Part shown: in pieces, positions 1 to 64,000 of the stretch
Layout: every line of letters begins with the position of its first letter
How positions within the stretch are numbered: the first letter of the stretch is position 1
Origin: Krasilnikoviella flava
GTDB taxonomy: Bacteria > Actinomycetota > Actinomycetes > Actinomycetales > Cellulomonadaceae
Direction: 5' to 3'
Length of the DNA stretch: 64,000 bases
NCBI RefSeq assembly: GCF_900167525.1
Contig: NZ_FUZQ01000008.1
Coordinates: forward strand, 248,001 to 312,000
Made by a program: the position numbers and the translations under genes
Notes under the pieces: model-generated
Seen by the model: the letters and a program-made list of their open reading frames with translations, nothing else
Told to the model about the DNA's origin: nothing
Database searches by the model: none

Positions 1-397
1 CGCCCAGGTCGGCGACCCGGCGAGCGAGCGGGCGGTGCTCGCCGGTCCGCTGCGAGAGGCCCATCTCGAGCTGGTCGACGGCGACGACGCGCCACGCCGG
101 CCCGCCGCGCCGGGCCGAGTCGACCGCGTCGGTGACGAGCTTCCGCCACAGGTACGACCAGGTGGGGTTGCCGTGCACCGCGAGCGCGGTGCCCACGGGC
201 TCGGCGTCGGGCCCGAGGCGGGCGGCGAGCTCGGGGCCGTTGTCGAGGTAGTGCCACGACGCGCCGCGCGCGTCGGTGAGCACGTGGCTGTACCGCGGGT
301 CGAGGCCGGGCAGGCCCGGGGGCACGGTGTCGGCGGGGCGGGGGACGGTCGTGCTCGGGGAGGTCGCGGTGCTCGCGGGGGCGGTCGGTCCCGTCAC
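1..397 (-). CDS. oleB: OleB-like alpha/beta hydrolase, 3' part cut by window edge
   Basis: Reading the minus strand from a GTG at 395-397 gives an open frame that runs off the left edge of the window, so only the first 132 codons are visible. The GTG overlaps the stop of the upstream oleA as GTGA, which implies translational coupling. After a disordered Thr/Ala/Pro-rich start of about 30 residues the frame contains the oxyanion-loop block HGNPTWSYLWRKL, which is typical of haloalkane-dehalogenase-like alpha/beta hydrolases, and later VVAVDQLEMGLS. The nucleophile and the acid and base lie outside the window. In known ole clusters OleB acts on the beta-lactone made by OleC, releasing CO2 and a long-chain olefin, and in actinobacteria it is often fused to OleC. 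Whether a fusion exists here cannot be seen. The assignment rests on the hydrolase motif plus the adjacent oleA. Confidence 0.75.
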   Translation of the reverse strand, partial: MTGPTAPASTATSPSTTVPRPADTVPPGLPGLDPRYSHVLTDARGASWHYLDNGPELAARLGPDAEPVGTALAVHGNPTWSYLWRKLVTDAVDSARRGGPAWRVVAVDQLEMGLSQRTGEHRPLARRVADLG

Positions 398-1416
398 CAG
401 GCGAGCTCCAGCATCGCGGTGTTGATGCCCGAGCCGACGCCCATGAGCAGCACCCGGTCGCCCGGGTCGAGCGAGTCCTGCTGCTCCACCAGCGTGATCG
501 GCACGGACGCCGGGCCCACGTTCCCCAGCCGCTCGTAGGTGGTGGGCACCTTGGACCGGTCCAGCCCGACGGCCTCGACGATGGCCTGGGTGTGCACGCG
601 CGACACCTGGTGGGTGACATACCGGTCCATCCGGGCCCAGTCCCAGTCGGCGACGGCGTCCTTCCAGGCGTCGACGACGAGCTCGAGCCCGCCGTCGAGC
701 AGCGCCTTCGCGTCGGTGAACATGCCTTCGGTGCTGCCGACGCACAGGTCGTGGAACTTCGTCGCGGCGCGCGTGACGCCGCCGAGCACGCGGTGGCCCT
801 CGGGGTGCTCGTCCGTCCGGCCCAGCACCGCGGCGGCGGAGCCGGAGCCGAGCGTGAGGGACGCGAACTCCTGCATGAAGTCGTCGCGGCGGCGGTCCTC
901 GCGCAGCAGTCGGTCGATGGTGCGGTCGTGGATGACGTCGGCGTCCTCCCCGTCGACGACGACGGCATACCGGACCTGGCCGGACTCGATCATCGTCGCC
1001 GCCAGGCTCATGCCGTTGATGAAGCCCAGGCAGGCGTTGGCGACGTCGAAGTTCACGGCCGACGACGGCAGCCCGAGCCCGTGGTGCAGCCGCACCGCGA
1101 CGGACGGCTCGAGGTGCCGGCGCGTCACGGAGGTGTTGATGAGCAGACCGACGTCGGCGGCCTCGACGCCCGCGACCCGGAGCGCCTCGCGCCCGGCGGC
1201 GACCGTCGCGTCGTCCACGTCCTCGTCGGCGGTCCAGGCGCGCCGCTCGCGCACGCCGGCGACGCGCTCCAGCAGCGTGGTCGGCAGCCGCAGGCGGCGC
1301 AGCGCCGGGGCGAGCCGCTGCTGCACCGCGGCGGAGGTGCGCACCCCGGCCGGGAGCCTGCTGGTCACGGACAGCAGCGAGACCCCTGTGAACCTGGTGG
1401 TGGCGTTTCCTGACAC
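394..1416 (-). CDS. oleA: OleA-type beta-ketoacyl synthase III (long-chain olefin synthesis)
   Basis: This 340-residue protein is a thiolase-fold ketosynthase III. The catalytic Cys129 lies in ANACLGF, His269 in THQVS and Asn299 in GNVGPAS, so the Cys-His-Asn triad is complete. OleA enzymes perform a head-to-head Claisen condensation of two fatty acyl-CoAs, the first step of long-chain olefin formation; FabH initiates fatty acid synthesis with the same triad. The assignment to OleA rather than FabH rests on the downstream overlapping alpha/beta hydrolase and on the family-like opening SGNATTRF. The GTG at 1414-1416 was chosen because a GGAG lies five bases upstream; a longer frame reaching 1485 has no ribosome binding site and gives an Arg/Pro-rich leader that does not fit the family. 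It could still be a FabH-like enzyme for another lipid. Confidence 0.8.
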   Translation of the reverse strand: MSGNATTRFTGVSLLSVTSRLPAGVRTSAAVQQRLAPALRRLRLPTTLLERVAGVRERRAWTADEDVDDATVAAGREALRVAGVEAADVGLLINTSVTRRHLEPSVAVRLHHGLGLPSSAVNFDVANACLGFINGMSLAATMIESGQVRYAVVVDGEDADVIHDRTIDRLLREDRRRDDFMQEFASLTLGSGSAAAVLGRTDEHPEGHRVLGGVTRAATKFHDLCVGSTEGMFTDAKALLDGGLELVVDAWKDAVADWDWARMDRYVTHQVSRVHTQAIVEAVGLDRSKVPTTYERLGNVGPASVPITLVEQQDSLDPGDRVLLMGVGSGINTAMLELAW

Positions 1417-1566
1417 ACGAGCTCCAGACGGCCGGTCGTGCGTGCCGCACGGTGCCGGCTCAGCGACGAATGAGGCGGGGCGCACGACCCCGGCCCCGCG
1501 ACGTTACGACGTCCGGGGCGAGCACGCCGTTCCAACGACGCGATGTGGGATCGGCCACGCAGGATC

Positions 1567-3858
1567 TCACCCGCGCGCGGCCCCGAGCACGTCGAGGGTC
1601 CACGCATGCTCGAACGCGATCTCCTCCCAGCGGGCGTACCGTCCGGAGACACCGCCGTGACCTGCGGACATCTCGATCTTCAGCAGCGCCGGCGCCCCGG
1701 CGGCCCGCAGGCGCGCGACCCACTTGGCGGGCTCCACATAGAGCACGCGGGTGTCGTGCAGCGAGGTGGTCGCCAGGACGCGCGGGTACGACGACGCGTC
1801 GTCGGGCACGTTCTCGTACGGCGTGTACGCCTTCATGCGGGCGTACGCCGCGGCGTCGTGCAGGGGGTCGCCCCACTCGTCCCACTCGACGACGGTGAGC
1901 GGCAGCGTCGGGTCGAGCATCGAGGTGAGCGCGTCGACGAACGGCACGCCGGCGAGCACGCCCACGAACAGATCGGGGGCGAGGTTCAGCGCCGCGCCCA
2001 CGGTGAGCCCGCCCGCGCTGGCGCCGTCGGCCACCATCCGCTCGGGCGCCGTCCAGCCCGTCGCCACGAGGTGGCGCCCGCACGCGACGAGGTCGGTGAA
2101 GGTGTGCTCCTTGGCCGCGAGCTTGCCGTCGTCGTACCAGCGGCGGCCCAGCTCGCCCCCGCCGCGGACGTGCGCGACGGCGAACACGACGCCGCGGTCC
2201 AGCAGGCTCAGGCGCGGCACGGAGAAGTAGGGGTCGATGCTCGTCTCGTACGCGCCGTACGAGTACAGCAGCAGCGGGGCGGGCTCGGCGCGCGTGCCCG
2301 ACCCGTCGAGGGTCACCGCGTCGCGCCGCCAGACCAGGCTGATCGGCACCCGCGTGCCGTCCTCGGCCGTCGCCCACTCCCGGTGCTGCACGTAGTCGGC
2401 CGCGTCGTACCCGCCGAGCACGGGCTGCTGCTTGCGCACGTGCCGCTCACCGGTGGCGAGGTCGACGTCCACCACCGTGGCCGGCGTGACGAACGACGTG
2501 TGCTGCACCCGCAGCAGCGGCTGCTCCCACGTGGGGTTCGCGTCGAGGGCCACGGAGAACAGCGGCTCGTCGACGTCGATCTCCCGCGCCGTCCACGGCT
2601 GGTCCGCGCTCGTGCGCGCCAGGTCGACGACGGCGATGCGCGGCAGCGCCTCGCGCCGCAGGCTCAGCACCACGTGGTGGGCGAACGCGTCCACGCCCTC
2701 GAGGCGCACGTCCGCGTCGTGCGGCACGACGACCCGTGCCGCGGCCGGGTCGAGCGGGACGGCGTCGAGCGGCGCGGCGCCGTCCGCGGCCCGCGCGGGG
2801 ACGTCCGTGGCGACGAGCGTGAAGTTCTCCGCGCCGTCGTTGTGCAGCACGAGCAGCGTGTCGCGGTCGGCGCCGTCCTCGCCGCCCAGCACGGCGTGCT
2901 CCACCGTGTACTCGACGTCGTCGCGGCGCTCCCAGACGACGCGGAAGTCGCCCGTCGGGTCGTCGGCCTCCAGGAGGCGCACCTCGCTGGTCGTCTTGGA
3001 CCCGGCCTCGATCACCAGGTAGCGGCGCGAGCGCGTGAGACCCACACCCACCCAGAACCGCTCGTCGGGCTCCTCCAGCACCAGCACGTCGTCCGAGGCC
3101 GGCGTGCCGATCTCGTGCCGCCAGATCCGGTACGGGCGCCAGGCGTCGTCGACCGTCGGGTAGAGGACGTACCGGCCGTCGGGGGTCAGGACGGCGCCAG
3201 GGAAGGTGTCCTCGACGACGTCGGGCAGGTCCTCGCCCGACGCGATGTCGCGCACGCGCAGCGTGAACCGCTCGTCGCCCGTGGTGTCGACCGCGTACGC
3301 GAGCCGCGCGCCGTCCTCGGACACGTCGAACGAGCCGAGCGAGAAGAAGTCGTGGCCGTCGGCCGCGACGTTCTGGTCGAGCAGCACCTGCTCGCCGGCC
3401 GGCACCGTGCCCGCCTCGATCCGCGGCGGCGTCCACTCCCCCGCGGCGGGCACCCGGGCGTGCAGCGGGTACTGCCGCCCCTCCTCGGTGCGGGTGTAGT
3501 ACCAGGAGCTGCCCATCCGCACCGGCACCGACAGGTCGGACTCGAGCGTGCGCCCCTTGATCTCGTCGAAGACGGCCTGCCGCAGCGGCGCCAGGTGCGC
3601 CAGCTGCGCCTGCGTCCACGCGTTCTCCGCCGTCAGGTGTGCCAGCACCTCGGGCGAGTCCTTGTCGCGCAGCCACTCGTAGTCGTCGACGACGTCGTCG
3701 CCGTGGTGCGAGCGGACGGTCGGGCGGCGCTCCGCGACGGGAGCGAGCTCGGGGGCCTGCTCAGGTGCCTGCTCAGGTGCCTGCTCAGGCGCGGCCTGGT
3801 CGAGGGCCTGGTCGGGGACGGCGGCGGGTTCTGCGGGAGCGGTCAGGTCGTCGGGCAC
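1567..3858 (-). CDS. S9 family oligopeptidase (oligopeptidase B / prolyl oligopeptidase type)
   Basis: The 763-residue product has an N-terminal beta-propeller region (roughly residues 70-480) and a C-terminal alpha/beta hydrolase domain. The catalytic Ser614 sits in DGASAGG, Asp702 in SLHDTRV and His734 in SAGHGG, so the triad is complete. The propeller restricts access to short peptides in this family; oligopeptidase B cuts after basic residues and prolyl oligopeptidase after proline, and the sequence alone does not settle which applies. The first 45 residues are a low-complexity stretch with an APEQ tetrapeptide repeated three times followed by APEL, which is longer than most homologues and probably disordered. 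No signal peptide is visible, so the enzyme is probably cytoplasmic. It is transcribed toward oleA with a 150-bp gap and is divergent from the liv operon. Confidence 0.88.
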   Translation of the reverse strand: MPDDLTAPAEPAAVPDQALDQAAPEQAPEQAPEQAPELAPVAERRPTVRSHHGDDVVDDYEWLRDKDSPEVLAHLTAENAWTQAQLAHLAPLRQAVFDEIKGRTLESDLSVPVRMGSSWYYTRTEEGRQYPLHARVPAAGEWTPPRIEAGTVPAGEQVLLDQNVAADGHDFFSLGSFDVSEDGARLAYAVDTTGDERFTLRVRDIASGEDLPDVVEDTFPGAVLTPDGRYVLYPTVDDAWRPYRIWRHEIGTPASDDVLVLEEPDERFWVGVGLTRSRRYLVIEAGSKTTSEVRLLEADDPTGDFRVVWERRDDVEYTVEHAVLGGEDGADRDTLLVLHNDGAENFTLVATDVPARAADGAAPLDAVPLDPAAARVVVPHDADVRLEGVDAFAHHVVLSLRREALPRIAVVDLARTSADQPWTAREIDVDEPLFSVALDANPTWEQPLLRVQHTSFVTPATVVDVDLATGERHVRKQQPVLGGYDAADYVQHREWATAEDGTRVPISLVWRRDAVTLDGSGTRAEPAPLLLYSYGAYETSIDPYFSVPRLSLLDRGVVFAVAHVRGGGELGRRWYDDGKLAAKEHTFTDLVACGRHLVATGWTAPERMVADGASAGGLTVGAALNLAPDLFVGVLAGVPFVDALTSMLDPTLPLTVVEWDEWGDPLHDAAAYARMKAYTPYENVPDDASSYPRVLATTSLHDTRVLYVEPAKWVARLRAAGAPALLKIEMSAGHGGVSGRYARWEEIAFEHAWTLDVLGAARG

Positions 3859-3915
3859 CCGGCCAGCCTAGGTCCGCGCGGGCGGGGGCAGAATTCCGCC
3901 CGCGCGATGCACGAC

Positions 3916-3960
3916 TGTGACCTAGATCTGTCATCTGCGTCACACCGGGCTCGCTACACT
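3916..3960 (+). promoter_or_regulatory. Putative operator and -10 element of the liv operon
   Basis: The 223-bp gap between the divergent peptidase and livH holds a TGTGAC at 3916-3921 and a GTCACA at 3939-3944, followed by a -10-like TACACT at 3955-3960. Read on the minus strand the block is GTGAC, six bases, GACAG, six bases, GTCAC, an 11-bp phased pattern like actinobacterial GlnR boxes (GTnAC-n6-GAAAC). A similar block lies upstream of livK (11185-11212), with 15 of 17 positions shared over the right half. The operator role and GlnR as its reader are inferences. Confidence 0.4.
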
Positions 3961-4081
3961 CGCGGCACGCTCGCGAAACTCCGCGGATACATGGGGCCTT
4001 TAGTGTCCCTGCATCGACGGGGCGAGCGGGTGGACCCGGGCTCGCCCGGGGAACGACACCGACCTACGGAGGACCCGGCCG

Positions 4082-5629
4082 ATGACGACGGACCGACCGA
4101 ACAGGGGGATCGCGCTGCGCCGCACGGTGGCAGCGCTCGCGATCGCCCTCGCACCCGCGGTGCTCGCCTCGCCACCAGCGCAGGCGACCCCGGGGGCGGA
4201 CACGACGGCGGCGCACACCCACAGCGCCGTCACCAGCACCAGCACCAGCACCGCTCTCAGCACTGCCACCGGCACCGCCGGTCGGGTCGCGACGGACGTC
4301 GCGACAGACTGCAAGCCCGACGACTCCACGGCGTGCGTCGCCGTCGTCGTCATGAACGACGCGGGCGACCGCATCGCCGACGCCGAGGTGACCATCACCG
4401 GGCCCGGCGGCTTCGAGGAGACCGTCACCACCACGGCGGACGCTCCCGTGTCGGTCGCGGTGACCGAGGTCGGTCGCTACACCCTCACTCTCGACCCGGC
4501 GTCGCTGCCCGCGGACGAGCAGCTGCCGCCGGGTGCGCCCACGGAGCTCCAGGTGCCCGCCCAGACCGGCGGCACGGGACGCGCCGCGTTCCGCGTCGGC
4601 GGCGAGGCCGCGGCCACCGAGAGCCCCACCGGCGAGGCCACGACCACCGCCCCGGGCGACGACGCCACCGACAGCGGGGCCGGCACCACCACCGAGGGCG
4701 ACGCCGTGGGGACGGCGCCGGAGGGCGACGCCTCCGAGCGGGCGTTCTCCTGGGGCCAGGTGTGGCAGCAGTTCGGCTCCGGCATCCGCTTCGGCCTGCT
4801 GCTCGCCCTCGCGTCCATCGGGCTCAACCTCGTCTTCGGCACCACCGGGATGTCGAACTTCGCCCACGGCGAGCAGTTCGCCCTCGGCGCCGCCCTCGGC
4901 TTCATCGCCATCAACCAGATGGGCATGTCGATCTGGGTCGGCGGCCTGCTGACCATCGCGGTGTGCGCCCTCACAGGCGTCGCGCAGGACGCCGCCATCT
5001 GGCGGCCGCTGCGTCGCCGAGGCACCCCCGTGATGCAGCTGATGATCGTCTCGATCGGGTTGTCGATCACGCTGCAGTACGTGATCCAGCTGCTCATCGG
5101 CGGCGGGTCGGAGCGCATCCTGTCGGCCAACCCGCGGCCGCTGACGCTGCTCGGGATCACTCTCAGCACCACGTCGTGGATCTCGATGGCGGTCGCGCTG
5201 GTGTGCCTGATCGGCTTCGCGCTCTTCCTCACCCGCACCCGGCTGGGACGGGCCACCCGCGCCGTGTCCGACAACCCGGCGCTGGCCTCGGCCACCGGCA
5301 TCGACCCCGACAAGGTGGTCCGCGTCGTGTGGATCCTCGCCACCGCGTTCGCCGCGCTGGCGGGCCTCATGTGGGGCATCTCGTTCGGGTCGTTCAACTG
5401 GCAGCTCGGCGTGCAGCTGCTGCTGCTCATGTTCGCGGCCGTGACCCTCGGCGGGCTCGGCACCGCCTTCGGCGCCCTCGTCGGGTCGATCCTCATCGGC
5501 CTCGTCGTCGAGCTGTCCAACCTCGTGATCCAGAGCGACCTGCGGTACGCGTCGGCGCTCGTGATCCTCATCCTCGTGCTCCTGATCAGGCCGCAGGGCA
5601 TCCTGGGCCGCCGCGAGCGGATCGGCTGA
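4082..5629 (+). CDS. livH: Branched-chain amino acid ABC permease LivH with extracellular N-terminal domain
   Basis: The C-terminal 295 residues are a LivH-type permease with about eight hydrophobic segments, including the opening block FGLLLALASIGLNLVFG and the EAA-like helix around TGIDPDKVVRVVW. The first 220 residues are unusual. They begin with a signal-like segment (Arg at 18-19 then AALAIALAPAVLASPPAQA), continue with a compact beta-rich region containing two Cys and the pattern DAEVTITGPGGFEETV that resembles carboxypeptidase-regulatory or Ig-like folds, and end in a Thr/Gly/Glu-rich linker before the membrane part. Ordinary LivH proteins are about 300 residues. The ATG is preceded by GGAGGACCCGGCCG. 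It heads livHMGF; the matching binding protein livK lies 4 kb downstream on the other strand. The substrate could be a branched-chain amino acid, an amide or urea; the sequence does not decide. Confidence 0.85.
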   Translation: MTTDRPNRGIALRRTVAALAIALAPAVLASPPAQATPGADTTAAHTHSAVTSTSTSTALSTATGTAGRVATDVATDCKPDDSTACVAVVVMNDAGDRIADAEVTITGPGGFEETVTTTADAPVSVAVTEVGRYTLTLDPASLPADEQLPPGAPTELQVPAQTGGTGRAAFRVGGEAAATESPTGEATTTAPGDDATDSGAGTTTEGDAVGTAPEGDASERAFSWGQVWQQFGSGIRFGLLLALASIGLNLVFGTTGMSNFAHGEQFALGAALGFIAINQMGMSIWVGGLLTIAVCALTGVAQDAAIWRPLRRRGTPVMQLMIVSIGLSITLQYVIQLLIGGGSERILSANPRPLTLLGITLSTTSWISMAVALVCLIGFALFLTRTRLGRATRAVSDNPALASATGIDPDKVVRVVWILATAFAALAGLMWGISFGSFNWQLGVQLLLLMFAAVTLGGLGTAFGALVGSILIGLVVELSNLVIQSDLRYASALVILILVLLIRPQGILGRRERIG

Positions 5630-5642
5630 AGGGAGACCGACC

Positions 5643-6644
5643 ATGGACGAGTTCCTCAGAATCCTCACCCAGTCGCTCGCCGAGCTCATCGCCCCGACGA
5701 CGGCGGCGTACGCCATCGCGGCGATCGGCCTCAACCTGCACTTCGGGTACACGGGCCTGCTCAACATGGGCCAGGCCGGCTTCATGCTGCTCGGCGCGTA
5801 CGGCTTCGGCATCGCGACCATCGCCGGCGCACCGTTCTTCCTCGCGGTGCTCGTCGCCCTGGTCGCGGGGCTGCTGTTCGCGCTGGTCCTCGGGATCCCG
5901 ACGCTACAGCTGCGCGGCGACTACCTGGCGATCGTCACCATCTCCGCCGCCGAGATCATCCGGTGGATCGGCCGGTCGACGTGGCTGCAGGAGTGGACCG
6001 GCGGCGCCTCCGGCCTCCAGGGCCGCAACTACAAGGGCACCTTCCAGGACCTGTCGCCCCTGCCCGACGGCCGCACCGCCATCGGGCCGCTCGAGTACAT
6101 CAACACCGGGTCCGACTCCTGGTGGACGCGTCTCTTCGCGTGGGGCGTCGTCGCCCTGGCCCTGTTGTTCGTCTTCCTCATCACCCGCAGCCCGTGGGGC
6201 CGCGTCCTCAAGGGCATCCGCGAGGACGAGGACGCCGTGCGGGCGCTCGGCAAGAACGTGTACTCGTACAAGCTGCAGTCGCTGGCGCTGGGCGGCATGC
6301 TCGGCGCCCTCGGCGGCGTCCTCTACGTGCTGCCGATCACCATCGCCCCCGACGCGATGGGCCGCACCATGACGTTCTTCGTCTGGACCGTGCTGCTGCT
6401 CGGCGGGGCCGCGACCGTCTTCGGTCCGGTGCTCGGCGCGATGATCTTCTTCGGCGCCTACATGTTCATGCGCACCGGGATGCGCGCCCTGTCCGAGAAC
6501 ACCGGGGTCGGGGAGATCATCAGCACCACCAACGTGGAGCAGATCGGCGGCATGCTGGTAGGGATCACCCTCATGCTCCTGGTGATCTTCAGGCCGCAGG
6601 GCATCCTCGGGAACAAGAAGGAGCTGGCCTTCAATGTCCGCTGA
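5643..6644 (+). CDS. livM: Branched-chain amino acid ABC permease LivM
   Basis: This 333-residue integral membrane protein is the second permease of the importer. It has about ten hydrophobic segments, the conserved block IGLNLHFGYTGLLNMGQAGF near residues 23-42, and the family EAA-like loop GIREDEDAVRALGKNVYSYK that docks onto the ATPases. It ends in the typical IFRPQGILGNKK tail, which LivH also shows as LIRPQGILGRRE. It starts 13 bases after livH with a GGGAGA ribosome site and its 3' end overlaps livG by 11 bases, so the four genes are one transcription unit. It forms the transmembrane pore with LivH. Confidence 0.92.
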   Translation: MDEFLRILTQSLAELIAPTTAAYAIAAIGLNLHFGYTGLLNMGQAGFMLLGAYGFGIATIAGAPFFLAVLVALVAGLLFALVLGIPTLQLRGDYLAIVTISAAEIIRWIGRSTWLQEWTGGASGLQGRNYKGTFQDLSPLPDGRTAIGPLEYINTGSDSWWTRLFAWGVVALALLFVFLITRSPWGRVLKGIREDEDAVRALGKNVYSYKLQSLALGGMLGALGGVLYVLPITIAPDAMGRTMTFFVWTVLLLGGAATVFGPVLGAMIFFGAYMFMRTGMRALSENTGVGEIISTTNVEQIGGMLVGITLMLLVIFRPQGILGNKKELAFNVR

Positions 6645-7640
6645 CATGTCCGAAGGGACCTCCGCCGGGCAGCCCGCCGACGCAGGCCCGCAGCCCGAGT
6701 CCGTCGTCGACGCCGCCGCGGCGGCCGCCGTCGCCCCCACCTCCGCCGTCGCGACGGAGGCCCGCGACGACCTTGCGCAGGTCGAGCCCGTCGTCGGGGC
6801 ACCCAAGCCCGACGCCATCCTCGTGGCCGACGACGTCGTGCGCCGCTTCGGCGGCATGACGGCGGTCGACGTGACCCACCTCGAGGTGCAGCGCGGCGCC
6901 ATCACCGCGCTCATCGGCCCCAACGGCGCAGGGAAGACGACGTTCTTCAACCTGCTCACCGGCTTCGACACCCCGCAGAGCGGGCGCTGGAGCTTCGAGG
7001 GGAACTCGCTCGCCGGCAAGAGCGGCGCGCGCGTCGCCCAGGCGGGCATGGTCCGCACGTTCCAGCTCACCAAGGCGCTGTCGCGCCTGACCGTGCTGCA
7101 GAACATGCTGCTCGCCGCCCGGAACAACCCGGGCGAGCGGTTCTGGCTGTCGTGGCTGCCCTTCACGTGGCGGGCGCAGGAGCGGGCCGCCACCGAGAAG
7201 GCGATGGAGCTCCTCGCCCGCTTCAAGCTCGACGCCAAGGCCGACGACTTCGCCGGGTCGCTGTCGGGCGGGCAGCGCAAGCTGCTCGAGATGGCGCGCG
7301 CCCTCATGACCGACCCGACGATGATCATGCTCGACGAGCCGATGGCGGGCGTGAACCCGGCCCTCGTGCAGTCCCTGCTGGGGCACGTGCAGGCGCTGCG
7401 CGACGAGGGCATGACCGTGCTGTTCGTCGAGCACGACATGCACGCCGTGCGCCACATCTCCGACTGGGTGGTGGTGATGGCGGAGGGCCGGATCGTGGCC
7501 GAAGGGCCGCCGGCCTCGGTCATGCAGGACCAGGCCGTGGTCGACGCCTACCTCGGCGCCCACCACGACACCGACCTGGGCGACGACTCCCTGCTCGATC
7601 CCGAGATCCTGGCCCGCCTCGAGGCCGAGGAGGAGAAGCG

Positions 7641-7644
<4 letters not shown>
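6634..7644 (+). CDS. livG: Branched-chain amino acid ABC ATPase LivG
   Basis: The 336-residue ATPase carries Walker A GPNGAGKT at 95-102, the signature SLSGGQRK near 209-216, Walker B MIMLDEP at 230-236 and the switch histidine in FVEHDMHAV. The family is normally about 255 residues; the surplus is a 60-residue Ala/Val/Asp-rich N-terminal extension, probably disordered. The start overlaps the end of livM by 11 bases. A second ATG four codons downstream is possible, but none of the candidates removes the extension because the open frame is continuous and Ala-rich up to the ABC core. The insertion FWLSWLPFTWR after the Q-loop is typical of LivG rather than LivF. It pairs with LivF to energise the LivHM pore. 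Confidence 0.92.
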
Positions 7645-8426
<782 letters not shown>

Positions 8427-8438
8427 CACCTTTCCGCC

Positions 8439-8490
8439 GAGGTAGTCCGAGCCCCCGCGAGGTAGTTGAACTCCCGGCGAGGTAGTTCGG
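8439..8490 (-). repeat. Left cluster of GAGGTAGT repeats, 20-bp period
   Basis: Three copies of GAGGTAGT begin at 8439, 8459 and 8479, exactly 20 bases apart. They are the reverse complement of the ACTACCTC repeats at 9577-9696, so the two clusters face each other across the DUF559-type pseudogene. The core followed by TT and its complement can form a palindrome, but here the copies within a cluster all point the same way. They lie between livF and its apparent terminator. Confidence 0.85.
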
Positions 8491-8513
8491 CGGGAGAGGG
8501 CAGGGGCGCAGAA

Positions 8514-8547
8514 CGACGGCGGCCGCTCACCAGAGCGGTCGCCGTCG
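8514..8547 (+). terminator. Hairpin terminator after livHMGF
   Basis: A 15-bp stem with a single G-T wobble and a four-base ACCA loop lies 88 bases after the livF stop and 32 bases before the end of the convergent DUF559-type gene. There is no long T run, as is common in high-GC actinobacteria. It could serve both converging transcripts. Confidence 0.7.
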
Positions 8548-8578
8548 TCGTGGGGTGAGTCGGTCGCGGCTCACGCCG

Positions 8579-9466
8579 TCAGGCCGAGCAGAGCACGACG
8601 TCGCGCGGCAAGGTACGCGCGACGACGGTCCATCCGGCAGCCTCGAGCGCCTCCTGTCGAGCGGACTCGGTCTGACGCACCGCCTCGGGATCATCGTCGT
8701 ACTTGACCGCGCCGTCGAACTCCACCGCGAGTCGGACGCCTTCCCAGCCGAGGTCGACGTAGTAGGTGCCGCGCACGGTCGCCACCTCGAGCTGGCACTC
8801 TGCCCGTGGGAGGCCCACGTCCGCGGCTGCGAGCCTGGTCACTGTCTCCCCCGGCGAGGCCGAGCGCGGGTCGGACAGGTCAAGGATCTCCCGCGCCTGC
8901 ACGACACCCCTCTTGCCGCGAGACGCGGACACCAGACGCGAGACCTCCTCCGGGTCCGCGCCGAGCCGGAACAGCGAGTCGCACGCGACGAGCGCGCCGT
9001 CACGCGGAAGCGTGCGGATGCATCGACGAGAGTTCGCGCGAGGGACGTCACGGGTACACCGCGGACGTCCGCCCGATCCTGCTGCGGCATCGGCGTGTGA
9101 TGACGTCGCACCAGCGGCTCGTTCTCCTCGTCCACGTGGGGGTTCCACTCGCGCATCACGTGCACGAGCTGCGGGGTTCGGTACGTCCATGCACCATGCA
9201 GCACCGCGGCGGTCTCGTGACTGAACCACAGCGGCGCCCCTGTGCCTTCGGCCACCTCGCGCACCAACCCGAGGATCGCGTCCTCGTGAGAGGGGCCGGA
9301 TGGCGACGTCGCCGCCGCCGAGGGCGAGCTCGAGCGCGTCCGGCACGAGAGGCGGGTGCGCGGCGTCGGCCGACCGCATCCCACGCAACGGCGAGCCGGG
9401 CGTGTTCATCGTGTCGAGGATCCTGGCGATGCGCCGGATCGCGGGGAGATGTGCAGCTTCTCTCAT
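8579..9466 (-). pseudogene. Frameshifted DUF559 / AbiEi-antitoxin-like protein
   Basis: The protein can only be read by changing frame twice. Residues from MREAAHLP (ATG at 9464-9466) to GDVAIRP are in one frame; from SHEDAILG through FSHETAAVLHGAW, VHVMREWNPHVDEE and VTSLARTLVDASAR they are in a second; from LPRDGALVACDSLF to the end they are again in the first. The first shift falls in the run of four C at 9293-9296, the second near 9006-9020. The reconstructed order matches a family common in actinobacteria: a winged-helix/AbiEi-like N-terminal part and a C-terminal Vsr-like DUF559 domain with the EFDGAVKY motif. The function of this family is not established; links to type IV toxin-antitoxin systems or DNA repair are only by annotation. 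The C-terminus ends early after GWTVVARTL, so a third shift is possible. Two compensating shifts may be real decay or assembly errors. Confidence 0.75.
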
Positions 9467-9576
9467 GGGACGACCGTCTCGCGCTGATCGTGCCGATACA
9501 CCCTGCGGATCCGGCATCTGTGGAGGAGCCCGACTGGGGGCAGGCTCCGAGGCTCAGGAATTCGCGGCGCCGTCCT

Positions 9577-9696
9577 CGAACTACCTCGGCGAGGTCCGGA
9601 CTACTTCGCCGGCACCTGAACTACCTCGCGGCGCTTTGAACTACCTCGCGGCGCTGCGAACTACCTCGGCGCGGTCCGGACCACCTCGGCACGACG
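9577..9696 (+). repeat. Right cluster of six ACTACCTC repeats, 20-bp period
   Basis: Six units of 20 bases begin at 9577, 9597, 9617, 9637, 9657 and 9677. Each starts with a form of CGAACTACCTC; units 3 and 4 are identical except for the last base, and units 1 and 5 as well as 2 and 6 resemble each other, which suggests an 80-bp higher order. Inverted copies lie at 8439-8490. The stretch from 9467 to 9783 holds no gene: it consists of these repeats and the terminator of livK. Confidence 0.88.
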
Positions 9697-9737
9697 ACGG
9701 CGGCCCGTGTGCTCGGGTGAGCACACGGGCCGCCGTC
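9696..9737 (-). terminator. Strong hairpin terminator after livK
   Basis: A perfect 19-bp stem closes a four-base GGGT loop and lies 47 bases downstream of the livK stop. It directly abuts the last 20-bp repeat unit. The stem is symmetric, so it could also stop transcription coming from the left. Confidence 0.8.
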
Positions 9738-9783
9738 CGCTTCGGGCGGGCTGGTCACGACGGGTCGCGACCGACCGGGAGGG

Positions 9784-11073
9784 TCACTCCTCGATCTTGC
9801 CCTCGATCTGACGCTCGAAGGTGTAGGTGTTGTCGGCGCCGTACTTGTAGATGCCGATGAAGGCGGACGTCGGGTCGTTCGACTCGTTGAGCGGCCCGAT
9901 GCCGGACTTGCCGACGTAGTGGATCTCGTCGCCCGCCTCGAGCGCCTTGACGCCCTCCTCGAAGGTCTTCACCTCGGTGCCACCCTCTGCGCCGGAGACG
10001 GCGCGGATGTTCTGCGAGATGGTCGCGCCGTCCGTCGCCTCGCCCTTCACCGCGGCCAGCGCGGCGAGGACCGTGGCGTCGTACGACTCGGCGGAGTAGG
10101 AGAAGTCCTCGAGCTCGCCGCTCTCGTTCTCGGAGTACCAGGTCGTGAGCTGGTCACGGAAGGCCTCGTCCGCCTGCGCGCCGGGCAGCGTGCCCTGCAC
10201 CCCCTCGAGGGTGCCCGGGTCGAAGTCCTCGCCGTAGTTGGAGAGGTTCCCGTCGACGAAGTACGTGGTGCCGTTGAAGTCCCAGCCCTGCGACACGAGC
10301 TCGTTGACGATCGCGGTGGTCTCCTCGAACGCGACGATCGAGATCGCGTCGGGCTTCTGCGCGAGCAGGTCGGTCACCTGGGCGCCGAAGTTGGTCTCGC
10401 CCGGTGCGAACTCGTGACCCTCGCCGTTGCCGCCGTAGACCGCCTCGCAGCCGCCGGCCTCGAGGGCCTCCTGGATGTAGTCGCGCAGGCCGTTGCCGTA
10501 GGCCTCGTTCTGCACGAGGAAGCCCACCTTGCAGTGCCCGTCGCCCATGATGAGGTCGGCGTGCGCCGGCCCCTGGACGGTGTCCGGCGGTGCGGTGCGG
10601 GCGAAGAACTCTCCGTACCCCGACAGGTCCGCCGCCGTGTTCGCGGGCGAGATCTGCATGACGCTGGCCTCGGCGAACTGGTCGACGACACCGAGGGACA
10701 CGGCCGACGACGCCGCGCCGATCGCCACGGAAACGCCCTTGCCGATGAGGTCCGTCGCCGTGCTGCTCGCCACCGAGAGGTCGGTGCTGTCGCCGGAGTC
10801 GCCCCACTCGACGGTCACGTCGTTGCCGAGGACTCCGCCGGCGGCGTTGATGTCGTCGATCGCCAGGCCGACGCCGGCGATCTCGGGCGGGCCGAGGAAG
10901 GCGAGCGTGCCGGTGACCGGCAGGATCGTGCCGATCTTCAGCGGCTCGGACGAGCCGCCACCGCCCTCGGTGCTGTCGCCGCTTCCGTCGTCGGACGAGG
11001 CGCACGCCGTGAGGCCCAGGCTGAGAACTGCCGCAAGGGCCAAGCCCTTGGCGGCCGTGGTGCGTCGGATCAT
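9784..11073 (-). CDS. livK: Branched-chain amino acid type substrate-binding lipoprotein
   Basis: The 429-residue protein opens with MIRRTT and a lipoprotein signal ending in LGLTACAS, whose Cys would be lipidated. A Ser/Gly/Glu linker follows and then a type I periplasmic-binding fold (Peripla_BP_6) beginning PLKIGTILPVTGTLAFLGPP. The motif VTVEWGDSGD and the block VMQISPANT are usual for Leu/Ile/Val-binding proteins. It is the probable receptor of LivHMGF even though it is convergent with that operon and separated from it by the DUF559-type pseudogene. The ATG at 11071-11073 has AAAGGGG six bases upstream; an in-frame longer reading has no such site. An upstream block resembling the livH operator suggests shared control. 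Confidence 0.88.
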   Translation of the reverse strand: MIRRTTAAKGLALAAVLSLGLTACASSDDGSGDSTEGGGGSSEPLKIGTILPVTGTLAFLGPPEIAGVGLAIDDINAAGGVLGNDVTVEWGDSGDSTDLSVASSTATDLIGKGVSVAIGAASSAVSLGVVDQFAEASVMQISPANTAADLSGYGEFFARTAPPDTVQGPAHADLIMGDGHCKVGFLVQNEAYGNGLRDYIQEALEAGGCEAVYGGNGEGHEFAPGETNFGAQVTDLLAQKPDAISIVAFEETTAIVNELVSQGWDFNGTTYFVDGNLSNYGEDFDPGTLEGVQGTLPGAQADEAFRDQLTTWYSENESGELEDFSYSAESYDATVLAALAAVKGEATDGATISQNIRAVSGAEGGTEVKTFEEGVKALEAGDEIHYVGKSGIGPLNESNDPTSAFIGIYKYGADNTYTFERQIEGKIEE

Positions 11074-11184
11074 GCTGTTCCCCTTTTGGAGGTAGGACAT
11101 TCGCGGCTCAACACCGCATTCAGTGCCGCTGAACGTAGCGAGACTGTATGTCGCCGACGTGTCGCGCGGGTCACTCCCGGCAGA

Positions 11185-11212
11185 TCGTGACGAACCTGTT
11201 ACCTGCGTCACA
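11185..11212 (-). promoter_or_regulatory. Putative livK operator, shared with livH
   Basis: About 110 bases upstream of livK lies a block whose minus strand reads TGTGACGCAGGTAACAGGTT followed by CGTCAC. The block before livH read on its minus strand starts TGTGACGCAGATGACAGAT, so the first 19 bases agree at 16 positions. GTAAC, six bases, GTCAC repeats the 11-bp phasing seen at livH. This is the best sign that the two separated halves of the importer answer to one regulator; GlnR is a candidate by box shape only. Confidence 0.4.
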
Positions 11213-11234
11213 CTCGGGCCTCCGGCGGCCCCCG

Positions 11235-12089
11235 TCAGTCCCGGAACTGCGTGAAGGAAGCGGTGGCCGGATCGGCCCCCGTGCGCCCCTCGACCCCTGC
11301 TTCGAGGGCGTCGATCGACGCCACCTGCTGGGGCGACAGCGCGAAGGAGAAGACGTCCAGGTTGCTGGCCTGCCGCTCGGCGGACAGCGACTTGGGGATG
11401 ACGACGCGACCCTGCTGCAGGGCCCAGCGCAGCACGACCTGTGCCGGGGTGACGCCCAGGTCGACCGCCGCCGCGACCACGGCCGGCGCGTCGAGGTCGC
11501 CCCCGCGGCCGAGCGGCGAGTAGGCCTCGACGGCGATGCCGAGCTCGCGGCAGCGCTGCTGCACCTCCACCTGCTGGAAGGTGGGGTGCACCTCCATCTG
11601 GTTCACGGCGGGCACGACGTCGGTCTCCGCGACGAGCCGGTCGAGGTGCTCCACCAGGAAGTTCGACACGCCGATGGCCCGCACGGCCCCCTCGGCGAGC
11701 AGCTTCTCGAACGCGCGCCACGTCTCGACGTACAGGTCCTTGCCCGGCACCGGCCAGTGGATCAGGTACAGGTCCACCTGGTCGACGCCGAGCGCGCGGC
11801 GTGAGTCGTCGAAGGCGCGCAGCGCCTGCTCGAACCCCTGGTCGCCGTTGCGCAGCTTGGTGGTCACGAAGACGTCCTCGCGGGGCAGGCCGGACGCGCG
11901 CAGCGCGGCGCCGACGCCCGCCTCGTTGTAGTAGGCCGCGGCCGTGTCGACGTGCCGGTAGCCGAGCTCGAGCGCCTGCTCGACGTTGGCCTGCGTGCCG
12001 TCGTCGGGCACCTGGAAGACGCCGAGCCCGACCTGGGGGATCTCGACGCCGCCGGGCAGGGACAAGGAAGGGACGGGAGTGGTGGTCAT
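11235..12089 (-). CDS. Aldo/keto reductase (2,5-diketogluconate reductase-like)
   Basis: The 284-residue product has the complete aldo/keto reductase tetrad: Asp48 and Tyr53 in DTAAAYYNE, Lys78 in VTTKLRN and His111 in LIHWP. The NADPH-binding end carries [17 protein letters not shown], the usual family form. The closest family pattern is the AKR5 group of bacterial 2,5-diketo-D-gluconate reductases, which reduce small aldehydes and ketones in the cytoplasm. The real substrate is unknown. It is a single gene, with GGAACC before the ATG, divergent from cspA across a 281-bp gap, and its start is well supported because the family begins [17 protein letters not shown]. Confidence 0.9.
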
Positions 12090-12293
12090 GGTTCCTTTCT
12101 ATCGGTCCTGCCCACCGGCACGCCCACCGCCCTGACCAGCCTGTGGACAGGGCGGGCATGAACACTGGTGCGCGTGGTCGCGCTCGCGTACCGTTGTGCC
12201 CGTTGCAGTGCCTCGCTCGTACCGGACGGTCCTCCGTCTGCGCCACGGCGGTCGCGCCGGAAGGAACGGCGCGGTCACCCGGCGGACCTTGGT

Positions 12294-12370
12294 TTCAAGA
12301 GTTGACGACGATTCACCGTGATGCGCGATCTCGACGGTCGAGGTCGTCGACACCTCTTGAAGGAGCAAGC
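12294..12370 (+). promoter_or_regulatory. Structured 5' leader of the cold-shock gene
   Basis: TTCAAGAG at 12294-12301 is the exact complement of CTCTTGAA at 12354-12361, and just inside it GACGAC (12304-12309) pairs with GTCGTC (12343-12348). The 3' arm ends at the base before GGAG (12362-12365), the cspA ribosome site, which lies five bases from the ATG. Such a stem would limit ribosome access when closed and could act as a thermosensing or stability switch. Function is inferred from position and pairing. Confidence 0.5.
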
Positions 12371-12574
12371 ATGGCCACCGGAACCGTGAAGTGGTTCAAC
12401 AGCGAGAAGGGCTACGGCTTCATCGCCCCCGAGGACGGCTCGGCCGACGTGTTCGTCCACTTCTCCGCCATCCAGTCCCAGGGCTACCGGTCCCTGGACG
12501 AGGAGCAGCGCGTCGAGTTCGACGTGACGCAGGGCCCGAAGGGCCCGCAGGCGGAGAACGTCCGCCCGCTCTGA
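12371..12574 (+). CDS. cspA: Cold-shock protein, CspA family
   Basis: This 67-residue protein is a single cold-shock domain, the usual length for the family. RNP1 is present as KGYGFI and RNP2 as VFVHF, with the family opening [11 protein letters not shown]. It binds single-stranded nucleic acid and acts as an RNA chaperone in the cytoplasm. The ATG has a good GGAG. It stands alone with a structured leader upstream (12294-12361) and a hairpin terminator downstream (12615-12649). Confidence 0.97.
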
Positions 12575-12614
12575 TCTCACCGCACGGCCGGCTGACGCCG
12601 GTCGCGTGAGCAGC

Positions 12615-12649
12615 ACGGCCCGCACCCCGTTCGTCGGGGTGCGGGCCGT
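12615..12649 (+). terminator. Terminator of cspA
   Basis: A perfect 15-bp GC-rich stem with a five-base TTCGT loop lies 41 bases after the cspA stop and is followed by a short CCTTTCT tract. Confidence 0.85.
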
Positions 12650-12694
12650 CGCCTTTCTCGGGAACGCGGGCTCCCCGGCGATCGTTGGACCGTC

Positions 12695-13483
12695 ATGGGA
12701 TTCCTCGACCGACTCCTCGGCAGAACACCCGACGAGCGCTCCTACCACGGTGTGCCCGGGCGGCCCGACGGCGGGCGCACGCGCGCCGGTGAGGCGCCCG
12801 GCAAGCACGGCTACGCGCCGCACCCCGACCAGCAGCCCGCTGGCCGCGCGGGCGTCCCGGCGGCGCACCGCGACCCCGACGACGTCGCGGTCGAGCGATA
12901 CCGCTACCTGCTGCGCACCGCCCCGCCGGACGCCGTCGAGCAGGCGCACGCCGAGGCCTTCGCCCGGCTGACGCCTGAGCAGCGGCGCCGCGTGCTCGAC
13001 GACCTCGGCTCCGGGCTGCCCGCGTCCGAGCGCGCGACCTCCGACGACCCGCAGTCCCTCGCCCGCATGGCCACCCGCGCCGAGATGCGCAACCCCGGCA
13101 CCCTGGAGCAGTCGTTCCGCGGCCAGGGCGGGTACGGCTCCGGGGCACGGGGCCCGGGCTTCGGGTCGATGGTCGGGGGGAGCATGCTCGGCACCGTGGC
13201 GGGCGTCGTCATCGGCTCCGCCGTCGCGAACGCCATCTTCGGCCCCGCGTTCGGCGACCCGTCGCAGGACTTCGCCGGCGACGGCGGTTCCGACGCCGGC
13301 TCCGAGGCCGGGGCCGACGGCGGGGACGCCGGCGGAGAGCCGGGCGCCGACGCCGGCGGGGACGCCGGGTACACCGAGGCGGCGGGCGCCGACCCGGGGT
13401 ACGGCAGCGACACCGGGGGCGACGCGGGCGGTTTCGGTGACTTCGGTGGCGACTTCGGCGGCGGCGACTTCGGCGGGTTCTAA
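12695..13483 (+). CDS. Uncharacterised protein with glycine zipper and Gly/Asp-rich tail
   Basis: I do not recognise this 262-residue protein as a named family. Residues 1-60 are basic and Pro/Gly-rich, residues 65-130 form a likely helical domain (VERYRYLLRTAPPDAVEQ, LTPEQRRRVLDDL), and residues 148-185 are a hydrophobic GSMVGGSMLGTVAGVVIGS stretch whose small residues recur every three to four positions, like a glycine zipper that could enter a membrane. The last 75 residues are Gly/Asp/Ala repeats that end in repeated GGDFGG units. There is no signal peptide. The helical domain is of the kind found in actinobacterial proteins that sit next to cold-shock genes, but no function can be given. 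The frame shows strong third-position GC, so it is a real gene. Confidence 0.7.
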   Translation: MGFLDRLLGRTPDERSYHGVPGRPDGGRTRAGEAPGKHGYAPHPDQQPAGRAGVPAAHRDPDDVAVERYRYLLRTAPPDAVEQAHAEAFARLTPEQRRRVLDDLGSGLPASERATSDDPQSLARMATRAEMRNPGTLEQSFRGQGGYGSGARGPGFGSMVGGSMLGTVAGVVIGSAVANAIFGPAFGDPSQDFAGDGGSDAGSEAGADGGDAGGEPGADAGGDAGYTEAAGADPGYGSDTGGDAGGFGDFGGDFGGGDFGGF

Positions 13484-13544
13484 GGATCCTGGCGCCGTCC
13501 GCCGACCGCGGCTGGCGACACAGCGCCATCGGTCGGTGACCTAG

Positions 13545-13603
13545 CGAGAGACCTCCGGGTCGGGCGGGTGCTCGACGCACCCGCCCGACCCGGAGGTCTC
13601 TCG
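13545..13603. terminator. Very long bidirectional terminator hairpin
   Basis: A perfect 26-bp stem closes a seven-base loop between two converging genes (ends at 13483 and 13635). Its symmetry suits termination from both sides. Confidence 0.88.
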
Positions 13604-13634
13604 TGCCCCGCGCCGGGCACGGGCAGCGGCGTCG

Positions 13635-14642
13635 TCAGACGCCGAGAACGTCGACCGCCTCACCGGTGCGCGCGCTCTCGTACGCGGCGAGGATGATGCC
13701 GAGCACGGAGATCCCCTCGGCCTCGGTGTTCAACGGCCGGCGGCCGGTCTCGAGGCAGTCGACGAAGTCCGCGATCTCGGCCGCGAAGGTGTTGACGGCC
13801 TCGTGCTCGAAGACCTGCTCGTCCTGGCCCCGCAGCTTGACCCGCAGCGTCGTGCCGTCCGAGCTGAGCGACCCCTTCTCGCCGACGACGCTGAACCGGT
13901 CGGTGCCGGGCGCGGCGTCGTAGGCCCACGACGTGACCAGCTGACCGACGCTGCCGTTGTCGAAGCGCACGAGCACCTGGGCGGAGTCCTCGCCCTCCAT
14001 GAACGTCAGGCGGTGGGTCGACATCATCGCGAACGCCTTGACGGGGCGCGCGCCCGCGAGGTGCATCAGCAGGTAGGTCGGGTGGTAGCCGGTGTCGATG
14101 AACTCGCCGCCGCCGCTGGTCGCGGCGTGGGCGCGCCAGCCCATGTTCTCGGGGTCGAAGTCGTTGTGGAACGAGTCCGTGGTGCGCACCTCGTACACGT
14201 CGCCGAGCACGCCGGAGTCGAGGATCTCCTTGGCCCGGGCCACGGCGGGCATGAACAGCTGGTTGTGCGCGCACATCAGGGTGACGCCGGCGGCCTCGAC
14301 GGCGGCGCGCACCTCGGCCGCCTCGTCGGCGGTCAGGCACAGGGGCTTCTCGCAGAGGATGTGCTTGCCCGCCTTCGCGGCGGCGACGATCGCCGTCTTG
14401 TGCAGGTGGTGCGGCAGGCAGATGTCGACGGCGTCGACCTCCGGGTCGTTCACCAGGTCGGTGAAGTCGGCGTAGGCGCGGGCACCGGTCTCCTCGGCGC
14501 GCCGGGCGAGGGTCTCGGGCACCGCGTCGGCGATCGCGGTGACCTGCACGCGGTCGGGGATCGTGGCGTAGCCGGCGAGGTGCGCGCCCGCGATGCCGCC
14601 GGCGCCGATCAGGCCGATGCGGACGGGAGGTGTCACGGTCAT
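13635..14642 (-). CDS. Gfo/Idh/MocA family oxidoreductase (sugar dehydrogenase), second copy
   Basis: The 335-residue protein has an N-terminal Rossmann fold with GLIGAGGIAGAHLAGY and the family lysine in LCEKPLCL (EKP motif), followed by the C-terminal alpha/beta domain with GGGEFIDTGYHPTYLL containing the catalytic-type Asp and His. These NAD(P)-dependent enzymes oxidise or isomerise sugars, inositols or their derivatives. It is the last gene of the five-gene sugar operon, 35 bases after the other dehydrogenase, with GGAG upstream of its ATG. Two dissimilar dehydrogenases in one operon suggest a two-step conversion of the imported sugar, such as oxidation and then re-reduction at another carbon. 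Confidence 0.9.
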   Translation of the reverse strand: MTVTPPVRIGLIGAGGIAGAHLAGYATIPDRVQVTAIADAVPETLARRAEETGARAYADFTDLVNDPEVDAVDICLPHHLHKTAIVAAAKAGKHILCEKPLCLTADEAAEVRAAVEAAGVTLMCAHNQLFMPAVARAKEILDSGVLGDVYEVRTTDSFHNDFDPENMGWRAHAATSGGGEFIDTGYHPTYLLMHLAGARPVKAFAMMSTHRLTFMEGEDSAQVLVRFDNGSVGQLVTSWAYDAAPGTDRFSVVGEKGSLSSDGTTLRVKLRGQDEQVFEHEAVNTFAAEIADFVDCLETGRRPLNTEAEGISVLGIILAAYESARTGEAVDVLGV

Positions 14643-14677
14643 GGTGGGCTCCGTTCTGTGGTGGGGAGTGGGCCGGG

Positions 14678-15652
14678 TCAGCGCTGCGCGGCCGCGTTCG
14701 CGGCGTCGACGAGAGCGGTCAGCGACCTGGCCCGCGGGAGGGTGTCCTCGAGGGCGACGCCCGCCCGGATCGAGTCCGCCCACTGGGCGAAGAGGATCGG
14801 CTGGTCGGCGGGCAGGTCCACGCGGGACGAGCCTGCGCCGGTGGTCAGGCGCATCACGGCGCCGCCCGCGTCGTCGGTCTCGAAGCCGTACAGCACGGAG
14901 CCCTCGGTGCCGTGGACCTCGATCGAGAACGGGCTCGCCGGCGTGACGAAGCCGGTCTCGACGACGCCGATCGCGCCGTCGGGCGTGGCGACGGTGACCG
15001 AGGCGTTGTCCTCGACGCCGCGACCGGTCTGGTCGGTGTACGTCGGGCGCACGGACGTGAACTCGTCGCCCAGGATCAGCTGGGTGAGGTAGACGGGGTG
15101 CGCCCCGAGGTCGGAGAAGGCGCCGCCGAGCGCCTCGGAGGCGTCGTAGAACCGTGCGGGCAGCCAGTCGCGGGTGGAGCCGTCGTGGGCCAGCCGGACG
15201 CGCGAGTAGGTGAGCCGGCCGAGGGTCCCGGCGTCGAGGATCTCGCGCAGGGCCAGCGTGTAGCCGTGCGTGAGCCGCGGCAGGGAGACGGTCAGCCGCA
15301 CGCCCGCGTCCCGGGCGGCGTCGATGAGCTTGTCGCACTCCGCGACGGTCGGGGCGAGCAGCTTCTCGGTGAAGACGTGCTTGCCGGCGGCGACGGCCTT
15401 GCCGATCACCTCGAGGTGGTCGCTGGTGGCGGCGGTGACGGTCACGCCGTCGAGGTCCTCGCGCGCCAGCAGCGCGTCGAGGTCGGTGGTCGCCTCGACG
15501 CCGAGCCGCGCGGCGAGCTCGCGGCCCCGCTCGGCGTCGTCGTCCCAGACCGCGACGAGCTCGGTGTCGGGGTGGTCGACGGCGGCACGCCCGTACTCCT
15601 CGGCGTGCACGTGCCATGCGCTGAGCACGGCGATCCGCAGGGGTGTGGTCAT
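14678..15652 (-). CDS. Gfo/Idh/MocA family oxidoreductase (sugar dehydrogenase), first copy
   Basis: The 324-residue enzyme lacks the exact GxGxxG at the start and reads VLSAWHVHAEEYGRA, so its dinucleotide-binding loop is altered; this form is seen in a sub-branch of the family. The EKP-type motif is present as FTEKLLAPT, with Leu replacing Pro. The C-terminal domain has GGAFSDLGAHPVYL, equivalent to the Asp/His active-site block. It lies 37 bases after the binding-protein gene and 35 before the second dehydrogenase. It is less typical than its neighbour, and the cofactor preference cannot be judged. It probably acts on the sugar brought in by the adjacent ABC importer. Confidence 0.88.
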   Translation of the reverse strand: MTTPLRIAVLSAWHVHAEEYGRAAVDHPDTELVAVWDDDAERGRELAARLGVEATTDLDALLAREDLDGVTVTAATSDHLEVIGKAVAAGKHVFTEKLLAPTVAECDKLIDAARDAGVRLTVSLPRLTHGYTLALREILDAGTLGRLTYSRVRLAHDGSTRDWLPARFYDASEALGGAFSDLGAHPVYLTQLILGDEFTSVRPTYTDQTGRGVEDNASVTVATPDGAIGVVETGFVTPASPFSIEVHGTEGSVLYGFETDDAGGAVMRLTTGAGSSRVDLPADQPILFAQWADSIRAGVALEDTLPRARSLTALVDAANAAAQR

Positions 15653-15689
15653 CAGGTTCTGCTCCTTCAGTGGGTGTGTCGGGTGCGGA

Positions 15690-17063
15690 TCAGCTCGGGA
15701 TCACGCTGTTCTGCCCGTACGTCGCGGGCATCTGGTACCCCTCGAAGAGCGCCATCTTGGGGGCGACGCTCAGCTGGTTGTTGGCGATGACCTGCTCCGG
15801 CGTCGCCGAGCCGATGATCACCGAGCTCCGGGAGCGCTGGAGCGTGTCCCAGGCCACGGAGCCCACGGGCAGCGGCGGCCGCGACGTCGAGGTCGGCAGC
15901 ATCTGCCGGAACAGCTCGGCCTTGGGGTTGTAGTGACCGGCCTGGATGGTCTTCAGGTTGGTCGGCAGGTCGCCGAGCAGCGGCTGCAGGATGCTCTGGC
16001 CCTCGTACCCCGTGTAGAACTTCATGAACTCCCAGAGGTTGCGCGTCATCTTGGCGCCCTTCGGCACCACCAGGGAGGCGCCGCCGGACCACGAGTAGGT
16101 GTCGTCGCCCTCCGCGCCGACCGGCAGCCAGGTGAACTTCAGCGGCAGCTTCGGGGCGTACTTCTCGTTGCTGCGGATGGAGAACGGGCCGGTGGTGGCC
16201 ATCGCCAGCCGCTCGCTGAAGACGGCGGTCTGGCTGGGCGGGGAGTTCGGCGGCTGGTACGTCGCGAAGAAGGCGTCGGCCTTGGCGTAGGGGAACTCCT
16301 CGGCCCAGTCCGCGTACAGCTCGAACACGGACCGCCACTGCGGGGAGTCCAGCGTGACCGCCGCGGTCTCGTTCGAGTAGAGCTGCGCGCCGAGCCCGAA
16401 GGCCCAGGTGTACGGCCAGCCCTCGCCGTCCCAGGGGACGAACCCCAGGGTCTCGAAGTTGCCGCGGGAGTCGGTCGTGGTGAGCTTGCGGCTGACCTCG
16501 CGGATCTCGTCCCAGGTGAGCACGTGCTGCTCCGGGTCGAACATGTCGAGGTCGATGCCCGCCTGGCGCAGGAGGTTCTCGTTGTACATGATCCCGCGGG
16601 CGTCCGTGTTGATCGGCAGCCCGTACAGCTGCCCGTCGTACGTGAGCTCGTCGACGGCGAACTGCACCCACTGCCGGGTGAACTCGTCGACGGAGCTGTC
16701 CTCGTACTTCTCGATGAGGCCGCCGATCGGCTCGAGCAGCCCGATGGAGGCGTTCTGGACGGCGTTGAACCGGTCCATCTGCCAGACGTCCGGGGCGGTG
16801 CCGCCACGGACGGCGGTGATGATCTGGCTCATGTCCGCGACGCCGTTGCTGGGCACCTGGTTGACGTCGAGCGTGATGCCGGAGCCGGCCTTCGTGGCGT
16901 TGAAGGCCCCGATGACCTTGAGGTCCTTGTCCGCGTCAGCGGCGCCCATCCCCCAGTAGCGGATGACGGCGTCGCTCGAGGACGCGCGGGGCGCGCACGC
17001 CCCGAGGGAGAGGGCGGCGGCGGACGCCGCGGCGGCGCTCAAGAAGGTGCGGCGTGTGATCAC
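15690..17063 (-). CDS. Sugar ABC transporter substrate-binding lipoprotein (family 1)
   Basis: The 457-residue protein begins ITRRTFLSAAAASAAALSLG before the Cys of the lipobox LGAC, and the twin arginine followed by TFL suggests Tat export of a folded lipoprotein. The body is a type 1 extracellular solute-binding fold with ALRGGTAPDVW-like IITAVRGGTAPDVWQMD, GQLYGLPINTDARGIMYNE and a C-terminal WEFMKFYTG block. Such proteins deliver oligosaccharides or sugar derivatives to MalFG-type permeases. The GTG at 17061-17063 overlaps the stop of the upstream permease. The binding protein comes third in the operon, after both permeases; usually it is first. The sugar is unknown. Confidence 0.9.
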   Translation of the reverse strand: MITRRTFLSAAAASAAALSLGACAPRASSSDAVIRYWGMGAADADKDLKVIGAFNATKAGSGITLDVNQVPSNGVADMSQIITAVRGGTAPDVWQMDRFNAVQNASIGLLEPIGGLIEKYEDSSVDEFTRQWVQFAVDELTYDGQLYGLPINTDARGIMYNENLLRQAGIDLDMFDPEQHVLTWDEIREVSRKLTTTDSRGNFETLGFVPWDGEGWPYTWAFGLGAQLYSNETAAVTLDSPQWRSVFELYADWAEEFPYAKADAFFATYQPPNSPPSQTAVFSERLAMATTGPFSIRSNEKYAPKLPLKFTWLPVGAEGDDTYSWSGGASLVVPKGAKMTRNLWEFMKFYTGYEGQSILQPLLGDLPTNLKTIQAGHYNPKAELFRQMLPTSTSRPPLPVGSVAWDTLQRSRSSVIIGSATPEQVIANNQLSVAPKMALFEGYQMPATYGQNSVIPS

Positions 17064-17980
17064 TTGAAGCCTCCGATGGTGATGCCCCGGATGAAGTAGC
17101 GCTGGAACACGAAGAAGAGGACCAGCAAGGGGAGGATGACCAGGAACGACGCCGCCATCAGCTGGTTGAACGAGACGTCCTGCGCGTGCACGGAGCGGAA
17201 CGACTGCAGGCCGATCGCGAGGGTCTGCACGCTCTCGTCCTGCAGATAGATCAGCGGGCCCATGAAGTCGTTCCACGACGCGACGGCCGCGAAGATGGCG
17301 ACGGTCGTCAGCGCGGGCTTGGCCGTGGGGAACACCAGGCGCCACAGGATGGTCCACTCCCGGGCGCCGTCGATCCGGGCCGCGTCGAGCATGTCCTTGG
17401 GGATCTGCAGGAGGAACTGCCGCAGCAGGAACACGTAGAACGCCGAGCCGAACATCGCCGGGATGATCAGCGGGAACATGGTGTTGACGAGCCCGAGACG
17501 GGCCCACATGTCGAACATGGGGATGAGCGTCACCGGGAACGGCAGGAAGAGCGTCGCGATCACCAGGTAGAACATGAGGTCCCGACCCGGCCACTTCAGG
17601 CAGGCGAAGCCGTACGCGACGATGAAGTTCGAGATCACCGAGAAGAGCACGACCGAGATCGTGATGATCGCGGAGTTCATGAAGAAGTGCAGGAACGGCA
17701 TCGCCGTCACGGCGTCGACGAAGTTGCTGAACTGCCAGGACTCGGGGATGAACGTCGGCGGGAACTTCGCGAGCTCCTCGTCCGACTTCAGCGACGAGAT
17801 GATCATCCAGTACAGCGGCAGCAGGAAGAGGACCGACAGCACCACCATCACCGTGCGCGCGATCAGCGTGGAGTACCACGGGCGGCGCGTCCCGTCGGCC
17901 CGCCGGTTCAGCTGATCGGCGTCCGCGGAACGGGAAGGGGCCTGCCTCCTGGGAGATTCCGTACGGACCGTCGTGCTCAT
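17060..17980 (-). CDS. Sugar ABC permease, MalG type
   Basis: The 306-residue inner-membrane protein has six predicted transmembrane segments after a 40-residue basic leader. The EAA loop reads DAARIDGAREWTILWRLVFP, the ATPase-docking motif of the MalG family, and the C-terminus has the expected RYFIRGITIGGFK. It forms the pore with the preceding MalF-type subunit, whose stop codon it overlaps by a few bases (ATGA form at 17980). No ATPase gene is present in the operon, so a shared MsiK-like ATPase encoded elsewhere probably energises it, as is usual in actinobacteria. Confidence 0.93.
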   Translation of the reverse strand: MSTTVRTESPRRQAPSRSADADQLNRRADGTRRPWYSTLIARTVMVVLSVLFLLPLYWMIISSLKSDEELAKFPPTFIPESWQFSNFVDAVTAMPFLHFFMNSAIITISVVLFSVISNFIVAYGFACLKWPGRDLMFYLVIATLFLPFPVTLIPMFDMWARLGLVNTMFPLIIPAMFGSAFYVFLLRQFLLQIPKDMLDAARIDGAREWTILWRLVFPTAKPALTTVAIFAAVASWNDFMGPLIYLQDESVQTLAIGLQSFRSVHAQDVSFNQLMAASFLVILPLLVLFFVFQRYFIRGITIGGFK

Positions 17981-18978
17981 CAGGAGGCCTCCACGTCGTA
18001 GTTCACGAACCGGCGCGAGCACCAGAAGATCAGCAGGGCCATGGCGAGGCCGGCCAGGAACAGCAGCACCGCCAGGGCGGAGGCATATCCGAGCTCCGCG
18101 AATCCGAAGGCGTTCTTGTAGAGGTACATCATGTAGAACAGCGCGCCCGCGTCGGGGTCGCCGGTGCCGTTGGTGACGATGTACGCCTCGGTGAAGACCT
18201 GGAGGGCGCCGGAGACGCCGGTGATCAGGTTGAACAGGAGCACCGGGGTGAGCAGCGGCAGCGTGATCGACAGGAACTGGCGCATCGGGCCGGCGCCGTC
18301 CACGCGCGCCGCCTCGTAGACGGTCCTGGGGACGTTGCGCAGCCCGGCGAGGAAGATCAGGGCCGCGTTCCCCGCGCCGAGCTGGGCCATCAGGATGATG
18401 GCGATCTTGACCCCGGTCGGGTCGCCCAACAGGTTCACGTTGGACTCGCCGAAGAGGTTCAGCACCTGGTTGAACGCCCCGAACTGCGGGTTCAGGAACA
18501 CGATGAAGATGAACGACATCGCGAACGCGGGGATCAACGACGGGGCGTAGAAGATCGTGCGGTACCACGCGACCTCGCGGACGTTCTGGTTCATCGCGAG
18601 CGCGAGCGTGAGCGCGACGACGAGCCCGAGCGGCACGGCGATGAGGGCGAAGAACAGCGTGTTCCCCGCCGCCTTGCCGACCAGCGGGTCGGCGAACGCG
18701 GTGACGTAGTTCCCCACCCCCACCCAGGTCGGGGCACCCATGCCGGAGTAGCGGGTGAAGCTGAGGTAGATCGAGTAGCCGACCGGGTAGACGACGAAGA
18801 CCAGGATCCCGATGAGCCAGGGCGAGATGTACTTCAGCCCGAGGGCCAGGTCGCGCCGGTCCGACCGCGAGAGCCGATGACGGCGGCGCTGCGGTGGACT
18901 GGCGGTCGCGTCCTTCTCCACCTCGTCTGGTGGTGCTGCCCCAGAGGGGGCCCTGGCCGTCAGTCCGGTCGCAGTCAT
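17980..18978 (-). CDS. Sugar ABC permease, MalF type
   Basis: The 332-residue permease has six transmembrane segments, starting with ISPWLIGILVFVVYPVGYSI, and the EAA loop YEAARVDGAGPMRQFLSITL. A 50-residue charged N-terminal arm precedes the first helix. The ATG at 18976-18978 was chosen because GGGAG lies upstream; a frame extending to 19083 is open but without a ribosome site and would overlap the putative operator region of the divergent ROK gene. It is the first gene of the five-gene sugar operon and is probably controlled by the divergent ROK regulator. Confidence 0.92.
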   Translation of the reverse strand: MTATGLTARAPSGAAPPDEVEKDATASPPQRRRHRLSRSDRRDLALGLKYISPWLIGILVFVVYPVGYSIYLSFTRYSGMGAPTWVGVGNYVTAFADPLVGKAAGNTLFFALIAVPLGLVVALTLALAMNQNVREVAWYRTIFYAPSLIPAFAMSFIFIVFLNPQFGAFNQVLNLFGESNVNLLGDPTGVKIAIILMAQLGAGNAALIFLAGLRNVPRTVYEAARVDGAGPMRQFLSITLPLLTPVLLFNLITGVSGALQVFTEAYIVTNGTGDPDAGALFYMMYLYKNAFGFAELGYASALAVLLFLAGLAMALLIFWCSRRFVNYDVEAS

Positions 18979-19090
18979 CGCTCTCCCTTCGGTACGGCGA
19001 CGGAACGTCGTCCGTCGTGTCATGGACGCGGACCGCAGCACCGAGAGGGTGACGTGGACCACTGTGTCCGACGCGGCGAACATTACTCAC

Positions 19091-19110
19091 ACCAATGGAT
19101 ATATTCAAAG
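19091..19110. promoter_or_regulatory. Possible ROK operator in the divergent promoter region
   Basis: The 162-bp gap between the sugar operon and the ROK gene holds the only AT-rich patch of the area, ACCAATGGATATATTCAAAG at 19091-19110, with a near-palindromic GGATATATTC centre. An AT-rich core between divergent genes is the usual place for a ROK operator and promoter elements. No second site was found to confirm it. Confidence 0.3.
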
Positions 19111-19140
19111 AGGCATGATGGGGCCGGCGGAAGGAGAGCG

Positions 19141-20352
19141 ATGCGTGCGACGACGATGCCGCAGGTGGGGGCTCGGAACGAGCTCGTCGTGCTGCGGGCG
19201 ATCCGGGTGTCTCCGGAGGGGGTCGACCAGTCGAGCCTGATGGAACGCTGCGGCCTCTCGCGCCAGGCGGTCTCGCAGATCACACGGCGGCTGATCGAGC
19301 GCGGGCTGGTTCGTGCGGCACCGGTGCACACGAACCGACCCGGCAAGCCCGCGCTGTCGATGCGGGTCGAACCCCGCGCGATGCTCGCCGCCGGGGCCCA
19401 TCTGGACCCCGCGCACATCACGGTCACCGTGGTCGACATGCTCGCCCGCCCGATCCTGAAGCGGTTCCTCGCGCCGCCCTGCCAAGACCCGGCCGCCGAC
19501 GTGGAGCGCATCGGTGCGGCCCTGGACGAGATGCTCCACGAGCTCGGTGCCGCCGTGCCGGACGGGCAGGACGAGCAGGTGCACAGCGGGATCCAGGGGA
19601 TCGGCGTCGCGGTGCCCGGGGGCATCGACGCCGCGCACGGAAGGATGCTCGATCCCCCGTGGCTGCCCGGGTGGCGTGGCGTGCCGCTGCTCGATCTGAT
19701 CCGGGAACGGACGGGGCTGCCCGCCGTCCTCGACAAGGACACCAACGCCGCGCTCACGGCCGAGTGCTGGCCGGGCCGGTTCGCCGCGCAGGAGACGGTC
19801 CTCTACCTGTACGTCGGCGCCGGCGTGGGATCGGCCGTGGCGGGCGACGGCACCATCCACCGCGGCAGCACCGTCCAGGCGGGAGAGATCGGCCATCTCC
19901 CGACGGGCATGGACGACACCAGGTGCGCCTGCGGCCGCATGTCGTGCCTCATGCTCTACACGGACATGGACCGCTTCCTGGAGAAGGTGCGGCGGGCCGG
20001 TGTGCCGGTGGAGTCGCACGCCCGCACGACGACGGCACTCGACCTGGTGCAGCAGCGGGCGCGCGGCGGCGACGACGTCGCCCGGCGCCTGATCGAGGAG
20101 TATGGGACGGCACTGGGTGAGGCCGCGCGCACGCTGATCAGCATCCACGATCCGCACCGCGTCGTCATCGGCGGCCCCTACTGGGGGTATCTGGCCGAGC
20201 ACGCCACACCCCAGGTGGCGCGGGGTGCACGGCGCTCACGGGGCGGCTCGCACGAGGTCTCCGTGGCCTCGTCGACCTTCGGGGACGACGTCGGGGCCAT
20301 CGGCGCCGCCACGCTCTTCCTCGAGCGGAAGCTCTCCCCCGCCACCACCTGA
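19141..20352 (+). CDS. ROK family transcriptional regulator
   Basis: This 403-residue protein has an N-terminal winged helix-turn-helix (about residues 15-75, with SSLMERCGLSRQAVSQITRR) and a C-terminal sugar kinase-like ROK domain. The zinc-site pattern is present as GEIGH near residue 250 and CACGRMSC, though the last usual Glu is replaced. The sugar-binding block is VLDKDTNAALTAE, where DxN is kept. ROK repressors release DNA when they bind a sugar or sugar phosphate. The ATG is preceded by GGAGAGCG. It is divergent from the sugar ABC operon and is its likely regulator. Confidence 0.9.
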   Translation: MRATTMPQVGARNELVVLRAIRVSPEGVDQSSLMERCGLSRQAVSQITRRLIERGLVRAAPVHTNRPGKPALSMRVEPRAMLAAGAHLDPAHITVTVVDMLARPILKRFLAPPCQDPAADVERIGAALDEMLHELGAAVPDGQDEQVHSGIQGIGVAVPGGIDAAHGRMLDPPWLPGWRGVPLLDLIRERTGLPAVLDKDTNAALTAECWPGRFAAQETVLYLYVGAGVGSAVAGDGTIHRGSTVQAGEIGHLPTGMDDTRCACGRMSCLMLYTDMDRFLEKVRRAGVPVESHARTTTALDLVQQRARGGDDVARRLIEEYGTALGEAARTLISIHDPHRVVIGGPYWGYLAEHATPQVARGARRSRGGSHEVSVASSTFGDDVGAIGAATLFLERKLSPATT

Positions 20353-20380
20353 CGACGCGCGGCCTCGGCCGGCGCCCGCC

Positions 20381-23300
20381 TCACGCCAGGTCGGTACCGC
20401 CGGCCGCCCGCTCGCACAGCCCGAGGAACGCCCCGAGCCGACCCAGCCCTTCGGGCGTGTGCGGCAGATAGTCGGTCAGCTCCGGCGACCGTACGACGAT
20501 CGCGCACCACTGCCCACGTGAGACCGCCACGTTGATCCGGTGCCGGGAGAGCAGGAAGCCGGTGCCGCGCGGCACGTCGTGCGGCGACGACGCAGCCAGG
20601 GTGACGATCGCGACGGGCGCTTCGGTGCCCTGGAACCGGTCGACGGTGCCCACGCGCACGCCGCCCAGGCCGGCGGCATCGAGCGCGCGGCGCACGGCCC
20701 ACACCTGGGCGTTGTAGGCGGCGAGCACGACGACGTCGCCCGGCTCGAGCGGCCGCGGGGTGTGCCCGGCCCCCGGCGTCCACGCCCGGCCGACGACGTC
20801 GGACGCCTGCCGCACCACCTCCTGCGCCTCCTCGGGCGAGGCGACCCCGCGCCCCTGGTGGCGCACGGGCACGTGGTGCACCCCGGGAGCCACGCCTTCG
20901 AGCCGCCGCCCGGCGGCGGTGTCGTGGGCCTGCAGCCGCCCCTCGTACGCGAGCTGCGACACCGCCTCGCACAGGGCGGGATGCATGCGCCACGACCGCG
21001 CCAGGAAGTAGCCCAGCCCCGGCGGCAGCACGTCGCGGCCGTCCGCGAGCCAGCCGAGCGCCGACCGGTCCACCGGCTCGGGATGCCGGCCCCGGCTGAC
21101 CTGCGGCAGCTGCTGCGGGTCGCCGAGCAGCAGCAGGCGCCGCGCCGACCGCGCCACCGCGACGGTGGCGGCGAGCGAGAACTGCCCCGCCTCGTCCACC
21201 ACCAGCAGGTCGAGGTCCTCCTCGGGCCACCGTCCCGGGTGGGCGAAGTCCCAGGCCGTGCCGCCGACGACGCCGGGGCCGCGGCGCGAGAACTCGGCCA
21301 GGTCGTCTCCCGACAGCTCCGCGCACAGGGCGGTGGGCGACGGGGCGTCGGCCTGCTTCTTCCTGGCGACCCGGTCGGCGGGGACCCCCGCCTTCTCGAC
21401 GACGGCGCGCAGCATGTTCTCGACCGCGGCGTGCGACTGCGCGACGACGCCGACGCGCCACCCCTCGGCCACCAGCTCGGCGATGACGTGCGAGCCGACG
21501 TGGGTCTTGCCGGTGCCGGGCGGCCCCTGCACCGCGAGGTACGAGCGGTCGAGGTCGCGCGTCGCCGCCAGGACCGCGGCGGTGAAGTCGTCGCCGACGA
21601 CGTCGGGCAGCGGGCCCCCGTCGGCCAGGCGCGGGGGCCGTCGGCGCAGCAGGTCGGCGGCGGGGCCGTCCGGCAGCGCGCGGTCGGCGTCCCAGGCCGC
21701 CAGCGCCTGCCGCGCCACCTCCTCGAGCGCCTGCTCCTGCGGGTCCGCGCGCGGCCCGCTGGACGGGGTGAGAGCCATCGGCAGGTCGGCGAAGGTCTCC
21801 GCGCCGACACGCACCTGCTCACGCAGCAGCAGCACGTCCCGCTCGCCCGTCTCCGTCTCCCGGCGCACCGCGTCGACGATCGTCGCGCCGCCGTGGAAGC
21901 CGCGCACCGCATTCGCGGGCACGGTCACCGCGTCGGGCGCAGGGTCGTCGTAGAGGACGAACGGCACGGCCCCGACGGCGAGCTCGGAGCCCTCGGACAG
22001 CCGCCCGACCAGCTCCAGCACGCGTGCCGGTGCGCGACGCCCGTCCTCCACGGCCCAGTCCTGGAGCACCGACGCACGTTCCACGTGGAACGTGTTGCGG
22101 CGGCCCTGCCACTCGTCCGTCGGCAGCTCGAGCCGCGAGTAGTGCTCGTGCCAGAACGGCTTGCTCTCGCGGCGCCAGTACCCGAGAGATGCGCCGATCA
22201 TCGCGAGCGCCTGGGCCTCGTCGTCGCGGGAGCCGCGGTCCTCGCCGACCCGCTCGCGGACCTCGGCCTCCAGCGCCAGCCGCCGCTCACGGGCCTCGCG
22301 GGCCGCCGCCTGCCGGGGCGTCTCCTCGGCGGGGGTGGTCTCGACAGGCTCGACCGACGGACCCGACGGTCGAGCTTGTCGGAACCGGGCCTCGACCGGC
22401 TCGACCGTCGACGCGCGGGCATCGACGACGTCGGCCGCGCCGCGGAGCCAGTCGAGCAGTCGCAGGGTGGAGAGGCAGTCGTACCGGTTGTAGTCCGCGA
22501 TGTCGCGCAGCAGTGCGTCCGCCTCGTCGGTGCGCCCGCCGTCGCGCAGGGCCGTGTACTCGGCGTACGCGACGATGGACGCCGCCGCGGTGGTGACACC
22601 CGAGCGCAGCTCGTCGCCCATGTAGAGCGGCTCGAGCTTCTTGATCGACTTCGAGCGGTCCGAGATCCGCAGCGACGACCGCACGACGGCGTAGAGGTCC
22701 ACCAGCACGCCGTCGCGCAACAGCTGGTCCACCTCCTCCTCGTAGACCCCGTGGCGGGCGGCGATGGACAGCAGGTGCACCCGCTCGTACGACGCGTAGT
22801 GGTAGACGTGCAGGTCCGGGTACCGCCGTCGGCGCTCGGCGAGGTAGTCCACGAAGTCGATCAGCGCCTGCCGCTCCTGCGCCAGGTCGTGGGCCCAGAA
22901 AGCCCGGAACGGCGGCGCCTCCCCCGCGGCGTCGGGCCGCTCGACCAAGCCGAAGAGGTAGTCCAGCCCGGTCTGCTGGCCCCACTGCTCCCCCTGCGGG
23001 TCGGACCACAGCGGGTCGCCCTCGAAGTCGAAGAAGACGTCGCCGGGGCTGGGCGGCGGCAGCCGGTGCACGGCCGACGTGTCGGGCAGCGACCAGCGGA
23101 TGACGGCGGGCTCGCCGTGGTCGTCGTAGGCGACCTCGCCGTCGCCGGCGCTGGTGCCGAGCTGCAGCCGCGCCTGCTCGCGCACCCGCTCGAAGCTCCG
23201 GGCGGGCATCCCCTGCGGCGGCTCCTCGGCGGCCGCGAGCGCGTCGATCGTCGTGATGCCGCCCGCGACCAGGCGCGCGCGCTGGGCCTCGTACACCCCG

Positions 23301-24121
23301 CCCACCAGCAGCACGTCGCGGTGGGCCGCCGCCTGCTCGGCGCACGACTCGCACCGACCGCAGGCGGTGAACCGCTCGTCGCCCCACGCGAGCGAGCCGT
23401 CGTCGGCCCGGTGGGCGGCGACGACCTCCCGGAGCCGGGCGCGGCGCTGCTGGAGCACGGGCAGCAGCTCCGCGAGCCTGTGGGAGCTGGTGACACGCGT
23501 GCCGAGCACCAGGTGCACGGCGTCCGTCGGGTCGACGTGCGCGGCGGCGAGCTGGTCCGCGTACGCCGCGAGCTGGAGCAGCGCCGTGACCTTGGCCCGG
23601 CGGGCGAGCTTGGTGTCGAGCACCGCGTACCGCGGCAGCGCGGGGCCCGCGTGCCCGCCGGGGCGGCCGGGGCCGACGTCGGGGTCCCCGAGCGGGTCGC
23701 GCACGAGGAAGTCGGCGCGCCCGTGGAGCTCGCCGTCGAAGAAGGAGGCCTGCGCCACGACGTCGGCGCCCGCCTCGATCGCCGCCAGGGTCGCGCCGTG
23801 CGCCGCCTCCAGCGCCTCCCGGGCGGGCCGCGCCGCGGGCTCGACCTCGACCACGCCGCCCGGCCCGCCGGTGGACCGTCCGAAGCGGGCCACGTACTCG
23901 TCCAGCACCCGGCGCTCGTGCGCGTCGCCCAGCGCGGCGGTGCGCTCGAGCATGGCGTCGGCCGCGCGCTCCCGGCGCGGCACGCGGCCGAGCAGCTCGT
24001 CGAGCCTGCGCAGGAGCCGGAACTCGCACTCGGCGGCGACGACCAGGTCGCTCACGGAGTGCACCACCGCGGGCTCGCCCATGGGCTGGGAGGCGGTGCC
24101 GGGTGCGTCGAGGAGGAACAT
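20381..24121 (-). CDS. Two-part RecB-type nuclease and SF1 helicase (TM0106 family)
   Basis: The 1246-residue protein combines several modules. Residues 20-290 resemble RecB/Cas4-like nucleases: LDTKLARRAKVTALLQLAAY contains the DxK active site and a Cys in AAECEFRLL plus CGRCESC near residue 257 could hold an iron-sulphur cluster. Residues 380-560 are an RNase H-like exonuclease with FFDFEGDP and YNRYDCLSTLRL. The C-terminal part from about residue 850 is an SF1 helicase with Walker A GPPGTGKTH, VVDEAGQFS and the late motifs GTVDRFQGTEAP and RINVAVSRG. Proteins of this type are thought to act in DNA repair or defence; the role is not settled. It stands alone, convergent with the ROK gene. 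A TCGACAGG element is embedded in frame at residues 571-596. Confidence 0.88.
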   Translation of the reverse strand: MFLLDAPGTASQPMGEPAVVHSVSDLVVAAECEFRLLRRLDELLGRVPRRERAADAMLERTAALGDAHERRVLDEYVARFGRSTGGPGGVVEVEPAARPAREALEAAHGATLAAIEAGADVVAQASFFDGELHGRADFLVRDPLGDPDVGPGRPGGHAGPALPRYAVLDTKLARRAKVTALLQLAAYADQLAAAHVDPTDAVHLVLGTRVTSSHRLAELLPVLQQRRARLREVVAAHRADDGSLAWGDERFTACGRCESCAEQAAAHRDVLLVGGVYEAQRARLVAGGITTIDALAAAEEPPQGMPARSFERVREQARLQLGTSAGDGEVAYDDHGEPAVIRWSLPDTSAVHRLPPPSPGDVFFDFEGDPLWSDPQGEQWGQQTGLDYLFGLVERPDAAGEAPPFRAFWAHDLAQERQALIDFVDYLAERRRRYPDLHVYHYASYERVHLLSIAARHGVYEEEVDQLLRDGVLVDLYAVVRSSLRISDRSKSIKKLEPLYMGDELRSGVTTAAASIVAYAEYTALRDGGRTDEADALLRDIADYNRYDCLSTLRLLDWLRGAADVVDARASTVEPVEARFRQARPSGPSVEPVETTPAEETPRQAAAREARERRLALEAEVRERVGEDRGSRDDEAQALAMIGASLGYWRRESKPFWHEHYSRLELPTDEWQGRRNTFHVERASVLQDWAVEDGRRAPARVLELVGRLSEGSELAVGAVPFVLYDDPAPDAVTVPANAVRGFHGGATIVDAVRRETETGERDVLLLREQVRVGAETFADLPMALTPSSGPRADPQEQALEEVARQALAAWDADRALPDGPAADLLRRRPPRLADGGPLPDVVGDDFTAAVLAATRDLDRSYLAVQGPPGTGKTHVGSHVIAELVAEGWRVGVVAQSHAAVENMLRAVVEKAGVPADRVARKKQADAPSPTALCAELSGDDLAEFSRRGPGVVGGTAWDFAHPGRWPEEDLDLLVVDEAGQFSLAATVAVARSARRLLLLGDPQQLPQVSRGRHPEPVDRSALGWLADGRDVLPPGLGYFLARSWRMHPALCEAVSQLAYEGRLQAHDTAAGRRLEGVAPGVHHVPVRHQGRGVASPEEAQEVVRQASDVVGRAWTPGAGHTPRPLEPGDVVVLAAYNAQVWAVRRALDAAGLGGVRVGTVDRFQGTEAPVAIVTLAASSPHDVPRGTGFLLSRHRINVAVSRGQWCAIVVRSPELTDYLPHTPEGLGRLGAFLGLCERAAGGTDLA
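22335..22410. repeat. TCGACAGGCTCGACC palindromic element inside a coding region
   Basis: Three arms (TCGACAGGCTCGACC, GGTCGAGCTTGTCGG and TCGACCGGCTCGACC) are arranged head to tail and head to head in 76 bases. In the frame of the nuclease/helicase they encode STVEPVEARFRQARP and [10 protein letters not shown]. The element lies in a linker between the exonuclease-like part and the helicase-proximal part and keeps the frame. Confidence 0.8.
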
Positions 24122-24155
24122 GCCCCCGGTCTACCAGCGGCGACCGACACGCTCT

Positions 24156-24211
24156 CCGGTGGTCGAGCCTGTCGAAAGCACGGCCCTGGGTTTCGACAGG
24201 CTCCACCAGCG
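24156..24211. repeat. TCGACAGGCTCGACC palindromic element, intergenic
   Basis: GGTGGTCGAGCCTGTCGAAA and TTTCGACAGGCTCCACC face each other across a 12-base spacer, in the gap between the nuclease/helicase and GntR genes. It is the intergenic form of the same dispersed element seen at five other places in the window. Confidence 0.85.
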
Positions 24212-24229
24212 GGCCCGTCTTCCGTCGTC

Positions 24230-24251
24230 TTGCATGCAAGTTGGATGCAAG
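24230..24251. promoter_or_regulatory. Putative GntR autoregulatory operator
   Basis: TTGCATGCAA at 24230-24239 is a perfect palindrome, followed at 24241-24250 by TTGGATGCAA, a one-mismatch copy 11 bases on. The pair ends 16 bases before the GTG start of the GntR gene, in an otherwise GC-rich gap. Its position fits an autoregulatory operator of the downstream gene; binding is inferred. Confidence 0.5.
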
Positions 24252-24266
24252 CGTAGGTTGCCTCGG

Positions 24267-24923
24267 GTGACAGAGCCCTCCGCCTCCTCCGCGCCGCCCC
24301 TCAGCGCCGCCGAGCGCGCGTACCAGCACACCAAGGCGAAGATCCTCTCGGGCGAGGTCCCCGGCGGCCGGCTCCTGTCGGAGGGCGACGTCGCGGCGGA
24401 GCTCGGCATCAGCCGCACCCCCGTGCACGAGGCGTTCCTGCGCCTCGACGCCGAGCGGCTGCTCGCCGTCGCGCCCCGCCGCGGCGCCGCCGTCCTGCCC
24501 ATGGCACCCGACGAGGCGCGCGACGTGCTCGAGATGCGCGAGGCCATCGAGCTGTCCACCGCCCGGCGGGCGCTGGCGCACGGCGCCCCGGCGACCGCCG
24601 TCCTCGGCCCGCTGCACGCCAACGTCGAGGCGCAGCGGGCGGCGGCCGCGGCCGGCGACGTCGACGCCTTCGTCCGGGCGGACGGCGAGTTCCACGCCCT
24701 GCTCGTGGCGGCGGCGCGCAACCAGACCGCCGTCCAGCTCTACGACCTGCTGCGCGACAAGCAGCACCGGCTGCGCGCCCAGCTGCTGCACGTCGGGGCC
24801 GAGCAGGTCGCCTCGTCCCTGGCCGACCACGAGGCGATGCTCGCCGCCGTCGAGGACGGCGACGCGGACGCCCTGTGCGACCTCGTGCACGAGCACGTCC
24901 GGCGCCACCGGGGCATCCTGTGA
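24267..24923 (+). CDS. GntR family regulator, FadR/FCD type
   Basis: This 218-residue regulator has an N-terminal winged helix with SEGDVAAELGISRTPVHEAFLRL near residues 40-62 and a C-terminal FCD domain in which DGEFHALL and DHEAML supply candidate metal or ligand-binding Asp and His residues. Regulators of this type respond to small organic acids or amino acids. The GTG at 24267-24269 is the best start in frame; it has no clear ribosome site, so the transcript may be leaderless or nearly so. It overlaps the following transporter by GTGA and probably controls it together with itself. Confidence 0.9.
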   Translation: MTEPSASSAPPLSAAERAYQHTKAKILSGEVPGGRLLSEGDVAAELGISRTPVHEAFLRLDAERLLAVAPRRGAAVLPMAPDEARDVLEMREAIELSTARRALAHGAPATAVLGPLHANVEAQRAAAAAGDVDAFVRADGEFHALLVAAARNQTAVQLYDLLRDKQHRLRAQLLHVGAEQVASSLADHEAMLAAVEDGDADALCDLVHEHVRRHRGIL

Positions 24924-26110
24924 GGCGCCCCTGGCTCGGCGCATTCGCGGCGCTGTTCGTCTCGTCGTGGGCCGGCAACCAGTTCACCCCGGTGCTGCTC
25001 ATGTACGAGCAGGTGCAGGGCTACGGCGACGCGACGGTCAACGCGTTCCTCGGCGTCTACGTGCTCGGCCTCGCGCCCGCGCTGCTCGTCGCCGGGACGC
25101 TGTCCGACCGGTACGGGCGCCGTCCCGTGATGCTCGTCGGGACGGTGTGCGGCATGGCCGCCAGCGCGGTGCTGGCGCTCGGCGTCCTCGGCCCCGTGCC
25201 CATCTACGTGGGACGGCTGCTCGCGGGGATCACCGTGGGGACGGCGACGTCGGTCGGGACGAGCTGGATCAAGGAGCTCTCGCAGATCCCCTACGACCGG
25301 GAGGCGGACGCCGGGTCCGGGGCGCGGCGCGCGTCCCTGGCGTTCACCCTCGGGTCCGGTCTCGGCGCCCTCGTCGCGGGCGCGCTCGCACAGTGGGGGC
25401 CGTGGCCGGAGGTGCTGCCGTTCGCCGTGCACCTGGTCGTGACGGCGCCGTTCCTCCTGGTCGTGCTGCGGACGCCGGAGACGCGCGCGCTCGGCGGCGC
25501 GACCGGGCCCTGGTGGCGCGGGCTGCAGGTGCCGCCCGCGGGCCACCGCCGGTTCACGCGTGTCGTCGCAGTCGTCGCGCCGTGGATCTTCGTGGTCGCG
25601 GCGCTCACCTACGGTTACGCCCCCGTGCTGCTGCGCGAGCAGACGCAGGGCCTCGGCGTGGCGTACGCGACGCTGCTCACCGTGGTCGCGCTCGGGGTGG
25701 CCGCCGTGGTGCAGCCCGCCGCCAAGCGGCTCGACGCCGTCGACTCCGCACGCGGGCTGGCCGTCGCCGCCGGGGCGCTGACCCTCGCGGTGGCCTGCGT
25801 CGGGCTGGTCGTCGCGACGGGCTCCCTCTGGTGGGGCGTGGGCGCCGCCGTCGTGGGCGGCGCGGGCATGGGGATCGGCCTGTCGTCGGGGCTGCTCGAG
25901 GTGCAGCGCATCGCCGGCCCGCGCCATCTCGCCGGCCTCACGGGCGTCTTCTACGCCGTCGCCTACGCCGGGTTCCTCACGCCCGCGATCATGGCGGCCA
26001 TCACCCCGCCGTTCACGACGTCGCAGCTCTTCGCCGTCCTCGTGGGGCTCGGCGCGGTGTCCACGGGCATCGTCGTCGCGCACTACCGCAAGCACCTGCC
26101 GGGCTCCTGA
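24920..26110 (+). CDS. MFS transporter
   Basis: The 396-residue protein has 12 predicted membrane segments and the MFS motif A as GTLSDRYGRRPVML between helices 2 and 3. The loop WIKELSQIPYDREADAGSG between helices 4 and 5 is longer than usual. It starts at a GTG that overlaps the GntR stop, so expression is coupled to the regulator. The family cannot be narrowed from sequence; an exporter or metabolite transporter under GntR control is the simplest reading. A 115-bp gap follows. Confidence 0.88.
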   Translation: MRRPWLGAFAALFVSSWAGNQFTPVLLMYEQVQGYGDATVNAFLGVYVLGLAPALLVAGTLSDRYGRRPVMLVGTVCGMAASAVLALGVLGPVPIYVGRLLAGITVGTATSVGTSWIKELSQIPYDREADAGSGARRASLAFTLGSGLGALVAGALAQWGPWPEVLPFAVHLVVTAPFLLVVLRTPETRALGGATGPWWRGLQVPPAGHRRFTRVVAVVAPWIFVVAALTYGYAPVLLREQTQGLGVAYATLLTVVALGVAAVVQPAAKRLDAVDSARGLAVAAGALTLAVACVGLVVATGSLWWGVGAAVVGGAGMGIGLSSGLLEVQRIAGPRHLAGLTGVFYAVAYAGFLTPAIMAAITPPFTTSQLFAVLVGLGAVSTGIVVAHYRKHLPGS

Positions 26111-26225
26111 CCCCCGCCCCGGGGAGCACGTCACGGCGTCCGGCCCCGTCCGGGGGCAGGACGGACATGGACCGGATCGACCGGTTTCCGCCATAGTGGG
26201 TGCCGCTCGACGACGGAGGAGTGTC

Positions 26226-27239
26226 ATGGCTGTGCGTTTCAACCCGCCCCCGGGGTGGCAGGTACCCCCGGGCTTCCGGCCCGACGCGGGGTGGGTACCC
26301 GACCCTGCGTGGCCGCCGGCGCCGCAGGGCTGGGACTACTGGGTCGACGACACGACCGCCCCGCGACGGGCCCGGCCGGAGTCGCCGGTCGAGGCGACGA
26401 CGGTGATGGCGCCCGTCCGGGCGGCGGCCGTGGCCCCCGCCCCGGCGGCCGCGACCACCGTCACGGCCATGCCGCCGCTGCCCCCGTCCGCGCCGACGGC
26501 CACGTTCGGCGCGCCCGTCGCGACCGTCACCACGCCCCCGCCCCCGCCGCCGGCCGCGATCCCGGCCCCCGGACCCGCGGGCGGCCACCTTGCCCAGGCC
26601 GACGACCGCGGCGCGGTGTCGACCGTCTCGGCGGCGCTGCGCACCGTCGGCGACCGCATCCGCACCAGCAGCGGCCGCCGCGCGGAGCGCCTCGCCGCCG
26701 ACGCGGCCGCCGAGACCACCGGCACCCGGACCCGCTCCGGCGCGCGCGGACGCGGCGGGCGGGGCGGCCCGCTCATCGCCGGAGTCGCCGCCGCCTGCCT
26801 CGCGCTCGGCTGCATCCTGGGCGTCACCATCTCGATGATGCGCAGCTCCGACGCGGCGCAGGACCTCGTGGACGCCGGCCGCAAGGAGGCCACGGCCCAG
26901 CAGCTGAAGGTCGAGGCCCAGCAGGCGCAGGAGGACCTCGCCGCGCAGAAGGCCGACGTCCAGAAGCGCGAGCAGGCGCTCAAGGAGCGCGAGAAGGCGG
27001 CGGAGGCCAAGGAGGCCGAGCTCGCGAGCCAGCAGAAGGCGTTCCAGGACCAGCAGACGCAACAGCAGCAGCAGCAGGAGGAACAGCAGCAGCAACAGCA
27101 GCAGGACCCGGCCTGGTTCTTCCTGGACTGCAACGCCGCCCGCGCCGCCGGCGCCGCGCCCATCCAGAACGGGCAGCCCGCCTACCGGGGCGCGCTCGAC
27201 GCCAACGGCAACGGCATCGCCTGCGAGGCCGGCGAGTAA
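26226..27239 (+). CDS. Excalibur calcium-binding domain protein, membrane-anchored
   Basis: This 337-residue protein starts with a Pro/Trp-rich region of repeated short blocks (PPGWQVPPG, DAGWVPDPAWPP), then a Pro/Ala linker, a basic segment and one transmembrane helix near residues 180-205 (LIAGVAAACLALGCILGVTI). A coiled coil rich in Lys, Glu and Gln follows from about 220, ending in an almost pure Gln tract at roughly 278-298 coded by CAG/CAA repeats that could slip. The C-terminus from FLDCNAARAAG to DANGNGIACE is the Excalibur motif, a calcium-binding loop with two Cys. The domain would lie outside the membrane. The start has GGAGGAG. The function is unknown; related proteins are cell-surface or nuclease-associated. 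Confidence 0.85.
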   Translation: MAVRFNPPPGWQVPPGFRPDAGWVPDPAWPPAPQGWDYWVDDTTAPRRARPESPVEATTVMAPVRAAAVAPAPAAATTVTAMPPLPPSAPTATFGAPVATVTTPPPPPPAAIPAPGPAGGHLAQADDRGAVSTVSAALRTVGDRIRTSSGRRAERLAADAAAETTGTRTRSGARGRGGRGGPLIAGVAAACLALGCILGVTISMMRSSDAAQDLVDAGRKEATAQQLKVEAQQAQEDLAAQKADVQKREQALKEREKAAEAKEAELASQQKAFQDQQTQQQQQQEEQQQQQQQDPAWFFLDCNAARAAGAAPIQNGQPAYRGALDANGNGIACEAGE

Positions 27240-27243
27240 CGGC

Positions 27244-28029
27244 TCACCGGTCGACCGCGACCTCCGCGTCCGCGGTCGCGCCGTCGGTGAAGCGGAGCTC
27301 CGCAGTGGTGCGCAGCGACGCCTCCCCCGGCGCCCAGACCGCCCACCAGCCGTCGTGCACGGTGGCCTCGACACGCTCGCCGGAGGTGAGTGTCAGCTCG
27401 ACGGCGGCGACCTCGGCCCCGGCGCGCCCGAACGCGGAGGTGAGCGCGCCGTCGCCCGTGGCGCCCTGCGACCACGAGGCCGTCCCCGCCTGGAGCGTCG
27501 TCACGTCGCGCGGGCCGGGCGCGGCGGGCGGCGCGCCCAGCACCGTGTCGCCCGTGACGACCTCCGTCGCGCCGGACGCCTGCGCGACGACCAGGCACTC
27601 CCCCACCGCGCCGTCGCCGGTGAGCAGCACGTAGGTGTACTCGCCCCGCTCCTCGGCGAGGACGGGGCCGATCGGCACGTCCTCGACCTGCGGGCCGTCG
27701 GCACCGTCGGTGATCGTGTGCGCGGACGTCTCGCACGACGCGGCGCGCGCCGTCATCTCCTCGTCGGAGAGGACCGTAGGAACTGCGCTCCACCCCGCGA
27801 ACGCCGTCGGCGTGCCGAGCGAGGTCACGGTCGCGACCGTCGCCACGGCCACGACGGCCGCCGCCGCGGCGCCCGCCAGGACCGCGCGGCGCGGGGAACG
27901 ACGGATCGGGATGGCTGCACGCGACGAGCCCAGGATGGCGGCCAGCGCGTCGTCGTCGGGGCGGCCGGGCGCCTTCAGGTCGCGTGCCGGGTCGAGCGCG
28001 GCGATCCCGAGCATCATGGGGGACTTCAT
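27244..28029 (-). CDS. Putative ECF sigma-factor partner, single-pass membrane protein
   Basis: The 261-residue product has a cytoplasmic N-terminus of about 45 residues with Asp-rich DPARDLKAPGRPDDDALA, one membrane helix (AVLAGAAAAAVVAVATVATV, near 48-70) and an extracellular domain of 190 residues with two Cys (SCETSAHT and GECLVV). Its ATG overlaps the stop of the sigma gene, the arrangement of a sigma factor and its membrane regulator. No zinc-binding HxxxCxxC anti-sigma motif is seen, so an anti-sigma role is inferred only from context. The extracellular part resembles no family I can name. Confidence 0.7.
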   Translation of the reverse strand: MKSPMMLGIAALDPARDLKAPGRPDDDALAAILGSSRAAIPIRRSPRRAVLAGAAAAAVVAVATVATVTSLGTPTAFAGWSAVPTVLSDEEMTARAASCETSAHTITDGADGPQVEDVPIGPVLAEERGEYTYVLLTGDGAVGECLVVAQASGATEVVTGDTVLGAPPAAPGPRDVTTLQAGTASWSQGATGDGALTSAFGRAGAEVAAVELTLTSGERVEATVHDGWWAVWAPGEASLRTTAELRFTDGATADAEVAVDR

Positions 28030-28562
28030 CGCGCCTCCTGGAGCTTGCGGAGCACGGAGGCCGTCTCGGACGGCAGACCGGAGTAGGCCAGCAGCCGCTT
28101 GCGGGCCCGGGTCAGGCGGACGGAGAAGGTGGACGGCCGCACGCCGAGGACGCGCGCGCCCTCCACCGTCGTGAGGCCGTCCCAGGCGACGAGCGCGATG
28201 ACCTCGCGGTCGGCGTCGGAGAGCATCTCCCAGGCGCGGCGCAGGTCGGCCCGGTCGGCGGCGACGTCGTCGGGGCCCTCCGTGCCCGGCAACGGCTCCC
28301 GCTCGAGCCGGACACCGAGCGCCCGCCACCGCCCGTGCGTGCGCAGGTGGGTGGCCAGCACGTTCCGGGCGACGCCCAGCAACCACGGCTTGGCGTCCTC
28401 CGGGACCGCGTCGAGCCGGCGCCAGGCCACGAGGAACGTCTCGGAGACGACGTCGTCCACGAGGGCGGGCGCGACCCGGCGGGCCACGAACCTCGTGACC
28501 GCCTCGTGCTGCTCCACCCACATCTGCGTCAGCAGCTCGCGGGCGCGAACATCCTCCACCAT
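28026..28562 (-). CDS. ECF-type RNA polymerase sigma factor
   Basis: The 178-residue protein has sigma region 2 with VDDVVSETFLVAWRRLDAVPEDAKPWLLGVARN, region 4 with LSDADREVIALVAWDGLTTVEGARVLGVRPSTFSVRLTRARKRL, and no region 3, as in ECF factors. The ATG has AAGGG upstream. Its partner gene overlaps at ATGA. A putative ECF promoter (28596-28620) lies in the 119-bp gap toward the divergent secreted protein. Confidence 0.92.
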   Translation of the reverse strand: MVEDVRARELLTQMWVEQHEAVTRFVARRVAPALVDDVVSETFLVAWRRLDAVPEDAKPWLLGVARNVLATHLRTHGRWRALGVRLEREPLPGTEGPDDVAADRADLRRAWEMLSDADREVIALVAWDGLTTVEGARVLGVRPSTFSVRLTRARKRLLAYSGLPSETASVLRKLQEAR

Positions 28563-28595
28563 GAAACCCTTCTGTCCTCACACAGGAGTTGCCGC

Positions 28596-28620
28596 CAACC
28601 CCCCGGGTGCTACACCGTAG
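28596..28620 (+). promoter_or_regulatory. Candidate ECF promoter for the secreted protein
   Basis: CAACC at 28596-28600 and CGTAG at 28616-28620 are 15 bases apart, resembling the AAC/CGT elements of ECF promoters, and point toward the gene starting at 28682. The match is short and could be chance. Confidence 0.3.
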
Positions 28621-28681
28621 TCACCGCGAGGAGTCGACGACGACGCCCCAGCAGCACGCCGGAGCCCCCATGAGGAGTGAC

Positions 28682-29425
28682 ATGAGCCGAGGCAGGACCG
28701 TCCACGGGAACGCCGCCGCAGGTCTGGGCGCCATCCTGCTCGCGCTGGGCCTCGTCCTCGGCGCGGCGACCAGCTCGCAGGCGGCCGACGACACGTCGAT
28801 CGCCCCCGCGACCGAGAACCTGCCCGGGGTGCCCGCCCCCGGCAGCCCCGCGAGCGAGTGGGAGGCGTGGGCCGCGCAGGAGCGCGCCGACGCCGAGGCC
28901 ACCGACTGGGCCGCCGACGCGAAGGCCCGCGGCTGCATCCTGAAGGACGTCACGATCTCCGCGGAGGTCGACGCCGACTACAACCGCGCGATGGGTGCGC
29001 CGGCGGACCTGGCCACGCACCGCGTGGACCTGCTGGAGGAGTGCGGCGACGCCCCGGCCCAGGCCGCGCGGGCGGCGACGTCGGGCACCTCGACGCTCAG
29101 CCTCCCCTCGGGCAACCAGTGCGAGGCGACGTCCGGGCCGGGCACCATGTGCCTCACCAAGGGCAGCGGGCGCATCTACGCGTCGTGGCAGTACCGCGGG
29201 TCGGGCTCCGTGACCGGCTTCCTGCGGATCTACCGGATCTCGTCGGGCGCCGACGGCTGCCCCACCGGCACCACGTGGCTCACCGGCGCCGACGGCACCT
29301 GGAGGAGCGGGGACACCCGCACGATCTCCAAGACGCGCACGACGGCCGGCGGCTACTCCGCGCACATCTGGAAGAAGGTCACCTTCGGCCACACCGACTG
29401 GGGCGGCGCCTGCGCGACGCTCTGA
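28682..29425 (+). CDS. Secreted protein of unknown function
   Basis: The 247-residue product begins with a signal peptide (GNAAAGLGAILLALGLVLGAATSSQAA, cleavage probably after SQA). The mature part has an acidic N-terminal region (EWEAWAAQERADAEATDWAA) and a Cys-containing C-terminal half with QCEATSGPGTMCLTKGSGRI, SWQYRGSGSVTGFLRIYR and a final GGACATL. Four Cys in the second half could form disulphides. The start at 28682 is preceded by GAGGAG at the right distance; an ATG 12 bases earlier is weaker. The gene is divergent from the ECF sigma factor and may be one of its targets. I recognise no family. Confidence 0.78.
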   Translation: MSRGRTVHGNAAAGLGAILLALGLVLGAATSSQAADDTSIAPATENLPGVPAPGSPASEWEAWAAQERADAEATDWAADAKARGCILKDVTISAEVDADYNRAMGAPADLATHRVDLLEECGDAPAQAARAATSGTSTLSLPSGNQCEATSGPGTMCLTKGSGRIYASWQYRGSGSVTGFLRIYRISSGADGCPTGTTWLTGADGTWRSGDTRTISKTRTTAGGYSAHIWKKVTFGHTDWGGACATL

Positions 29426-29452
29426 CGCCCGCCCGACGACGAGAGGCGCCCG

Positions 29453-29881
29453 ATGACGAGCGACCAGGCCGGCGTGGCGGTCTTCGTCGTGTGGACGGTG
29501 GCGCTCGTCGCAGTGCCCGTCACCACGATCGTCGTCGCCGTCCGCCGACGGCGGCACGTCGGTGGCGGTCTGGTCGCCGTCACGGTGCTGGCGTTCGCCG
29601 TCCTCGGCGTCGGCTGGTGGTCGGTGCTGTCCCCCGTCGTGGTCGACGGGACCACGTGCATGTCGGGGTCGGCGGCGGCGGGTCTCCTCGACGACAGCCT
29701 CGACATGACGGACGAGGCGGTCGCGCTCGCCGCCCGACAGGCGTGCCGCGTCCTCTCCCGCCAGGTCGTCGGCGGGTGGGCGCTCGCCGCGGCGGCCGCC
29801 CTCGCCGTCTGGCTCGTCGCCGTGGCCCGCGCGCCGCACCCGGCCGTGCCGGGGCCGCCCACCGGGGCGCGGGCCGCCTGA
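29453..29881 (+). CDS. Small integral membrane protein of unknown function
   Basis: The 142-residue protein has three hydrophobic segments near residues 8-30 (VFVVWTVALVAVPVTTIVVA), 38-64 and 107-124 (WALAAAAALAVWLVAVARA). Between the second and third is an external-looking loop with two Cys (TTCMSG and QACRV). The start is 28 bases after the secreted protein stop, so they probably share a transcript. No family was recognised. Confidence 0.65.
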   Translation: MTSDQAGVAVFVVWTVALVAVPVTTIVVAVRRRRHVGGGLVAVTVLAFAVLGVGWWSVLSPVVVDGTTCMSGSAAAGLLDDSLDMTDEAVALAARQACRVLSRQVVGGWALAAAAALAVWLVAVARAPHPAVPGPPTGARAA

Positions 29882-29896
29882 CGGCGCGGGGGCCCG

Positions 29897-30733
29897 TCAG
29901 AGCACGTGGGCGAGGAAGTCCTGCAGCCGCGGCTCGGACGGGTTGTCCAGCACGTCGGCGGGGCGCCCCTCCTCGACGATCGTGCCGTCGTCCATGAAGA
30001 CGACGTGGTCGGCGACCTCGCGGGCGAAGCCGATCTCGTGCGTCACGACGATCATCGTCATGCCCGACCGGGCCAGGTCCTGCATGACGGCGAGCACCTC
30101 GCCCACGAGCTCGGGGTCGAGCGCGGAGGTGGGCTCGTCGAACAGCATGAGCTCCGGGTCCATGGCGAGCGCCCGCGCGATGGCGACGCGCTGCTGCTGG
30201 CCGCCGGAGAGCTGCGCCGGGTAGAACTCGGCCCGCTCGGCGAGCCCCACCCGGTCCAGCAGCTCGAGGGCGCGCCGCCGCGCCTCGCCCTTGGTGAGCC
30301 CGCGCACCTGCACGGGCGCCTCCATGACGTTCTCCAGCGCCGTCTTGTGCGGGAACAGGTGGAAGCGCTGGAAGACCATCCCGATGCGCGAGCGCTGCTT
30401 CGCGATCACCTTGGGGTGCAGGCGGTGCAGCACGCCCTTGTCGTCGCGGCGGTAGCCCATGAGGTCACCGTCCACGTGGATGGACCCGGCGGTGATCTCC
30501 TCGAGCTCGTTGACGCAGCGCAGCAGCGTGGACTTGCCGGAGCCCGACGGCCCCAGCACGACGGTGACCGAGCCGCGGGCGACGTCGAGGTCGACGCCCT
30601 TGAGCACGTGCACGGCGTCGTGGCCGCGGCCGAACACCTTGTGCACGTCACGGGCCTGGACCATCGGTTCCTGAGCCTGTCGAAGGGCGGCGGGCGTGGT
30701 CTCGACCGGCTCGACCGGCGAAGAACCGCTCAT
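29897..30733 (-). CDS. Polar amino acid ABC ATPase, GlnQ/HisP type
   Basis: The 278-residue ATPase has Walker [10 protein letters not shown] at 61-69, signature QLSGGQQQR at 174-182, Walker B LMLFDEP at 195-201 and the switch His in VTHEIGF, all in PAAT form. It energises the upstream permease and binding protein. Residues 6-23 ([18 protein letters not shown]) are encoded by a TCGACAGG-type repeat. The ATG at 30731-30733 was chosen because GGAGGTGA lies upstream, which means the repeat-derived peptide is really translated; a second ATG at 30662-30664 with a weaker AGGA would give the usual length. Its ATG overlaps the permease stop. Confidence 0.93.
30667..30722. repeat. TCGACAGG/CTCAGG-type element at the 5' end of an ATPase gene
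   Basis: CCTGAGCCTGTCGAAGGG and GGTCTCGACCGGCTCGACC face each other across a short spacer. The element codes for residues 4-23 of the ABC ATPase in frame. CTGAGCCTGTCGAAGG, the other arm of the element, gives the LRQAQ peptide. Confidence 0.8.
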
Positions 30734-31701
30734 GGGGTCACCTCCAGGAAGGGGTCGTCCTTGGTGGTGCCGGACGCGCCGATGAGGTCCTGCTTGCGCG
30801 GCTTGCGCCGTCCGCCGCGCGGCCCTCGGCCGCCGCCGGTGCGGCCGCCGTCGAACCCGCGACCGTAGTACCGCTCCAGGTAGTGCTGGCCGATCATGAG
30901 GACCGACGTGATGAGCAGGTACCAGAGCGCCGCCACGATAAGCAGCGGGATGGGCTGGAAGATGCGGTTGCCAATCGCGTTGGTGGCGTAGGTGAGCTCG
31001 AGCGTGAACGGCACGGCGAGCACCAGCGAGGTCGTCTTGAGCATGGAGATGGTCTCGTTGCCCGTGGGGGGCACGATGACGCGCATCGCCTGCGGCAGCA
31101 CGATGCGGCGCAGGATCTTGCCGTCCTTCATGCCCAGCGCCTTGGCCGCCTCGGCCTGACCCGGGTCGACGGACGACAGGCCGGCGCGGACGATCTCGGC
31201 GAGGTAGGCGGACTCGTTGAGCGCGAGGCCGAGCAGCGCCGCCCAGAACGCGGTGATGACGTCCTGCGTGGTGAAGGTCCAGAACTCCGGCCCGAACGGG
31301 ATGCCGAGGGACAGGCGCGGGTACAGCACCGACAGCAGGCCCCAGAACACGAGCTGCGTGTAGATCGGGGTGCCGCGGAAGAACCAGATCCAGAACCACG
31401 ACACCCCGCGCATCACCGGGTTGTCGCTTCGCCGCATCACCGCCAGCATCACGGCCAGCACGATGGCGAGCGCCATCGAGCCGAACGTGAGCACGAGCGT
31501 CCAGCCCACGCCCCGCACGACGACGACGTCGCGCAGGTACAGCCAGACGGTGTCCCAGCGGAAGTTGGGGTTGGTGACGAGCGCGTTGACGGCCATCGCC
31601 ACGAGGACGAGGACGACGACGGCCGACACCCACCTGCCCGGCCGGGGTACCGGCCGGGCGTGCAGGGGCTCCGGCAGCTGGCCGGACGGGCGGTCTTCCA
31701 T
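30730..31701 (-). CDS. Polar amino acid ABC permease
   Basis: The 323-residue membrane protein has about five hydrophobic segments and the HisM/GlnP-family docking loop [27 protein letters not shown], together with [16 protein letters not shown] 40-residue basic C-terminal tail ([16 protein letters not shown]) beyond the last helix is longer than usual and reaches the cytoplasm. It is the sole permease in the operon, so it probably forms a homodimer. It starts five bases after the binding-protein stop. Confidence 0.92.
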
Positions 31702-31706
31702 GCGGG

Positions 31707-32636
31707 TCAGCCTGCCGGGTTCAGCTCGGCCGTGTCGAGCACGGCCGCTCCGGAGCCCCAGGCGTCGGCGACCTGGGCGAGCACGCCGTCGTCCATGAGC
31801 TTCTGCAGCCCGGCCTGGACCGCCTTCGCGAGCTCGGTGTCGTCCTTCGCGACGACGGCGCCGTACGGCGCGGCGTCGGTGATCTCGCCGAGGGCCTCCA
31901 CCGAGCCGCCGGTCTGCTCGACGGCGTAGGCGATGATCGGCGAGTCGGCGTACATGGCCTGCAGCTTGCCGCCGGCGAGGTTGGTGGTGACGTCGGACTG
32001 CGAGTCGTAGGGCAGCACGTCGACGGCGTCCTTGCCCCCGTCCGTGCACTCCTTGCTGGCGGCGGCGAGCTCGTCCTGCTGGATGGTGCCCGTCTGCACG
32101 CCGACGGTGACGCCGCACAGGTCGTCGGGCGAGACGTCCTCGGGGTTGCCCTTCGCGACCGCGAACTGGGAGCCCGCGGTGAAGTAGCCGACCATGTTGA
32201 CCTCCTTCAGCCGCTCGGGCGTGACGGAGAACGCGGAGAAGCCGGCCTCGTACTTGCTGCCGATGGCCGGGATGATCGAGTCGAAGCCCGCGTTGTTCAC
32301 CTCGAGCTCCAGGCCCATCGTCTTGGCCAGGGCCGTGGCGATGTCGATGTCGAGGCCGACCGGCGTCGTCCCGTCGGCGTCGACGAACTCCACCGGCGCG
32401 TACTCGAGGTTCGAGCCGATGCTGAGCTTGCCGTCCTCGGCGACCGCCGCGGGGACGAGCGCGGCGACGGCGTCGTCCTTCTGGATGGCGTCGAGGTCGA
32501 CGGCGGCCGCGGTGCTCCCGCCGGACGCGCCCGGCGTCGAACCGGCGTCCTGGGAGGCCGTGGTGCAGCCGGTGAGGGCGAGGGCGGCGACGGCCGAGGT
32601 GACGACGGTCGCCGCGAGGGCGTGACGGGTGCGCAT
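31707..32636 (-). CDS. Polar amino acid-binding lipoprotein
   Basis: The 309-residue protein has a lipoprotein signal ending in ALALTGCTT and a type 3 (bacterial extracellular) solute-binding fold, with [36 protein letters not shown] and [13 protein letters not shown]. The Asp at the end of the block [20 protein letters not shown] is the usual amino-acid contact position. It is the first gene of the three-gene importer. The specific amino acid cannot be read off; the family includes cystine, glutamine and basic amino acid receptors. Confidence 0.92.
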
Positions 32637-32673
32637 GGTGGGCTCCGAAGATCGTGCGAGGGGTCGATGCATG

Positions 32674-32703
32674 AGTATGCAGCCCAAGGAATTATCCTCC
32701 AAA
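32674..32703 (-). promoter_or_regulatory. Putative promoter of the polar amino acid importer
   Basis: On the minus strand TTTGGA (32698-32703) and CATACT (32674-32679) are 18 bases apart, about 40 bases upstream of the binding-protein ATG. TGCATACT gives an extended -10. A GGATAATTCC block lies between the two elements. Confidence 0.4.
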
Positions 32704-32827
32704 CCGGCTGGTGGCCGAGCCGGGTCGGGAGCCGCCGCGGCCGCCTCCCTTCGGCGTACCCCCACGGGTGCCCGTTCGCCACGCGGGGCCTCCGACCGCC
32801 GCCCCGGGCACCCGGTACGGTCGGCCG

Positions 32828-33703
32828 GTGTCCTCCACCGCGCTCGCCCTCGTGCTCGCGGCGGCCGTGCTGCACGCGGTGTGGAACGTCGCCGCCAAAC
32901 GGGTGGTCGGCAGCTCCCGGGTGTTCGTGTGGCTCTACAGCACGGCCTCGGCGGTGCTGTGGCTCCCCGTCGGCCTCGTGGTCCTCGCGCGCGACGGCTG
33001 GCCCGACCTGGGTCCCCTGATCGGCGCCGCGGCCGTCTCGGGGGTGCTGCACAACCTCTACGGCATCGCGCTCAACACCGGCTACGCCCGCGCCGACCTG
33101 GGGATCGTCTACCCCACGGCCCGGGGCACCGGCCCGCTGCTGACCATGGCGGTGGCGCTGCTCGTGCTCGGCGAGCACGCGGACGCCGTCCACGTGGTCG
33201 GCGGGCTCGTCGTCGTCGCCGGCGTGGCCGTGGTCGCGAGCTCCGGCGCCTCGGACGTCGACCCGTCCCGCGGGCTCGCCGGCGTCCGCTGGGGCGCCGC
33301 CACCGGCGCGACGATCGCCGCCTACACCCTGTGGGACGCCTTCGCCGTCACCTCGCTGGGCCTGCACCCCGTGGCGTACTTCGCGTTCAACGCGGTGTGG
33401 CAGTCGGTCACGCTGACGCCGGTCCTGCGGGACCGCGGGCGACGGGCGGAGGCCGGCGCCATGGCCCGCCGGCACGCGCGGGAGATCGCGCTCGTCGCCG
33501 TGCTGTCGCCGCTGGGCTACATCCTCGTGCTGGTCGCGATGCAGACCGCCCCGGTGGCGCTCGTCGCGCCGGCCCGGGAATCGAGCATCGTCATCGGCAC
33601 GGTGCTGGCATGGTGGCTGTTCCAGGAGCCGCGGCCGGCCGTGAAGATCCTCGGGTCGCTCGTCGTGATGGCGGGGATCGGCCTCCTGTCGGTCCCCGCC
33701 TGA
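32828..33703 (+). CDS. DMT superfamily (EamA) transporter
   Basis: The 291-residue protein has about ten hydrophobic segments in two homologous halves, each ending in a helix of the EamA type (GGLVVVAGVAVVASS and GSLVVMAGIGLLSVPA). The second half has EPRPAVKILG, typical of the family. The substrate is unknown and could be an amino acid or another small metabolite for export. The GTG start at 32828 has no clear ribosome site but is the first in a hydrophobic frame; the next Met is internal. Confidence 0.85.
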   Translation: MSSTALALVLAAAVLHAVWNVAAKRVVGSSRVFVWLYSTASAVLWLPVGLVVLARDGWPDLGPLIGAAAVSGVLHNLYGIALNTGYARADLGIVYPTARGTGPLLTMAVALLVLGEHADAVHVVGGLVVVAGVAVVASSGASDVDPSRGLAGVRWGAATGATIAAYTLWDAFAVTSLGLHPVAYFAFNAVWQSVTLTPVLRDRGRRAEAGAMARRHAREIALVAVLSPLGYILVLVAMQTAPVALVAPARESSIVIGTVLAWWLFQEPRPAVKILGSLVVMAGIGLLSVPA

Positions 33704-33759
33704 CGGGCGACGAGCCGCCACGACATGCCGGGCGCACGGCACGGCCCTACGCTCCCAGC

Positions 33760-34182
33760 ATGATCAGGTTCCTGCTCCGGATGGCGGTCTTCCTGCTCGC
33801 GGCGGCGGTGGGCGTGCTGCTCACGGCGTGGATCTTCGCGGCCTTCGACCTGGAGACGTTCTCCATCAACTGGTCGGAGCCGCTGGGCTTCATCCTCGCC
33901 ATCGTGGTCTTCGCGCTGGCACAGGCGATCATCTCGCCGTTCCTCGCCAAGATCGCGCGCAACAACGCGCCGATGCTCACCGGTGCCGTGGGTCTGGTGT
34001 CCACGTTCGTCGCGCTGCTCGTCGCCGTGCTCCTCACGGACGGACTCGACGTCGGCGGTGCGGCCGGCTGGATCATCGGACCGGTCGTCGTGTGGCTGCT
34101 GGGCATGATCGCCGCGTTCCTCCTGCCGCTCTGGCTGCTCAAGGAGGGCGTGGAGAAGGTCCGCGAGAACCGGGACGAGTAG
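33760..34182 (+). CDS. Small four-helix membrane protein, unknown function
   Basis: The 140-residue protein has four hydrophobic segments (near residues 8-28, 42-60, 73-91, 102-124) and ends in a charged helix LLKEGVEKVRENRDE. The pattern resembles the family of four-helix proteins annotated as phage-holin-like superfamily IV, but no lysis function is implied. It is 56 bases after the DMT transporter and may share its transcript. Confidence 0.75.
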   Translation: MIRFLLRMAVFLLAAAVGVLLTAWIFAAFDLETFSINWSEPLGFILAIVVFALAQAIISPFLAKIARNNAPMLTGAVGLVSTFVALLVAVLLTDGLDVGGAAGWIIGPVVVWLLGMIAAFLLPLWLLKEGVEKVRENRDE

Positions 34183-34192
34183 CGCGTGGGTG

Positions 34193-34360
34193 TCAGGTGT
34201 CGCGCTCGGTGATGGCGTCGTCCTCGCGGTGGTCGCCGAGGCCGCCCTCGGGGAAGTCGGCGCGCTCCGGGCGGGCGCGCAGGGCGAGGATGCTCACCAG
34301 GAGCCCGCCCCACACGACGGTCAGAGAAAGCACCATGAGCAGGATCGCGGAGCCGTTCAT
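34193..34360 (-). CDS. metS: MetS-type small subunit of the sodium-dependent transporter
   Basis: The 55-residue protein has one membrane helix (AILLMVLSLTVVWGGLLVSIL) followed by an acidic tail with ARPERADFPEGGLGDHRED. This is the form of the MetS small subunit that accompanies the MetP Na+-coupled methionine/alanine importer in corynebacteria. The ATG overlaps the MetP stop (ATGA), so the two are translated together. Its role in the family is to support transporter activity. Confidence 0.88.
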   Translation of the reverse strand: MNGSAILLMVLSLTVVWGGLLVSILALRARPERADFPEGGLGDHREDDAITERDT

Positions 34361-35943
34361 CGGGCCGCTCCCTTCGTCGTCGTCGATGCCGTGACCGGCG
34401 GGAAGTACGGCCAGGCGACGAAGTCGTCCGGGCTGCGGCGCCAGCGCGGCAGCGTCAGCAGGACGGCCCCGACGACGAGCACCACCAGCGTGCCCCAGCC
34501 GGCGTACAGCAGGTACGTCTCGTCGTAGCCCTCGTACCCGTTCTGCACCAGGTCGACGATGCGCGAGACGAGCATGTACGCGAGCACCGCCGGCACGACC
34601 ACGCCGACGCACACGTACCACCAGCGGCCCACCTGCACCGTCGAGACGGCGTTGAGGTGGTAGCGCAGCTCGGGGCTGGTGCGCAGCAGCCAGACGAGGA
34701 ACACGCACATGAGCACGGCGGACGCCACGATGCCGACGTTGTTGGACCAGTTGTCGATCGTGTCCAGGGCGATGAGTCCCGTCGTCGTCGAGAAGCCGAC
34801 CACGGACAGCACGGCCGCGACGGCCCCGATCCACAGCACCGCCTTCCGGCGCGTGAGGCCGAACTTCTCCTGGAAGCCCGCCGACACGACCTGCAGGATC
34901 GAGATGAGCGACGTGAACCCGGCCATCGCGAGCGACCCGAAGAACAGGGCGCCGAACAGCGGGCCGGCCGGCATCTGCGAGACCACGGCGGGGAACGTCA
35001 CGAAGGACAGGATCGGCCCCGTGATGCCCTCGAGGTCCGCGACGGCGACGCCCTGCTCGTGCGCGAGGAAGCCGAGGGCGGCGAACACGCCGATGCCGGC
35101 CAGCATCTCGAAGCCCGAGTTGGAGAACGCCACCACGAGACCCGGCGACGTGAGGTTCGCGCGGCGCTTCCGGTACGACGAGTACGTGATCATGATGCCG
35201 AACGCGACCGAGAGCGAGAAGAAGATCTGGCCGTAGGCGGCGATCCACACGTTCATGTCGCCCAGCGCCGACCAGTCGGGCGTGAACAGGGCGTTGAGCC
35301 CGTCGGTGGCGCCGTCCAGGAAGATCGCGCGCACCACCAGGACGGAGAACGCGATGACCAGCAGCGGCAGGAAGATGACGTTCGCCTTCTCGATGCCCTT
35401 GGCGACGCCGCCCACCAGGACGGCGATGGTCGCGACCCACACCAGCAGCAGCGGGATCAGCACCGCCGGCACGAAGTCGAGCGTGAACCACGACCCGCCG
35501 TTCGCGACGTCGGACAGCTGCAGGTAGTCGCCGGTGAAGAAGCCGGCCGTGTCGTCGCCCCACTTCAGCGTGAAGGAGTAGACGAAGAAGCTCAGCGCCC
35601 AGCCGATGATCGCCGCGTAGTAGATCGCGATGACGAAGCAGATCATCACCTGGAACCAGCCCAGGGTCTCCAGCCACTTCTTGACGCGGCGGAACACGGT
35701 GGGCGGGCCCCCGCGGAAGCGGTGGCCCAGGGCGTAGTCGAGGAAGAGGATCGGGATGCCCGCGGTCAGCAGCGCGATCACGTAGGGCACCAGGAAGGCG
35801 CCGCCGCCGTTCTCGTACGCGACCCCGGGGAACCGCCAGATGTTGCCCAGCCCCACGGCGGAGCCGATCGCGGACAGGATGAAGCCGACCTGCCCGGTGA
35901 ACTGCTCCCGGGGCGGGCTCGTGTCAGTGGTCGTGGTGCTCAC
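34357..35943 (-). CDS. metP: Sodium-dependent amino acid transporter, NSS family (MetP-like)
   Basis: The 528-residue protein has 12 predicted membrane helices with the NSS opening IGSAVGLGNIWRFPGVAYENGGGAFL, which is the Na+ and substrate site, and the motif YSSYRKRRANLTSPG. Together with the overlapping small subunit it fits the MetPS importer, which brings in methionine and alanine by Na+ symport. The first 15 residues (MSTTTTDTSPPREQF) are polar. Upstream the promoter region of about 100 bp is followed by a TCGACAGG-type element. Confidence 0.92.
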   Translation of the reverse strand: MSTTTTDTSPPREQFTGQVGFILSAIGSAVGLGNIWRFPGVAYENGGGAFLVPYVIALLTAGIPILFLDYALGHRFRGGPPTVFRRVKKWLETLGWFQVMICFVIAIYYAAIIGWALSFFVYSFTLKWGDDTAGFFTGDYLQLSDVANGGSWFTLDFVPAVLIPLLLVWVATIAVLVGGVAKGIEKANVIFLPLLVIAFSVLVVRAIFLDGATDGLNALFTPDWSALGDMNVWIAAYGQIFFSLSVAFGIMITYSSYRKRRANLTSPGLVVAFSNSGFEMLAGIGVFAALGFLAHEQGVAVADLEGITGPILSFVTFPAVVSQMPAGPLFGALFFGSLAMAGFTSLISILQVVSAGFQEKFGLTRRKAVLWIGAVAAVLSVVGFSTTTGLIALDTIDNWSNNVGIVASAVLMCVFLVWLLRTSPELRYHLNAVSTVQVGRWWYVCVGVVVPAVLAYMLVSRIVDLVQNGYEGYDETYLLYAGWGTLVVLVVGAVLLTLPRWRRSPDDFVAWPYFPPVTASTTTKGAAR

Positions 35944-36019
35944 AGGCGTCGAACCTCCACGGTGAGGGGCGTCGCGTCAAACGTGTCTCACGAACGATGG
36001 TGCCTCACGCGCCGAGGGC

Positions 36020-36050
36020 GAGCCCGTCGAGACCCGGTCTCGACCGGCTC
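36020..36050. repeat. TCGAGAC palindromic element, 3' of the oxidase gene
   Basis: GAGCCCGTCGAGACC and GGTCTCGACCGGCTC form a near-perfect palindrome with a one-base centre. It lies between the sodium transporter and oxidase genes and belongs to the same dispersed family. Confidence 0.75.
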
Positions 36051-37332
36051 ACCCGGCGGCGAGGAGGCGACCCACGAGCCCGCCGTGCAGACGGCCCTCC
36101 GGGTCGAAGCGGGCGGCGAGGCGCCGGAAGTCGTCGAACCGGGGGAACAGCGCCGCCGTCGTCGTCGCGTCGAGCGTGCTGACCTTGCCCCAGTGCGGGC
36201 GCGCTCCGAGCGGGACCAGCGCCTGCTCGACGGCGGGCAGCACGGCCCGCACGTCCTCCTCGCGCGGCAGCCACGTGAAGTGGAACCCCACCGACGGCTC
36301 GTCGAAGGGGCTGAGCCACAGGTCGTCCGCGGCGACGGTGCGGATCTCGCTGGTCTGCAGCAGCGGCGCGACCTGGGGACCGAGCGCGCGCATCGCCTCG
36401 ATCGCGGCGACGGCGTTGCGGCGCGGCAGCAGGTACTCCGACTGCACCTCGTCGCCGGCCGACGGCGTGAACTCCAGGCGGAAGTGGCTCAGCCGCTCGT
36501 GCCACGGCCCGTCCACGCCCAGCTGCTCGGTCGTCGCCGACGGGTCGACGCCCGGCAGCGGGTGCACCGGCACGTCCGACCAGCGCAGGAACTCGGGCGC
36601 GAGGCCGCGCACCTCCGGGCGGTCGGCGCGGGCCAGGGACTTGAACCACACGTGCCGCACCGCCGGCTCGTCCCAGCTCGTGAAGGCGCTCACCGAGTAC
36701 GCCGCGGAGGTGATCGCGTCGAAGCTCGCGAGGAACGTGTCCCACGGGACGTCGGCGGCGACGTCCTGCCGCACCACGTACGCGGGCACGGTGCGCAGCT
36801 CGACGCGCGTCACGACGCCCAGCGCCCCGAGCGACACGACCGTGCCGGGGAAGACGTCGGGGTCGCTCGCGCGCGTGATGCGGCGCAGCTCGCCGCCCGG
36901 CGTCATGATCTCCAGGCCCTCGACCGCGCTCGCGAGGCTCTGGTTCGTGTCACCGGAGCCGTGGGTGGCGGTGGCCACCGCACCGGCCACGGAGATGTGC
37001 GGCAGGGAGGCCAGGTTGCCGAGCGCCCGGCCGGTCGCGTGCAGCGCGCGGGACACCTCGCCGTAGCGCAGCCCCGCGTTGACCGACACGACCTCGCCCT
37101 CCGCGCCGCCGTCGTCCGGGGTCAGCGGCTCCACCGCGGGGCGGCCGTCGTCGAGCCCGTCCACCTGGACGTGCACGCCGTCGGTGTCCGCGACGTCGTT
37201 GAACGAGTGGCGCGACCCGAGCGCGCGCACCTGGCCGCCGCCCGTGAGGACGTCGGCGAGCTCCTCCAGCGACGCGGGGCGCACGATGGAGCGTGCGGAG
37301 TACGTGAGGTTCCCGGCCCAGTTGCGATGCAC
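36049..37332 (-). CDS. FAD-linked alditol oxidase (AldO type)
   Basis: The 427-residue protein opens with NWAGNLTYSARSIVRPASLEEL and has the covalent-FAD motif GSRHSFND with His42, the residue flavinylated in alditol oxidases. The central motif SLPHISVAGAVATATHGSG and the C-terminal LQTSEIRTVAADDLWLSP match that group closely, and HPLPG and HWGK are also kept. AldO and xylitol oxidase oxidise C1 of xylitol, sorbitol and similar polyols with O2, giving H2O2. Arabinono-lactone oxidases are more distant. It is a single gene with no signal peptide, so it is probably cytoplasmic. Confidence 0.88.
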   Translation of the reverse strand: MHRNWAGNLTYSARSIVRPASLEELADVLTGGGQVRALGSRHSFNDVADTDGVHVQVDGLDDGRPAVEPLTPDDGGAEGEVVSVNAGLRYGEVSRALHATGRALGNLASLPHISVAGAVATATHGSGDTNQSLASAVEGLEIMTPGGELRRITRASDPDVFPGTVVSLGALGVVTRVELRTVPAYVVRQDVAADVPWDTFLASFDAITSAAYSVSAFTSWDEPAVRHVWFKSLARADRPEVRGLAPEFLRWSDVPVHPLPGVDPSATTEQLGVDGPWHERLSHFRLEFTPSAGDEVQSEYLLPRRNAVAAIEAMRALGPQVAPLLQTSEIRTVAADDLWLSPFDEPSVGFHFTWLPREEDVRAVLPAVEQALVPLGARPHWGKVSTLDATTTAALFPRFDDFRRLAARFDPEGRLHGGLVGRLLAAG

Positions 37333-37374
37333 GGGACCACCCTGCCATCACTCGGGGGTCGCTGGTCGCCAGGT

Positions 37375-37449
37375 CCGTCGGTCGAGCCTGCCGAGACCAC
37401 GGGCCCGGTTTCGACAAGCTCGACCAGCGAGGAGGTTCGACGCGCTCAG
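37375..37449. repeat. TCGACAGGCTCGACC palindromic element, intergenic
   Basis: GGTCGAGCCTGCCGAGACC and GGTTTCGACAAGCTCGACC lie head to head between the oxidase and the AlkZ-like gene, with a weaker partial arm GGTTCGACGCGCTCAGC at the 3' end that overlaps the stop of the latter. Confidence 0.8.
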
Positions 37450-38642
37450 CCGGCGAGGTACGCGTCGAGGTCGGCCACTGCGACGTCCAGCGCGCCCTGC
37501 TCGGCCGGCGACGGGTCGCGCAGCCACTGCACGTCCACGACGGCGCCCCGGGGCGACGGCGCCGGCCAGCGCCAGCGCGCGGCGACGACGCCGTCCACCG
37601 CCACCGTGTGCACGTACGCCCCGGCGCGGTCCGGCGGCGGAAGGGTCGGGTCCAGCACCACGTGGCGGGTCTCGCGGTACGACATCAGCAGCTCGTCGTA
37701 CGCCTGCAGCAGGTCGACCTCGGACCCGGCGCGCGGCACGTCGTCGCGCGCCGGGTCCTCGGACGTCAGGTCCTCGGGCCCGGCGGCGCCGTCGTCGAGC
37801 CAGCGTGCGGCCGTGGCGGCCGTCGCGACCGGCGTCAGCCCGTCGAGACCGCCCGCACCGGGCACCTGGACGACCTCGCCCGCGTCGATCAGGGCGTCGA
37901 GGGCCGGCCTGAGGTCGCGGGCGGTGAGGCCGCTCCACTGACGCAGGTCGTTCACGGTCGCGAACGCCCGCCCCGGCAGGTAGCGGCGCCACAGCTCCAG
38001 GACGGCGCCCGCGGCGTCGAACCGCTCGCCGAGCGGGCCGTAGCCGGCGGGGACGCGGTCGTCGAACGCCGCGTACGACTGGTGCTGGAGCTCCTTGCCG
38101 TCCGGCGGGGCCCCGCTGATCACGAGCCGCTGCAGCTCGGCGTGCATGAGCATCTGGGTGAACGCGAGGCCCGGCGCGGCGGGGTCGAGCACGCCGCGGG
38201 CGACCAGCTCGTCCCTGATCTGCGCGCGCGTGCGCGGCCCGTCCGCGACGGCGGCGGCGACGGCGTCGGTCCCCGGGCCGAGGTCGCCGAGGTCCCACGA
38301 CTTCTCCGTCGACGCCATCAGCCTCGTGATGCGGGGCGCGGTGAGCTCGAGCAGCCAGCGCGCGTCCCGCGGCCGCACCAGGTGCCAGGTGGGGCGCAGC
38401 ACGTGGGTGCGCAGCAGCCGACCGTCGGCGAGGGCCGCGTTCACCGCGGCGCGGCCCGGGCGGGACGACGGCGCGACGCGCCGCGACAGCCCCCACAGCG
38501 CCGGCTGCAGCTCCTGCCCCTGCACCGCGAGGAGCGCGTCGACGACCGCGGGCGCGTCGGGCAGGCGCGGCCCGCGCAGGCCCGTGGCCGTGAGGCGCGC
38601 GGCCCGCGCGACGGTGGGGTCGAGCGCCGCCTGGTCGGCCAA
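37446..38642 (-). CDS. AlkZ-like winged-helix DNA glycosylase family protein (HTH_42)
   Basis: This 398-residue protein belongs to the winged-helix AlkZ/YcaQ-type family. The LLAVQGQELQPALWGL block near 38-52 contains the QxQ motif (Gln41 and Gln43) that is catalytic in AlkZ glycosylases, and GRLLRTHVLRPTWHLV is the next conserved block. AlkZ removes azinomycin-type cross-links and other members unhook alkylated bases. The tail LSYRETRH-like LLMSYRETRHVV and the final domain DVQWLRDPS are family features. It starts three bases after the STAS gene stop. The substrate is unknown. Confidence 0.82.
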   Translation of the reverse strand: MADQAALDPTVARAARLTATGLRGPRLPDAPAVVDALLAVQGQELQPALWGLSRRVAPSSRPGRAAVNAALADGRLLRTHVLRPTWHLVRPRDARWLLELTAPRITRLMASTEKSWDLGDLGPGTDAVAAAVADGPRTRAQIRDELVARGVLDPAAPGLAFTQMLMHAELQRLVISGAPPDGKELQHQSYAAFDDRVPAGYGPLGERFDAAGAVLELWRRYLPGRAFATVNDLRQWSGLTARDLRPALDALIDAGEVVQVPGAGGLDGLTPVATAATAARWLDDGAAGPEDLTSEDPARDDVPRAGSEVDLLQAYDELLMSYRETRHVVLDPTLPPPDRAGAYVHTVAVDGVVAARWRWPAPSPRGAVVDVQWLRDPSPAEQGALDVAVADLDAYLAG

Positions 38643-38645
38643 CCG

Positions 38646-39014
38646 TCAGCCGGCCCGGCCGGCGGGCTCGGCCTCCGCCAGGGGGATGCGGCCGCCCATG
38701 CCGACCATCTCCAGCACCTCCGCGACCGCCTCGGACGGCTGGTACAGGCTCACGGACGTGCCGGTCTCCTGACCCAGCATGTACACCTGCAGGATGAACG
38801 CGACCCCGGAGGAGTCGATGAACGTGACGTCCCGGGTGTCCAGGACGATGGGGTGCGCCGTGCCCCGCCCCGCGAGCGCGGCCATGGCGTCGCTCGCTGC
38901 CTCGCGCAGCGCCGCGTCGACCTCGCCCCACAGGGTGAGGACGGTCGCCTCTTCGGTGGTACGGGACGCGATACCCGAGTTGGGCCCGGGGTCGCTGCTG
39001 CTGTCGTGGTCCAT
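38646..39014 (-). CDS. STAS-domain anti-sigma factor antagonist
   Basis: The 122-residue protein is a single STAS domain with LTLWGEVDAALREAASDAM and LDTRDVTFIDSSGVAFIL, in which Ser in DSSG is the usual phosphorylation site of SpoIIAA/RsbV proteins. It would bind a cognate anti-sigma kinase in its unphosphorylated state. No anti-sigma kinase gene is nearby. The start is uncertain: the ATG at 39012-39014 has GGAG 12 bases upstream, and an in-frame extension upstream exists but is Gly/Arg-rich. It precedes the AlkZ-like gene by three bases, so they may be co-transcribed. Confidence 0.82.
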   Translation of the reverse strand: MDHDSSSDPGPNSGIASRTTEEATVLTLWGEVDAALREAASDAMAALAGRGTAHPIVLDTRDVTFIDSSGVAFILQVYMLGQETGTSVSLYQPSEAVAEVLEMVGMGGRIPLAEAEPAGRAG

Positions 39015-39111
39015 GGTGGTCGTGATGCTCCCGTGCGTGGGGCCGTGCGGCCTGGGGACGCCGTCTGCGTCCTCTCCGTACAGCGAACGGCCCGCGTCGA
39101 GTGTTCCCCCG

Positions 39112-39696
39112 TCAGGCGGATTCGTCCAGCGTCCGTCCATTCTCGCGGGTCGACGTCGGACCGGCCGGCGTCGCGCGGGCAGTGCCCGCCGGTCCAGGGT
39201 CGTCCAGGTCGGTGATGTCCGCGACCCGGGCGTCGAGGACGCGCGCGAGGTCCGCGCCGTCGACCGTCGCGGAGACGCCGTGCCCGCCGCCCCCGACGGA
39301 CACCCGGCCCGCGTCCGGGATCCGCGAGTCGGCCACCACCGGCCAGGCCGTGAGCGAGCCGAACGGCGTGATCGTGCCGCGCTCGTACCCGGTGACGTCG
39401 CGCGCCACCTCCTTGTCGGGCATCGACAGCCGCGACACGCCGAGCAGCGCGCGCAGCCGCGGCCACGCGATCGTCCGGTCCCCCGGCACGAGGACGAACA
39501 GGAAGTCACCCTCCCCGCGGCGCACCACGATCGTCTTGACCACCTGCGCCGGCAAGACCCCGCGGGCGCGGGCCGCCTCCGCGAGCGAGCGCACCGGGCC
39601 GTGCCGGACGATCTCGAACGCGAGGCCCGAGGCCTCCAGCGCCTCGCGCGTCCGCCGCTCGCCCGGGGTCTCCTCGGTGGGTGCCGGGGCGGTCAC
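39112..39696 (-). CDS. YbaK/EbsC family aminoacyl-tRNA deacylase-like protein
   Basis: The 194-residue product has the YbaK/ProX fold: VVKTIVVRRGEGDFLFVLVPGDRTIAWPRLRALLG with the Lys in VVKT, then SMPDKEVARDVTGYERGTITPFG, which contains the substrate-pocket GxxxPFG. These cytoplasmic proteins hydrolyse mischarged tRNA (for example Cys-tRNA-Pro). The C-terminal 30 residues are longer than average and Gly/Thr-rich. It lies between the VanY-PASTA gene and the STAS gene, same strand. Confidence 0.88.
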   Translation of the reverse strand: MTAPAPTEETPGERRTREALEASGLAFEIVRHGPVRSLAEAARARGVLPAQVVKTIVVRRGEGDFLFVLVPGDRTIAWPRLRALLGVSRLSMPDKEVARDVTGYERGTITPFGSLTAWPVVADSRIPDAGRVSVGGGGHGVSATVDGADLARVLDARVADITDLDDPGPAGTARATPAGPTSTRENGRTLDESA

Positions 39697-39703
39697 TGCG
39701 CGC

Positions 39704-41962
39704 TCACGCGTCCGGATCCTTCGACGCGCTCTCGCGGGACACGACGAGGGTGATCGTCGAGCCCTTCAGCACCGTGCCCGTCTCCGTGGTCTCGACGACC
39801 ACGTCCTCGTCCTCGACGCCCTCGGCGGGATCGGTGCTCACCTCGAACCCGTGCGCCTCGAGCTCCGCCGTGGCGTCGGCCACGGTCCAGCCCGCGACGT
39901 CCGGGACCGGTTCCGCCGCACCCCAGGAGAGGACGACGGTCGAGCCCTTCGGCACCGCCGTGCCCGCGCCCTCCGTCCTCACGACGAGGTCACCGTCCTG
40001 GACGCCGTCCGCCGGGTCCATGACCACCGCGAACCCGCGGGCCTCGAGCTCCGCCCTGGCGTCGCCGACGGTCCACCCGGTGACGTCCGGGACCGTCACC
40101 TGCTCCGGGCCGCTCGAGACGACGAGCGTGACGGTCGACCCCTTCTTCACCTTCGTGCCTGCGCCCTCGGTCGACAGCACCGTGCCCGCGGCCGCCTTCG
40201 CGTCCGCCTGCTTCTGCGTCGACACCTCGAGCCCGAGCCCCTCGAGCTTCTTCGTCGCCGCGGCGACGGACTGGCCGGCGACGTCCGGCACGGTGACCTT
40301 GGCCTGCTCCGCCGGGCCGCTCGAGACGACGAGCGTGACGGTCGACCCCTTCTTCACCTTCGTGCCTGCGCCCTCGGTCGACAGCACCGTGCCCGCGGCC
40401 GCCTTCGCGTCCGCCTGCTTCTGCGTCGACACCTCGAGCCCGAGCCCCTCGAGCTTCTTCGTCGCCGCGGCGACGGACTGGCCGGCGACGTCCGGCACGG
40501 TGACCTTGGCCTGCGCGGTCCTCCCGGGCTCGTCGCCGGTGTCCTTGCCCGAGCCCTTCGTCCCCGGGCTCTGGTCGGTGCCCGACGTCGCGCCGGCCTT
40601 CTTCGCCGGCCCCTCGTCGGCGCCGCCCTTCGCCTTGTCGCCCTTGTCTTCCTTGTCGGAACGCTCGGAGCCGACGGTCGAGCTGCCGCCGTCCGACGCG
40701 ACGTCGTCCGCCGACCACGCCCGGTCGGGGATAGGCCCGGCGGCGAAGAACTCGAAGTGCCACGGCTCCGGCTTGGAGCCCGTCAGCCACGCCCACGAGG
40801 GGTTGTCCCACCCGTAGTCCGGTGCGTGCACCCGCATCCACGTGTACTCGGCGGACGTGCCGGTGGAGATCGGCAGACCCAGGTCGACGGCGAGGCCCCA
40901 GCCGTGGTTCGACGTGCCCGGCGTCGCCGCGAGCCAGCCCTTCGTGGCCTTGAGCCGGATCTGCGACTCCAGCGTGCGGTACGAGTCGGTCATCGGGATC
41001 GGCACCCCGAACGCCTTCTCATACTCCTTGCTGAGGGCCGAGAGCTGTTGGGCCGCGTCGCAGCGCAGCATGTGGCCGGGCGCGAAGTCGAGCGGGCACA
41101 GCGCCGACGTCGGGATACGCCCGTTGGCGAAGCCTGCCGTGCTCCTGCCGTACCGGTCCACCACCTCGAGCAGGCCCGCCGTCAGCGTGGCGCGGGCGGC
41201 GACCGTCCCGTCCGCCCCCGCGGGCAAGATGCCCGCCTCGAGCGTGGTGGTCGCCGGGTCGAGCAGCGTGGCCAGCCGGGTCGCGGCGACGACGACGTCG
41301 TCGAACGTCACCGGGTCGCCTTCGTGCCCGCCCTCCGCCTCGGGCTGTGCGGCCTCGGGCTGCGCGGCGTCGGGTTCCGCAGCGTCGGGCAGGCGCACGT
41401 CGTCCGGCCGCTCGGTCGCGGGGTCGTCCGCGGGGCCGATGGCGACGTCCCGCGAGACGGGCACCACCGCCGGCACGTCGTCGGGGGTGGTCTGGTCGGG
41501 GATCGCCTCGTCCGGCGCCGGCGCGACGGGCGCGGGGACGTCGAAGTCCACCGCCGCGAAGGGGCGGTCGGACGCCGTCGCGGCCTGCTGCGCCAGGTAG
41601 GTGCTGAGCAGCATGCCCAGCTCGGCGGCGGCCTGCTCCGCCTCCGGCGTCACCTTCCGGCCGGCGTCCTGGGCGACGAGCTCCGCGCGCTCGAGGACGC
41701 CCAGCACCTCCCGGACCGTCGTCGGGCCGGTCGACGTCGACGTGCCGACCACGCCGACGGAGACGCCCTCGCCCACGCGGCTCCCGGCGCCCAGGTCGGG
41801 GGTGTGCTGGTCGGCGGCGAGGGTCTGCAGGCCGGCGGTGTTCCACGGGAGCCCGGCGACCGGGGCCGCGAGGAAGCCCGCCGCGAGGACGCAGGACGCC
41901 GTCGCCGTCGCGAGCACCCTGCCGGCACGCCCGCCTCGGCCGGTGTCCTTCGGAGACCTCAC
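39704..41962 (-). CDS. D-Ala-D-Ala carboxypeptidase VanY-like protein with four PASTA domains
   Basis: The 752-residue protein has a membrane-anchor or signal helix near residues 15-40 ([20 protein letters not shown]), a 210-residue Asp/Glu/Pro-rich region, and a peptidase M15 domain with SYRTLESQ, the zinc ligands of [12 protein letters not shown] and EPWHFEF. A Lys/Asp-rich linker precedes four PASTA repeats, each starting VPDVxGxxV, of which the first two are identical. PASTA domains bind peptidoglycan, so the enzyme probably trims D-Ala ends of stem peptides at the wall. The start GTG at 41960-41962 is preceded by GGGGGAGG. It is divergent from pxpA. Confidence 0.88.
40105..40514 (-). repeat. 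Perfect 207-bp tandem duplication of a PASTA domain
   Basis: Positions 40105-40307 and 40312-40514 are identical over 203 bases, with a 207-base (69-codon) period. Each copy encodes one PASTA domain plus linker, in frame. The identity in a coding region, including third positions, points to recent duplication or ongoing gene conversion. Confidence 0.9.
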
Positions 41963-42198
41963 GACGACGAACCTCCCCCATCGGCACTGCTCAGGCGCTC
42001 GGATCCTGCCACACCCCGGGGTCGTCGTGTGACACGGGCGACAGGACCGTTCCTTCACTGTGCGGCACGCGCGGCGCTCGTGCCACCCCTGCGACGAGAG
42101 TTCACTCGGCGCTCATCCCCTCCACATCCCGGCGTCGCCCGGCCGGCGGACCGCTACGTCGCGCCCGTCGGCCGCCATACCCGGGCAGACTGGACGGC

Positions 42199-42975
42199 AT
42201 GACCACCGTCGACCTCAACAGCGACCTCGGCGAGGGCTTCGGCCGCTGGACCCTGGGCGACGACGAGGCGATGCTCGGCGTCGTGTCGTCGGCCAACGTG
42301 GCGTGCGGCTTCCATGCCGGCGACCCGGTGTCGATCCACCGCACGGTACGGACGGCGGCCGCCCGCGGGGTGGCCGTCGGGGCGCACGTCGGGTACCGGG
42401 ACCTGGCCGGGTTCGGACGGCGCGACATCGTCGTCCCGACCCCCGAGCTGGTCGCCGACGTGATCTACCAGATCGGCGCGCTCCAGGCACTCACCGCGGC
42501 CGCGGGCACCCGCGTCACCTACGTGAAGCCGCACGGCGCGCTGTACAACGCGGCCGCCGTGGACGAGCGCGTGGCCACCGCCGTCGCCACCGCCGTCGCG
42601 GCCGTCGACCCGTCCCTCGTGCTGCTCGGCCTGCCCGGCACCCTGTCCCTCGCCGCCGGCGAGGCCGCCGGCCTCCGCACGGCCGCGGAGGCGTTCGCCG
42701 ACCGCGCGTACACGCCCGCCGGCACCCTGGTGCCCCGCGGCGAGCCGGGCGCCGTCCTGCACGACCCCGACGTCGTCGCCCACCGCATGCTGCGGCTCGT
42801 CACCGAGGGTGTGGTGGAGGCCGTCGACGGCACCGTGGTGGCCGTGCGGGCCGACTCCGTGTGCGTGCACGGCGACTCCCCCGGCGCCGTCGCGATGGCC
42901 CGCCGCGTCCGCGAGGCCTTCCTCGCCGCGGGCGTCGCGCTGGCCCCGTTCGCGCCGGCGTCCGCGAGCGCGTGA
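42199..42975 (+). CDS. pxpA: 5-oxoprolinase subunit PxpA
   Basis: The 258-residue protein is of the LamB/YcsF family and opens with [23 protein letters not shown], then [15 protein letters not shown] and [10 protein letters not shown], all diagnostic. PxpA with PxpB and PxpC converts 5-oxoproline to glutamate using ATP; 5-oxoproline forms spontaneously from glutamine. The stop overlaps the pxpBC start as GTGA. The 236-bp region upstream separates it from the divergent VanY-PASTA gene. Confidence 0.95.
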
Positions 42976-44735
42976 CGGCGCGCATGTCCGTGCGCGTGCT
43001 GCCCGCCCGCGACGACGCCCTGCTGGTCGAGCTGGACGACCTCGCCGCGGCGCTCGCGCTGCACGCGTCGCTGCGCGCCGACCCCGTGCCCGGCGTCGGG
43101 CAGCCGGTGCCCGGGGCGCGGACGCTGCTGGTCCCGTTCGACCCGTGGCGCGTCGCGCCGGAGCGGCTGGCCGTCGTCCTGCGCTCGCGGGTCTTGCCTG
43201 CCGAGCCTGTCGAGCCCCGGCTCTCGACCCTTCGTCAGGCTCAGGACGACGCAGGGTCGACCAGCGACCTCGACAGGCTCGTCGAGATCCCCACCGTGTA
43301 CGACGGCGAGGACCTGGCCGACGTCGCCCGCCTGCTCGGCTGGAGCCCGCAGGAGGTGGTGCGGCGGCACACCGCGGCGTCGTGGGTGGTGGGGTTCGTC
43401 GGCTTCGCTCCGGGGTTCGCGTACCTCACGGGCGACGACGACGGGCTGGTGGTGCCGCGTCGGGAGTCGCCGCGCACCCGGGTGCCCGCGGGCTCCGTGG
43501 CGCTGGCCGGCCCGTACTCCGGCGTCTACCCGCGGGCCAGCCCGGGAGGGTGGCAGCTGGTCGGGCGTACGGACGTCGTCACGTGGGACCCCGACCGCGA
43601 GCCGCCCACGCCCTGGGCCCCCGGCAACCGGGTGCGGTTCACGGCCGTGCGCGAGTCTGCCCGGGGTACCGGGGCTTCTCACCGCGGCAGCTCAGGCTCG
43701 GAACGGCAGTCCGAACTGCCGACGCGAGCCGGAGCTGCCGCGCCGACGACGTCCGCCACCGGTCTGGAGGTCGTGACACCCGGGCTCCAGGCACTGGTGC
43801 AGGACCTCGGCCGGCCGGGCCTCGCGCACCTCGGGGTGGCCGCCTCCGGTGCCGCGGACCCGCGCAGCCTGCGCGCCGCGAACCGGGGCGTGGGCAACCC
43901 CGCGGGCACCGCCGCGATCGAGGCCGCGGGCGGCGGCCTGCGGCTGCGCGCCCGCGGCGACGTCGTCGTCGCGCTGGCCGGCGCGGACGGGCCCGCCGTC
44001 GTCCGCACGGGCGGCGACCCGGACGACGCCCGGCACGCGCCCCGCGCCCGCCCGTTCCGGCTGCGCGACGGCGACGAGCTCGAGCTCGGCGCCCCCGCCC
44101 GCGGGTGGCGCACCTACGTCGCCGTCCGCGGCGGCCTGGACGTGCCGCCGGCGCTCGGCTCGCGCGCGACCGACGCCCTCGCCCACCTGGGCCCCGCCGC
44201 CCTCTCCCCGGGCGTCGTCCTGGGCCGTGACAGGACGCGCGGACCTGTCCTCGACGCCCGACGGGGTCGGACGCCCGCGCACGGCACCCAGGCGGTGGCG
44301 ACGGACGACGTCGGCGCGCCGGACCCGGCGGCCCTGCCCGCGCCCGGCAAGGTCACGACGCTCCCCGTCGTGCTCGGCCCGCACGACGACTGGTTCACGC
44401 CCGACGCCGTCGCCCTGCTCGCGGGCCAGGAATGGCGGGTGACCGACCGTTCCGACCGCGTGGGGCTGCGGCTGGCCGGCCCCCGACCGCTGGACCGCAC
44501 GGACGCGGCCCGCGGGCGCGAGCTGCCCAGCGAGGGCTGCGTGACCGGCGCCCTGCAGGTGCCCCCGGACGGTCTCCCGGTGCTGTTCGGCGTCGACCAC
44601 CCGCTCACGGGCGGCTACCCGGTGGTCGGCGCGGTGCCCTCGTCGCACACGTGGCTGCTGGGCCAGCTGCCGCCGGGCGCGCTGCTGCGGTTCGCGCCGG
44701 CACCGCCCGGCCGGCCGCATCATCCGTTCGGCTGA
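42972..44735 (+). CDS. Fused 5-oxoprolinase subunits PxpB and PxpC
   Basis: This 587-residue protein joins a KipI/PxpB part (residues 1-230, with [35 protein letters not shown] and [19 protein letters not shown]) to a KipA/PxpC part (from about 257, with [57 protein letters not shown] and the tail [17 protein letters not shown]). In most bacteria these are separate genes. The GTG at 42972 overlaps the pxpA stop; an ATG at 42984 is an alternative. Residues 77-102 of the PxpB part ([19 protein letters not shown]) derive from a TCGACAGG/CTCAGG element. A linker of about 25 Ser/Gly/Ala residues separates the two parts. Confidence 0.92.
43199..43286. repeat. TCGACAGG/CTCAGG-type element inside pxpBC
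   Basis: CCGAGCCTGTCGAGCC, the arm TCGACCCTTCGTCAGGCTCAGG and GACCTCGACAGGCTCGTCGAG occupy about 88 bases. In frame they encode [19 protein letters not shown] and the following [10 protein letters not shown], located in a variable loop between the first two conserved blocks of PxpB. Confidence 0.8.
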
Positions 44736-44859
44736 CCTCCGTCGAGCCCGCCAGGCGATGTCCGCGGCCGGTGCCCGGAAAGACGATGGTCCGGACGAAC
44801 CGATGCCGCAGGAACGCGGACACCGCGGCCGCCAGCGGCCACGAGGGAAGGACACCGGC

Positions 44860-45405
44860 ATGAAGCTCACGACGTCGACGAGGCCCGTCACGATCGCCGT
44901 CTCGGCGCTGATCGCGCTCGGGACGCTCACCGCGTGCGGCACGGGCGAGGCCGACGCCGCGGCAGGGCCCGGCAGCACGGCGTCCCAGGAGGCTGCGGGG
45001 GCGGAGGAGGCCGCGACGCGGACGCCGTCCGACGTGCTCGCGTCGACCGCATGGGAGACCACCGGCGCCACCGACGCGTCGGGCGAGGAGGTCGCGCTCG
45101 ACGACGAGGACGTCCGCGACTTCGTCGGCTGGGCCTACTTCGCCGCCGACGGCACGTTCACGATGTACGACCTGGACGACGGCCCCAAGATGCAGGGCGA
45201 CTGGACGGTCACCGAGGACGGCACCACCCGCCACATCGTCGCGAAGGACGACGCCGGCGAGGTGCTGTTCGAGCGCGACTCCGACATCGTCACGCTGACC
45301 GACGAGGAGTTCACCTACCGGGTGTTCCCCGACCCGGAGGACACCGAGGCGTACGTCGACATCGTCCACACCCCCACGGACCACGAGGAGCCGGCGGCCT
45401 CCTGA
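44860..45405 (+). CDS. DUF4822 domain lipoprotein
   Basis: The 181-residue protein has a signal ending in LGTLTACGT, so the Cys would be lipidated, then a Gly/Ala/Glu linker. The body from LASTAWETTGATDASG to the end (FVGWAYFAADGTFTMYDLDDG, VTEDGTTRHIVAKD, DEEFTYRVFPD, VDIVHTPTDH) matches my memory of the DUF4822 family of actinobacterial lipoproteins, whose function is unknown. The ATG follows GAGGGAAGG. It lies 124 bases after pxpBC and is convergent with the TetR gene. Confidence 0.85.
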   Translation: MKLTTSTRPVTIAVSALIALGTLTACGTGEADAAAGPGSTASQEAAGAEEAATRTPSDVLASTAWETTGATDASGEEVALDDEDVRDFVGWAYFAADGTFTMYDLDDGPKMQGDWTVTEDGTTRHIVAKDDAGEVLFERDSDIVTLTDEEFTYRVFPDPEDTEAYVDIVHTPTDHEEPAAS

Positions 45406-45421
45406 GCCGACCCCGCGCCGG

Positions 45422-46144
45422 TCAGCCGCGCTCGTCGGCGAGCGCGGCGACGCCGGCGACCACCCGTGCGACGCCGAACCGCAGGGCGTCGTCCCGGGCA
45501 CCGGACGACGCCCCGGTGAAGGCCGCCAGGGAGTGCGGGTACTCGCCCGCGCGCTCGGCGAGGACCGGCGCGAGCCGCGCGGCGAGGTCCGCCTCCGGGG
45601 ACGCCCCGGCGGGCTGCTGGCGCACGAGGGACATCACGTGCCCGACGAGGAGTGCGAGCGTGTCGAGCTTCTCCGCACCGGTGAGGGGGAGGCCGGCGAG
45701 CGCCGCGAGGCCCGACTCGAACCAGGCGAGCTCCACCGGGCCGGGCACGTGCGGGCGCTGCGCGAGCTCCACGGACCAGGGGCGCGCGAGGGCCCGCGCG
45801 TGGACGCTGCGTGCCCAGTCCGTGAGCGCGACATGCCAGGGGGACCCCGCCGCCGCGGGCGGCGGTGTCCCCAGCGCCGTGTCGAGCATCAGCGCGTCCA
45901 GCTCGACCCGGCCGGGCACGTAGCGGTAGAGCGCCATCTTGGTGGTGCCGAGACTCTCGGCGACGCTCTGCATCGTCACCGCGTCGAGCCCGCGGGCGTC
46001 GGCGATCGTGGTCGCCGCGGTCACGATGCCGTCGATGCTGAAGCGCGGCCGGGGACCACGGCGCACCGGCGTCGCTCCCCGCCACAGCAGCGCGACGACG
46101 TCGTCGCCGCCCTTCGCGCCCGTGTCCCGCCGCTCCGCGCCCAT
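45422..46144 (-). CDS. TetR family regulator
   Basis: The 240-residue regulator has an N-terminal helix-turn-helix (IVTAATTIADARGLDAVTMQSVAESLGTTKMALYRYVPGRVEL, near residues 35-76) and a C-terminal dimerisation and ligand domain of the TetR_C_11 or tetracycline type with ELAQRPHVPGPVELAWFESGLAAL. It is divergent from a flavin monooxygenase gene, the common repressor/oxidase layout. The ATG at 46142-46144 has GGGGGAG upstream; a further ATG at 46201 would start inside the operator and has no ribosome site. Confidence 0.9.
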   Translation of the reverse strand: MGAERRDTGAKGGDDVVALLWRGATPVRRGPRPRFSIDGIVTAATTIADARGLDAVTMQSVAESLGTTKMALYRYVPGRVELDALMLDTALGTPPPAAAGSPWHVALTDWARSVHARALARPWSVELAQRPHVPGPVELAWFESGLAALAGLPLTGAEKLDTLALLVGHVMSLVRQQPAGASPEADLAARLAPVLAERAGEYPHSLAAFTGASSGARDDALRFGVARVVAGVAALADERG

Positions 46145-46190
46145 CGCTCCCCCTGCCCCGGTCGGTGCCGGGCCCTCGTGCCGGATTGGT

Positions 46191-46237
46191 ATTGCGTCCA
46201 TCGTATGCGGTTGTTTACTGTGTCTCCAGGACGCAAT
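46191..46237. promoter_or_regulatory. Putative TetR operator between regulator and monooxygenase
   Basis: ATTGCGTCC at 46191-46199 and GGACGCAAT at 46229-46237 are exact inverted copies. They frame the intergenic promoter region, with the outer edges close to the monooxygenase start at 46257. Their 38-base centre-to-centre spacing suggests two half-sites contacted by two dimers or a loop, rather than one compact site. Confidence 0.55.
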
Positions 46238-46256
46238 TAGACAACGGGAGCACACC

Positions 46257-47453
46257 ATGACCACCACGAAGATCCTCGTCTCCGGCGCGAGCATCGCCGG
46301 GCCCGCCCTCGCCCGCTGGCTCGGCCGCAACGGGTTCGACGTCACCGTCGTCGAGAAGGCGCCCGCGCCCCGTCCCGGCGGCCAGGCCGTCGACTTCAAG
46401 GGGCGCACCCACCACGACGTGCTGACGCGCATGGGCGTGCTCGACGACGTCCTCGCCCGGCAGACGCCCCGGACGGACTGGCGCCTCGTCGACGCCGAGG
46501 ACCACGTCCGCGCGGTGATCCCCGGCGAGTTCATCGGCGGGGACGTCGAGATCCTGCGGGGCGACCTCGCCGCGATCCTGCACGAGCACAGCGCCGCCGA
46601 CGCGCAGTACCTGTTCGGCGACGAGATCGTGGGCCTCACCGAGACGACCGACGGCGTGCACGTCGCCTTCGCGCACCGGCCCACCGAGCGGTTCGACCTC
46701 GTCATCGGTGCCGACGGCGTGCACTCCGCCGTGCGACGGCTCGCGTTCGGCCCGGAGGACCGGTTCGTGCGGGACCTCGGGTACTGCTACGCCGTGGCCG
46801 GCGCCAGCGCCCCGCTCGACGACCTCGAGACCCGGCGCCCCGACGGCCGCGGCGTCGCCTACGGGTACACCGAGCCCGGCCGGCTCGCGCTGCTCGGCGG
46901 GCAGAAGGCGCCGAGCCTGTTCGTCTTCCGCACGCCGGGGACGCGGGCTCAGGGCCCGGGCTACGACCGGCACGACGTCGCGTCGCAGCGCGCGCTCCTC
47001 GAGGCCGCGTTCGCCGGCGCCGGCTGGCGGGTGCCCGCCGCTCTCGACGCCGTCCGCCGGGCCGACGACTTCTCCCTCGACGTCCTGGCCCGCACCCGGA
47101 TGACGTCGTTCACGCGCGGGCGGTTCGCCCTGGTGGGCGACGCCGGCCACGCCAACACCCTCGGCGGCTTCGGTACCGGGCTCGCGCTGGTCGCCGCCTA
47201 CGCCCTCGCCGGCGAGCTGGTCGCCGCGCGCGGCGACCACGAGGCCGCGTTCGCGACATACGACCGGCGGATGCGCAAGCTCACCAAGGTCGCCCGGTCG
47301 GGCAACGCCGGCCCGTTCCTGGCCCCGCCGTCGGCGGCGCGGATCCGGGTGCGGGACTGGAGCTTCGCGAACCGGTGGGCGTACCGCTCGATGCTGTGGA
47401 TGACGGACACCTTCGCGACCGACGACGCGATCCCGGCCTACGACCTGCGGTGA
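46257..47453 (+). CDS. FAD-dependent monooxygenase (PHBH/TetX type)
   Basis: The 398-residue protein has the FAD dinucleotide motif as VSGASIAGPALARWLGRNG, the DG motif as VIGADGVHSAVRR and the GD motif as ALVGDAGHANTLGGFGTG. This is the group A flavin monooxygenase signature, which includes tetracycline- and rifamycin-modifying and aromatic hydroxylases. The substrate is unknown. The ATG has GGGAG upstream. It is divergent from a TetR repressor that would be expected to sense its substrate. Confidence 0.9.
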   Translation: MTTTKILVSGASIAGPALARWLGRNGFDVTVVEKAPAPRPGGQAVDFKGRTHHDVLTRMGVLDDVLARQTPRTDWRLVDAEDHVRAVIPGEFIGGDVEILRGDLAAILHEHSAADAQYLFGDEIVGLTETTDGVHVAFAHRPTERFDLVIGADGVHSAVRRLAFGPEDRFVRDLGYCYAVAGASAPLDDLETRRPDGRGVAYGYTEPGRLALLGGQKAPSLFVFRTPGTRAQGPGYDRHDVASQRALLEAAFAGAGWRVPAALDAVRRADDFSLDVLARTRMTSFTRGRFALVGDAGHANTLGGFGTGLALVAAYALAGELVAARGDHEAAFATYDRRMRKLTKVARSGNAGPFLAPPSAARIRVRDWSFANRWAYRSMLWMTDTFATDDAIPAYDLR

Positions 47454-47462
47454 CGGGCGCCC

Positions 47463-48206
47463 TCAGGGCAGGCGGGCGAGCAGGCTGAACGCGTTCGGCA
47501 CCCGCCCGTCCCAGGCGGCGGCGTCGATGCCGGCGGGGAGCCAGAACTGGTCGGGGTGCTCCTCGAGGTGCTCCAGCTCGAACCCCGAGGCCAGGCACGC
47601 CATGACGAGCTCGGCGAGCGTGTGCTGCCGCTCCACCGCACCATTTCCCGGGAACGTGTCGTTGACGTGCGACCGCTCGAAGTACCCGCGGTCCGGGCGC
47701 ACGCGGATCTCGTCGGCGTCCCACGCCCACAGCGGCACCAGCGGGTGCGCCTCGTAGACGTAGAACCGCCCGCCCGGCCGCAGCAGCCGGCGCACCTCGG
47801 CGAGGAACGCGTCGAGGTCGGGCACCCAGATGAGCGCGCCCTTGCCGGTGTAGACGAGGTCGGCGCACGCGTCGTCGAGCCCGCTGTCGGGCATCGTCGC
47901 GCGCGTGTACCGGCAGGGCAGGCCGAGCTCGTCGGCCCGGCGCTGCGCACTCGCCACGGGCGCCTCGCTGTAGTCCAGGCCGTGCACGGAGCGCGCGCCC
48001 AGCCGCGCCAGGGCGAGGTCGTCCAGGCCGTGGCCGCTCATCGGGTGCACGACGTCCGCGCCCTGGACGACCGGCCTCAGCGCCTCGACCTCCACGGGCA
48101 GCAGCTCGACCGTGCGGGCCTCCTCCAGGAGCGCGTCGTACTCGTCGGTGTACTTGCGCGAGGCGATGGCCCACGCGGCCCTGGTGTCGTCGTCGACAGC
48201 GTCCAT
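47463..48206 (-). CDS. Class I SAM-dependent methyltransferase
   Basis: The 247-residue protein has a Rossmann SAM fold: motif I is degenerate, VVHPMSGHGLDDLALARLGA, with the Asp in GLDYSEAPVASAQRRA, and later ADLVYTGKGALIWVPDLDAF and LLRPGGRFYVYE. These small-molecule methyltransferases of unknown target are common. The ATG at 48204-48206 has AGGGTGACC upstream; a longer ATG frame lacks a ribosome site. It is convergent with the monooxygenase gene. Confidence 0.85.
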   Translation of the reverse strand: MDAVDDDTRAAWAIASRKYTDEYDALLEEARTVELLPVEVEALRPVVQGADVVHPMSGHGLDDLALARLGARSVHGLDYSEAPVASAQRRADELGLPCRYTRATMPDSGLDDACADLVYTGKGALIWVPDLDAFLAEVRRLLRPGGRFYVYEAHPLVPLWAWDADEIRVRPDRGYFERSHVNDTFPGNGAVERQHTLAELVMACLASGFELEHLEEHPDQFWLPAGIDAAAWDGRVPNAFSLLARLP

Positions 48207-48262
48207 GCGGTCACCCTGGCACGGCGGCGGCGACCACCCCACGGAATTCCGGGCCGGGCGCC

Positions 48263-49018
48263 TCAGGTGGTCGGCCGCGGACCGGTCAAGGCTGCGCCCA
48301 CCTGCCCGGCGAGGGTGGCGGCGACCAGCCGGCGGTCCAGGTCCGGCCGGCAGACCCGCGTCGAGGAGGTGAGCAGGTACCGGCCGTGCACCACCCCGCC
48401 GTGCTCGACCAGCAGCTCGGTCACGTCGTCCACGGGCAGCCCGTCGCGCTCCACGTCCACCGGGCGCCCGTCACGGGTCACGGTGCCGTCGCCGTGCAGG
48501 CGCGGCCGGGCCGGAGGGCTCGGGGCCGTGCCCGGGTCGAAGCGGCAGGCGTCGATCCCCAGCACCTCGACGATCTGCCGCTCGACCGCGCCGACGAGGC
48601 CGTCCGTCGACACCCCGTCGGCCACGGTGCGGGCCGCGGTGACGATGCCGCCGAGATATCCCGCGCGCTCGCTCGCCCGCGCCTGCTGGCGGCGGCCCCA
48701 CAGCGCGATCTCGGTGACCGCGACCCCGACGACGAGCAGGAGCACCGCCGTCTCCACGTCGGCCGGGTCGTCGATGGTCAGGCGCTGATAGGGCTCGGTG
48801 AGGAAGAAGTCGAACCAGACACCGCACGACAGCGCGGCGAGGACGCCGGCCAGGCGGCGGCCGGTCGCCGCGAACGCGACGACGACGAGGACGAGCCCCA
48901 GGGCCGCGTTCGTGTTGGCGACGCTGTCGCGGAACGCGGCGAGCACCGCGCACGCCGCCAGCGGCACCAGCAGCGCCGCCCACGGCACCAGGACCGACCC
49001 CCGCGTCGTCGTTCTCAC
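48263..49018 (-). CDS. Orphan DUF4118/GAF sensor protein (KdpD-like input module)
   Basis: The 251-residue protein has four membrane segments near residues 10-110 in the DUF4118 order seen in KdpD (LLVPLAACAVLAAF, LGLVLVVVAF, GVLAALSCGVWFDFFLTEPYQRLTI and ETAVLLLVVGVAVTEIALW) and a GAF-like domain after about residue 120. It lacks the USP, histidine-kinase and ATPase parts, so it is a sensor without an output. It is divergent from kdp across the promoter region. The start is uncertain: the GTG at 49016-49018 abuts GGAGGT, a spacing that is short, and a TTG frame further upstream lacks a site. Confidence 0.72.
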   Translation of the reverse strand: MRTTTRGSVLVPWAALLVPLAACAVLAAFRDSVANTNAALGLVLVVVAFAATGRRLAGVLAALSCGVWFDFFLTEPYQRLTIDDPADVETAVLLLVVGVAVTEIALWGRRQQARASERAGYLGGIVTAARTVADGVSTDGLVGAVERQIVEVLGIDACRFDPGTAPSPPARPRLHGDGTVTRDGRPVDVERDGLPVDDVTELLVEHGGVVHGRYLLTSSTRVCRPDLDRRLVAATLAGQVGAALTGPRPTT

Positions 49019-49071
49019 ACCTCCATGAACCGCCCGGCGTCGACCCGGTGTCAACAGGCCGAGGGGCGCAC

Positions 49072-49121
49072 CCGTATGGCTTCCGTCAGGGTGCGCCCGG
49101 GCGCCGTATGGATCCCGTAAG
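49072..49121 (+). promoter_or_regulatory. Tandem OmpR-type boxes upstream of kdp (candidate KdpE sites)
   Basis: CCGTATGGCTTCCGTCAG at 49072-49089 and CCGTATGGATCCCGTAAG at 49104-49121 are near-identical 18-base blocks starting 32 bases apart. Each is itself a direct repeat of CCGTMWG with an 11-base step, the classic layout of OmpR-family response regulators, to which KdpE belongs. They lie 100-150 bases upstream of the first kdp ORF. Binding is inferred. Confidence 0.55.
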
Positions 49122-49221
49122 AACGGGCTTCGCGGCCTCCCGCCGGGTGTTGCATCGACGTCGGCGCCTGAGAAGGGTGCCCGGCCCGCCGTCCGGCGGC
49201 CGTCGAACTCGAAGTGGGGAC

Positions 49222-49311
49222 GTGCTGGTGCTTGACGTCGTCTACGTGCTGGGCGTGATCGCCCTGTTCGCGCTGGTCGCTGGTGTGGCGAAGGCGGTGG
49301 AGAAGCTGTGA
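49222..49311 (+). CDS. 29-residue membrane peptide at the head of the kdp operon
   Basis: A GTG at 49222 with GGGGA upstream opens a frame of 29 residues, [20 protein letters not shown] then GVAKAVEKL. It is one membrane helix with a basic end, about the size and form of KdpF, whose GTG overlaps its stop (GTGA at 49308-49311). It is separate from KdpF. Its position, start overlap and codon use suggest a translated gene, but I know no function. It is too short for most gene finders. Confidence 0.6.
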
Positions 49312-49397
49312 TCGTCCTCGAGCTCCTCGCCGCGGCCCTCGGCGTGGCCGCGCTGGTCTACCTCGTGGTGGCCCTCGTGAAGCCGGAGCGGTTCTGA
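49308..49397 (+). CDS. kdpF: KdpF, small subunit of the potassium ATPase
   Basis: The 29-residue protein reads [20 protein letters not shown] then ALVKPERF after the GTG start, which is the usual KdpF sequence type. KdpF is one membrane helix that stabilises the KdpFABC complex. It overlaps the upstream peptide ORF at GTGA and its stop overlaps the kdpA start as TGATG. The gene is shorter than many minimal cut-offs but is well supported by context. Confidence 0.88.
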
Positions 49398-51070
49398 TGG
49401 GCTGGGTGTGGGCGGTCGCCGCGCTCGCGACCGTCGCTCTCGTCCTCGCCGCGGTCTACCGATCGTTCGGCGACTACATGGCCGGCGTCTACACGACGCC
49501 CCGCGACTGGCGCGTCGAACGGGGCCTCTACCGGGTCCTGGGCGTCGACCCGCGGTCGGGGCAGACGTGGCAGGCCTACCTGCGCGGCGTGCTGACCTTC
49601 TCGGCCGTCGGGCTCCTGCTCGTCTACGCGCTGCAGCGCACGCAGCAGTGGCTGCCCTACTCGCTCGGGCTGCCCGCCCCCTCGGCGGACCTGTCGTTCA
49701 ACACGGCGGCGTCGTTCGTGGGCAACACCAACTGGCAGTCGTACTCGCCCGAGCTGACCCTCGGCTACACGGTGCAGCTCGCCGGGCTCGCGGTGCAGAA
49801 CTTCGTCTCCGCCGCGGTCGGCATGGCTGTGGCCGTGGCGCTGGTGCGGGGCTTCGCCCACCGCCGGACGAGCACGATCGGGAACTTCTGGGTCGACCTG
49901 GTGCGCGGCTGCTTCCGCATCCTGCTGCCGATCTCGGTCGTGGGCGCCCTGGTGCTGATCGTCGGCGGGGTCGTGCAGAACTTCGACGGCTTCACCGACG
50001 TGACCACGGTGGCCGGCGGCGCGCAGAGCATCCCCGGCGGCCCGGTCGCCTCGCAGGAGGTCATCAAGCTCCTCGGCACCAACGGCGGCGGGTTCTTCAA
50101 CGCGAACTCCGCCCACCCCTTCGAGAACCCGACGGCCTGGACCAACGTCCTCGAGGTCCTCCTGATGCTCGTCATCCCGTTCTCGCTCCCCCGCACGTTC
50201 GGGCGGATGGTGGGCGACCACCGGCAGGGGTACGCGATCCTCGCCGCGATGGGCGTCCTCTTCGTGGCGTCGTACACCGCCCTCACCCTGCTGGAGTCCG
50301 CCGGGCACGGCACGGCTCCCCAGCTCGCGGGCGGCGCCATGGAGGGCAAGGAGGCGCGCTTCGGCATCGTCGGCTCCACGCTCTTCGCGACGACGAGCAC
50401 GACGACGTCGACCGGTGCGGTGAACTCGATGCACGACTCGTACACCGCGCTCGGCGGGATGGTCCCGATGCTCAACATGATGCTCGGGGAGGTCGCGCCA
50501 GGCGGCGTCGGCTCGGGGCTCTACGGGATGCTCGTGATGGCGGTCATCGCCGTCTTCATCGCGGGCCTGCTCGTGGGCCGCACGCCCGAGTACCTCGGCA
50601 AGAAGATCGGCCCCCGCGAGATCAAGCTGGCGAGCCTCTACATCCTGGTGACGCCCACCCTGGTGCTCGCCGGGACGGCGCTGAGCTTCGCGATCCCCGC
50701 GGTCCGCGAGAGCGTGACCTCGACGTCGATCTGGAACCCGGGCGTGCACGGCATGTCCGAGGTCCTCTACGCCTTCACCTCCGCGGCCAACAACAACGGC
50801 TCGGCCTTCGCCGGCCTGACGGCGAACACCCCCTGGATGAACACGGCGCTCGGCGTCGCGATCCTGCTGGGGCGCTTCGTCCCCATCGTGCTGGTCCTCG
50901 CGCTGGCCGGGTCCCTGGCCCGCCAGGACAAGGTGCCCGCCACCTCGGGGACGCTCCCCACCCACCGCCCGCAGTTCGTCGGGCTGCTCGTCGGCGTCGT
51001 CCTCGTCCTCACCGCACTGACGTACTTCCCCGTTCTCGCGCTGGGTCCCCTGGCGGAAGGGCTCGTGTAA
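49397..51070 (+). CDS. kdpA: Potassium-transporting ATPase subunit A
   Basis: The 557-residue membrane protein has ten or so helices and four selectivity-filter regions related to K+ channels, including [10 protein letters not shown] and [36 protein letters not shown] and NNNGSAFAG. It forms the K+ entry pore. It overlaps kdpF and is followed by kdpB after five bases. This is a high-affinity system induced by K+ limitation or osmotic stress. Confidence 0.97.
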
Positions 51071-51075
51071 CCCCC

Positions 51076-53229
51076 ATGACCACCGTGATCGACACCCCGT
51101 CCCGCACCTCGTCGGCGTCCGCCCGGACGCCGGGAGGGATCTTCACCTGGTCCCAGGTGCGCGCCGCCCTGCCGGGCGCCTTCCGCAAGCTCGACCCGCG
51201 CCAGATGTGGCACAACCCCGTGATGTTCATCGTCTGGGTGGGCGCCGCGCTGGCCACCGTGCTCGCCGTCGCAGAGCCGTTCCTGGGCGGCCCCACCGAG
51301 TCGGGCGGCACCGCCGTCCCGGCCTCCTTCACCGCCGTGATCGCCGTGTTCCTGTGGCTCACGGTCGTGTTCGCGAACCTCGCCGAGTCGGTCGCGGAGG
51401 GCCGCGGCAAGGCGCAGGCGGACACCCTCCGCCAGACCCGGACGGCGACCGTCGCGCACCGGGTCGCGTCCTACGACGACGCCGCCGACCCGGGCGCGCA
51501 GGACGCCCGCACCGACGACGTCTCGTCCGCGGACCTGCAGCTCGGCGACGTCGTCGTGGTCGAGGCCGGCGACCCGGTGCCCGGTGACGGCGAGATCGTC
51601 TGGGGCATCGCCTCGGTCGACGAGTCGGCGATCACGGGCGAGTCCGCCCCGGTGATCCGCGAGTCCGGCGGCGACCGGTCCGCGGTGACCGGCGGCACGC
51701 GGGTGCTGTCCGACCGGATCGTCGTGCGCATCTCCTCGAGGCCCGGCGAGACGTTCGTGGACCGGATGATCGCCCTCGTCGAGGGCGCCAGCCGGCAGAA
51801 GACCCCGAACGAGATCGCGCTCAACATCCTGCTGGCCTCGCTGTCGATCGTGTTCGTCGTCGTCGCGCTCACCCTCAACCCCATCGCGTCCTACGCGGCG
51901 AGCCCGGTGAGCGTGGCGGTGCTGATCGCCCTCCTCGTGTGCCTGATCCCCACGACGATCGGCGCGCTGCTCTCGGCCATCGGCATCGCCGGGATGGACC
52001 GGCTGGTGCAGCGCAACGTGCTGGCCATGTCCGGCCGCGCCGTCGAGGCCGCGGGCGACGTCACGACCCTGCTCCTCGACAAGACGGGCACCATCACCTA
52101 CGGCAACCGGCAGGCGAGCGAGTTCGTGCCGATCACCGGCGTCGACGCCCGCGACCTCGTGCGGGCGGCGGCCCTGTCGTCGCTGGCGGACCCGACGCCG
52201 GAGGGCGCGTCGATCGTCGCCCTCGCCCACAAGGCGGGCGTCGACGTGGGGACCCGCGCCCCCGGCGAGATCGTGCCCTTCACGGCGCAGACCCGGATGT
52301 CCGGCCTGGACGAGCCCGACGGGACCCAGATCCGCAAGGGCGCCGGGTCGGCCGTCATGGCCTGGCTGGAGGAGGGCGGCGCCCGCGCGGTGGGCACCGC
52401 GGCCGCGGAGGTCGCCGCCGCGGTCGAACGGATCGCGCAGTCGGGCGGCACCCCGCTCGTCGTCGCCGTCCGGACCCCGGGCGAGCCGGGTCGCGTGCTC
52501 GGGCTCGTGCACCTCAAGGACGTCGTCAAGGAGGGCATCGCCGACCGCTTCGCCGAGCTGCGGGCCATGGGCATCCGCACGGTGATGATCACCGGCGACA
52601 ACCCGCTGACGGCGAAGGCCATCGCCGCCGAGGCCGGCGTGGACGACTTCCTCGCCGAGGCGACCCCCGAGGACAAGCTGGAGCTCATCCGGCGCGAGCA
52701 GGAGGGCGGCAACCTCGTCGCGATGACGGGGGACGGCACCAACGACGCCCCCGCGCTGGCGCAGGCGGACGTGGGCGTCGCGATGAACTCGGGCACGTCG
52801 GCCGCGAAGGAGGCCGGCAACATGGTCGACCTCGACTCCGACCCGACCAAGCTCATCGACGTGGTCCGCATCGGCAAGCAGCTGCTGATCACCCGCGGCG
52901 CGCTCACGACCTTCTCGATCGCGAACGACATCGCCAAGTACTTCGCGATCATCCCCGCGATGTTCATGGGCGTGTTCCCGGGGCTCGAGGCCCTCAACAT
53001 CATGGGCCTGAGCTCGCCGTCCTCGGCGGTGGTCTCGGCGATCGTCTTCAACGCGCTCGTCATCGTCGTGCTCATCCCGCTCGCCCTGCGCGGCGTGCGG
53101 TACCGGCCCCTCGACGCGTCCAAGATCCTCGGGCGCAACCTGCTCGTCTACGGGCTCGGCGGCATCGTCGCGCCGTTCGTCGGCATCTGGCTCATCGACC
53201 TGGTCGTGCGCCTCATCCCCGGGTACTGA
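51076..53229 (+). CDS. kdpB: Potassium-transporting P-type ATPase subunit B
   Basis: The 717-residue P-type ATPase has the phosphorylation motif DKTGT with Asp335, the dephosphorylation motif TGES, the hinge [22 protein letters not shown] and [17 protein letters not shown] in the membrane region. It hydrolyses ATP to drive K+ delivered by KdpA. A short acidic insertion [16 protein letters not shown] lies between the first helices and the actuator domain. It starts five bases after kdpA. Confidence 0.97.
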
Positions 53230-53278
53230 CCGGGGCCCCACCAGGAACGACCGACCGGACAACAAGGAGACACCGCAC

Positions 53279-53893
53279 ATGAACGCCACGACACGCAGCA
53301 CGGGACGGACCCTCTGGGTCGCCGTGCGGGCGATGGTCGCACTCACCCTCGTCCTGGGCGTGGGCTACACGCTGCTGGTCACGGGCATCGGGCAGCTCGT
53401 CCTGCCGGCGCAGGCCGACGGCTCGCTCGTGCGGGACGGCGGGGGCCAGGTGGTCGGGTCGGCGCTGCTCGGCCAGGGCTTCACCGACGCCGACGGCGCC
53501 GCCCTGCCGCAGTACTTCCAGCCCCGCCCGTCCGCCGCCGGGGACGGGTGGGACGGCGCGGCGTCGTCCGGGTCGAACCTGGGCCCGGAGAACCCCGACC
53601 TCGTCGCCTCGATCGCGGAGCGGAAGGCCGCGATCGCCGAGCGGGAGGGGGTCGCGCCCGGGGACGTCCCCGCCGACGCCGTCACCGCGTCGGGCTCCGG
53701 GCTCGACCCCCACGTGAGCCCGGCGTACGCCGAGCTGCAGGTCGCCCGCGTCGCGGCGGCCCGCCACCTGCCCGTGGACGAGGTCGAGGCCCAGGTCGCG
53801 AGGCACACTGAGGGTCGGACCCTGGGGTACCTCGGCGAGCCGGTCGTCAACGTGCTGGAGCTCAACGTCGCCCTGGACGAGCTCGGGAGGTGA
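53279..53893 (+). CDS. kdpC: Potassium-transporting ATPase subunit C
   Basis: The 204-residue subunit has one N-terminal helix (VALTLVLGVGYTLLVTGIGQL) and an external domain with GSALLGQGFTDADG, FQPRPSA, SGSNLGPENPDL, VTASGSGLDPHVSPA and LGYLGEPVVNVLELN, all family hallmarks. It assists K+ binding by KdpA and KdpB. It starts 49 bases after kdpB with AAGGAG and its stop overlaps the kdpD start. Confidence 0.96.
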   Translation: MNATTRSTGRTLWVAVRAMVALTLVLGVGYTLLVTGIGQLVLPAQADGSLVRDGGGQVVGSALLGQGFTDADGAALPQYFQPRPSAAGDGWDGAASSGSNLGPENPDLVASIAERKAAIAEREGVAPGDVPADAVTASGSGLDPHVSPAYAELQVARVAAARHLPVDEVEAQVARHTEGRTLGYLGEPVVNVLELNVALDELGR

Positions 53894-56418
53894 GCATGGG
53901 TCGTGGTCGGCTGCGTGTCCTCCTCGGGGCGGCGCCCGGCGTGGGCAAGACCTACGCGATGCTCGAGGAGGGCAAGCACCTGCGCGACGCCGGCAAGGAC
54001 GTCGTGGTCGCGGTCGTGGAGACGCACGGCCGCGCCGCGACCGCCGCCATGGCGCGCGGGCTGGAGGTGGTGCCACGGGTCGCGGTGACGCACCGGGGCG
54101 TGGAGCTCGACGACCTCGACCTCGACGCGGTGCTGGCCCGCCGGCCGGACGTCGCGCTCGTCGACGAGCTGGCGCACACCAACGCCCCGGGCCTGGCGCA
54201 CCACAAGCGCTGGGAGGACGTCGACCGGCTCCTCGACGCCGGGATCGACGTCCTGTCGACCGTGAACATCCAGCACATCGAGTCGCTCAACGACGTGGTC
54301 GAGAAGATCACGGGCGTCACTCAGCGGGAGACCATCCCCGACGCGGTGCTGCGCGCCGCCGACCAGATCGAGGTCGTGGACCTCGCACCGCAGGCGCTGC
54401 GCGACCGGCTCTCCTCCGGCGTCGTCTACCCGGCCGAGCGGGTGGACGCGGCCCTGTCGAACTACTTCCGCCTCGGCAACCTCACGGCGCTGCGCGAGCT
54501 GGCCCTGCTGTGGCTGGCCGACGAGGTGGACGCCGCCCTGCAGCACTACCGCACCGAGCACGGGATCGACTCGACGTGGGAGGCCCGCGAGCGGGTCGTC
54601 GTCACGCTCACCGGTGGCCCCGAGGGCGAGACGCTGCTCCGGCGCGGGGCGCGGATCGCGGCGCGGTCCGCCGGCGGCGACCTTCTCGCCGTGCACGTCA
54701 CGAGCCAGGACGGCCTGCGCGGCGCCACCCCGGGCGCCCTGGCGCAGCAACGGCTGCTCGTCGAGCAGCTCGGCGGCACCTACCACCAGGTGGTGGGCGA
54801 CGACATCCCGACGGCGCTGGTGGAGTTCGCCAAGGGGGTCAACGCGACCCAGCTGGTCATCGGCGTCTCGCGGCGCAGCCGCCTGTCGGCCGCGCTGAGC
54901 GGCCCGGGGATCGGCGCGACCGTGACCCGCGAGGCCGGCAACATCGACGTCCACATCGTCAACCACGCCGCCGCGGGGGGCCGCTCCCGCCTGCCGCGCC
55001 TCGGCGGCGCCCTGACGATGAAGCGCCGCGTCATCGGGTTCGTCCTCGCGCTGGTCGGCGGCCCGCTGCTGACGTGGGTGCTCGTGACGTTCCGCACCGA
55101 GGAGTCGATCATCTCCGACGTCCTCGCCTACCAGCTGCTGGTGGTCGTGGTGGCGCTGGTGGGCGGCGCGTGGCCCGCCGTCTACGCCGCGGTGCTCTCC
55201 GGGGTCACCCTCGACTACTTCTTCATCGCGCCCTACCACACCATCACCGTGGGCGAGCCGCTCCACATCGTGGCCCTCGTCCTCTACGTGGTGATCGCGA
55301 TCCTCGTGAGCGTCGTGGTCGACCAGGCGGCCCGGACCACCCGCGCCGCGCGGCGGGCGGCGGCGGAGTCCGAGGTCCTCGCCACGGTCGCGGGCAGCGT
55401 GCTGCGCGGCCAGGACGCGGTGCAGGCGCTGGTGCACCGGGCGCGCGAGGCGTTCGGCCTCGCCGGGGCGCGCCTCGTCTCCGACGGGGCGGTGCTGGCC
55501 TCCGACGGCGAGGTGCCCGAGGGCGCGGCCCGCACGACGATCGACGTCGACGGCCGCGCCGCGCTGGAGCTCTACGGCGCCGACCTCGAGGCCTCCGAGC
55601 GCCGCCTCCTGCGCGTCATCGCGGCTCAGCTCCAGGCGGCGCTGGAGCACAACGACCTCGCGGAGGTCGCCAGCGAGGTCGACCAGCTCGCGGAGTCGGA
55701 CCGGGTGCGCAGCGCCCTCCTGTCGGCGCTCAGCCACGACCTGCGCCGCCCGCTGTCCGCGGCCGCGGCCTCCGTGAGCGGCCTGCGGACCGACCCCGGC
55801 ACCCTGTCCGCGGCCGACCGCGCCGAGCTCCTGGAGACGGCGGACGAGAGCCTCACGTCCCTGTCCACCCTCATCACCGACCTGCTGGACGTGAGCCGCC
55901 TTGAGGCCGGGGTGCTCGGGGTGTCCCGGTCCCCGGTCGACGCGGCCGACGTCATCCTGCCCGCGCTCGACGAGCTGCACCTCGGCCCCGGGCAGGTGGA
56001 GCTCGACCTCGACCTCACCGTCCCGCTCGTGCTGGCCGACCCGGTGCTGCTGCAGCGGGTCGTCGTGAACCTGCTCGCCAACGCGACCCGGCACTCGCCC
56101 GCGGGGCGCCGGGTCCGCCTCACCACCAGCACGTTCGCCGGCACGGTCGAGATCCGTGTGGTCGACCACGGTCCCGGCATCCCCACCGACCGGCGCGAGG
56201 ACGTGTTCGTCCCGTTCCAGCGCCTCGGCGACACCGACAACACGACCGGGCTCGGGCTCGGGCTGGCGCTGTCGAAGGGGTTCGTCGAGGGGATGGGTGG
56301 GACGCTCGTCCCCGAGGACACCCCGGGCGGCGGCCTCACCATGGTCGTCGCGCTGCCCGCCGCCGCGCCGTCGACCGCACCCGACCAGCCCGACCGACCG
56401 GAGACCACCGCGCCATGA
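53890..56418 (+). CDS. kdpD: Sensor histidine kinase KdpD
   Basis: The 842-residue kinase has the KdpD ATPase-like N-terminal domain (GAAPGVGKTYAMLEEG), a USP domain, four membrane helices of the DUF4118 type (GFVLALVGGPLLTW to VVIAILVSVVV), a GAF-like part, and the HisKA/HATPase core with His616 in SHDLRRP, the N box VNLLANATRHS and G boxes DHGPGIP and GLGLGLALS. It senses K+ and turgor and phosphorylates KdpE. The GTG at 53890 overlaps the kdpC stop; an ATG at 53896 is an alternative. It overlaps kdpE at ATGA. Confidence 0.96.
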   Translation: MSMGRGRLRVLLGAAPGVGKTYAMLEEGKHLRDAGKDVVVAVVETHGRAATAAMARGLEVVPRVAVTHRGVELDDLDLDAVLARRPDVALVDELAHTNAPGLAHHKRWEDVDRLLDAGIDVLSTVNIQHIESLNDVVEKITGVTQRETIPDAVLRAADQIEVVDLAPQALRDRLSSGVVYPAERVDAALSNYFRLGNLTALRELALLWLADEVDAALQHYRTEHGIDSTWEARERVVVTLTGGPEGETLLRRGARIAARSAGGDLLAVHVTSQDGLRGATPGALAQQRLLVEQLGGTYHQVVGDDIPTALVEFAKGVNATQLVIGVSRRSRLSAALSGPGIGATVTREAGNIDVHIVNHAAAGGRSRLPRLGGALTMKRRVIGFVLALVGGPLLTWVLVTFRTEESIISDVLAYQLLVVVVALVGGAWPAVYAAVLSGVTLDYFFIAPYHTITVGEPLHIVALVLYVVIAILVSVVVDQAARTTRAARRAAAESEVLATVAGSVLRGQDAVQALVHRAREAFGLAGARLVSDGAVLASDGEVPEGAARTTIDVDGRAALELYGADLEASERRLLRVIAAQLQAALEHNDLAEVASEVDQLAESDRVRSALLSALSHDLRRPLSAAAASVSGLRTDPGTLSAADRAELLETADESLTSLSTLITDLLDVSRLEAGVLGVSRSPVDAADVILPALDELHLGPGQVELDLDLTVPLVLADPVLLQRVVVNLLANATRHSPAGRRVRLTTSTFAGTVEIRVVDHGPGIPTDRREDVFVPFQRLGDTDNTTGLGLGLALSKGFVEGMGGTLVPEDTPGGGLTMVVALPAAAPSTAPDQPDRPETTAP

Positions 56419-57143
56419 AGATCCTCATCGCCGACGACGACCCCCAGATCCTGCGCGCCCTGCGGATCACCTTGACGGCGCAGGGGTACGAGATCGTCAC
56501 CGCCACCACCGGGACGCAGGCGATCACGCGGGCCGTCGACCACCGGCCCGACGTCTTCATGATCGACCTGGGCATGCCCGAGCTGGAGGGCATCGACGTC
56601 ATCCACGCCATCCGCGGCTGGTCGGAGGCCCCGATCCTCGTCGTGTCGGGGCGCAGCGGCGCGGCGGACAAGGTCGAGGCCCTGGACGCCGGCGCCGACG
56701 ACTACGTCACGAAGCCCTTCTCCATCGAGGAGCTGCTGGCCCGGATCCGCGCCCTCACCCGCCGCGTGGCGCACGAGGACTCCGACCCCGTGGTGCAGCT
56801 CGGCGACGTCACGGTCGACCTCTCCGCCCACAGCGTCACCCGCACGCGGGGCGGGGAGACCGAGCACGTCCGCCTCACGCCGACGGAGTGGCAGATGCTC
56901 GAGCGGCTGGTCCGCAACCCCGGCAAGCTCGTGACCCGCCAGACGCTCCTCACCGAGATCTGGGGCTCCGAGCACGTCAGCGACACCGGGTACCTGCGCC
57001 TGTACGTCGCGCAGCTGCGCCGGAAGCTGGAGCCCGACCCCGCCGTGCCGCGCTACCTCATCACCGAGGCGGGGATGGGCTACCGGTTCGACCCCGACGG
57101 CGGGCCGGTGGAGCCCGCACGCGAGACCGCGCACGAGGCGTAG
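56415..57143 (+). CDS. kdpE: KdpE response regulator
   Basis: The 242-residue OmpR-type regulator has the receiver with phospho-acceptor Asp51 in FMIDLGMP and the switch Lys in VTKPF, and a C-terminal winged helix (VRLTPTEWQMLERLVRNPGKLVTRQTLLTEIWG). It activates kdpFABC. It overlaps kdpD and is the last gene of the operon. Its expected binding sites are direct repeats, matching the boxes at 49072-49121 and perhaps those at 58204-58253. Confidence 0.96.
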   Translation: MKILIADDDPQILRALRITLTAQGYEIVTATTGTQAITRAVDHRPDVFMIDLGMPELEGIDVIHAIRGWSEAPILVVSGRSGAADKVEALDAGADDYVTKPFSIEELLARIRALTRRVAHEDSDPVVQLGDVTVDLSAHSVTRTRGGETEHVRLTPTEWQMLERLVRNPGKLVTRQTLLTEIWGSEHVSDTGYLRLYVAQLRRKLEPDPAVPRYLITEAGMGYRFDPDGGPVEPARETAHEA

Positions 57144-57163
57144 CGCCGGCACCTCCCCGGCGC
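57143..57163. terminator. Short hairpin between kdpE and dapA
   Basis: A 7-bp GC stem with a seven-base loop overlaps the kdpE stop and ends three bases before the dapA stop. It is the only hairpin of this 24-bp convergent gap and is weak. Confidence 0.35.
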
Positions 57164-57166
57164 CGG

Positions 57167-58171
57167 TCACGTGGGGCGGTGCGCCTGCAGCGCGCCCCCG
57201 GCCAGCGCGCCGGGGACCAGCGCCACCCGGGCGAGCGCCGGGTCGACCGCCGGCGGGACGGCGGCGAGGTCGGCGACGATCGCCGCCGCCTCCTCCGGCT
57301 CGGGCCCCACGAGGGGCAGGCGCACCCGTGGCCCGTCGATCCGGCCCAGCGCGTGCAGCACGGCCTTCGTCGCGACGGCCTGCGGGACGTGGGCGCTCAG
57401 CGCGCGGGCCAGCGGCCGCAGGTCGCGGTGGGCCGCCACGGCGTCCGCCAGGTCACCCGCCGCCGCGGCGTCGAGCAGCCGGCGGTAGGACGACGCCGCC
57501 ACGTTCGCGGCGACGCCCACCAGCCCGACGGCGCCCGCGGCGAGGGCGGGCAGCGCCGTCGGGTCGTCACCGGCGTAGCAGGCGAGGCCGGTGTCGCCGG
57601 CGACCCGCCCGAGGCGGTCGAGGTCCCCGCCCGCCTCCTTGATCGCGACGACGTTGGGGTGCTGCGCGGCGCGCGCCAGCGTCGCCTCGGCCAGCGTCGA
57701 GCCGGTGCGCCGCGGCACGTCGTACAGCAGCACGGGCAGGTCGGTGGCGTCCGCCACGGTCCACAGGTGCGCCAGCAGCCCCGCCTGCGTGGGGCAGCAG
57801 TAGTAGGGCGTGACGACCATGAGCGCGTCCGCCCCCGCCTCCTCGGCGGCCTGCGACAGCACCACGGAGTGCGCGGTGTCCGCGCTGCCGGAGGCCGCGA
57901 CGACGGCCGCGCGGCCGCCCACGACGTCGACCGCGCAGGCGACGAGGTCGATGCGTTCGTCGTCCGTGAGCGTCGTCCCCTCCCCCGTCGTGCCGCCGAC
58001 CACGACGCCGTCGGCGCCGTCGCGCGCGAGCCCGTCGAGGTGCCGTTCGAAGCCCGCGACGTCGACCGTGCCGTCCGTGCGGAACGGGGTGACGGCGGCG
58101 ACGAGCAGGCGGCCCAGCGGGGCCGGAGCGAGGACCGGCAGGAGGTCCCGCGCGGGTGTCTCAGGAGGCAT
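57167..58171 (-). CDS. dapA: 4-hydroxy-tetrahydrodipicolinate synthase (DapA)
   Basis: The 334-residue class I aldolase has the TTGEGTTLT motif with Thr61 and Thr62, Tyr124 in VTPYYCCPTQ and Schiff-base Lys178 in VVAIKEAGGD. It would condense pyruvate with aspartate semialdehyde in the lysine/DAP pathway. The pocket after Tyr124 has CC where NK or NR is usual, and DVPRRTG replaces NVPGRTG, so the substrate may differ; related sugar-acid aldolases share the fold. The locus has no other DAP biosynthesis gene, only the LysA-edge proteins across the gap. This is probably a second dapA paralogue. Confidence 0.85.
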   Translation of the reverse strand: MPPETPARDLLPVLAPAPLGRLLVAAVTPFRTDGTVDVAGFERHLDGLARDGADGVVVGGTTGEGTTLTDDERIDLVACAVDVVGGRAAVVAASGSADTAHSVVLSQAAEEAGADALMVVTPYYCCPTQAGLLAHLWTVADATDLPVLLYDVPRRTGSTLAEATLARAAQHPNVVAIKEAGGDLDRLGRVAGDTGLACYAGDDPTALPALAAGAVGLVGVAANVAASSYRRLLDAAAAGDLADAVAAHRDLRPLARALSAHVPQAVATKAVLHALGRIDGPRVRLPLVGPEPEEAAAIVADLAAVPPAVDPALARVALVPGALAGGALQAHRPT

Positions 58172-58203
58172 GTCAGCACCGTAGGTTCCGCGCGGCGCGC
58201 CGG

Positions 58204-58253
58204 CCGCGTGCCCGGCGTGAGGATCCCGGCCGTCCCCGCATGCGTTCCGTGAG
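58204..58253 (+). promoter_or_regulatory. Second tandem OmpR-type box array, same 32-bp spacing as at kdp
   Basis: CCGCGTGCCCGGCGTGAG at 58204-58221 and CCGCATGCGTTCCGTGAG at 58236-58253 are two 18-base blocks 32 bases apart, with the 11-base internal step seen upstream of kdp. They lie in the 123-bp gap between divergent dapA and the LysA-edge gene. It is 33 bases from the dapA start and 42 from the 58295 start. The agreement with kdp is in layout and consensus, not identity. Confidence 0.4.
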
Positions 58254-58294
58254 GGCCGGTCCCCGCCGCCCGGCGCGGCAGTAGACCGGAGGGC

Positions 58295-58807
58295 ATGACC
58301 CTCACGACGCTGCTCCCCACGCTCCGCCGGAGCCTGCCCGACCCGCTGGCCCGGCACCTGTGGCCCACGTGCACCGCGGCCACGACCACCGACGTGCTCG
58401 TCGGCGGGGTGTCCCTGCACCAGCTCGCACGGCTGTGCGGCACCCCGTGCGTCCACAGCGCCGCCGCCTGGACGGTGCGCACCCGTCGCACGGTGACGCC
58501 CGGGCTCGCGGCGGTCGTCGTGACGACGGTGACGGCGGTGGCGCGGTGCGCGGACGGCGGGTTGCGGGTCACCCTGGACGCCCGGCCCGCGGCCGCGGTG
58601 CGGCCGGTCTGGTCGGAGCTGCGGCTCCTCGGGCGGGCGTCGACGGCGGCCGTCGTCCCCGTCTGGTGCGGCGACGACGCCGACGAGCCGGTCGTGCTGC
58701 CCGGTGATCTCCGCGCCGGCGACCTGCTCGCCGTCCCGTGCGCCGCCCCCACCGCGCGGCGCGACGTCCTCGGCCCTGGGGCCTGCACCCTGCGAGGCAC
58801 GCGATGA
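58295..58807 (+). CDS. Uncharacterised protein with LysA-like edge motifs (first of two)
   Basis: The 170-residue protein resembles the two ends of diaminopimelate decarboxylase without its middle. Near residues 34-52 it reads VLVGGVSLHQLARLCGTPC, like the LysA entry motif (VGG...LA..GTP.YV); near 135-149 it reads LPGDLRAGDLLAVPC, like the LysA C-terminal segment. The PLP lysine and the barrel are absent. Between them is a Val/Ala-rich segment of about 80 residues. It overlaps the next gene at ATGA. The relationship to LysA is by motif only; the function is unknown. Confidence 0.6.
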   Translation: MTLTTLLPTLRRSLPDPLARHLWPTCTAATTTDVLVGGVSLHQLARLCGTPCVHSAAAWTVRTRRTVTPGLAAVVVTTVTAVARCADGGLRVTLDARPAAAVRPVWSELRLLGRASTAAVVPVWCGDDADEPVVLPGDLRAGDLLAVPCAAPTARRDVLGPGACTLRGTR

Positions 58808-59298
58808 GCCTGCTGCACACCGCGCTGTCCGCACGTCGGGCCGCGCGCCGTGCCGAGCTCGAGGCCTGGCCGGAGGGCGCGGAGCTCACCCCGGACGACG
58901 TCCTCGTCGACCGCACGAGCCTGGCGCGCCTCGCCGAGCACTACGCGACCCCGCGCGTCTACGTCCCGGTCGGGGCGGACGTGACCCGCGTCGACCGCTT
59001 CTGGGGCGACGCGCCCGTGCGGTGCGTCGTCCTCGCGCGCGTGGAGGACTCCGTCCCGCGCCTCGCGGAGGAGGCGCGGCAGGCCTGGCTCGACGCCGAC
59101 CTCGACCGGTGCACGGCCCTCGTCGAGCGGGCGCGGCTCGTGGGTCGCGCGTCGCAGGAGCCGCCGCGCCGGTTCACCGTGCACCCCGCGCCCGGCCGTG
59201 GCGGGCCCGCCGCCTGGTTGCCGCGCGACCTGCGCCGGGGCGACGTCCTCGCGATCCCGTGCACGGGGCTCGTCCAGCCGTCGGACGTGCAGCGGTGA
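58804..59298 (+). CDS. Uncharacterised protein with LysA-like edge motifs (second of two)
   Basis: The 164-residue product is a paralogue of its upstream neighbour by motif. It has VLVDRTSLARLAEHYATP near 33-50 and LPRDLRRGDVLAIPCTG near 139-155, the same LysA-like ends, with an Arg/Glu/Asp-rich middle. No PLP-binding lysine or decarboxylase active site is seen. Its ATG overlaps the preceding stop and its own stop overlaps the Lrp start (GTGA), so the three are one unit. Function unknown. Confidence 0.6.
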   Translation: MSLLHTALSARRAARRAELEAWPEGAELTPDDVLVDRTSLARLAEHYATPRVYVPVGADVTRVDRFWGDAPVRCVVLARVEDSVPRLAEEARQAWLDADLDRCTALVERARLVGRASQEPPRRFTVHPAPGRGGPAAWLPRDLRRGDVLAIPCTGLVQPSDVQR

Positions 59299-59768
59299 CG
59301 CGCGCGGCCGTGGGCGTGGACCCCGCCGACCGGCGGATCCTGGCCGAGATCCAGGCGGACGGGCGCCTGACGGTGTACGAGCTGTCCACGCGCACCGAGC
59401 TCACGGTCTCGACGTGCCACCGACGACTGCGTGCGCTGGAGCGGTCCGGGGCGATCCGCGGCTACCGTGCCCGGCTCGATCCCCGCGCCCTGGGCCTGGA
59501 GGTCGAGGCGGTCGTCTTCGTGACGATGGCCGCCACCGACCCCGGCGCCGTCGGGAGGTTCGAGGCCGCGGTGGACCGGGTCGGCGAGGTCCGGGCCGCC
59601 CAGCGGCTGCTGGGCGACCCGGACTACCTGCTGCGGGTGGTCGCGGCCGACCTCGAAGCCTTCCACCGGCTCCACGACGGGTGCCTGCGAGCGCTGCCCG
59701 GGGTGGCCCGCCTGAGCTCCGCGCTCGTGCTGGCCACCCCGGTCGACGACCGCGGCCTGGTGGTCTGA
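59295..59768 (+). CDS. Lrp/AsnC family regulator
   Basis: The 157-residue regulator has the Lrp N-terminal helix-turn-helix (DPADRRILAEIQADGRLTVYELSTRTELTVSTCHRRLRALE) and a C-terminal RAM-like domain with VVFVTMAATDPGAVGRFEAAV and YLLRVVAADLEAFHRLHDGCL. Proteins of this type respond to amino acids; lysine is a reasonable guess given dapA nearby but is not shown. The GTG overlaps the upstream stop. It is convergent with the symporter gene. Confidence 0.9.
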   Translation: MTRAAVGVDPADRRILAEIQADGRLTVYELSTRTELTVSTCHRRLRALERSGAIRGYRARLDPRALGLEVEAVVFVTMAATDPGAVGRFEAAVDRVGEVRAAQRLLGDPDYLLRVVAADLEAFHRLHDGCLRALPGVARLSSALVLATPVDDRGLVV

Positions 59769-59779
59769 CGCCGGCGCCG

Positions 59780-61243
59780 TCAGGCGTGGGCGGGCACCGG
59801 CTCCCGCTCGGCCGGCGCGACCTCGTCGGGCGTCGCGCCGCCCTGCGCGGCCCGGTCCTCCGCCGCCTCGTCCTCGTCGAACAGGTGCTCCGACGAGGCG
59901 GCGCGGTACTGCTCGAGGTCGAGGATGCCCTCGCGCTTGGCGACGATCGTCGGGACCAGGGTCTGGCCGGCGACGTTCACCGCCGTGCGGCCCATGTCGA
60001 GGATCGGGTCGACGGCGAGCAGCAGGCCCACACCCGCCAGCGGCAGGCCGAGGGTGGACAGCGTGAGGGTCAGCATGACCATCGCGCCGGTGAGGCCGGC
60101 GGTCGCCGCGGAGCCCACGACGGACACGAACGCGATGAGCAGGTAGTCCGTCAGCGACAGGTCGATGCCGAAGATCTGCGCCACGAAGATCGCGGAGATC
60201 GCCGGGTAGATCGAGGCGCAACCGTCCATCTTCGTCGTCGATCCCAGCGGCACGGCGAACGACGCGTACTCGCTCGGCACGCCGAGGTTGCGCTCGGTGA
60301 CGCGCTGCGTCACGGGCATCGTGCCGACCGACGAGCGGGAGACGAACGCGAGCTGGATCGCCGGCCATGCGCCCTTGAACCAGGCGACGACGCCGAGGCC
60401 GTTGGCCTTCAGCAGCACCGGGTAGACGACGAACAGGACGAGCGCGAGACCCACGTAGATCGCCACGGAGAACGAGGCGAGCGAGCGCAGCGACTCCCAG
60501 CCGTAGGTGGCGACGGCGTTGCCGATGAGGCCCATCGTGCCCAGCGGGGCCAGGCGGATGATCCACCACAGCACCTTCTGCACGATGGCGAGCGCCGACT
60601 TGTTGAACGCGAGGAACGGGTCGGCCTTGGCGCCCGACTTCAGCGCGGCGATGCCGATCACCAGCGCGACGACGAGGATCTGCAGCACGTTGAAGCTGAT
60701 GCCGGTCTCGGCGCTCAGCGCGCCGTCGGCCCCGGCCTCGACCGACGTCGAGGCGCCCAGGCCGAGGACGTTCGTCGGGATGAGGCCGTTGAGGAAGTCC
60801 AGCCAGGTGCCGGTGCTGGACGGCTCCGCAGCCTCCGCCGTGGTGAGCGTCGTGTTGTGGCCGGGCTGGAACACCAGGCCCAGGCCGATGCCGATCGCCA
60901 CCGAGATCGCGGCGGTGATGGCGAACCAGAGCAGCGTCTGGCCGGCCAGCCGGGCGGCGTTGGTGACGGAGCGCAGGTTCGCGATCGACGCGACGATCGC
61001 CGTGAAGATCAGCGGCGGCACGATCGCCTTGAGCAGCGTGACGAACGACGACCCGATGGTGTCGAGGGTCGTCGTCAGGCCGTTGGGCGTCTCGCCGTCG
61101 GCCTGCGGGCCGAGCGAGAGCGCGAGCCAGCCGAGCAGCACGCCCAGGGCCAGGCCCAGCAGGATCTGGACGGAGAACGACGGGAAGCGCAGACCCTTGC
61201 GGGCGCGCGGCTGCGCGCCGGGGATCTTGGTTGCGGAGGACAC
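59780..61243 (-). CDS. Dicarboxylate/amino acid:cation symporter (DAACS family)
   Basis: The 487-residue protein has about eight membrane segments and the DAACS hallmarks: a Ser-rich reentrant loop at FVSRSSVGTMPV, PLGSTTKMDGCASIYPAISAIFVAQIFG and GLPLAGVGLLLAVDPILDMGRTAVNVAGQ. It would import glutamate, aspartate or C4 dicarboxylates with H+ or Na+. A 45-residue C-terminal Glu/Ala-rich tail (DEDEAAEDRAAQGG) is extra. No co-gene; its promoter region is the 447-bp gap to the ureohydrolase. Confidence 0.92.
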   Translation of the reverse strand: MSSATKIPGAQPRARKGLRFPSFSVQILLGLALGVLLGWLALSLGPQADGETPNGLTTTLDTIGSSFVTLLKAIVPPLIFTAIVASIANLRSVTNAARLAGQTLLWFAITAAISVAIGIGLGLVFQPGHNTTLTTAEAAEPSSTGTWLDFLNGLIPTNVLGLGASTSVEAGADGALSAETGISFNVLQILVVALVIGIAALKSGAKADPFLAFNKSALAIVQKVLWWIIRLAPLGTMGLIGNAVATYGWESLRSLASFSVAIYVGLALVLFVVYPVLLKANGLGVVAWFKGAWPAIQLAFVSRSSVGTMPVTQRVTERNLGVPSEYASFAVPLGSTTKMDGCASIYPAISAIFVAQIFGIDLSLTDYLLIAFVSVVGSAATAGLTGAMVMLTLTLSTLGLPLAGVGLLLAVDPILDMGRTAVNVAGQTLVPTIVAKREGILDLEQYRAASSEHLFDEDEAAEDRAAQGGATPDEVAPAEREPVPAHA

Positions 61244-61690
61244 GGAGGAACCTTTCGCCTCAGGCGCTCGAGGGCGCCGGGTGTGGACGACGGCGACGCG
61301 CCGTCCGGGTGATCAGGGGGTGTACGGGGTGCGGTGACGCGGCGCGGAGCGGGCGCCGGCGCGTGGGCGCCGGGCCGCCCGTGGCGGCGTCCTGGTGCTG
61401 CGTCGTCGGCGTCGACGACGGTCAGCGAGGGGTCAGCGACACAGCGCGCTGGCGACGCGACGGAAGTCGACGTCGAGGCGCGCGGTGAGGAGGTGCCTCA
61501 CGGGGGCGGCGCTGACAGCCACGGGTGCTCCATACAGGTTCGGGATCGGGGGACCAGGTGATCGAATGATCGACGTGATCGATCATGGGTATCGAACCCA
61601 CGAATCCAGCACCCTAGCAGCGGGTCACCACGATGCCCAGGTGGTGCCCAGGGTGTGTGAGGCACCTCATCGTGGTCGTACGGTCGGCGG
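61244..61690. other. 447-bp intergenic region without a gene
   Basis: The stretch between the symporter and ureohydrolase genes holds no supported coding frame. The left two thirds are GC-rich with no clear signal. The last third is less GC-rich and contains a GATCGA palindrome cluster (61559-61586) and the likely divergent promoters. A tRNA-like T-arm at 61586-61603 was examined and rejected. Confidence 0.6.
61559..61586. promoter_or_regulatory. TGATCGA operator-like palindrome
   Basis: ATGATCGA at 61566-61573 and TCGATCAT at 61579-61586 are exact inverted copies over a five-base centre, preceded by another TGATCGA at 61559-61565. Such a dyad in the divergent region suggests a regulator site for the symporter, the ureohydrolase, or both; the protein is unknown. 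Confidence 0.45.
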
Positions 61691-62659
61691 GTGACCTCCG
61701 CTCCCCTGCCCCACGACCCGCTCTGGCCCCGCGCCGGAGACTGGCCCACGCCCGCCGACGCCCCTGTCGACGTACCCGTCGACCTGGCCCTGATCGGCGT
61801 CCCCACCTGGCGCACGTCGCTGTCGACGACGGGCGCGCACGCGACCCCCGCGGCCGTGCGCGAGACGCTGCGCCGCTACAGCCCCGCGCTGGTCCGCGGA
61901 GCCGACGGCACGCCGGTCGACCTGGGCGAGCTGACCGTCGTCGACCACGGCGACGTCGCCGATCCGGACGGCCCCGACGGCGAGGCCCGCGCCCGCGCCG
62001 CCGTCGCCACCGCGCTGGCTGGCGACGGGCACGGCGCCGGCGGGCACGGCGCCCGCGCCGTCGTCGCGCTCGGCGGCGACAACGCGCTCACCGTGCCGGT
62101 CGCCCTCGGCGCGTGGGGCGACGACCTCCCGACGGCCGGGCTGGTCACGTTCGACGCGCATTACGACCTGCGCGACGGCGTCTCCAACGGCTCCCCCGTG
62201 CGGCGGCTGATCGAGGCGGGCCTGGACCCGGCGCGGATCGTGCAGGTCGGCATCGCGGACTTCGCCAACTCGGCCGCCTACGCGCGTCGCGCGCGCGACC
62301 TCGGCATCACGGTCGTGACGCTCGACGAGGTCCGACGACGAGGCCCGGGCGCCCTGGGCGACGTCGTCCGTGAGGCGCTGGAGGTCGCCGGCGTCGCGGG
62401 CGGGCCGGTGCACCTGGACGTCGACGTCGACGTCTGCGACCGCTCCGTCGCCCCCGGCTGCCCAGCCAGCGTGCCCGGCGGCCTCGCCGCCTGGGAGCTG
62501 CGCGCGCTGGTGCGCGAGGTGGCGCGCGACGAGCGCGTCCGTTCCGTCGACATCGCGGAGGTGGACGCCACCGCCGACGCCCCCGACGGCCGCACCGTCC
62601 GCCTCGCCGCCCTCTGCGTCCTGGAGGTGCTCTCCGCACTCGCCCTCCGGCCGAGGTAA
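61691..62659 (+). CDS. Ureohydrolase (agmatinase/formimidoylglutamase-like)
   Basis: The 322-residue product has the ureohydrolase fold with VTFDAHYDLR (Asp155, His157, Asp159) and DVDVCDRSVAPG (Asp245, Asp247, Asp250), four or five of the Mn ligands. The first ligand motif is GGDNALT, where the usual GGDH has His replaced by Asn131, so one metal site may be weakened. The family includes arginase, agmatinase and formimidoylglutamase; the substrate is unknown. The GTG at 61691 has GGCGGGTG context but no strong ribosome site. It follows the symporter in divergent orientation. Confidence 0.8.
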   Translation: MTSAPLPHDPLWPRAGDWPTPADAPVDVPVDLALIGVPTWRTSLSTTGAHATPAAVRETLRRYSPALVRGADGTPVDLGELTVVDHGDVADPDGPDGEARARAAVATALAGDGHGAGGHGARAVVALGGDNALTVPVALGAWGDDLPTAGLVTFDAHYDLRDGVSNGSPVRRLIEAGLDPARIVQVGIADFANSAAYARRARDLGITVVTLDEVRRRGPGALGDVVREALEVAGVAGGPVHLDVDVDVCDRSVAPGCPASVPGGLAAWELRALVREVARDERVRSVDIAEVDATADAPDGRTVRLAALCVLEVLSALALRPR

Positions 62660-62745
62660 CGAACCGCTATCGGCTTCCAGGCGGCCGCGAGATCGCCACC
62701 CAACCCTCCCACCGGAAGCAAGGGAGTCGTTCGTCGCAGAGCCGC

Positions 62746-62782
62746 GCCTCGCCTCGCCTCGCCTCGCCTCGCCTCGCCTCGC
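62746..62782. repeat. GCCTC pentanucleotide repeat, seven copies
   Basis: Seven perfect copies of GCCTC lie in the non-coding gap after the ureohydrolase gene. Nothing nearby is in frame with them. The gap from 62660 to 62884 has no gene. Confidence 0.9.
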
Positions 62783-62803
62783 ACTAGGCGAACCGACACC
62801 GCG

Positions 62804-62850
62804 TCTCAGAACTGACCGATTTCGAGGCACGCCAGAATCGGGTTCTGAGA
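62804..62850. other. Imperfect inverted repeat near the MFS fragment
   Basis: TCTCAGAAC (62804-62812) pairs with GTTCTGAGA (62842-62850), and inside CCGATT (62816-62821) with AATCGG (62836-62841). The central loop is 14 bases. It is 35 bases from the end of the MFS fragment and may be a remnant of a terminal repeat or a terminator. Confidence 0.45.
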
Positions 62851-62884
62851 GTTTCGAAACCACCCCAGGACGAGTCACGCTCCC

Positions 62885-63245
62885 TCAGCGGCGAGGCACG
62901 GGCGGTTGAGCGTGGAGTGCGCGCCGCCGAGATGCTGTCCATACAGCGGCGAGCACGAGGGCTAGTACCGGGCACGGCAACAGCCCGTTGGCGCCCGTGG
63001 ACTCTACGAGCAGCCCGGCGAGAGCGTTGCCGGTCGCGGCCGCGACCAGCCCCGCGGCCACGAGAAGCGAATAGCTACGCGCGACCGCCGCCTCACCGCC
63101 GACGACGTCGAGCAGCGCAGACTTCAAGACGGAGCTCGGAGCGACGGCTACCCCAGCACCGAACATGGCGGGCACGAGAAGCCAGGGCTGCGGGGAAGCG
63201 AGGCACACCAGGACGGCGGCAACCGCGGCACCGCATTGGACCACG
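62885..63245 (-). pseudogene. C-terminal fragment of an MFS transporter
   Basis: On the minus strand a frame ending at 62885 encodes LLVPAMFGAGVAVAPSSVLK, then SLLVAAGLVAAATGNALAGLLVESTG, about 120 residues resembling the last three to four helices of an MFS transporter. There is no start or N-terminal half; the frame runs at about 63245 into a sequence that on the plus strand is an RHS fragment. It therefore seems to be a truncated gene left by a rearrangement. Confidence 0.65.
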
Positions 63246-63249
63246 GATT

Positions 63250-63452
63250 GTTGCGCCCCGGGTCCGATGGACCTGGGCAACGGCAACCTCGTGGTGCGCG
63301 GTGCGGACCTGGCGCTGAACGGTCCCGGGATCGAATTGGCGTTCGACCGCTTCTACAACGGGCTGTCGTCTCGCGAGGACGCCTTCGGGACCGCCTGGTC
63401 GATGAGCGTCGGGCAGGACGTGGGGCTGGAGATCGATCCCTTGCGAGCTTGA
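63250..63452 (+). pseudogene. Fragment of an RHS/DUF6531-type protein
   Basis: The plus-strand frame encodes MDLGNGNLVVRGADLALNGP, LAFDRFYNGLSSREDAFGTA and WSMSVGQDVGLEI, a block typical of the DUF6531 part of RHS/WapA polymorphic toxins, which has a GNL...L.L.RYYNS form. It has no start upstream and is stopped at 63450-63452, so at most about 65 residues of a protein normally of more than 1000 remain. It abuts the MFS fragment. Confidence 0.65.
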
Positions 63453-63651
63453 TCCGAGTGCCGGTTTGCGCGAAGAACCCCCCGCCCCGGAGGGCATTCC
63501 CCAGAAGCGCGACCGCTTCTTGGCGGTATCGTGACCGCCAGGCGTCGCAACACAATCATGCAATGCGGCCAGAAACGCGCATGTGCCGCGATTGCGATCA
63601 GTGACACTCGCATGACACCTCGGAGCCCCGGTGAAAGCGCCCGTGCGTCCG

Positions 63652-64000
63652 CTAAAGCGCTGGCGTGGCGTTATGTGCCCACCAATCAGCAATTACTTCA
63701 AACGCTTCCGATGGGAGAACACCAGTGGGCGTATCGCGGATAGTCTCTGGTTTGTTGTTGTCGTCGCGGCCGATCCTGGTTTCGACAAGGTAGACATTTC
63801 CGGCATTGTGATACGCCAGAAGGTATATCTCCCCATCCTTCTCCAGGATTGAATAGTCAGCCCCGCCAACCCTCTCCGTCGACGCACCGCAGGCCGTGAT
63901 CGCGTCGAAGATCGTGGAGTGTTTCGCTTCCTCTTCGTCGCCAAATGACCAAGCGTTCATTCTATAACGGAACGTACCCCCGTCCTTCGTCCTCCCGGTC
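63652..64000 (-). CDS. Unknown protein, cut by the right window edge
   Basis: The minus-strand frame ending at 63652 is open to the window edge, 115 codons, and the visible part reads FRYRMNAWSFGDEEEAKHST, VGGADYSILEKDGEIYLLAY and AFEVIADWWAHNATPAL. I recognise no family. The base composition is clearly lower in GC than the rest of the window, which suggests a recent arrival. An internal ATG at 63958-63960 could be the start, but since the frame is open upstream the start probably lies outside. It lies next to an RHS remnant, so an immunity or cargo role is possible but unproven. Confidence 0.5.
   Translation of the reverse strand, partial: TGRTKDGGTFRYRMNAWSFGDEEEAKHSTIFDAITACGASTERVGGADYSILEKDGEIYLLAYHNAGNVYLVETRIGRDDNNKPETIRDTPTGVLPSEAFEVIADWWAHNATPAL

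Follow-up and report, generated by a model that had tools for sequence, protein, structure and literature searches.

REPIN/RAYT systems consist of a resident gene flanked by inverted repeats whose kin are dispersed between genes as high-copy hairpin doublets (PMC3116915, PMC3733652). The locus described here resembles these systems (REPtrons, and also TIRtrons) in combining a repeat-flanked resident gene with dispersed, high-copy repeats that form hairpins. It differs from them in that the enzyme is predicted to be an AbiEi-Vsr-like nuclease and not a Y1/HUH tyrosine transposase, in that the arms consist of several units with a period of 20 to 22 bp, and in that GTAG occurs in GAGGTAGN but is missing from most of the families (GAGTCAG, GAGATAGAG, and GTGATCATG).

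Three further comparators are the type IV toxin-antitoxin system AbiE, the I-Bth0305I and Vsr nucleases, and the MITEs of DDE transposons. In the case of AbiE, one study describes AbiEi as a repressor that binds inverted repeats, and gives the inverted repeats bound by AbiEi and Rv2827c as 23 bp long (PMC7319586). The protein here has a predicted AbiEi-like fold in its N-terminal and middle part, but unlike AbiEi it has a C-terminal nuclease part, its repeats lie genome-wide and not only at its own promoter, and no AbiEii (DUF1814) toxin gene adjoins it at the livF/livK loci, where both neighbors are liv genes. The homing endonuclease I-Bth0305I (EDxHD type) and Vsr appear to share the fold of its catalytic domain, whereas the dispersed elements here are non-coding arrays, and the gene sits at one site in the genus and was not seen copied with them. 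The MITEs are likewise short, non-coding inverted-repeat elements in many copies, the gene-bearing relative being a feature of the present case, but they lack the multi-unit, phased arms of variable number found here, and no target-site duplication was noticed here on a non-systematic reading of sites. To our knowledge, no role has been assigned to relatives of this gene, and no paper on this gene-repeat pairing was found in the accessible portion of the open-licence literature, which holds few preprints and leaves most subscription journals outside. Neither its enzyme class nor its repeat form fits any family compared, and under a view that treats all gene-bound dispersed palindromes as one kind it would be a variant.

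The livF/livK locus in the window

The window, by which we mean the whole 64-kb stretch of DNA analyzed, contains two arrays of short repeats that face each other across a gene with broken frames (Table 1). The initial annotation had described facing clusters with a 20-bp phase around this gene, and both are present, with every step exactly 20 bp; its copy numbers hold as well, the three left copies being exact and the six right units exact in four cases, with one mismatch each in the units at 9600 and 9680. The two arrays match each other in inverted orientation (81% over 54 nt), and GAGGTAGT occurs 10 times in the window against 0.43 expected from shuffled sequence, at least 10 copies being reached in 0 of 100 shuffles. 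Its copies at 245, 22841, and 22955, outside the clusters, are singles without a phased partner. The accompanying argument that a 20-bp step would place all copies on one face of the helix is weak, because two turns of B-DNA take about 21 bp and thus more than 20, and because duplication of units fits a strict step equally well; in addition, other gene families use 22 bp.

Table 1. Coordinates in the window of the arrays, the gene between them, and the neighboring features
Feature	Position	Strand	Description
livF	7641..8426	+	Left neighbor, convergent with the gene; synteny in relatives
Left array	8439..8486	+	Three exact GAGGTAGT at 8439, 8459, 8479; 20-bp period; facing the gene
Terminator-like inverted repeat	8513..8548		Just inside the left array; 16-nt arms, 94% complementary
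AbiEi/DUF559(MTES_1575)-like gene, broken	8618..9466 (outer limits approximate)	-	Three overlapping pieces in different frames, about 8618-9028, 8878-9300, and 9257-9466, homologous to the intact I. halotolerans protein
Right array	9580..9687	-	Six ACTACCTC units at 9580, 9600, 9620, 9640, 9660, 9680; 20-bp period; facing the gene
Terminator-like inverted repeat	9696..9737		Just outside the right array; 19-nt arms, 100% complementary
livK	9784..11073	-	Right neighbor; synteny in relatives

The description of a decayed DUF559-type gene between livF and livK is also borne out, by the broken frames, by the three homologous pieces, and by Pfam matches that are weak and under the curated cut-offs (MTES_1575 REase, 2.8e-5; DUF559, 0.0017; AbiEi_1, 0.042). 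Assembly error may be the cause of the frame breaks, and in the strain of the window the gene looks to have decayed with the arrays still there. The DUF559 profile (PF04480) gave no match at E 0.001 in the window's own genome, and an intact relative was therefore used as the query.

Outside the window, 33 stretches around array places in the same genome (G000) were sampled and gave 38 array groups, 19 of them with both facing arms and 19 with a single arm under a strict criterion. The gap between the arms of the 19 facing pairs is 4 to 47 bp, most often 10 bp (nine pairs) or 4 bp (four pairs), and the pair in the window is the exception, with the gene lying between arms 1093 bp apart. In the related genome G005, facing GAGGTAGT arms (L070:5874-6538) have a NUDIX gene (Pfam 6.2e-11) between them, and a family gene is therefore not the only possible content. 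Folded as single-stranded DNA, five arrays of G000 and one of G010 gave long hairpins, with z values of -6.8 to -13.7. When grouped by eye, the centers of arrays recur in unlinked elements, one type similar to GGTCTGGTCC at seven loci and another similar to TCGTGACATCGCGTCACGA at three, which favors copying of whole elements.

Matching of gene and motif across the genus and in other families

The genus set comprises 18 genomes, including G000, and the genus is taken to be Isoptericola because the closest of the 17 loci found with LivK come from it. By protein search together with synteny checks, 14 of the 18 have the gene or what remains of it between livF and livK, and in these it was seen at that one site only. 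I. halotolerans has an intact frame of 377 codons at the same site between facing arms, I. halalbus and two MAGs carry the gene with arms made mainly of GAGGTAGC, and at the livF/livK site of I. luteus, I. variabilis JZ7, and Puerhibacterium puerhi both the gene and these arms are missing. The gene-less livF/livK gap of I. variabilis JZ7 (L088:11388-11497) and that of P. puerhi (L090) contain two adjacent TGTCAGAAC-type palindromes, which could be a trace of another family's element. Apart from G000, the gene is also broken in G011, and it is shortened in G005 and reduced to a remnant in G010.

The motif beside the gene is GAGGTAGT in G000, G005, G007, G010 (few units), and G011 (mixed with GAGGTAGC), GAGGTAGC in G001, G006, G014, and G015, GAGGTAGG in G016 and G017, GAGTCAGC in G009 and G012, and GAGTCAGG in G002. 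The dispersed repeats follow the same division. Phased GAGGTAGT pairs number 148 in G000 (searched as GAGGTAGT-N12-GAGGTAGT over 4.85 Mb; 80 forward and 68 reverse), 156 in G005, 145 in G007, 12 in G010, and 30 in G011, with 3 in G012 and none in the 12 other genomes. Phased GAGGTAGS pairs number 284 in G001, 181 in G006, 24 in G014, 115 in G015, 127 in G016, and 176 in G017, with minor numbers in G007 (19), G011 (9), G000 (1), and G010 (1), and none in the eight others; among the matches listed, the last base of these dispersed units is C in G014 and G in G016 and the first part of G017. Phased GAGTCAGS pairs number 49 in G002, 230 in G009, and 267 in G012, with none in the 15 others, and the reversed patterns run as controls gave 0 in all three surveys of the 18 genomes. 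Some of the GAGTCAG arrays in G009 and G012 stand back to back, reverse then forward and about 2 bp apart (for example G009:C1:798648-798765).

The dispersed class (GAGGTAGT, GAGGTAGS, or GAGTCAGS) is the class beside the gene in all 14 gene-holding genomes, which are not independent events, because motifs are common to related species. In G003, G004, G008, and G013, whose best relatives are only 37 to 44% identical, none of the three classes occurs, absence of the gene being read there from the protein search, so that a livF/livK remnant may have gone unseen. The motif has thus changed in step at one syntenic gene and throughout the genome, and sequence comparison shows the switch from species to species at this single gene locus. 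On the protein tree, with 16 of the 25 proteins labeled, the six classes take five motif changes, which is the minimum, against an average of 11.1 in shuffles. A view of the genus based on GAGGTAGT only, which finds arrays in 6 of 18 genomes, was set aside, the variant motifs at livF/livK showing that it reflects a limit of the pattern. The initial annotation had named abundance of the repeats far from DUF559 genes as evidence against the pairing; nearly all genomic copies do lie away from the gene, and the pairing stands nonetheless, because these copies are found in gene-holding genomes and belong to the same motif class. It proves broader than was claimed, with flank matches in other families as well.

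Other genes of the family carry other motifs, namely GAGATAGAG with a 22-bp period, GAGATCGA, GAGGTCGTACC, GAAGTAGTACC, and GTTCGGCAGTTCC, and at the paralogs the motif is often a whole palindrome on either side of the gene. A second broken family gene of G000 (L239; G000:C4:81000-85200) is flanked by GAGATAGAG arrays and is the single gene of that genome seen with such arms. The comparison of flanks within the genus covered 89 loci (28 search loci, 60 taken by position, and the window itself), of which 87 could be evaluated; 13 weaker search matches (E 1.3e-6 to 9.8e-4) were left out, one of them being the G010 remnant already in L077. Against 2000 random controls, the left flank matches the right above the 99% point at 62 of the 87 loci and above the 95% point at 76, and these matches are non-independent because orthologs are included. 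The gene family is present in 51 of 59 sampled genomes of the order, four of which belong to the genus, and at the loci of other families (26 new loci, 25 of them evaluated against 600 swapped-flank controls) 17 lie above the 99% point and 19 above the 95% point. The remaining 25 loci of the genus and 8 of the other families fall below the 99% control point. Three of the genomes from other families have GTGATCATG in the flanks of the gene and dispersed 408, 97, and 47 times, against 0 copies in 16 and one copy in one of 17 other genomes, this pattern having been chosen after the flanks were seen. The gene is flanked by its own repeat type, as in REPIN/RAYT systems, and its repeats share with theirs a high copy number and dispersal as extragenic palindromes. 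Searching plasmids with the protein turned up a single weak record, and a scan of viral contigs (IMG/VR) gave one phased GAGGTAGT pair in each of five contigs (L274-L278), which may be chance.

The predicted protein and turnover of the arrays

The AlphaFold2 model of the protein has a pLDDT of 93.3 and a pTM of 0.91. Residues 42-226 resemble the AbiEi antitoxin 6y8q (Z 9.7, rmsd 5.8, 163 residues), 1zel (Z 8.3), and also nucleotidyltransferase-fold toxins such as MenT1 (Z 9.2), and residues 231-339 resemble the catalytic domain of the homing endonuclease I-Bth0305I, 3r3p (Z 9.7, rmsd 2.6, 97 of 97 residues), as well as 3hrl (Z 8.7) and Vsr 1vsr (Z 7.2). Foldseek alone gave E 3.8e-4 for 6y8q and 0.072 for 3r3p. 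Among solved structures, profile searching found weak matches only, to 3hrl (0.022) and to ribosomal S20 chains that are probably chance. In the PADLOC defense library the AbiEi model matches at 8.2e-16, Pfam at E 0.01 finds MTES_1575 in 19, AbiEi_4 in 12, and DUF559 in 9 of 36 aligned relatives, and NCBIfam gave no match for the four family members tried. Z values in this middling range are common, and it is because the matches cover separate domains and agree with PADLOC and Pfam that the reading as two domains is backed. In the 36 relatives, which were chosen by hand from the retrieved loci because their frames are open, D190, E234, D265, E276, D278, G279, K282, and R301 are invariant. The protein is predicted to combine an AbiEi-like part with a nuclease that resembles Vsr and homing endonucleases and has invariant acidic residues.

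To follow single sites, 18 array sites of G000 were traced into G005, G010, and G011, with site classes read by eye, and because the sites were picked for GAGGTAGT in G000, the turnover rates hold for GAGGTAGT-bearing G000 sites only. In G005, 17 sites were traced and 15 could be evaluated (among them one that runs to a contig end and one with a weak left flank), of which eight have GAGGTAGT arrays, four have GAGATAGAG units, and three have neither or remnants. In G010, 11 of 17 sites were evaluable, with five GAGATAGAG arrays, one GAGGTAGT pair, and five that hold remnants, another hairpin, or neither. The eight targets in G011 were mostly uninformative. Usually no more than 10 bp separate the array from the end of flank homology. 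Some orthologous sites, of 37 and 40 bp, are nearly empty, and it was at the traced sites that the non-systematic reading for target-site duplications was made. The motif GAGATAGAG has 0 copies in 371 kb of G000 (stretches and window); 59 kb of G005 contain 13 copies, and 73 kb of G010 contain 23. Eight sites have GAGGTAGT arrays in G000 and G005 alike, and there the ninth base of the unit is T in 32, C in 16, and G in 8 units of G000, against A in 42, G in 10, and C in 6 units of G005. Units are thus alike within a genome and different between genomes at one site, which indicates concerted evolution.

Explanations and their meaning

Sequence comparison shows that the gene is paired with a repeat and its motif class agrees with that dispersed through the genome, array centers are common to unlinked sites, and arrays of different motifs occupy one site in related genomes; from this we infer that arrays are mobilized. 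We consider it probable that the locus is one of a family of REPIN/RAYT-like gene-repeat systems run by an unrelated AbiEi-Vsr-like nuclease. In such a system the resident gene would encode a protein whose AbiEi-like part binds DNA and whose other part is a nuclease similar to Vsr and homing endonucleases, with facing repeats of its own motif on either side and the same motif scattered as non-coding, hairpin-forming arrays. The AbiEi-like part may read and bind the inverted units, and the 23-bp sites reported for AbiEi and Rv2827c (PMC7319586) are close in length to the 20- to 22-bp units here. Facing units would place two nuclease parts at one hairpin or cruciform, the nuclease would cut or nick the array or its hairpin, and repair would copy another array into the broken site. 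Repair of breaks from another array would explain why arrays spread, why they replace one another, and why they stay alike within a genome. The suggestions of the initial annotation that the repeats are a target of the Vsr-like protein, and that gene and repeats form a mobile-element-like module, gain indirect support from the gene-motif match across genomes and from the predicted fold. Several findings count against this model: G000 and G005 are rich in arrays although their gene is broken or shortened, a state that arrays may outlive; facing arms can enclose another gene, as with the NUDIX gene; the 14 genomes are not independent; some loci of the genus and of other families fall below the 99% control point; and no target-site duplication was noticed on the non-systematic reading. 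The wider proposal, an actinomycete-wide class of mobile repeats in which AbiEi-Vsr-like nucleases drive non-coding palindromic arrays by cut-and-repair copying, is put forward tentatively.

The protein might instead be a sequence-specific DNA-binding factor with a regulatory or architectural role, for which the arrays are working sites at the ends of genes (in termination, insulation, or topology), those next to the gene serve as its own operator, and motif and protein co-evolve as do a regulator and its sites. An AbiEi-like part would suit such a factor, AbiEi being described as a repressor with inverted repeats as binding sites (PMC7319586), as would the strong hairpins and the placement of the arrays, since of 40 array groups, with the window counted in, 34 are clear of any called gene and 14 sit between convergent genes (54 of 239 gaps in the background), counts that are indicative only because the crude gene caller missed livF and livK in the window. 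This explanation covers binding and gene-end placement but neither the nuclease residues that are invariant in all 36 relatives nor the turnover, in which traced sites lose arrays or swap motif; the copy number, from 0 to 284 pairs per genome, and the common centers, which point to copying of whole elements, also speak against it, and we judge it unlikely.

A role in defense, in which the nuclease attacks incoming DNA and the arrays of the host serve as self-marks, decoys, or controls of activity, would agree with the match to the PADLOC AbiEi models and with the predicted kinship of the nuclease part to Vsr and restriction-like folds. However, at the loci checked the neighbors are livF and livK, with no toxin or modification partner adjoining, and high-turnover arrays at gene ends are left unexplained, which makes such a role quite improbable. 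Less credible still is that some other activity spreads the arrays and that the gene merely lies between them, sharing their history by descent. The NUDIX gene between facing arms in G005 fits such a passenger, and gene and motif are both common to related species, so that descent alone gives part of the match, but pairings with unrelated motifs are seen again at many paralogs and in other families, three dispersed motif classes switch along with one syntenic gene, and a search for transposases of the Y1 family gave none in the 18 genomes. Finally, an ordinary REP/RAYT system with an overlooked RAYT gene would account for extragenic palindromes in high copy and for the GTAG within GAGGTAGT, GTAG being the described REP tag (PMC3733652), but the profile of the RAYT-type (HUH) Y1 transposase (Y1_Tnp, PF01797) matched in 0 of 18 genus genomes against 5 of 14 control genomes in the same search, and GTAG is absent from the GAGTCAG, GAGATAGAG, and GTGATCATG families, so that for this genus a classical system is scarcely conceivable and would require a diverged RAYT that the profile missed.

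Genes of this family are common, and the link between each gene and a matching, genome-wide set of palindromes offers them both a candidate function and a substrate open to direct test. Should the copying model be true, it would represent a second, independently evolved way in which one resident gene sustains small repeats in a bacterial genome, which is the problem that REPIN/RAYT raised. Under the wider proposal of an actinomycete-wide class, a switch of motif by the nuclease would rewrite tens to hundreds of intergenic arrays per genome in concert, and rival nucleases would overwrite one another's arrays at the same sites. The natural pairs of nuclease and motif are also a possible source from which a DNA-recognition code might be read.
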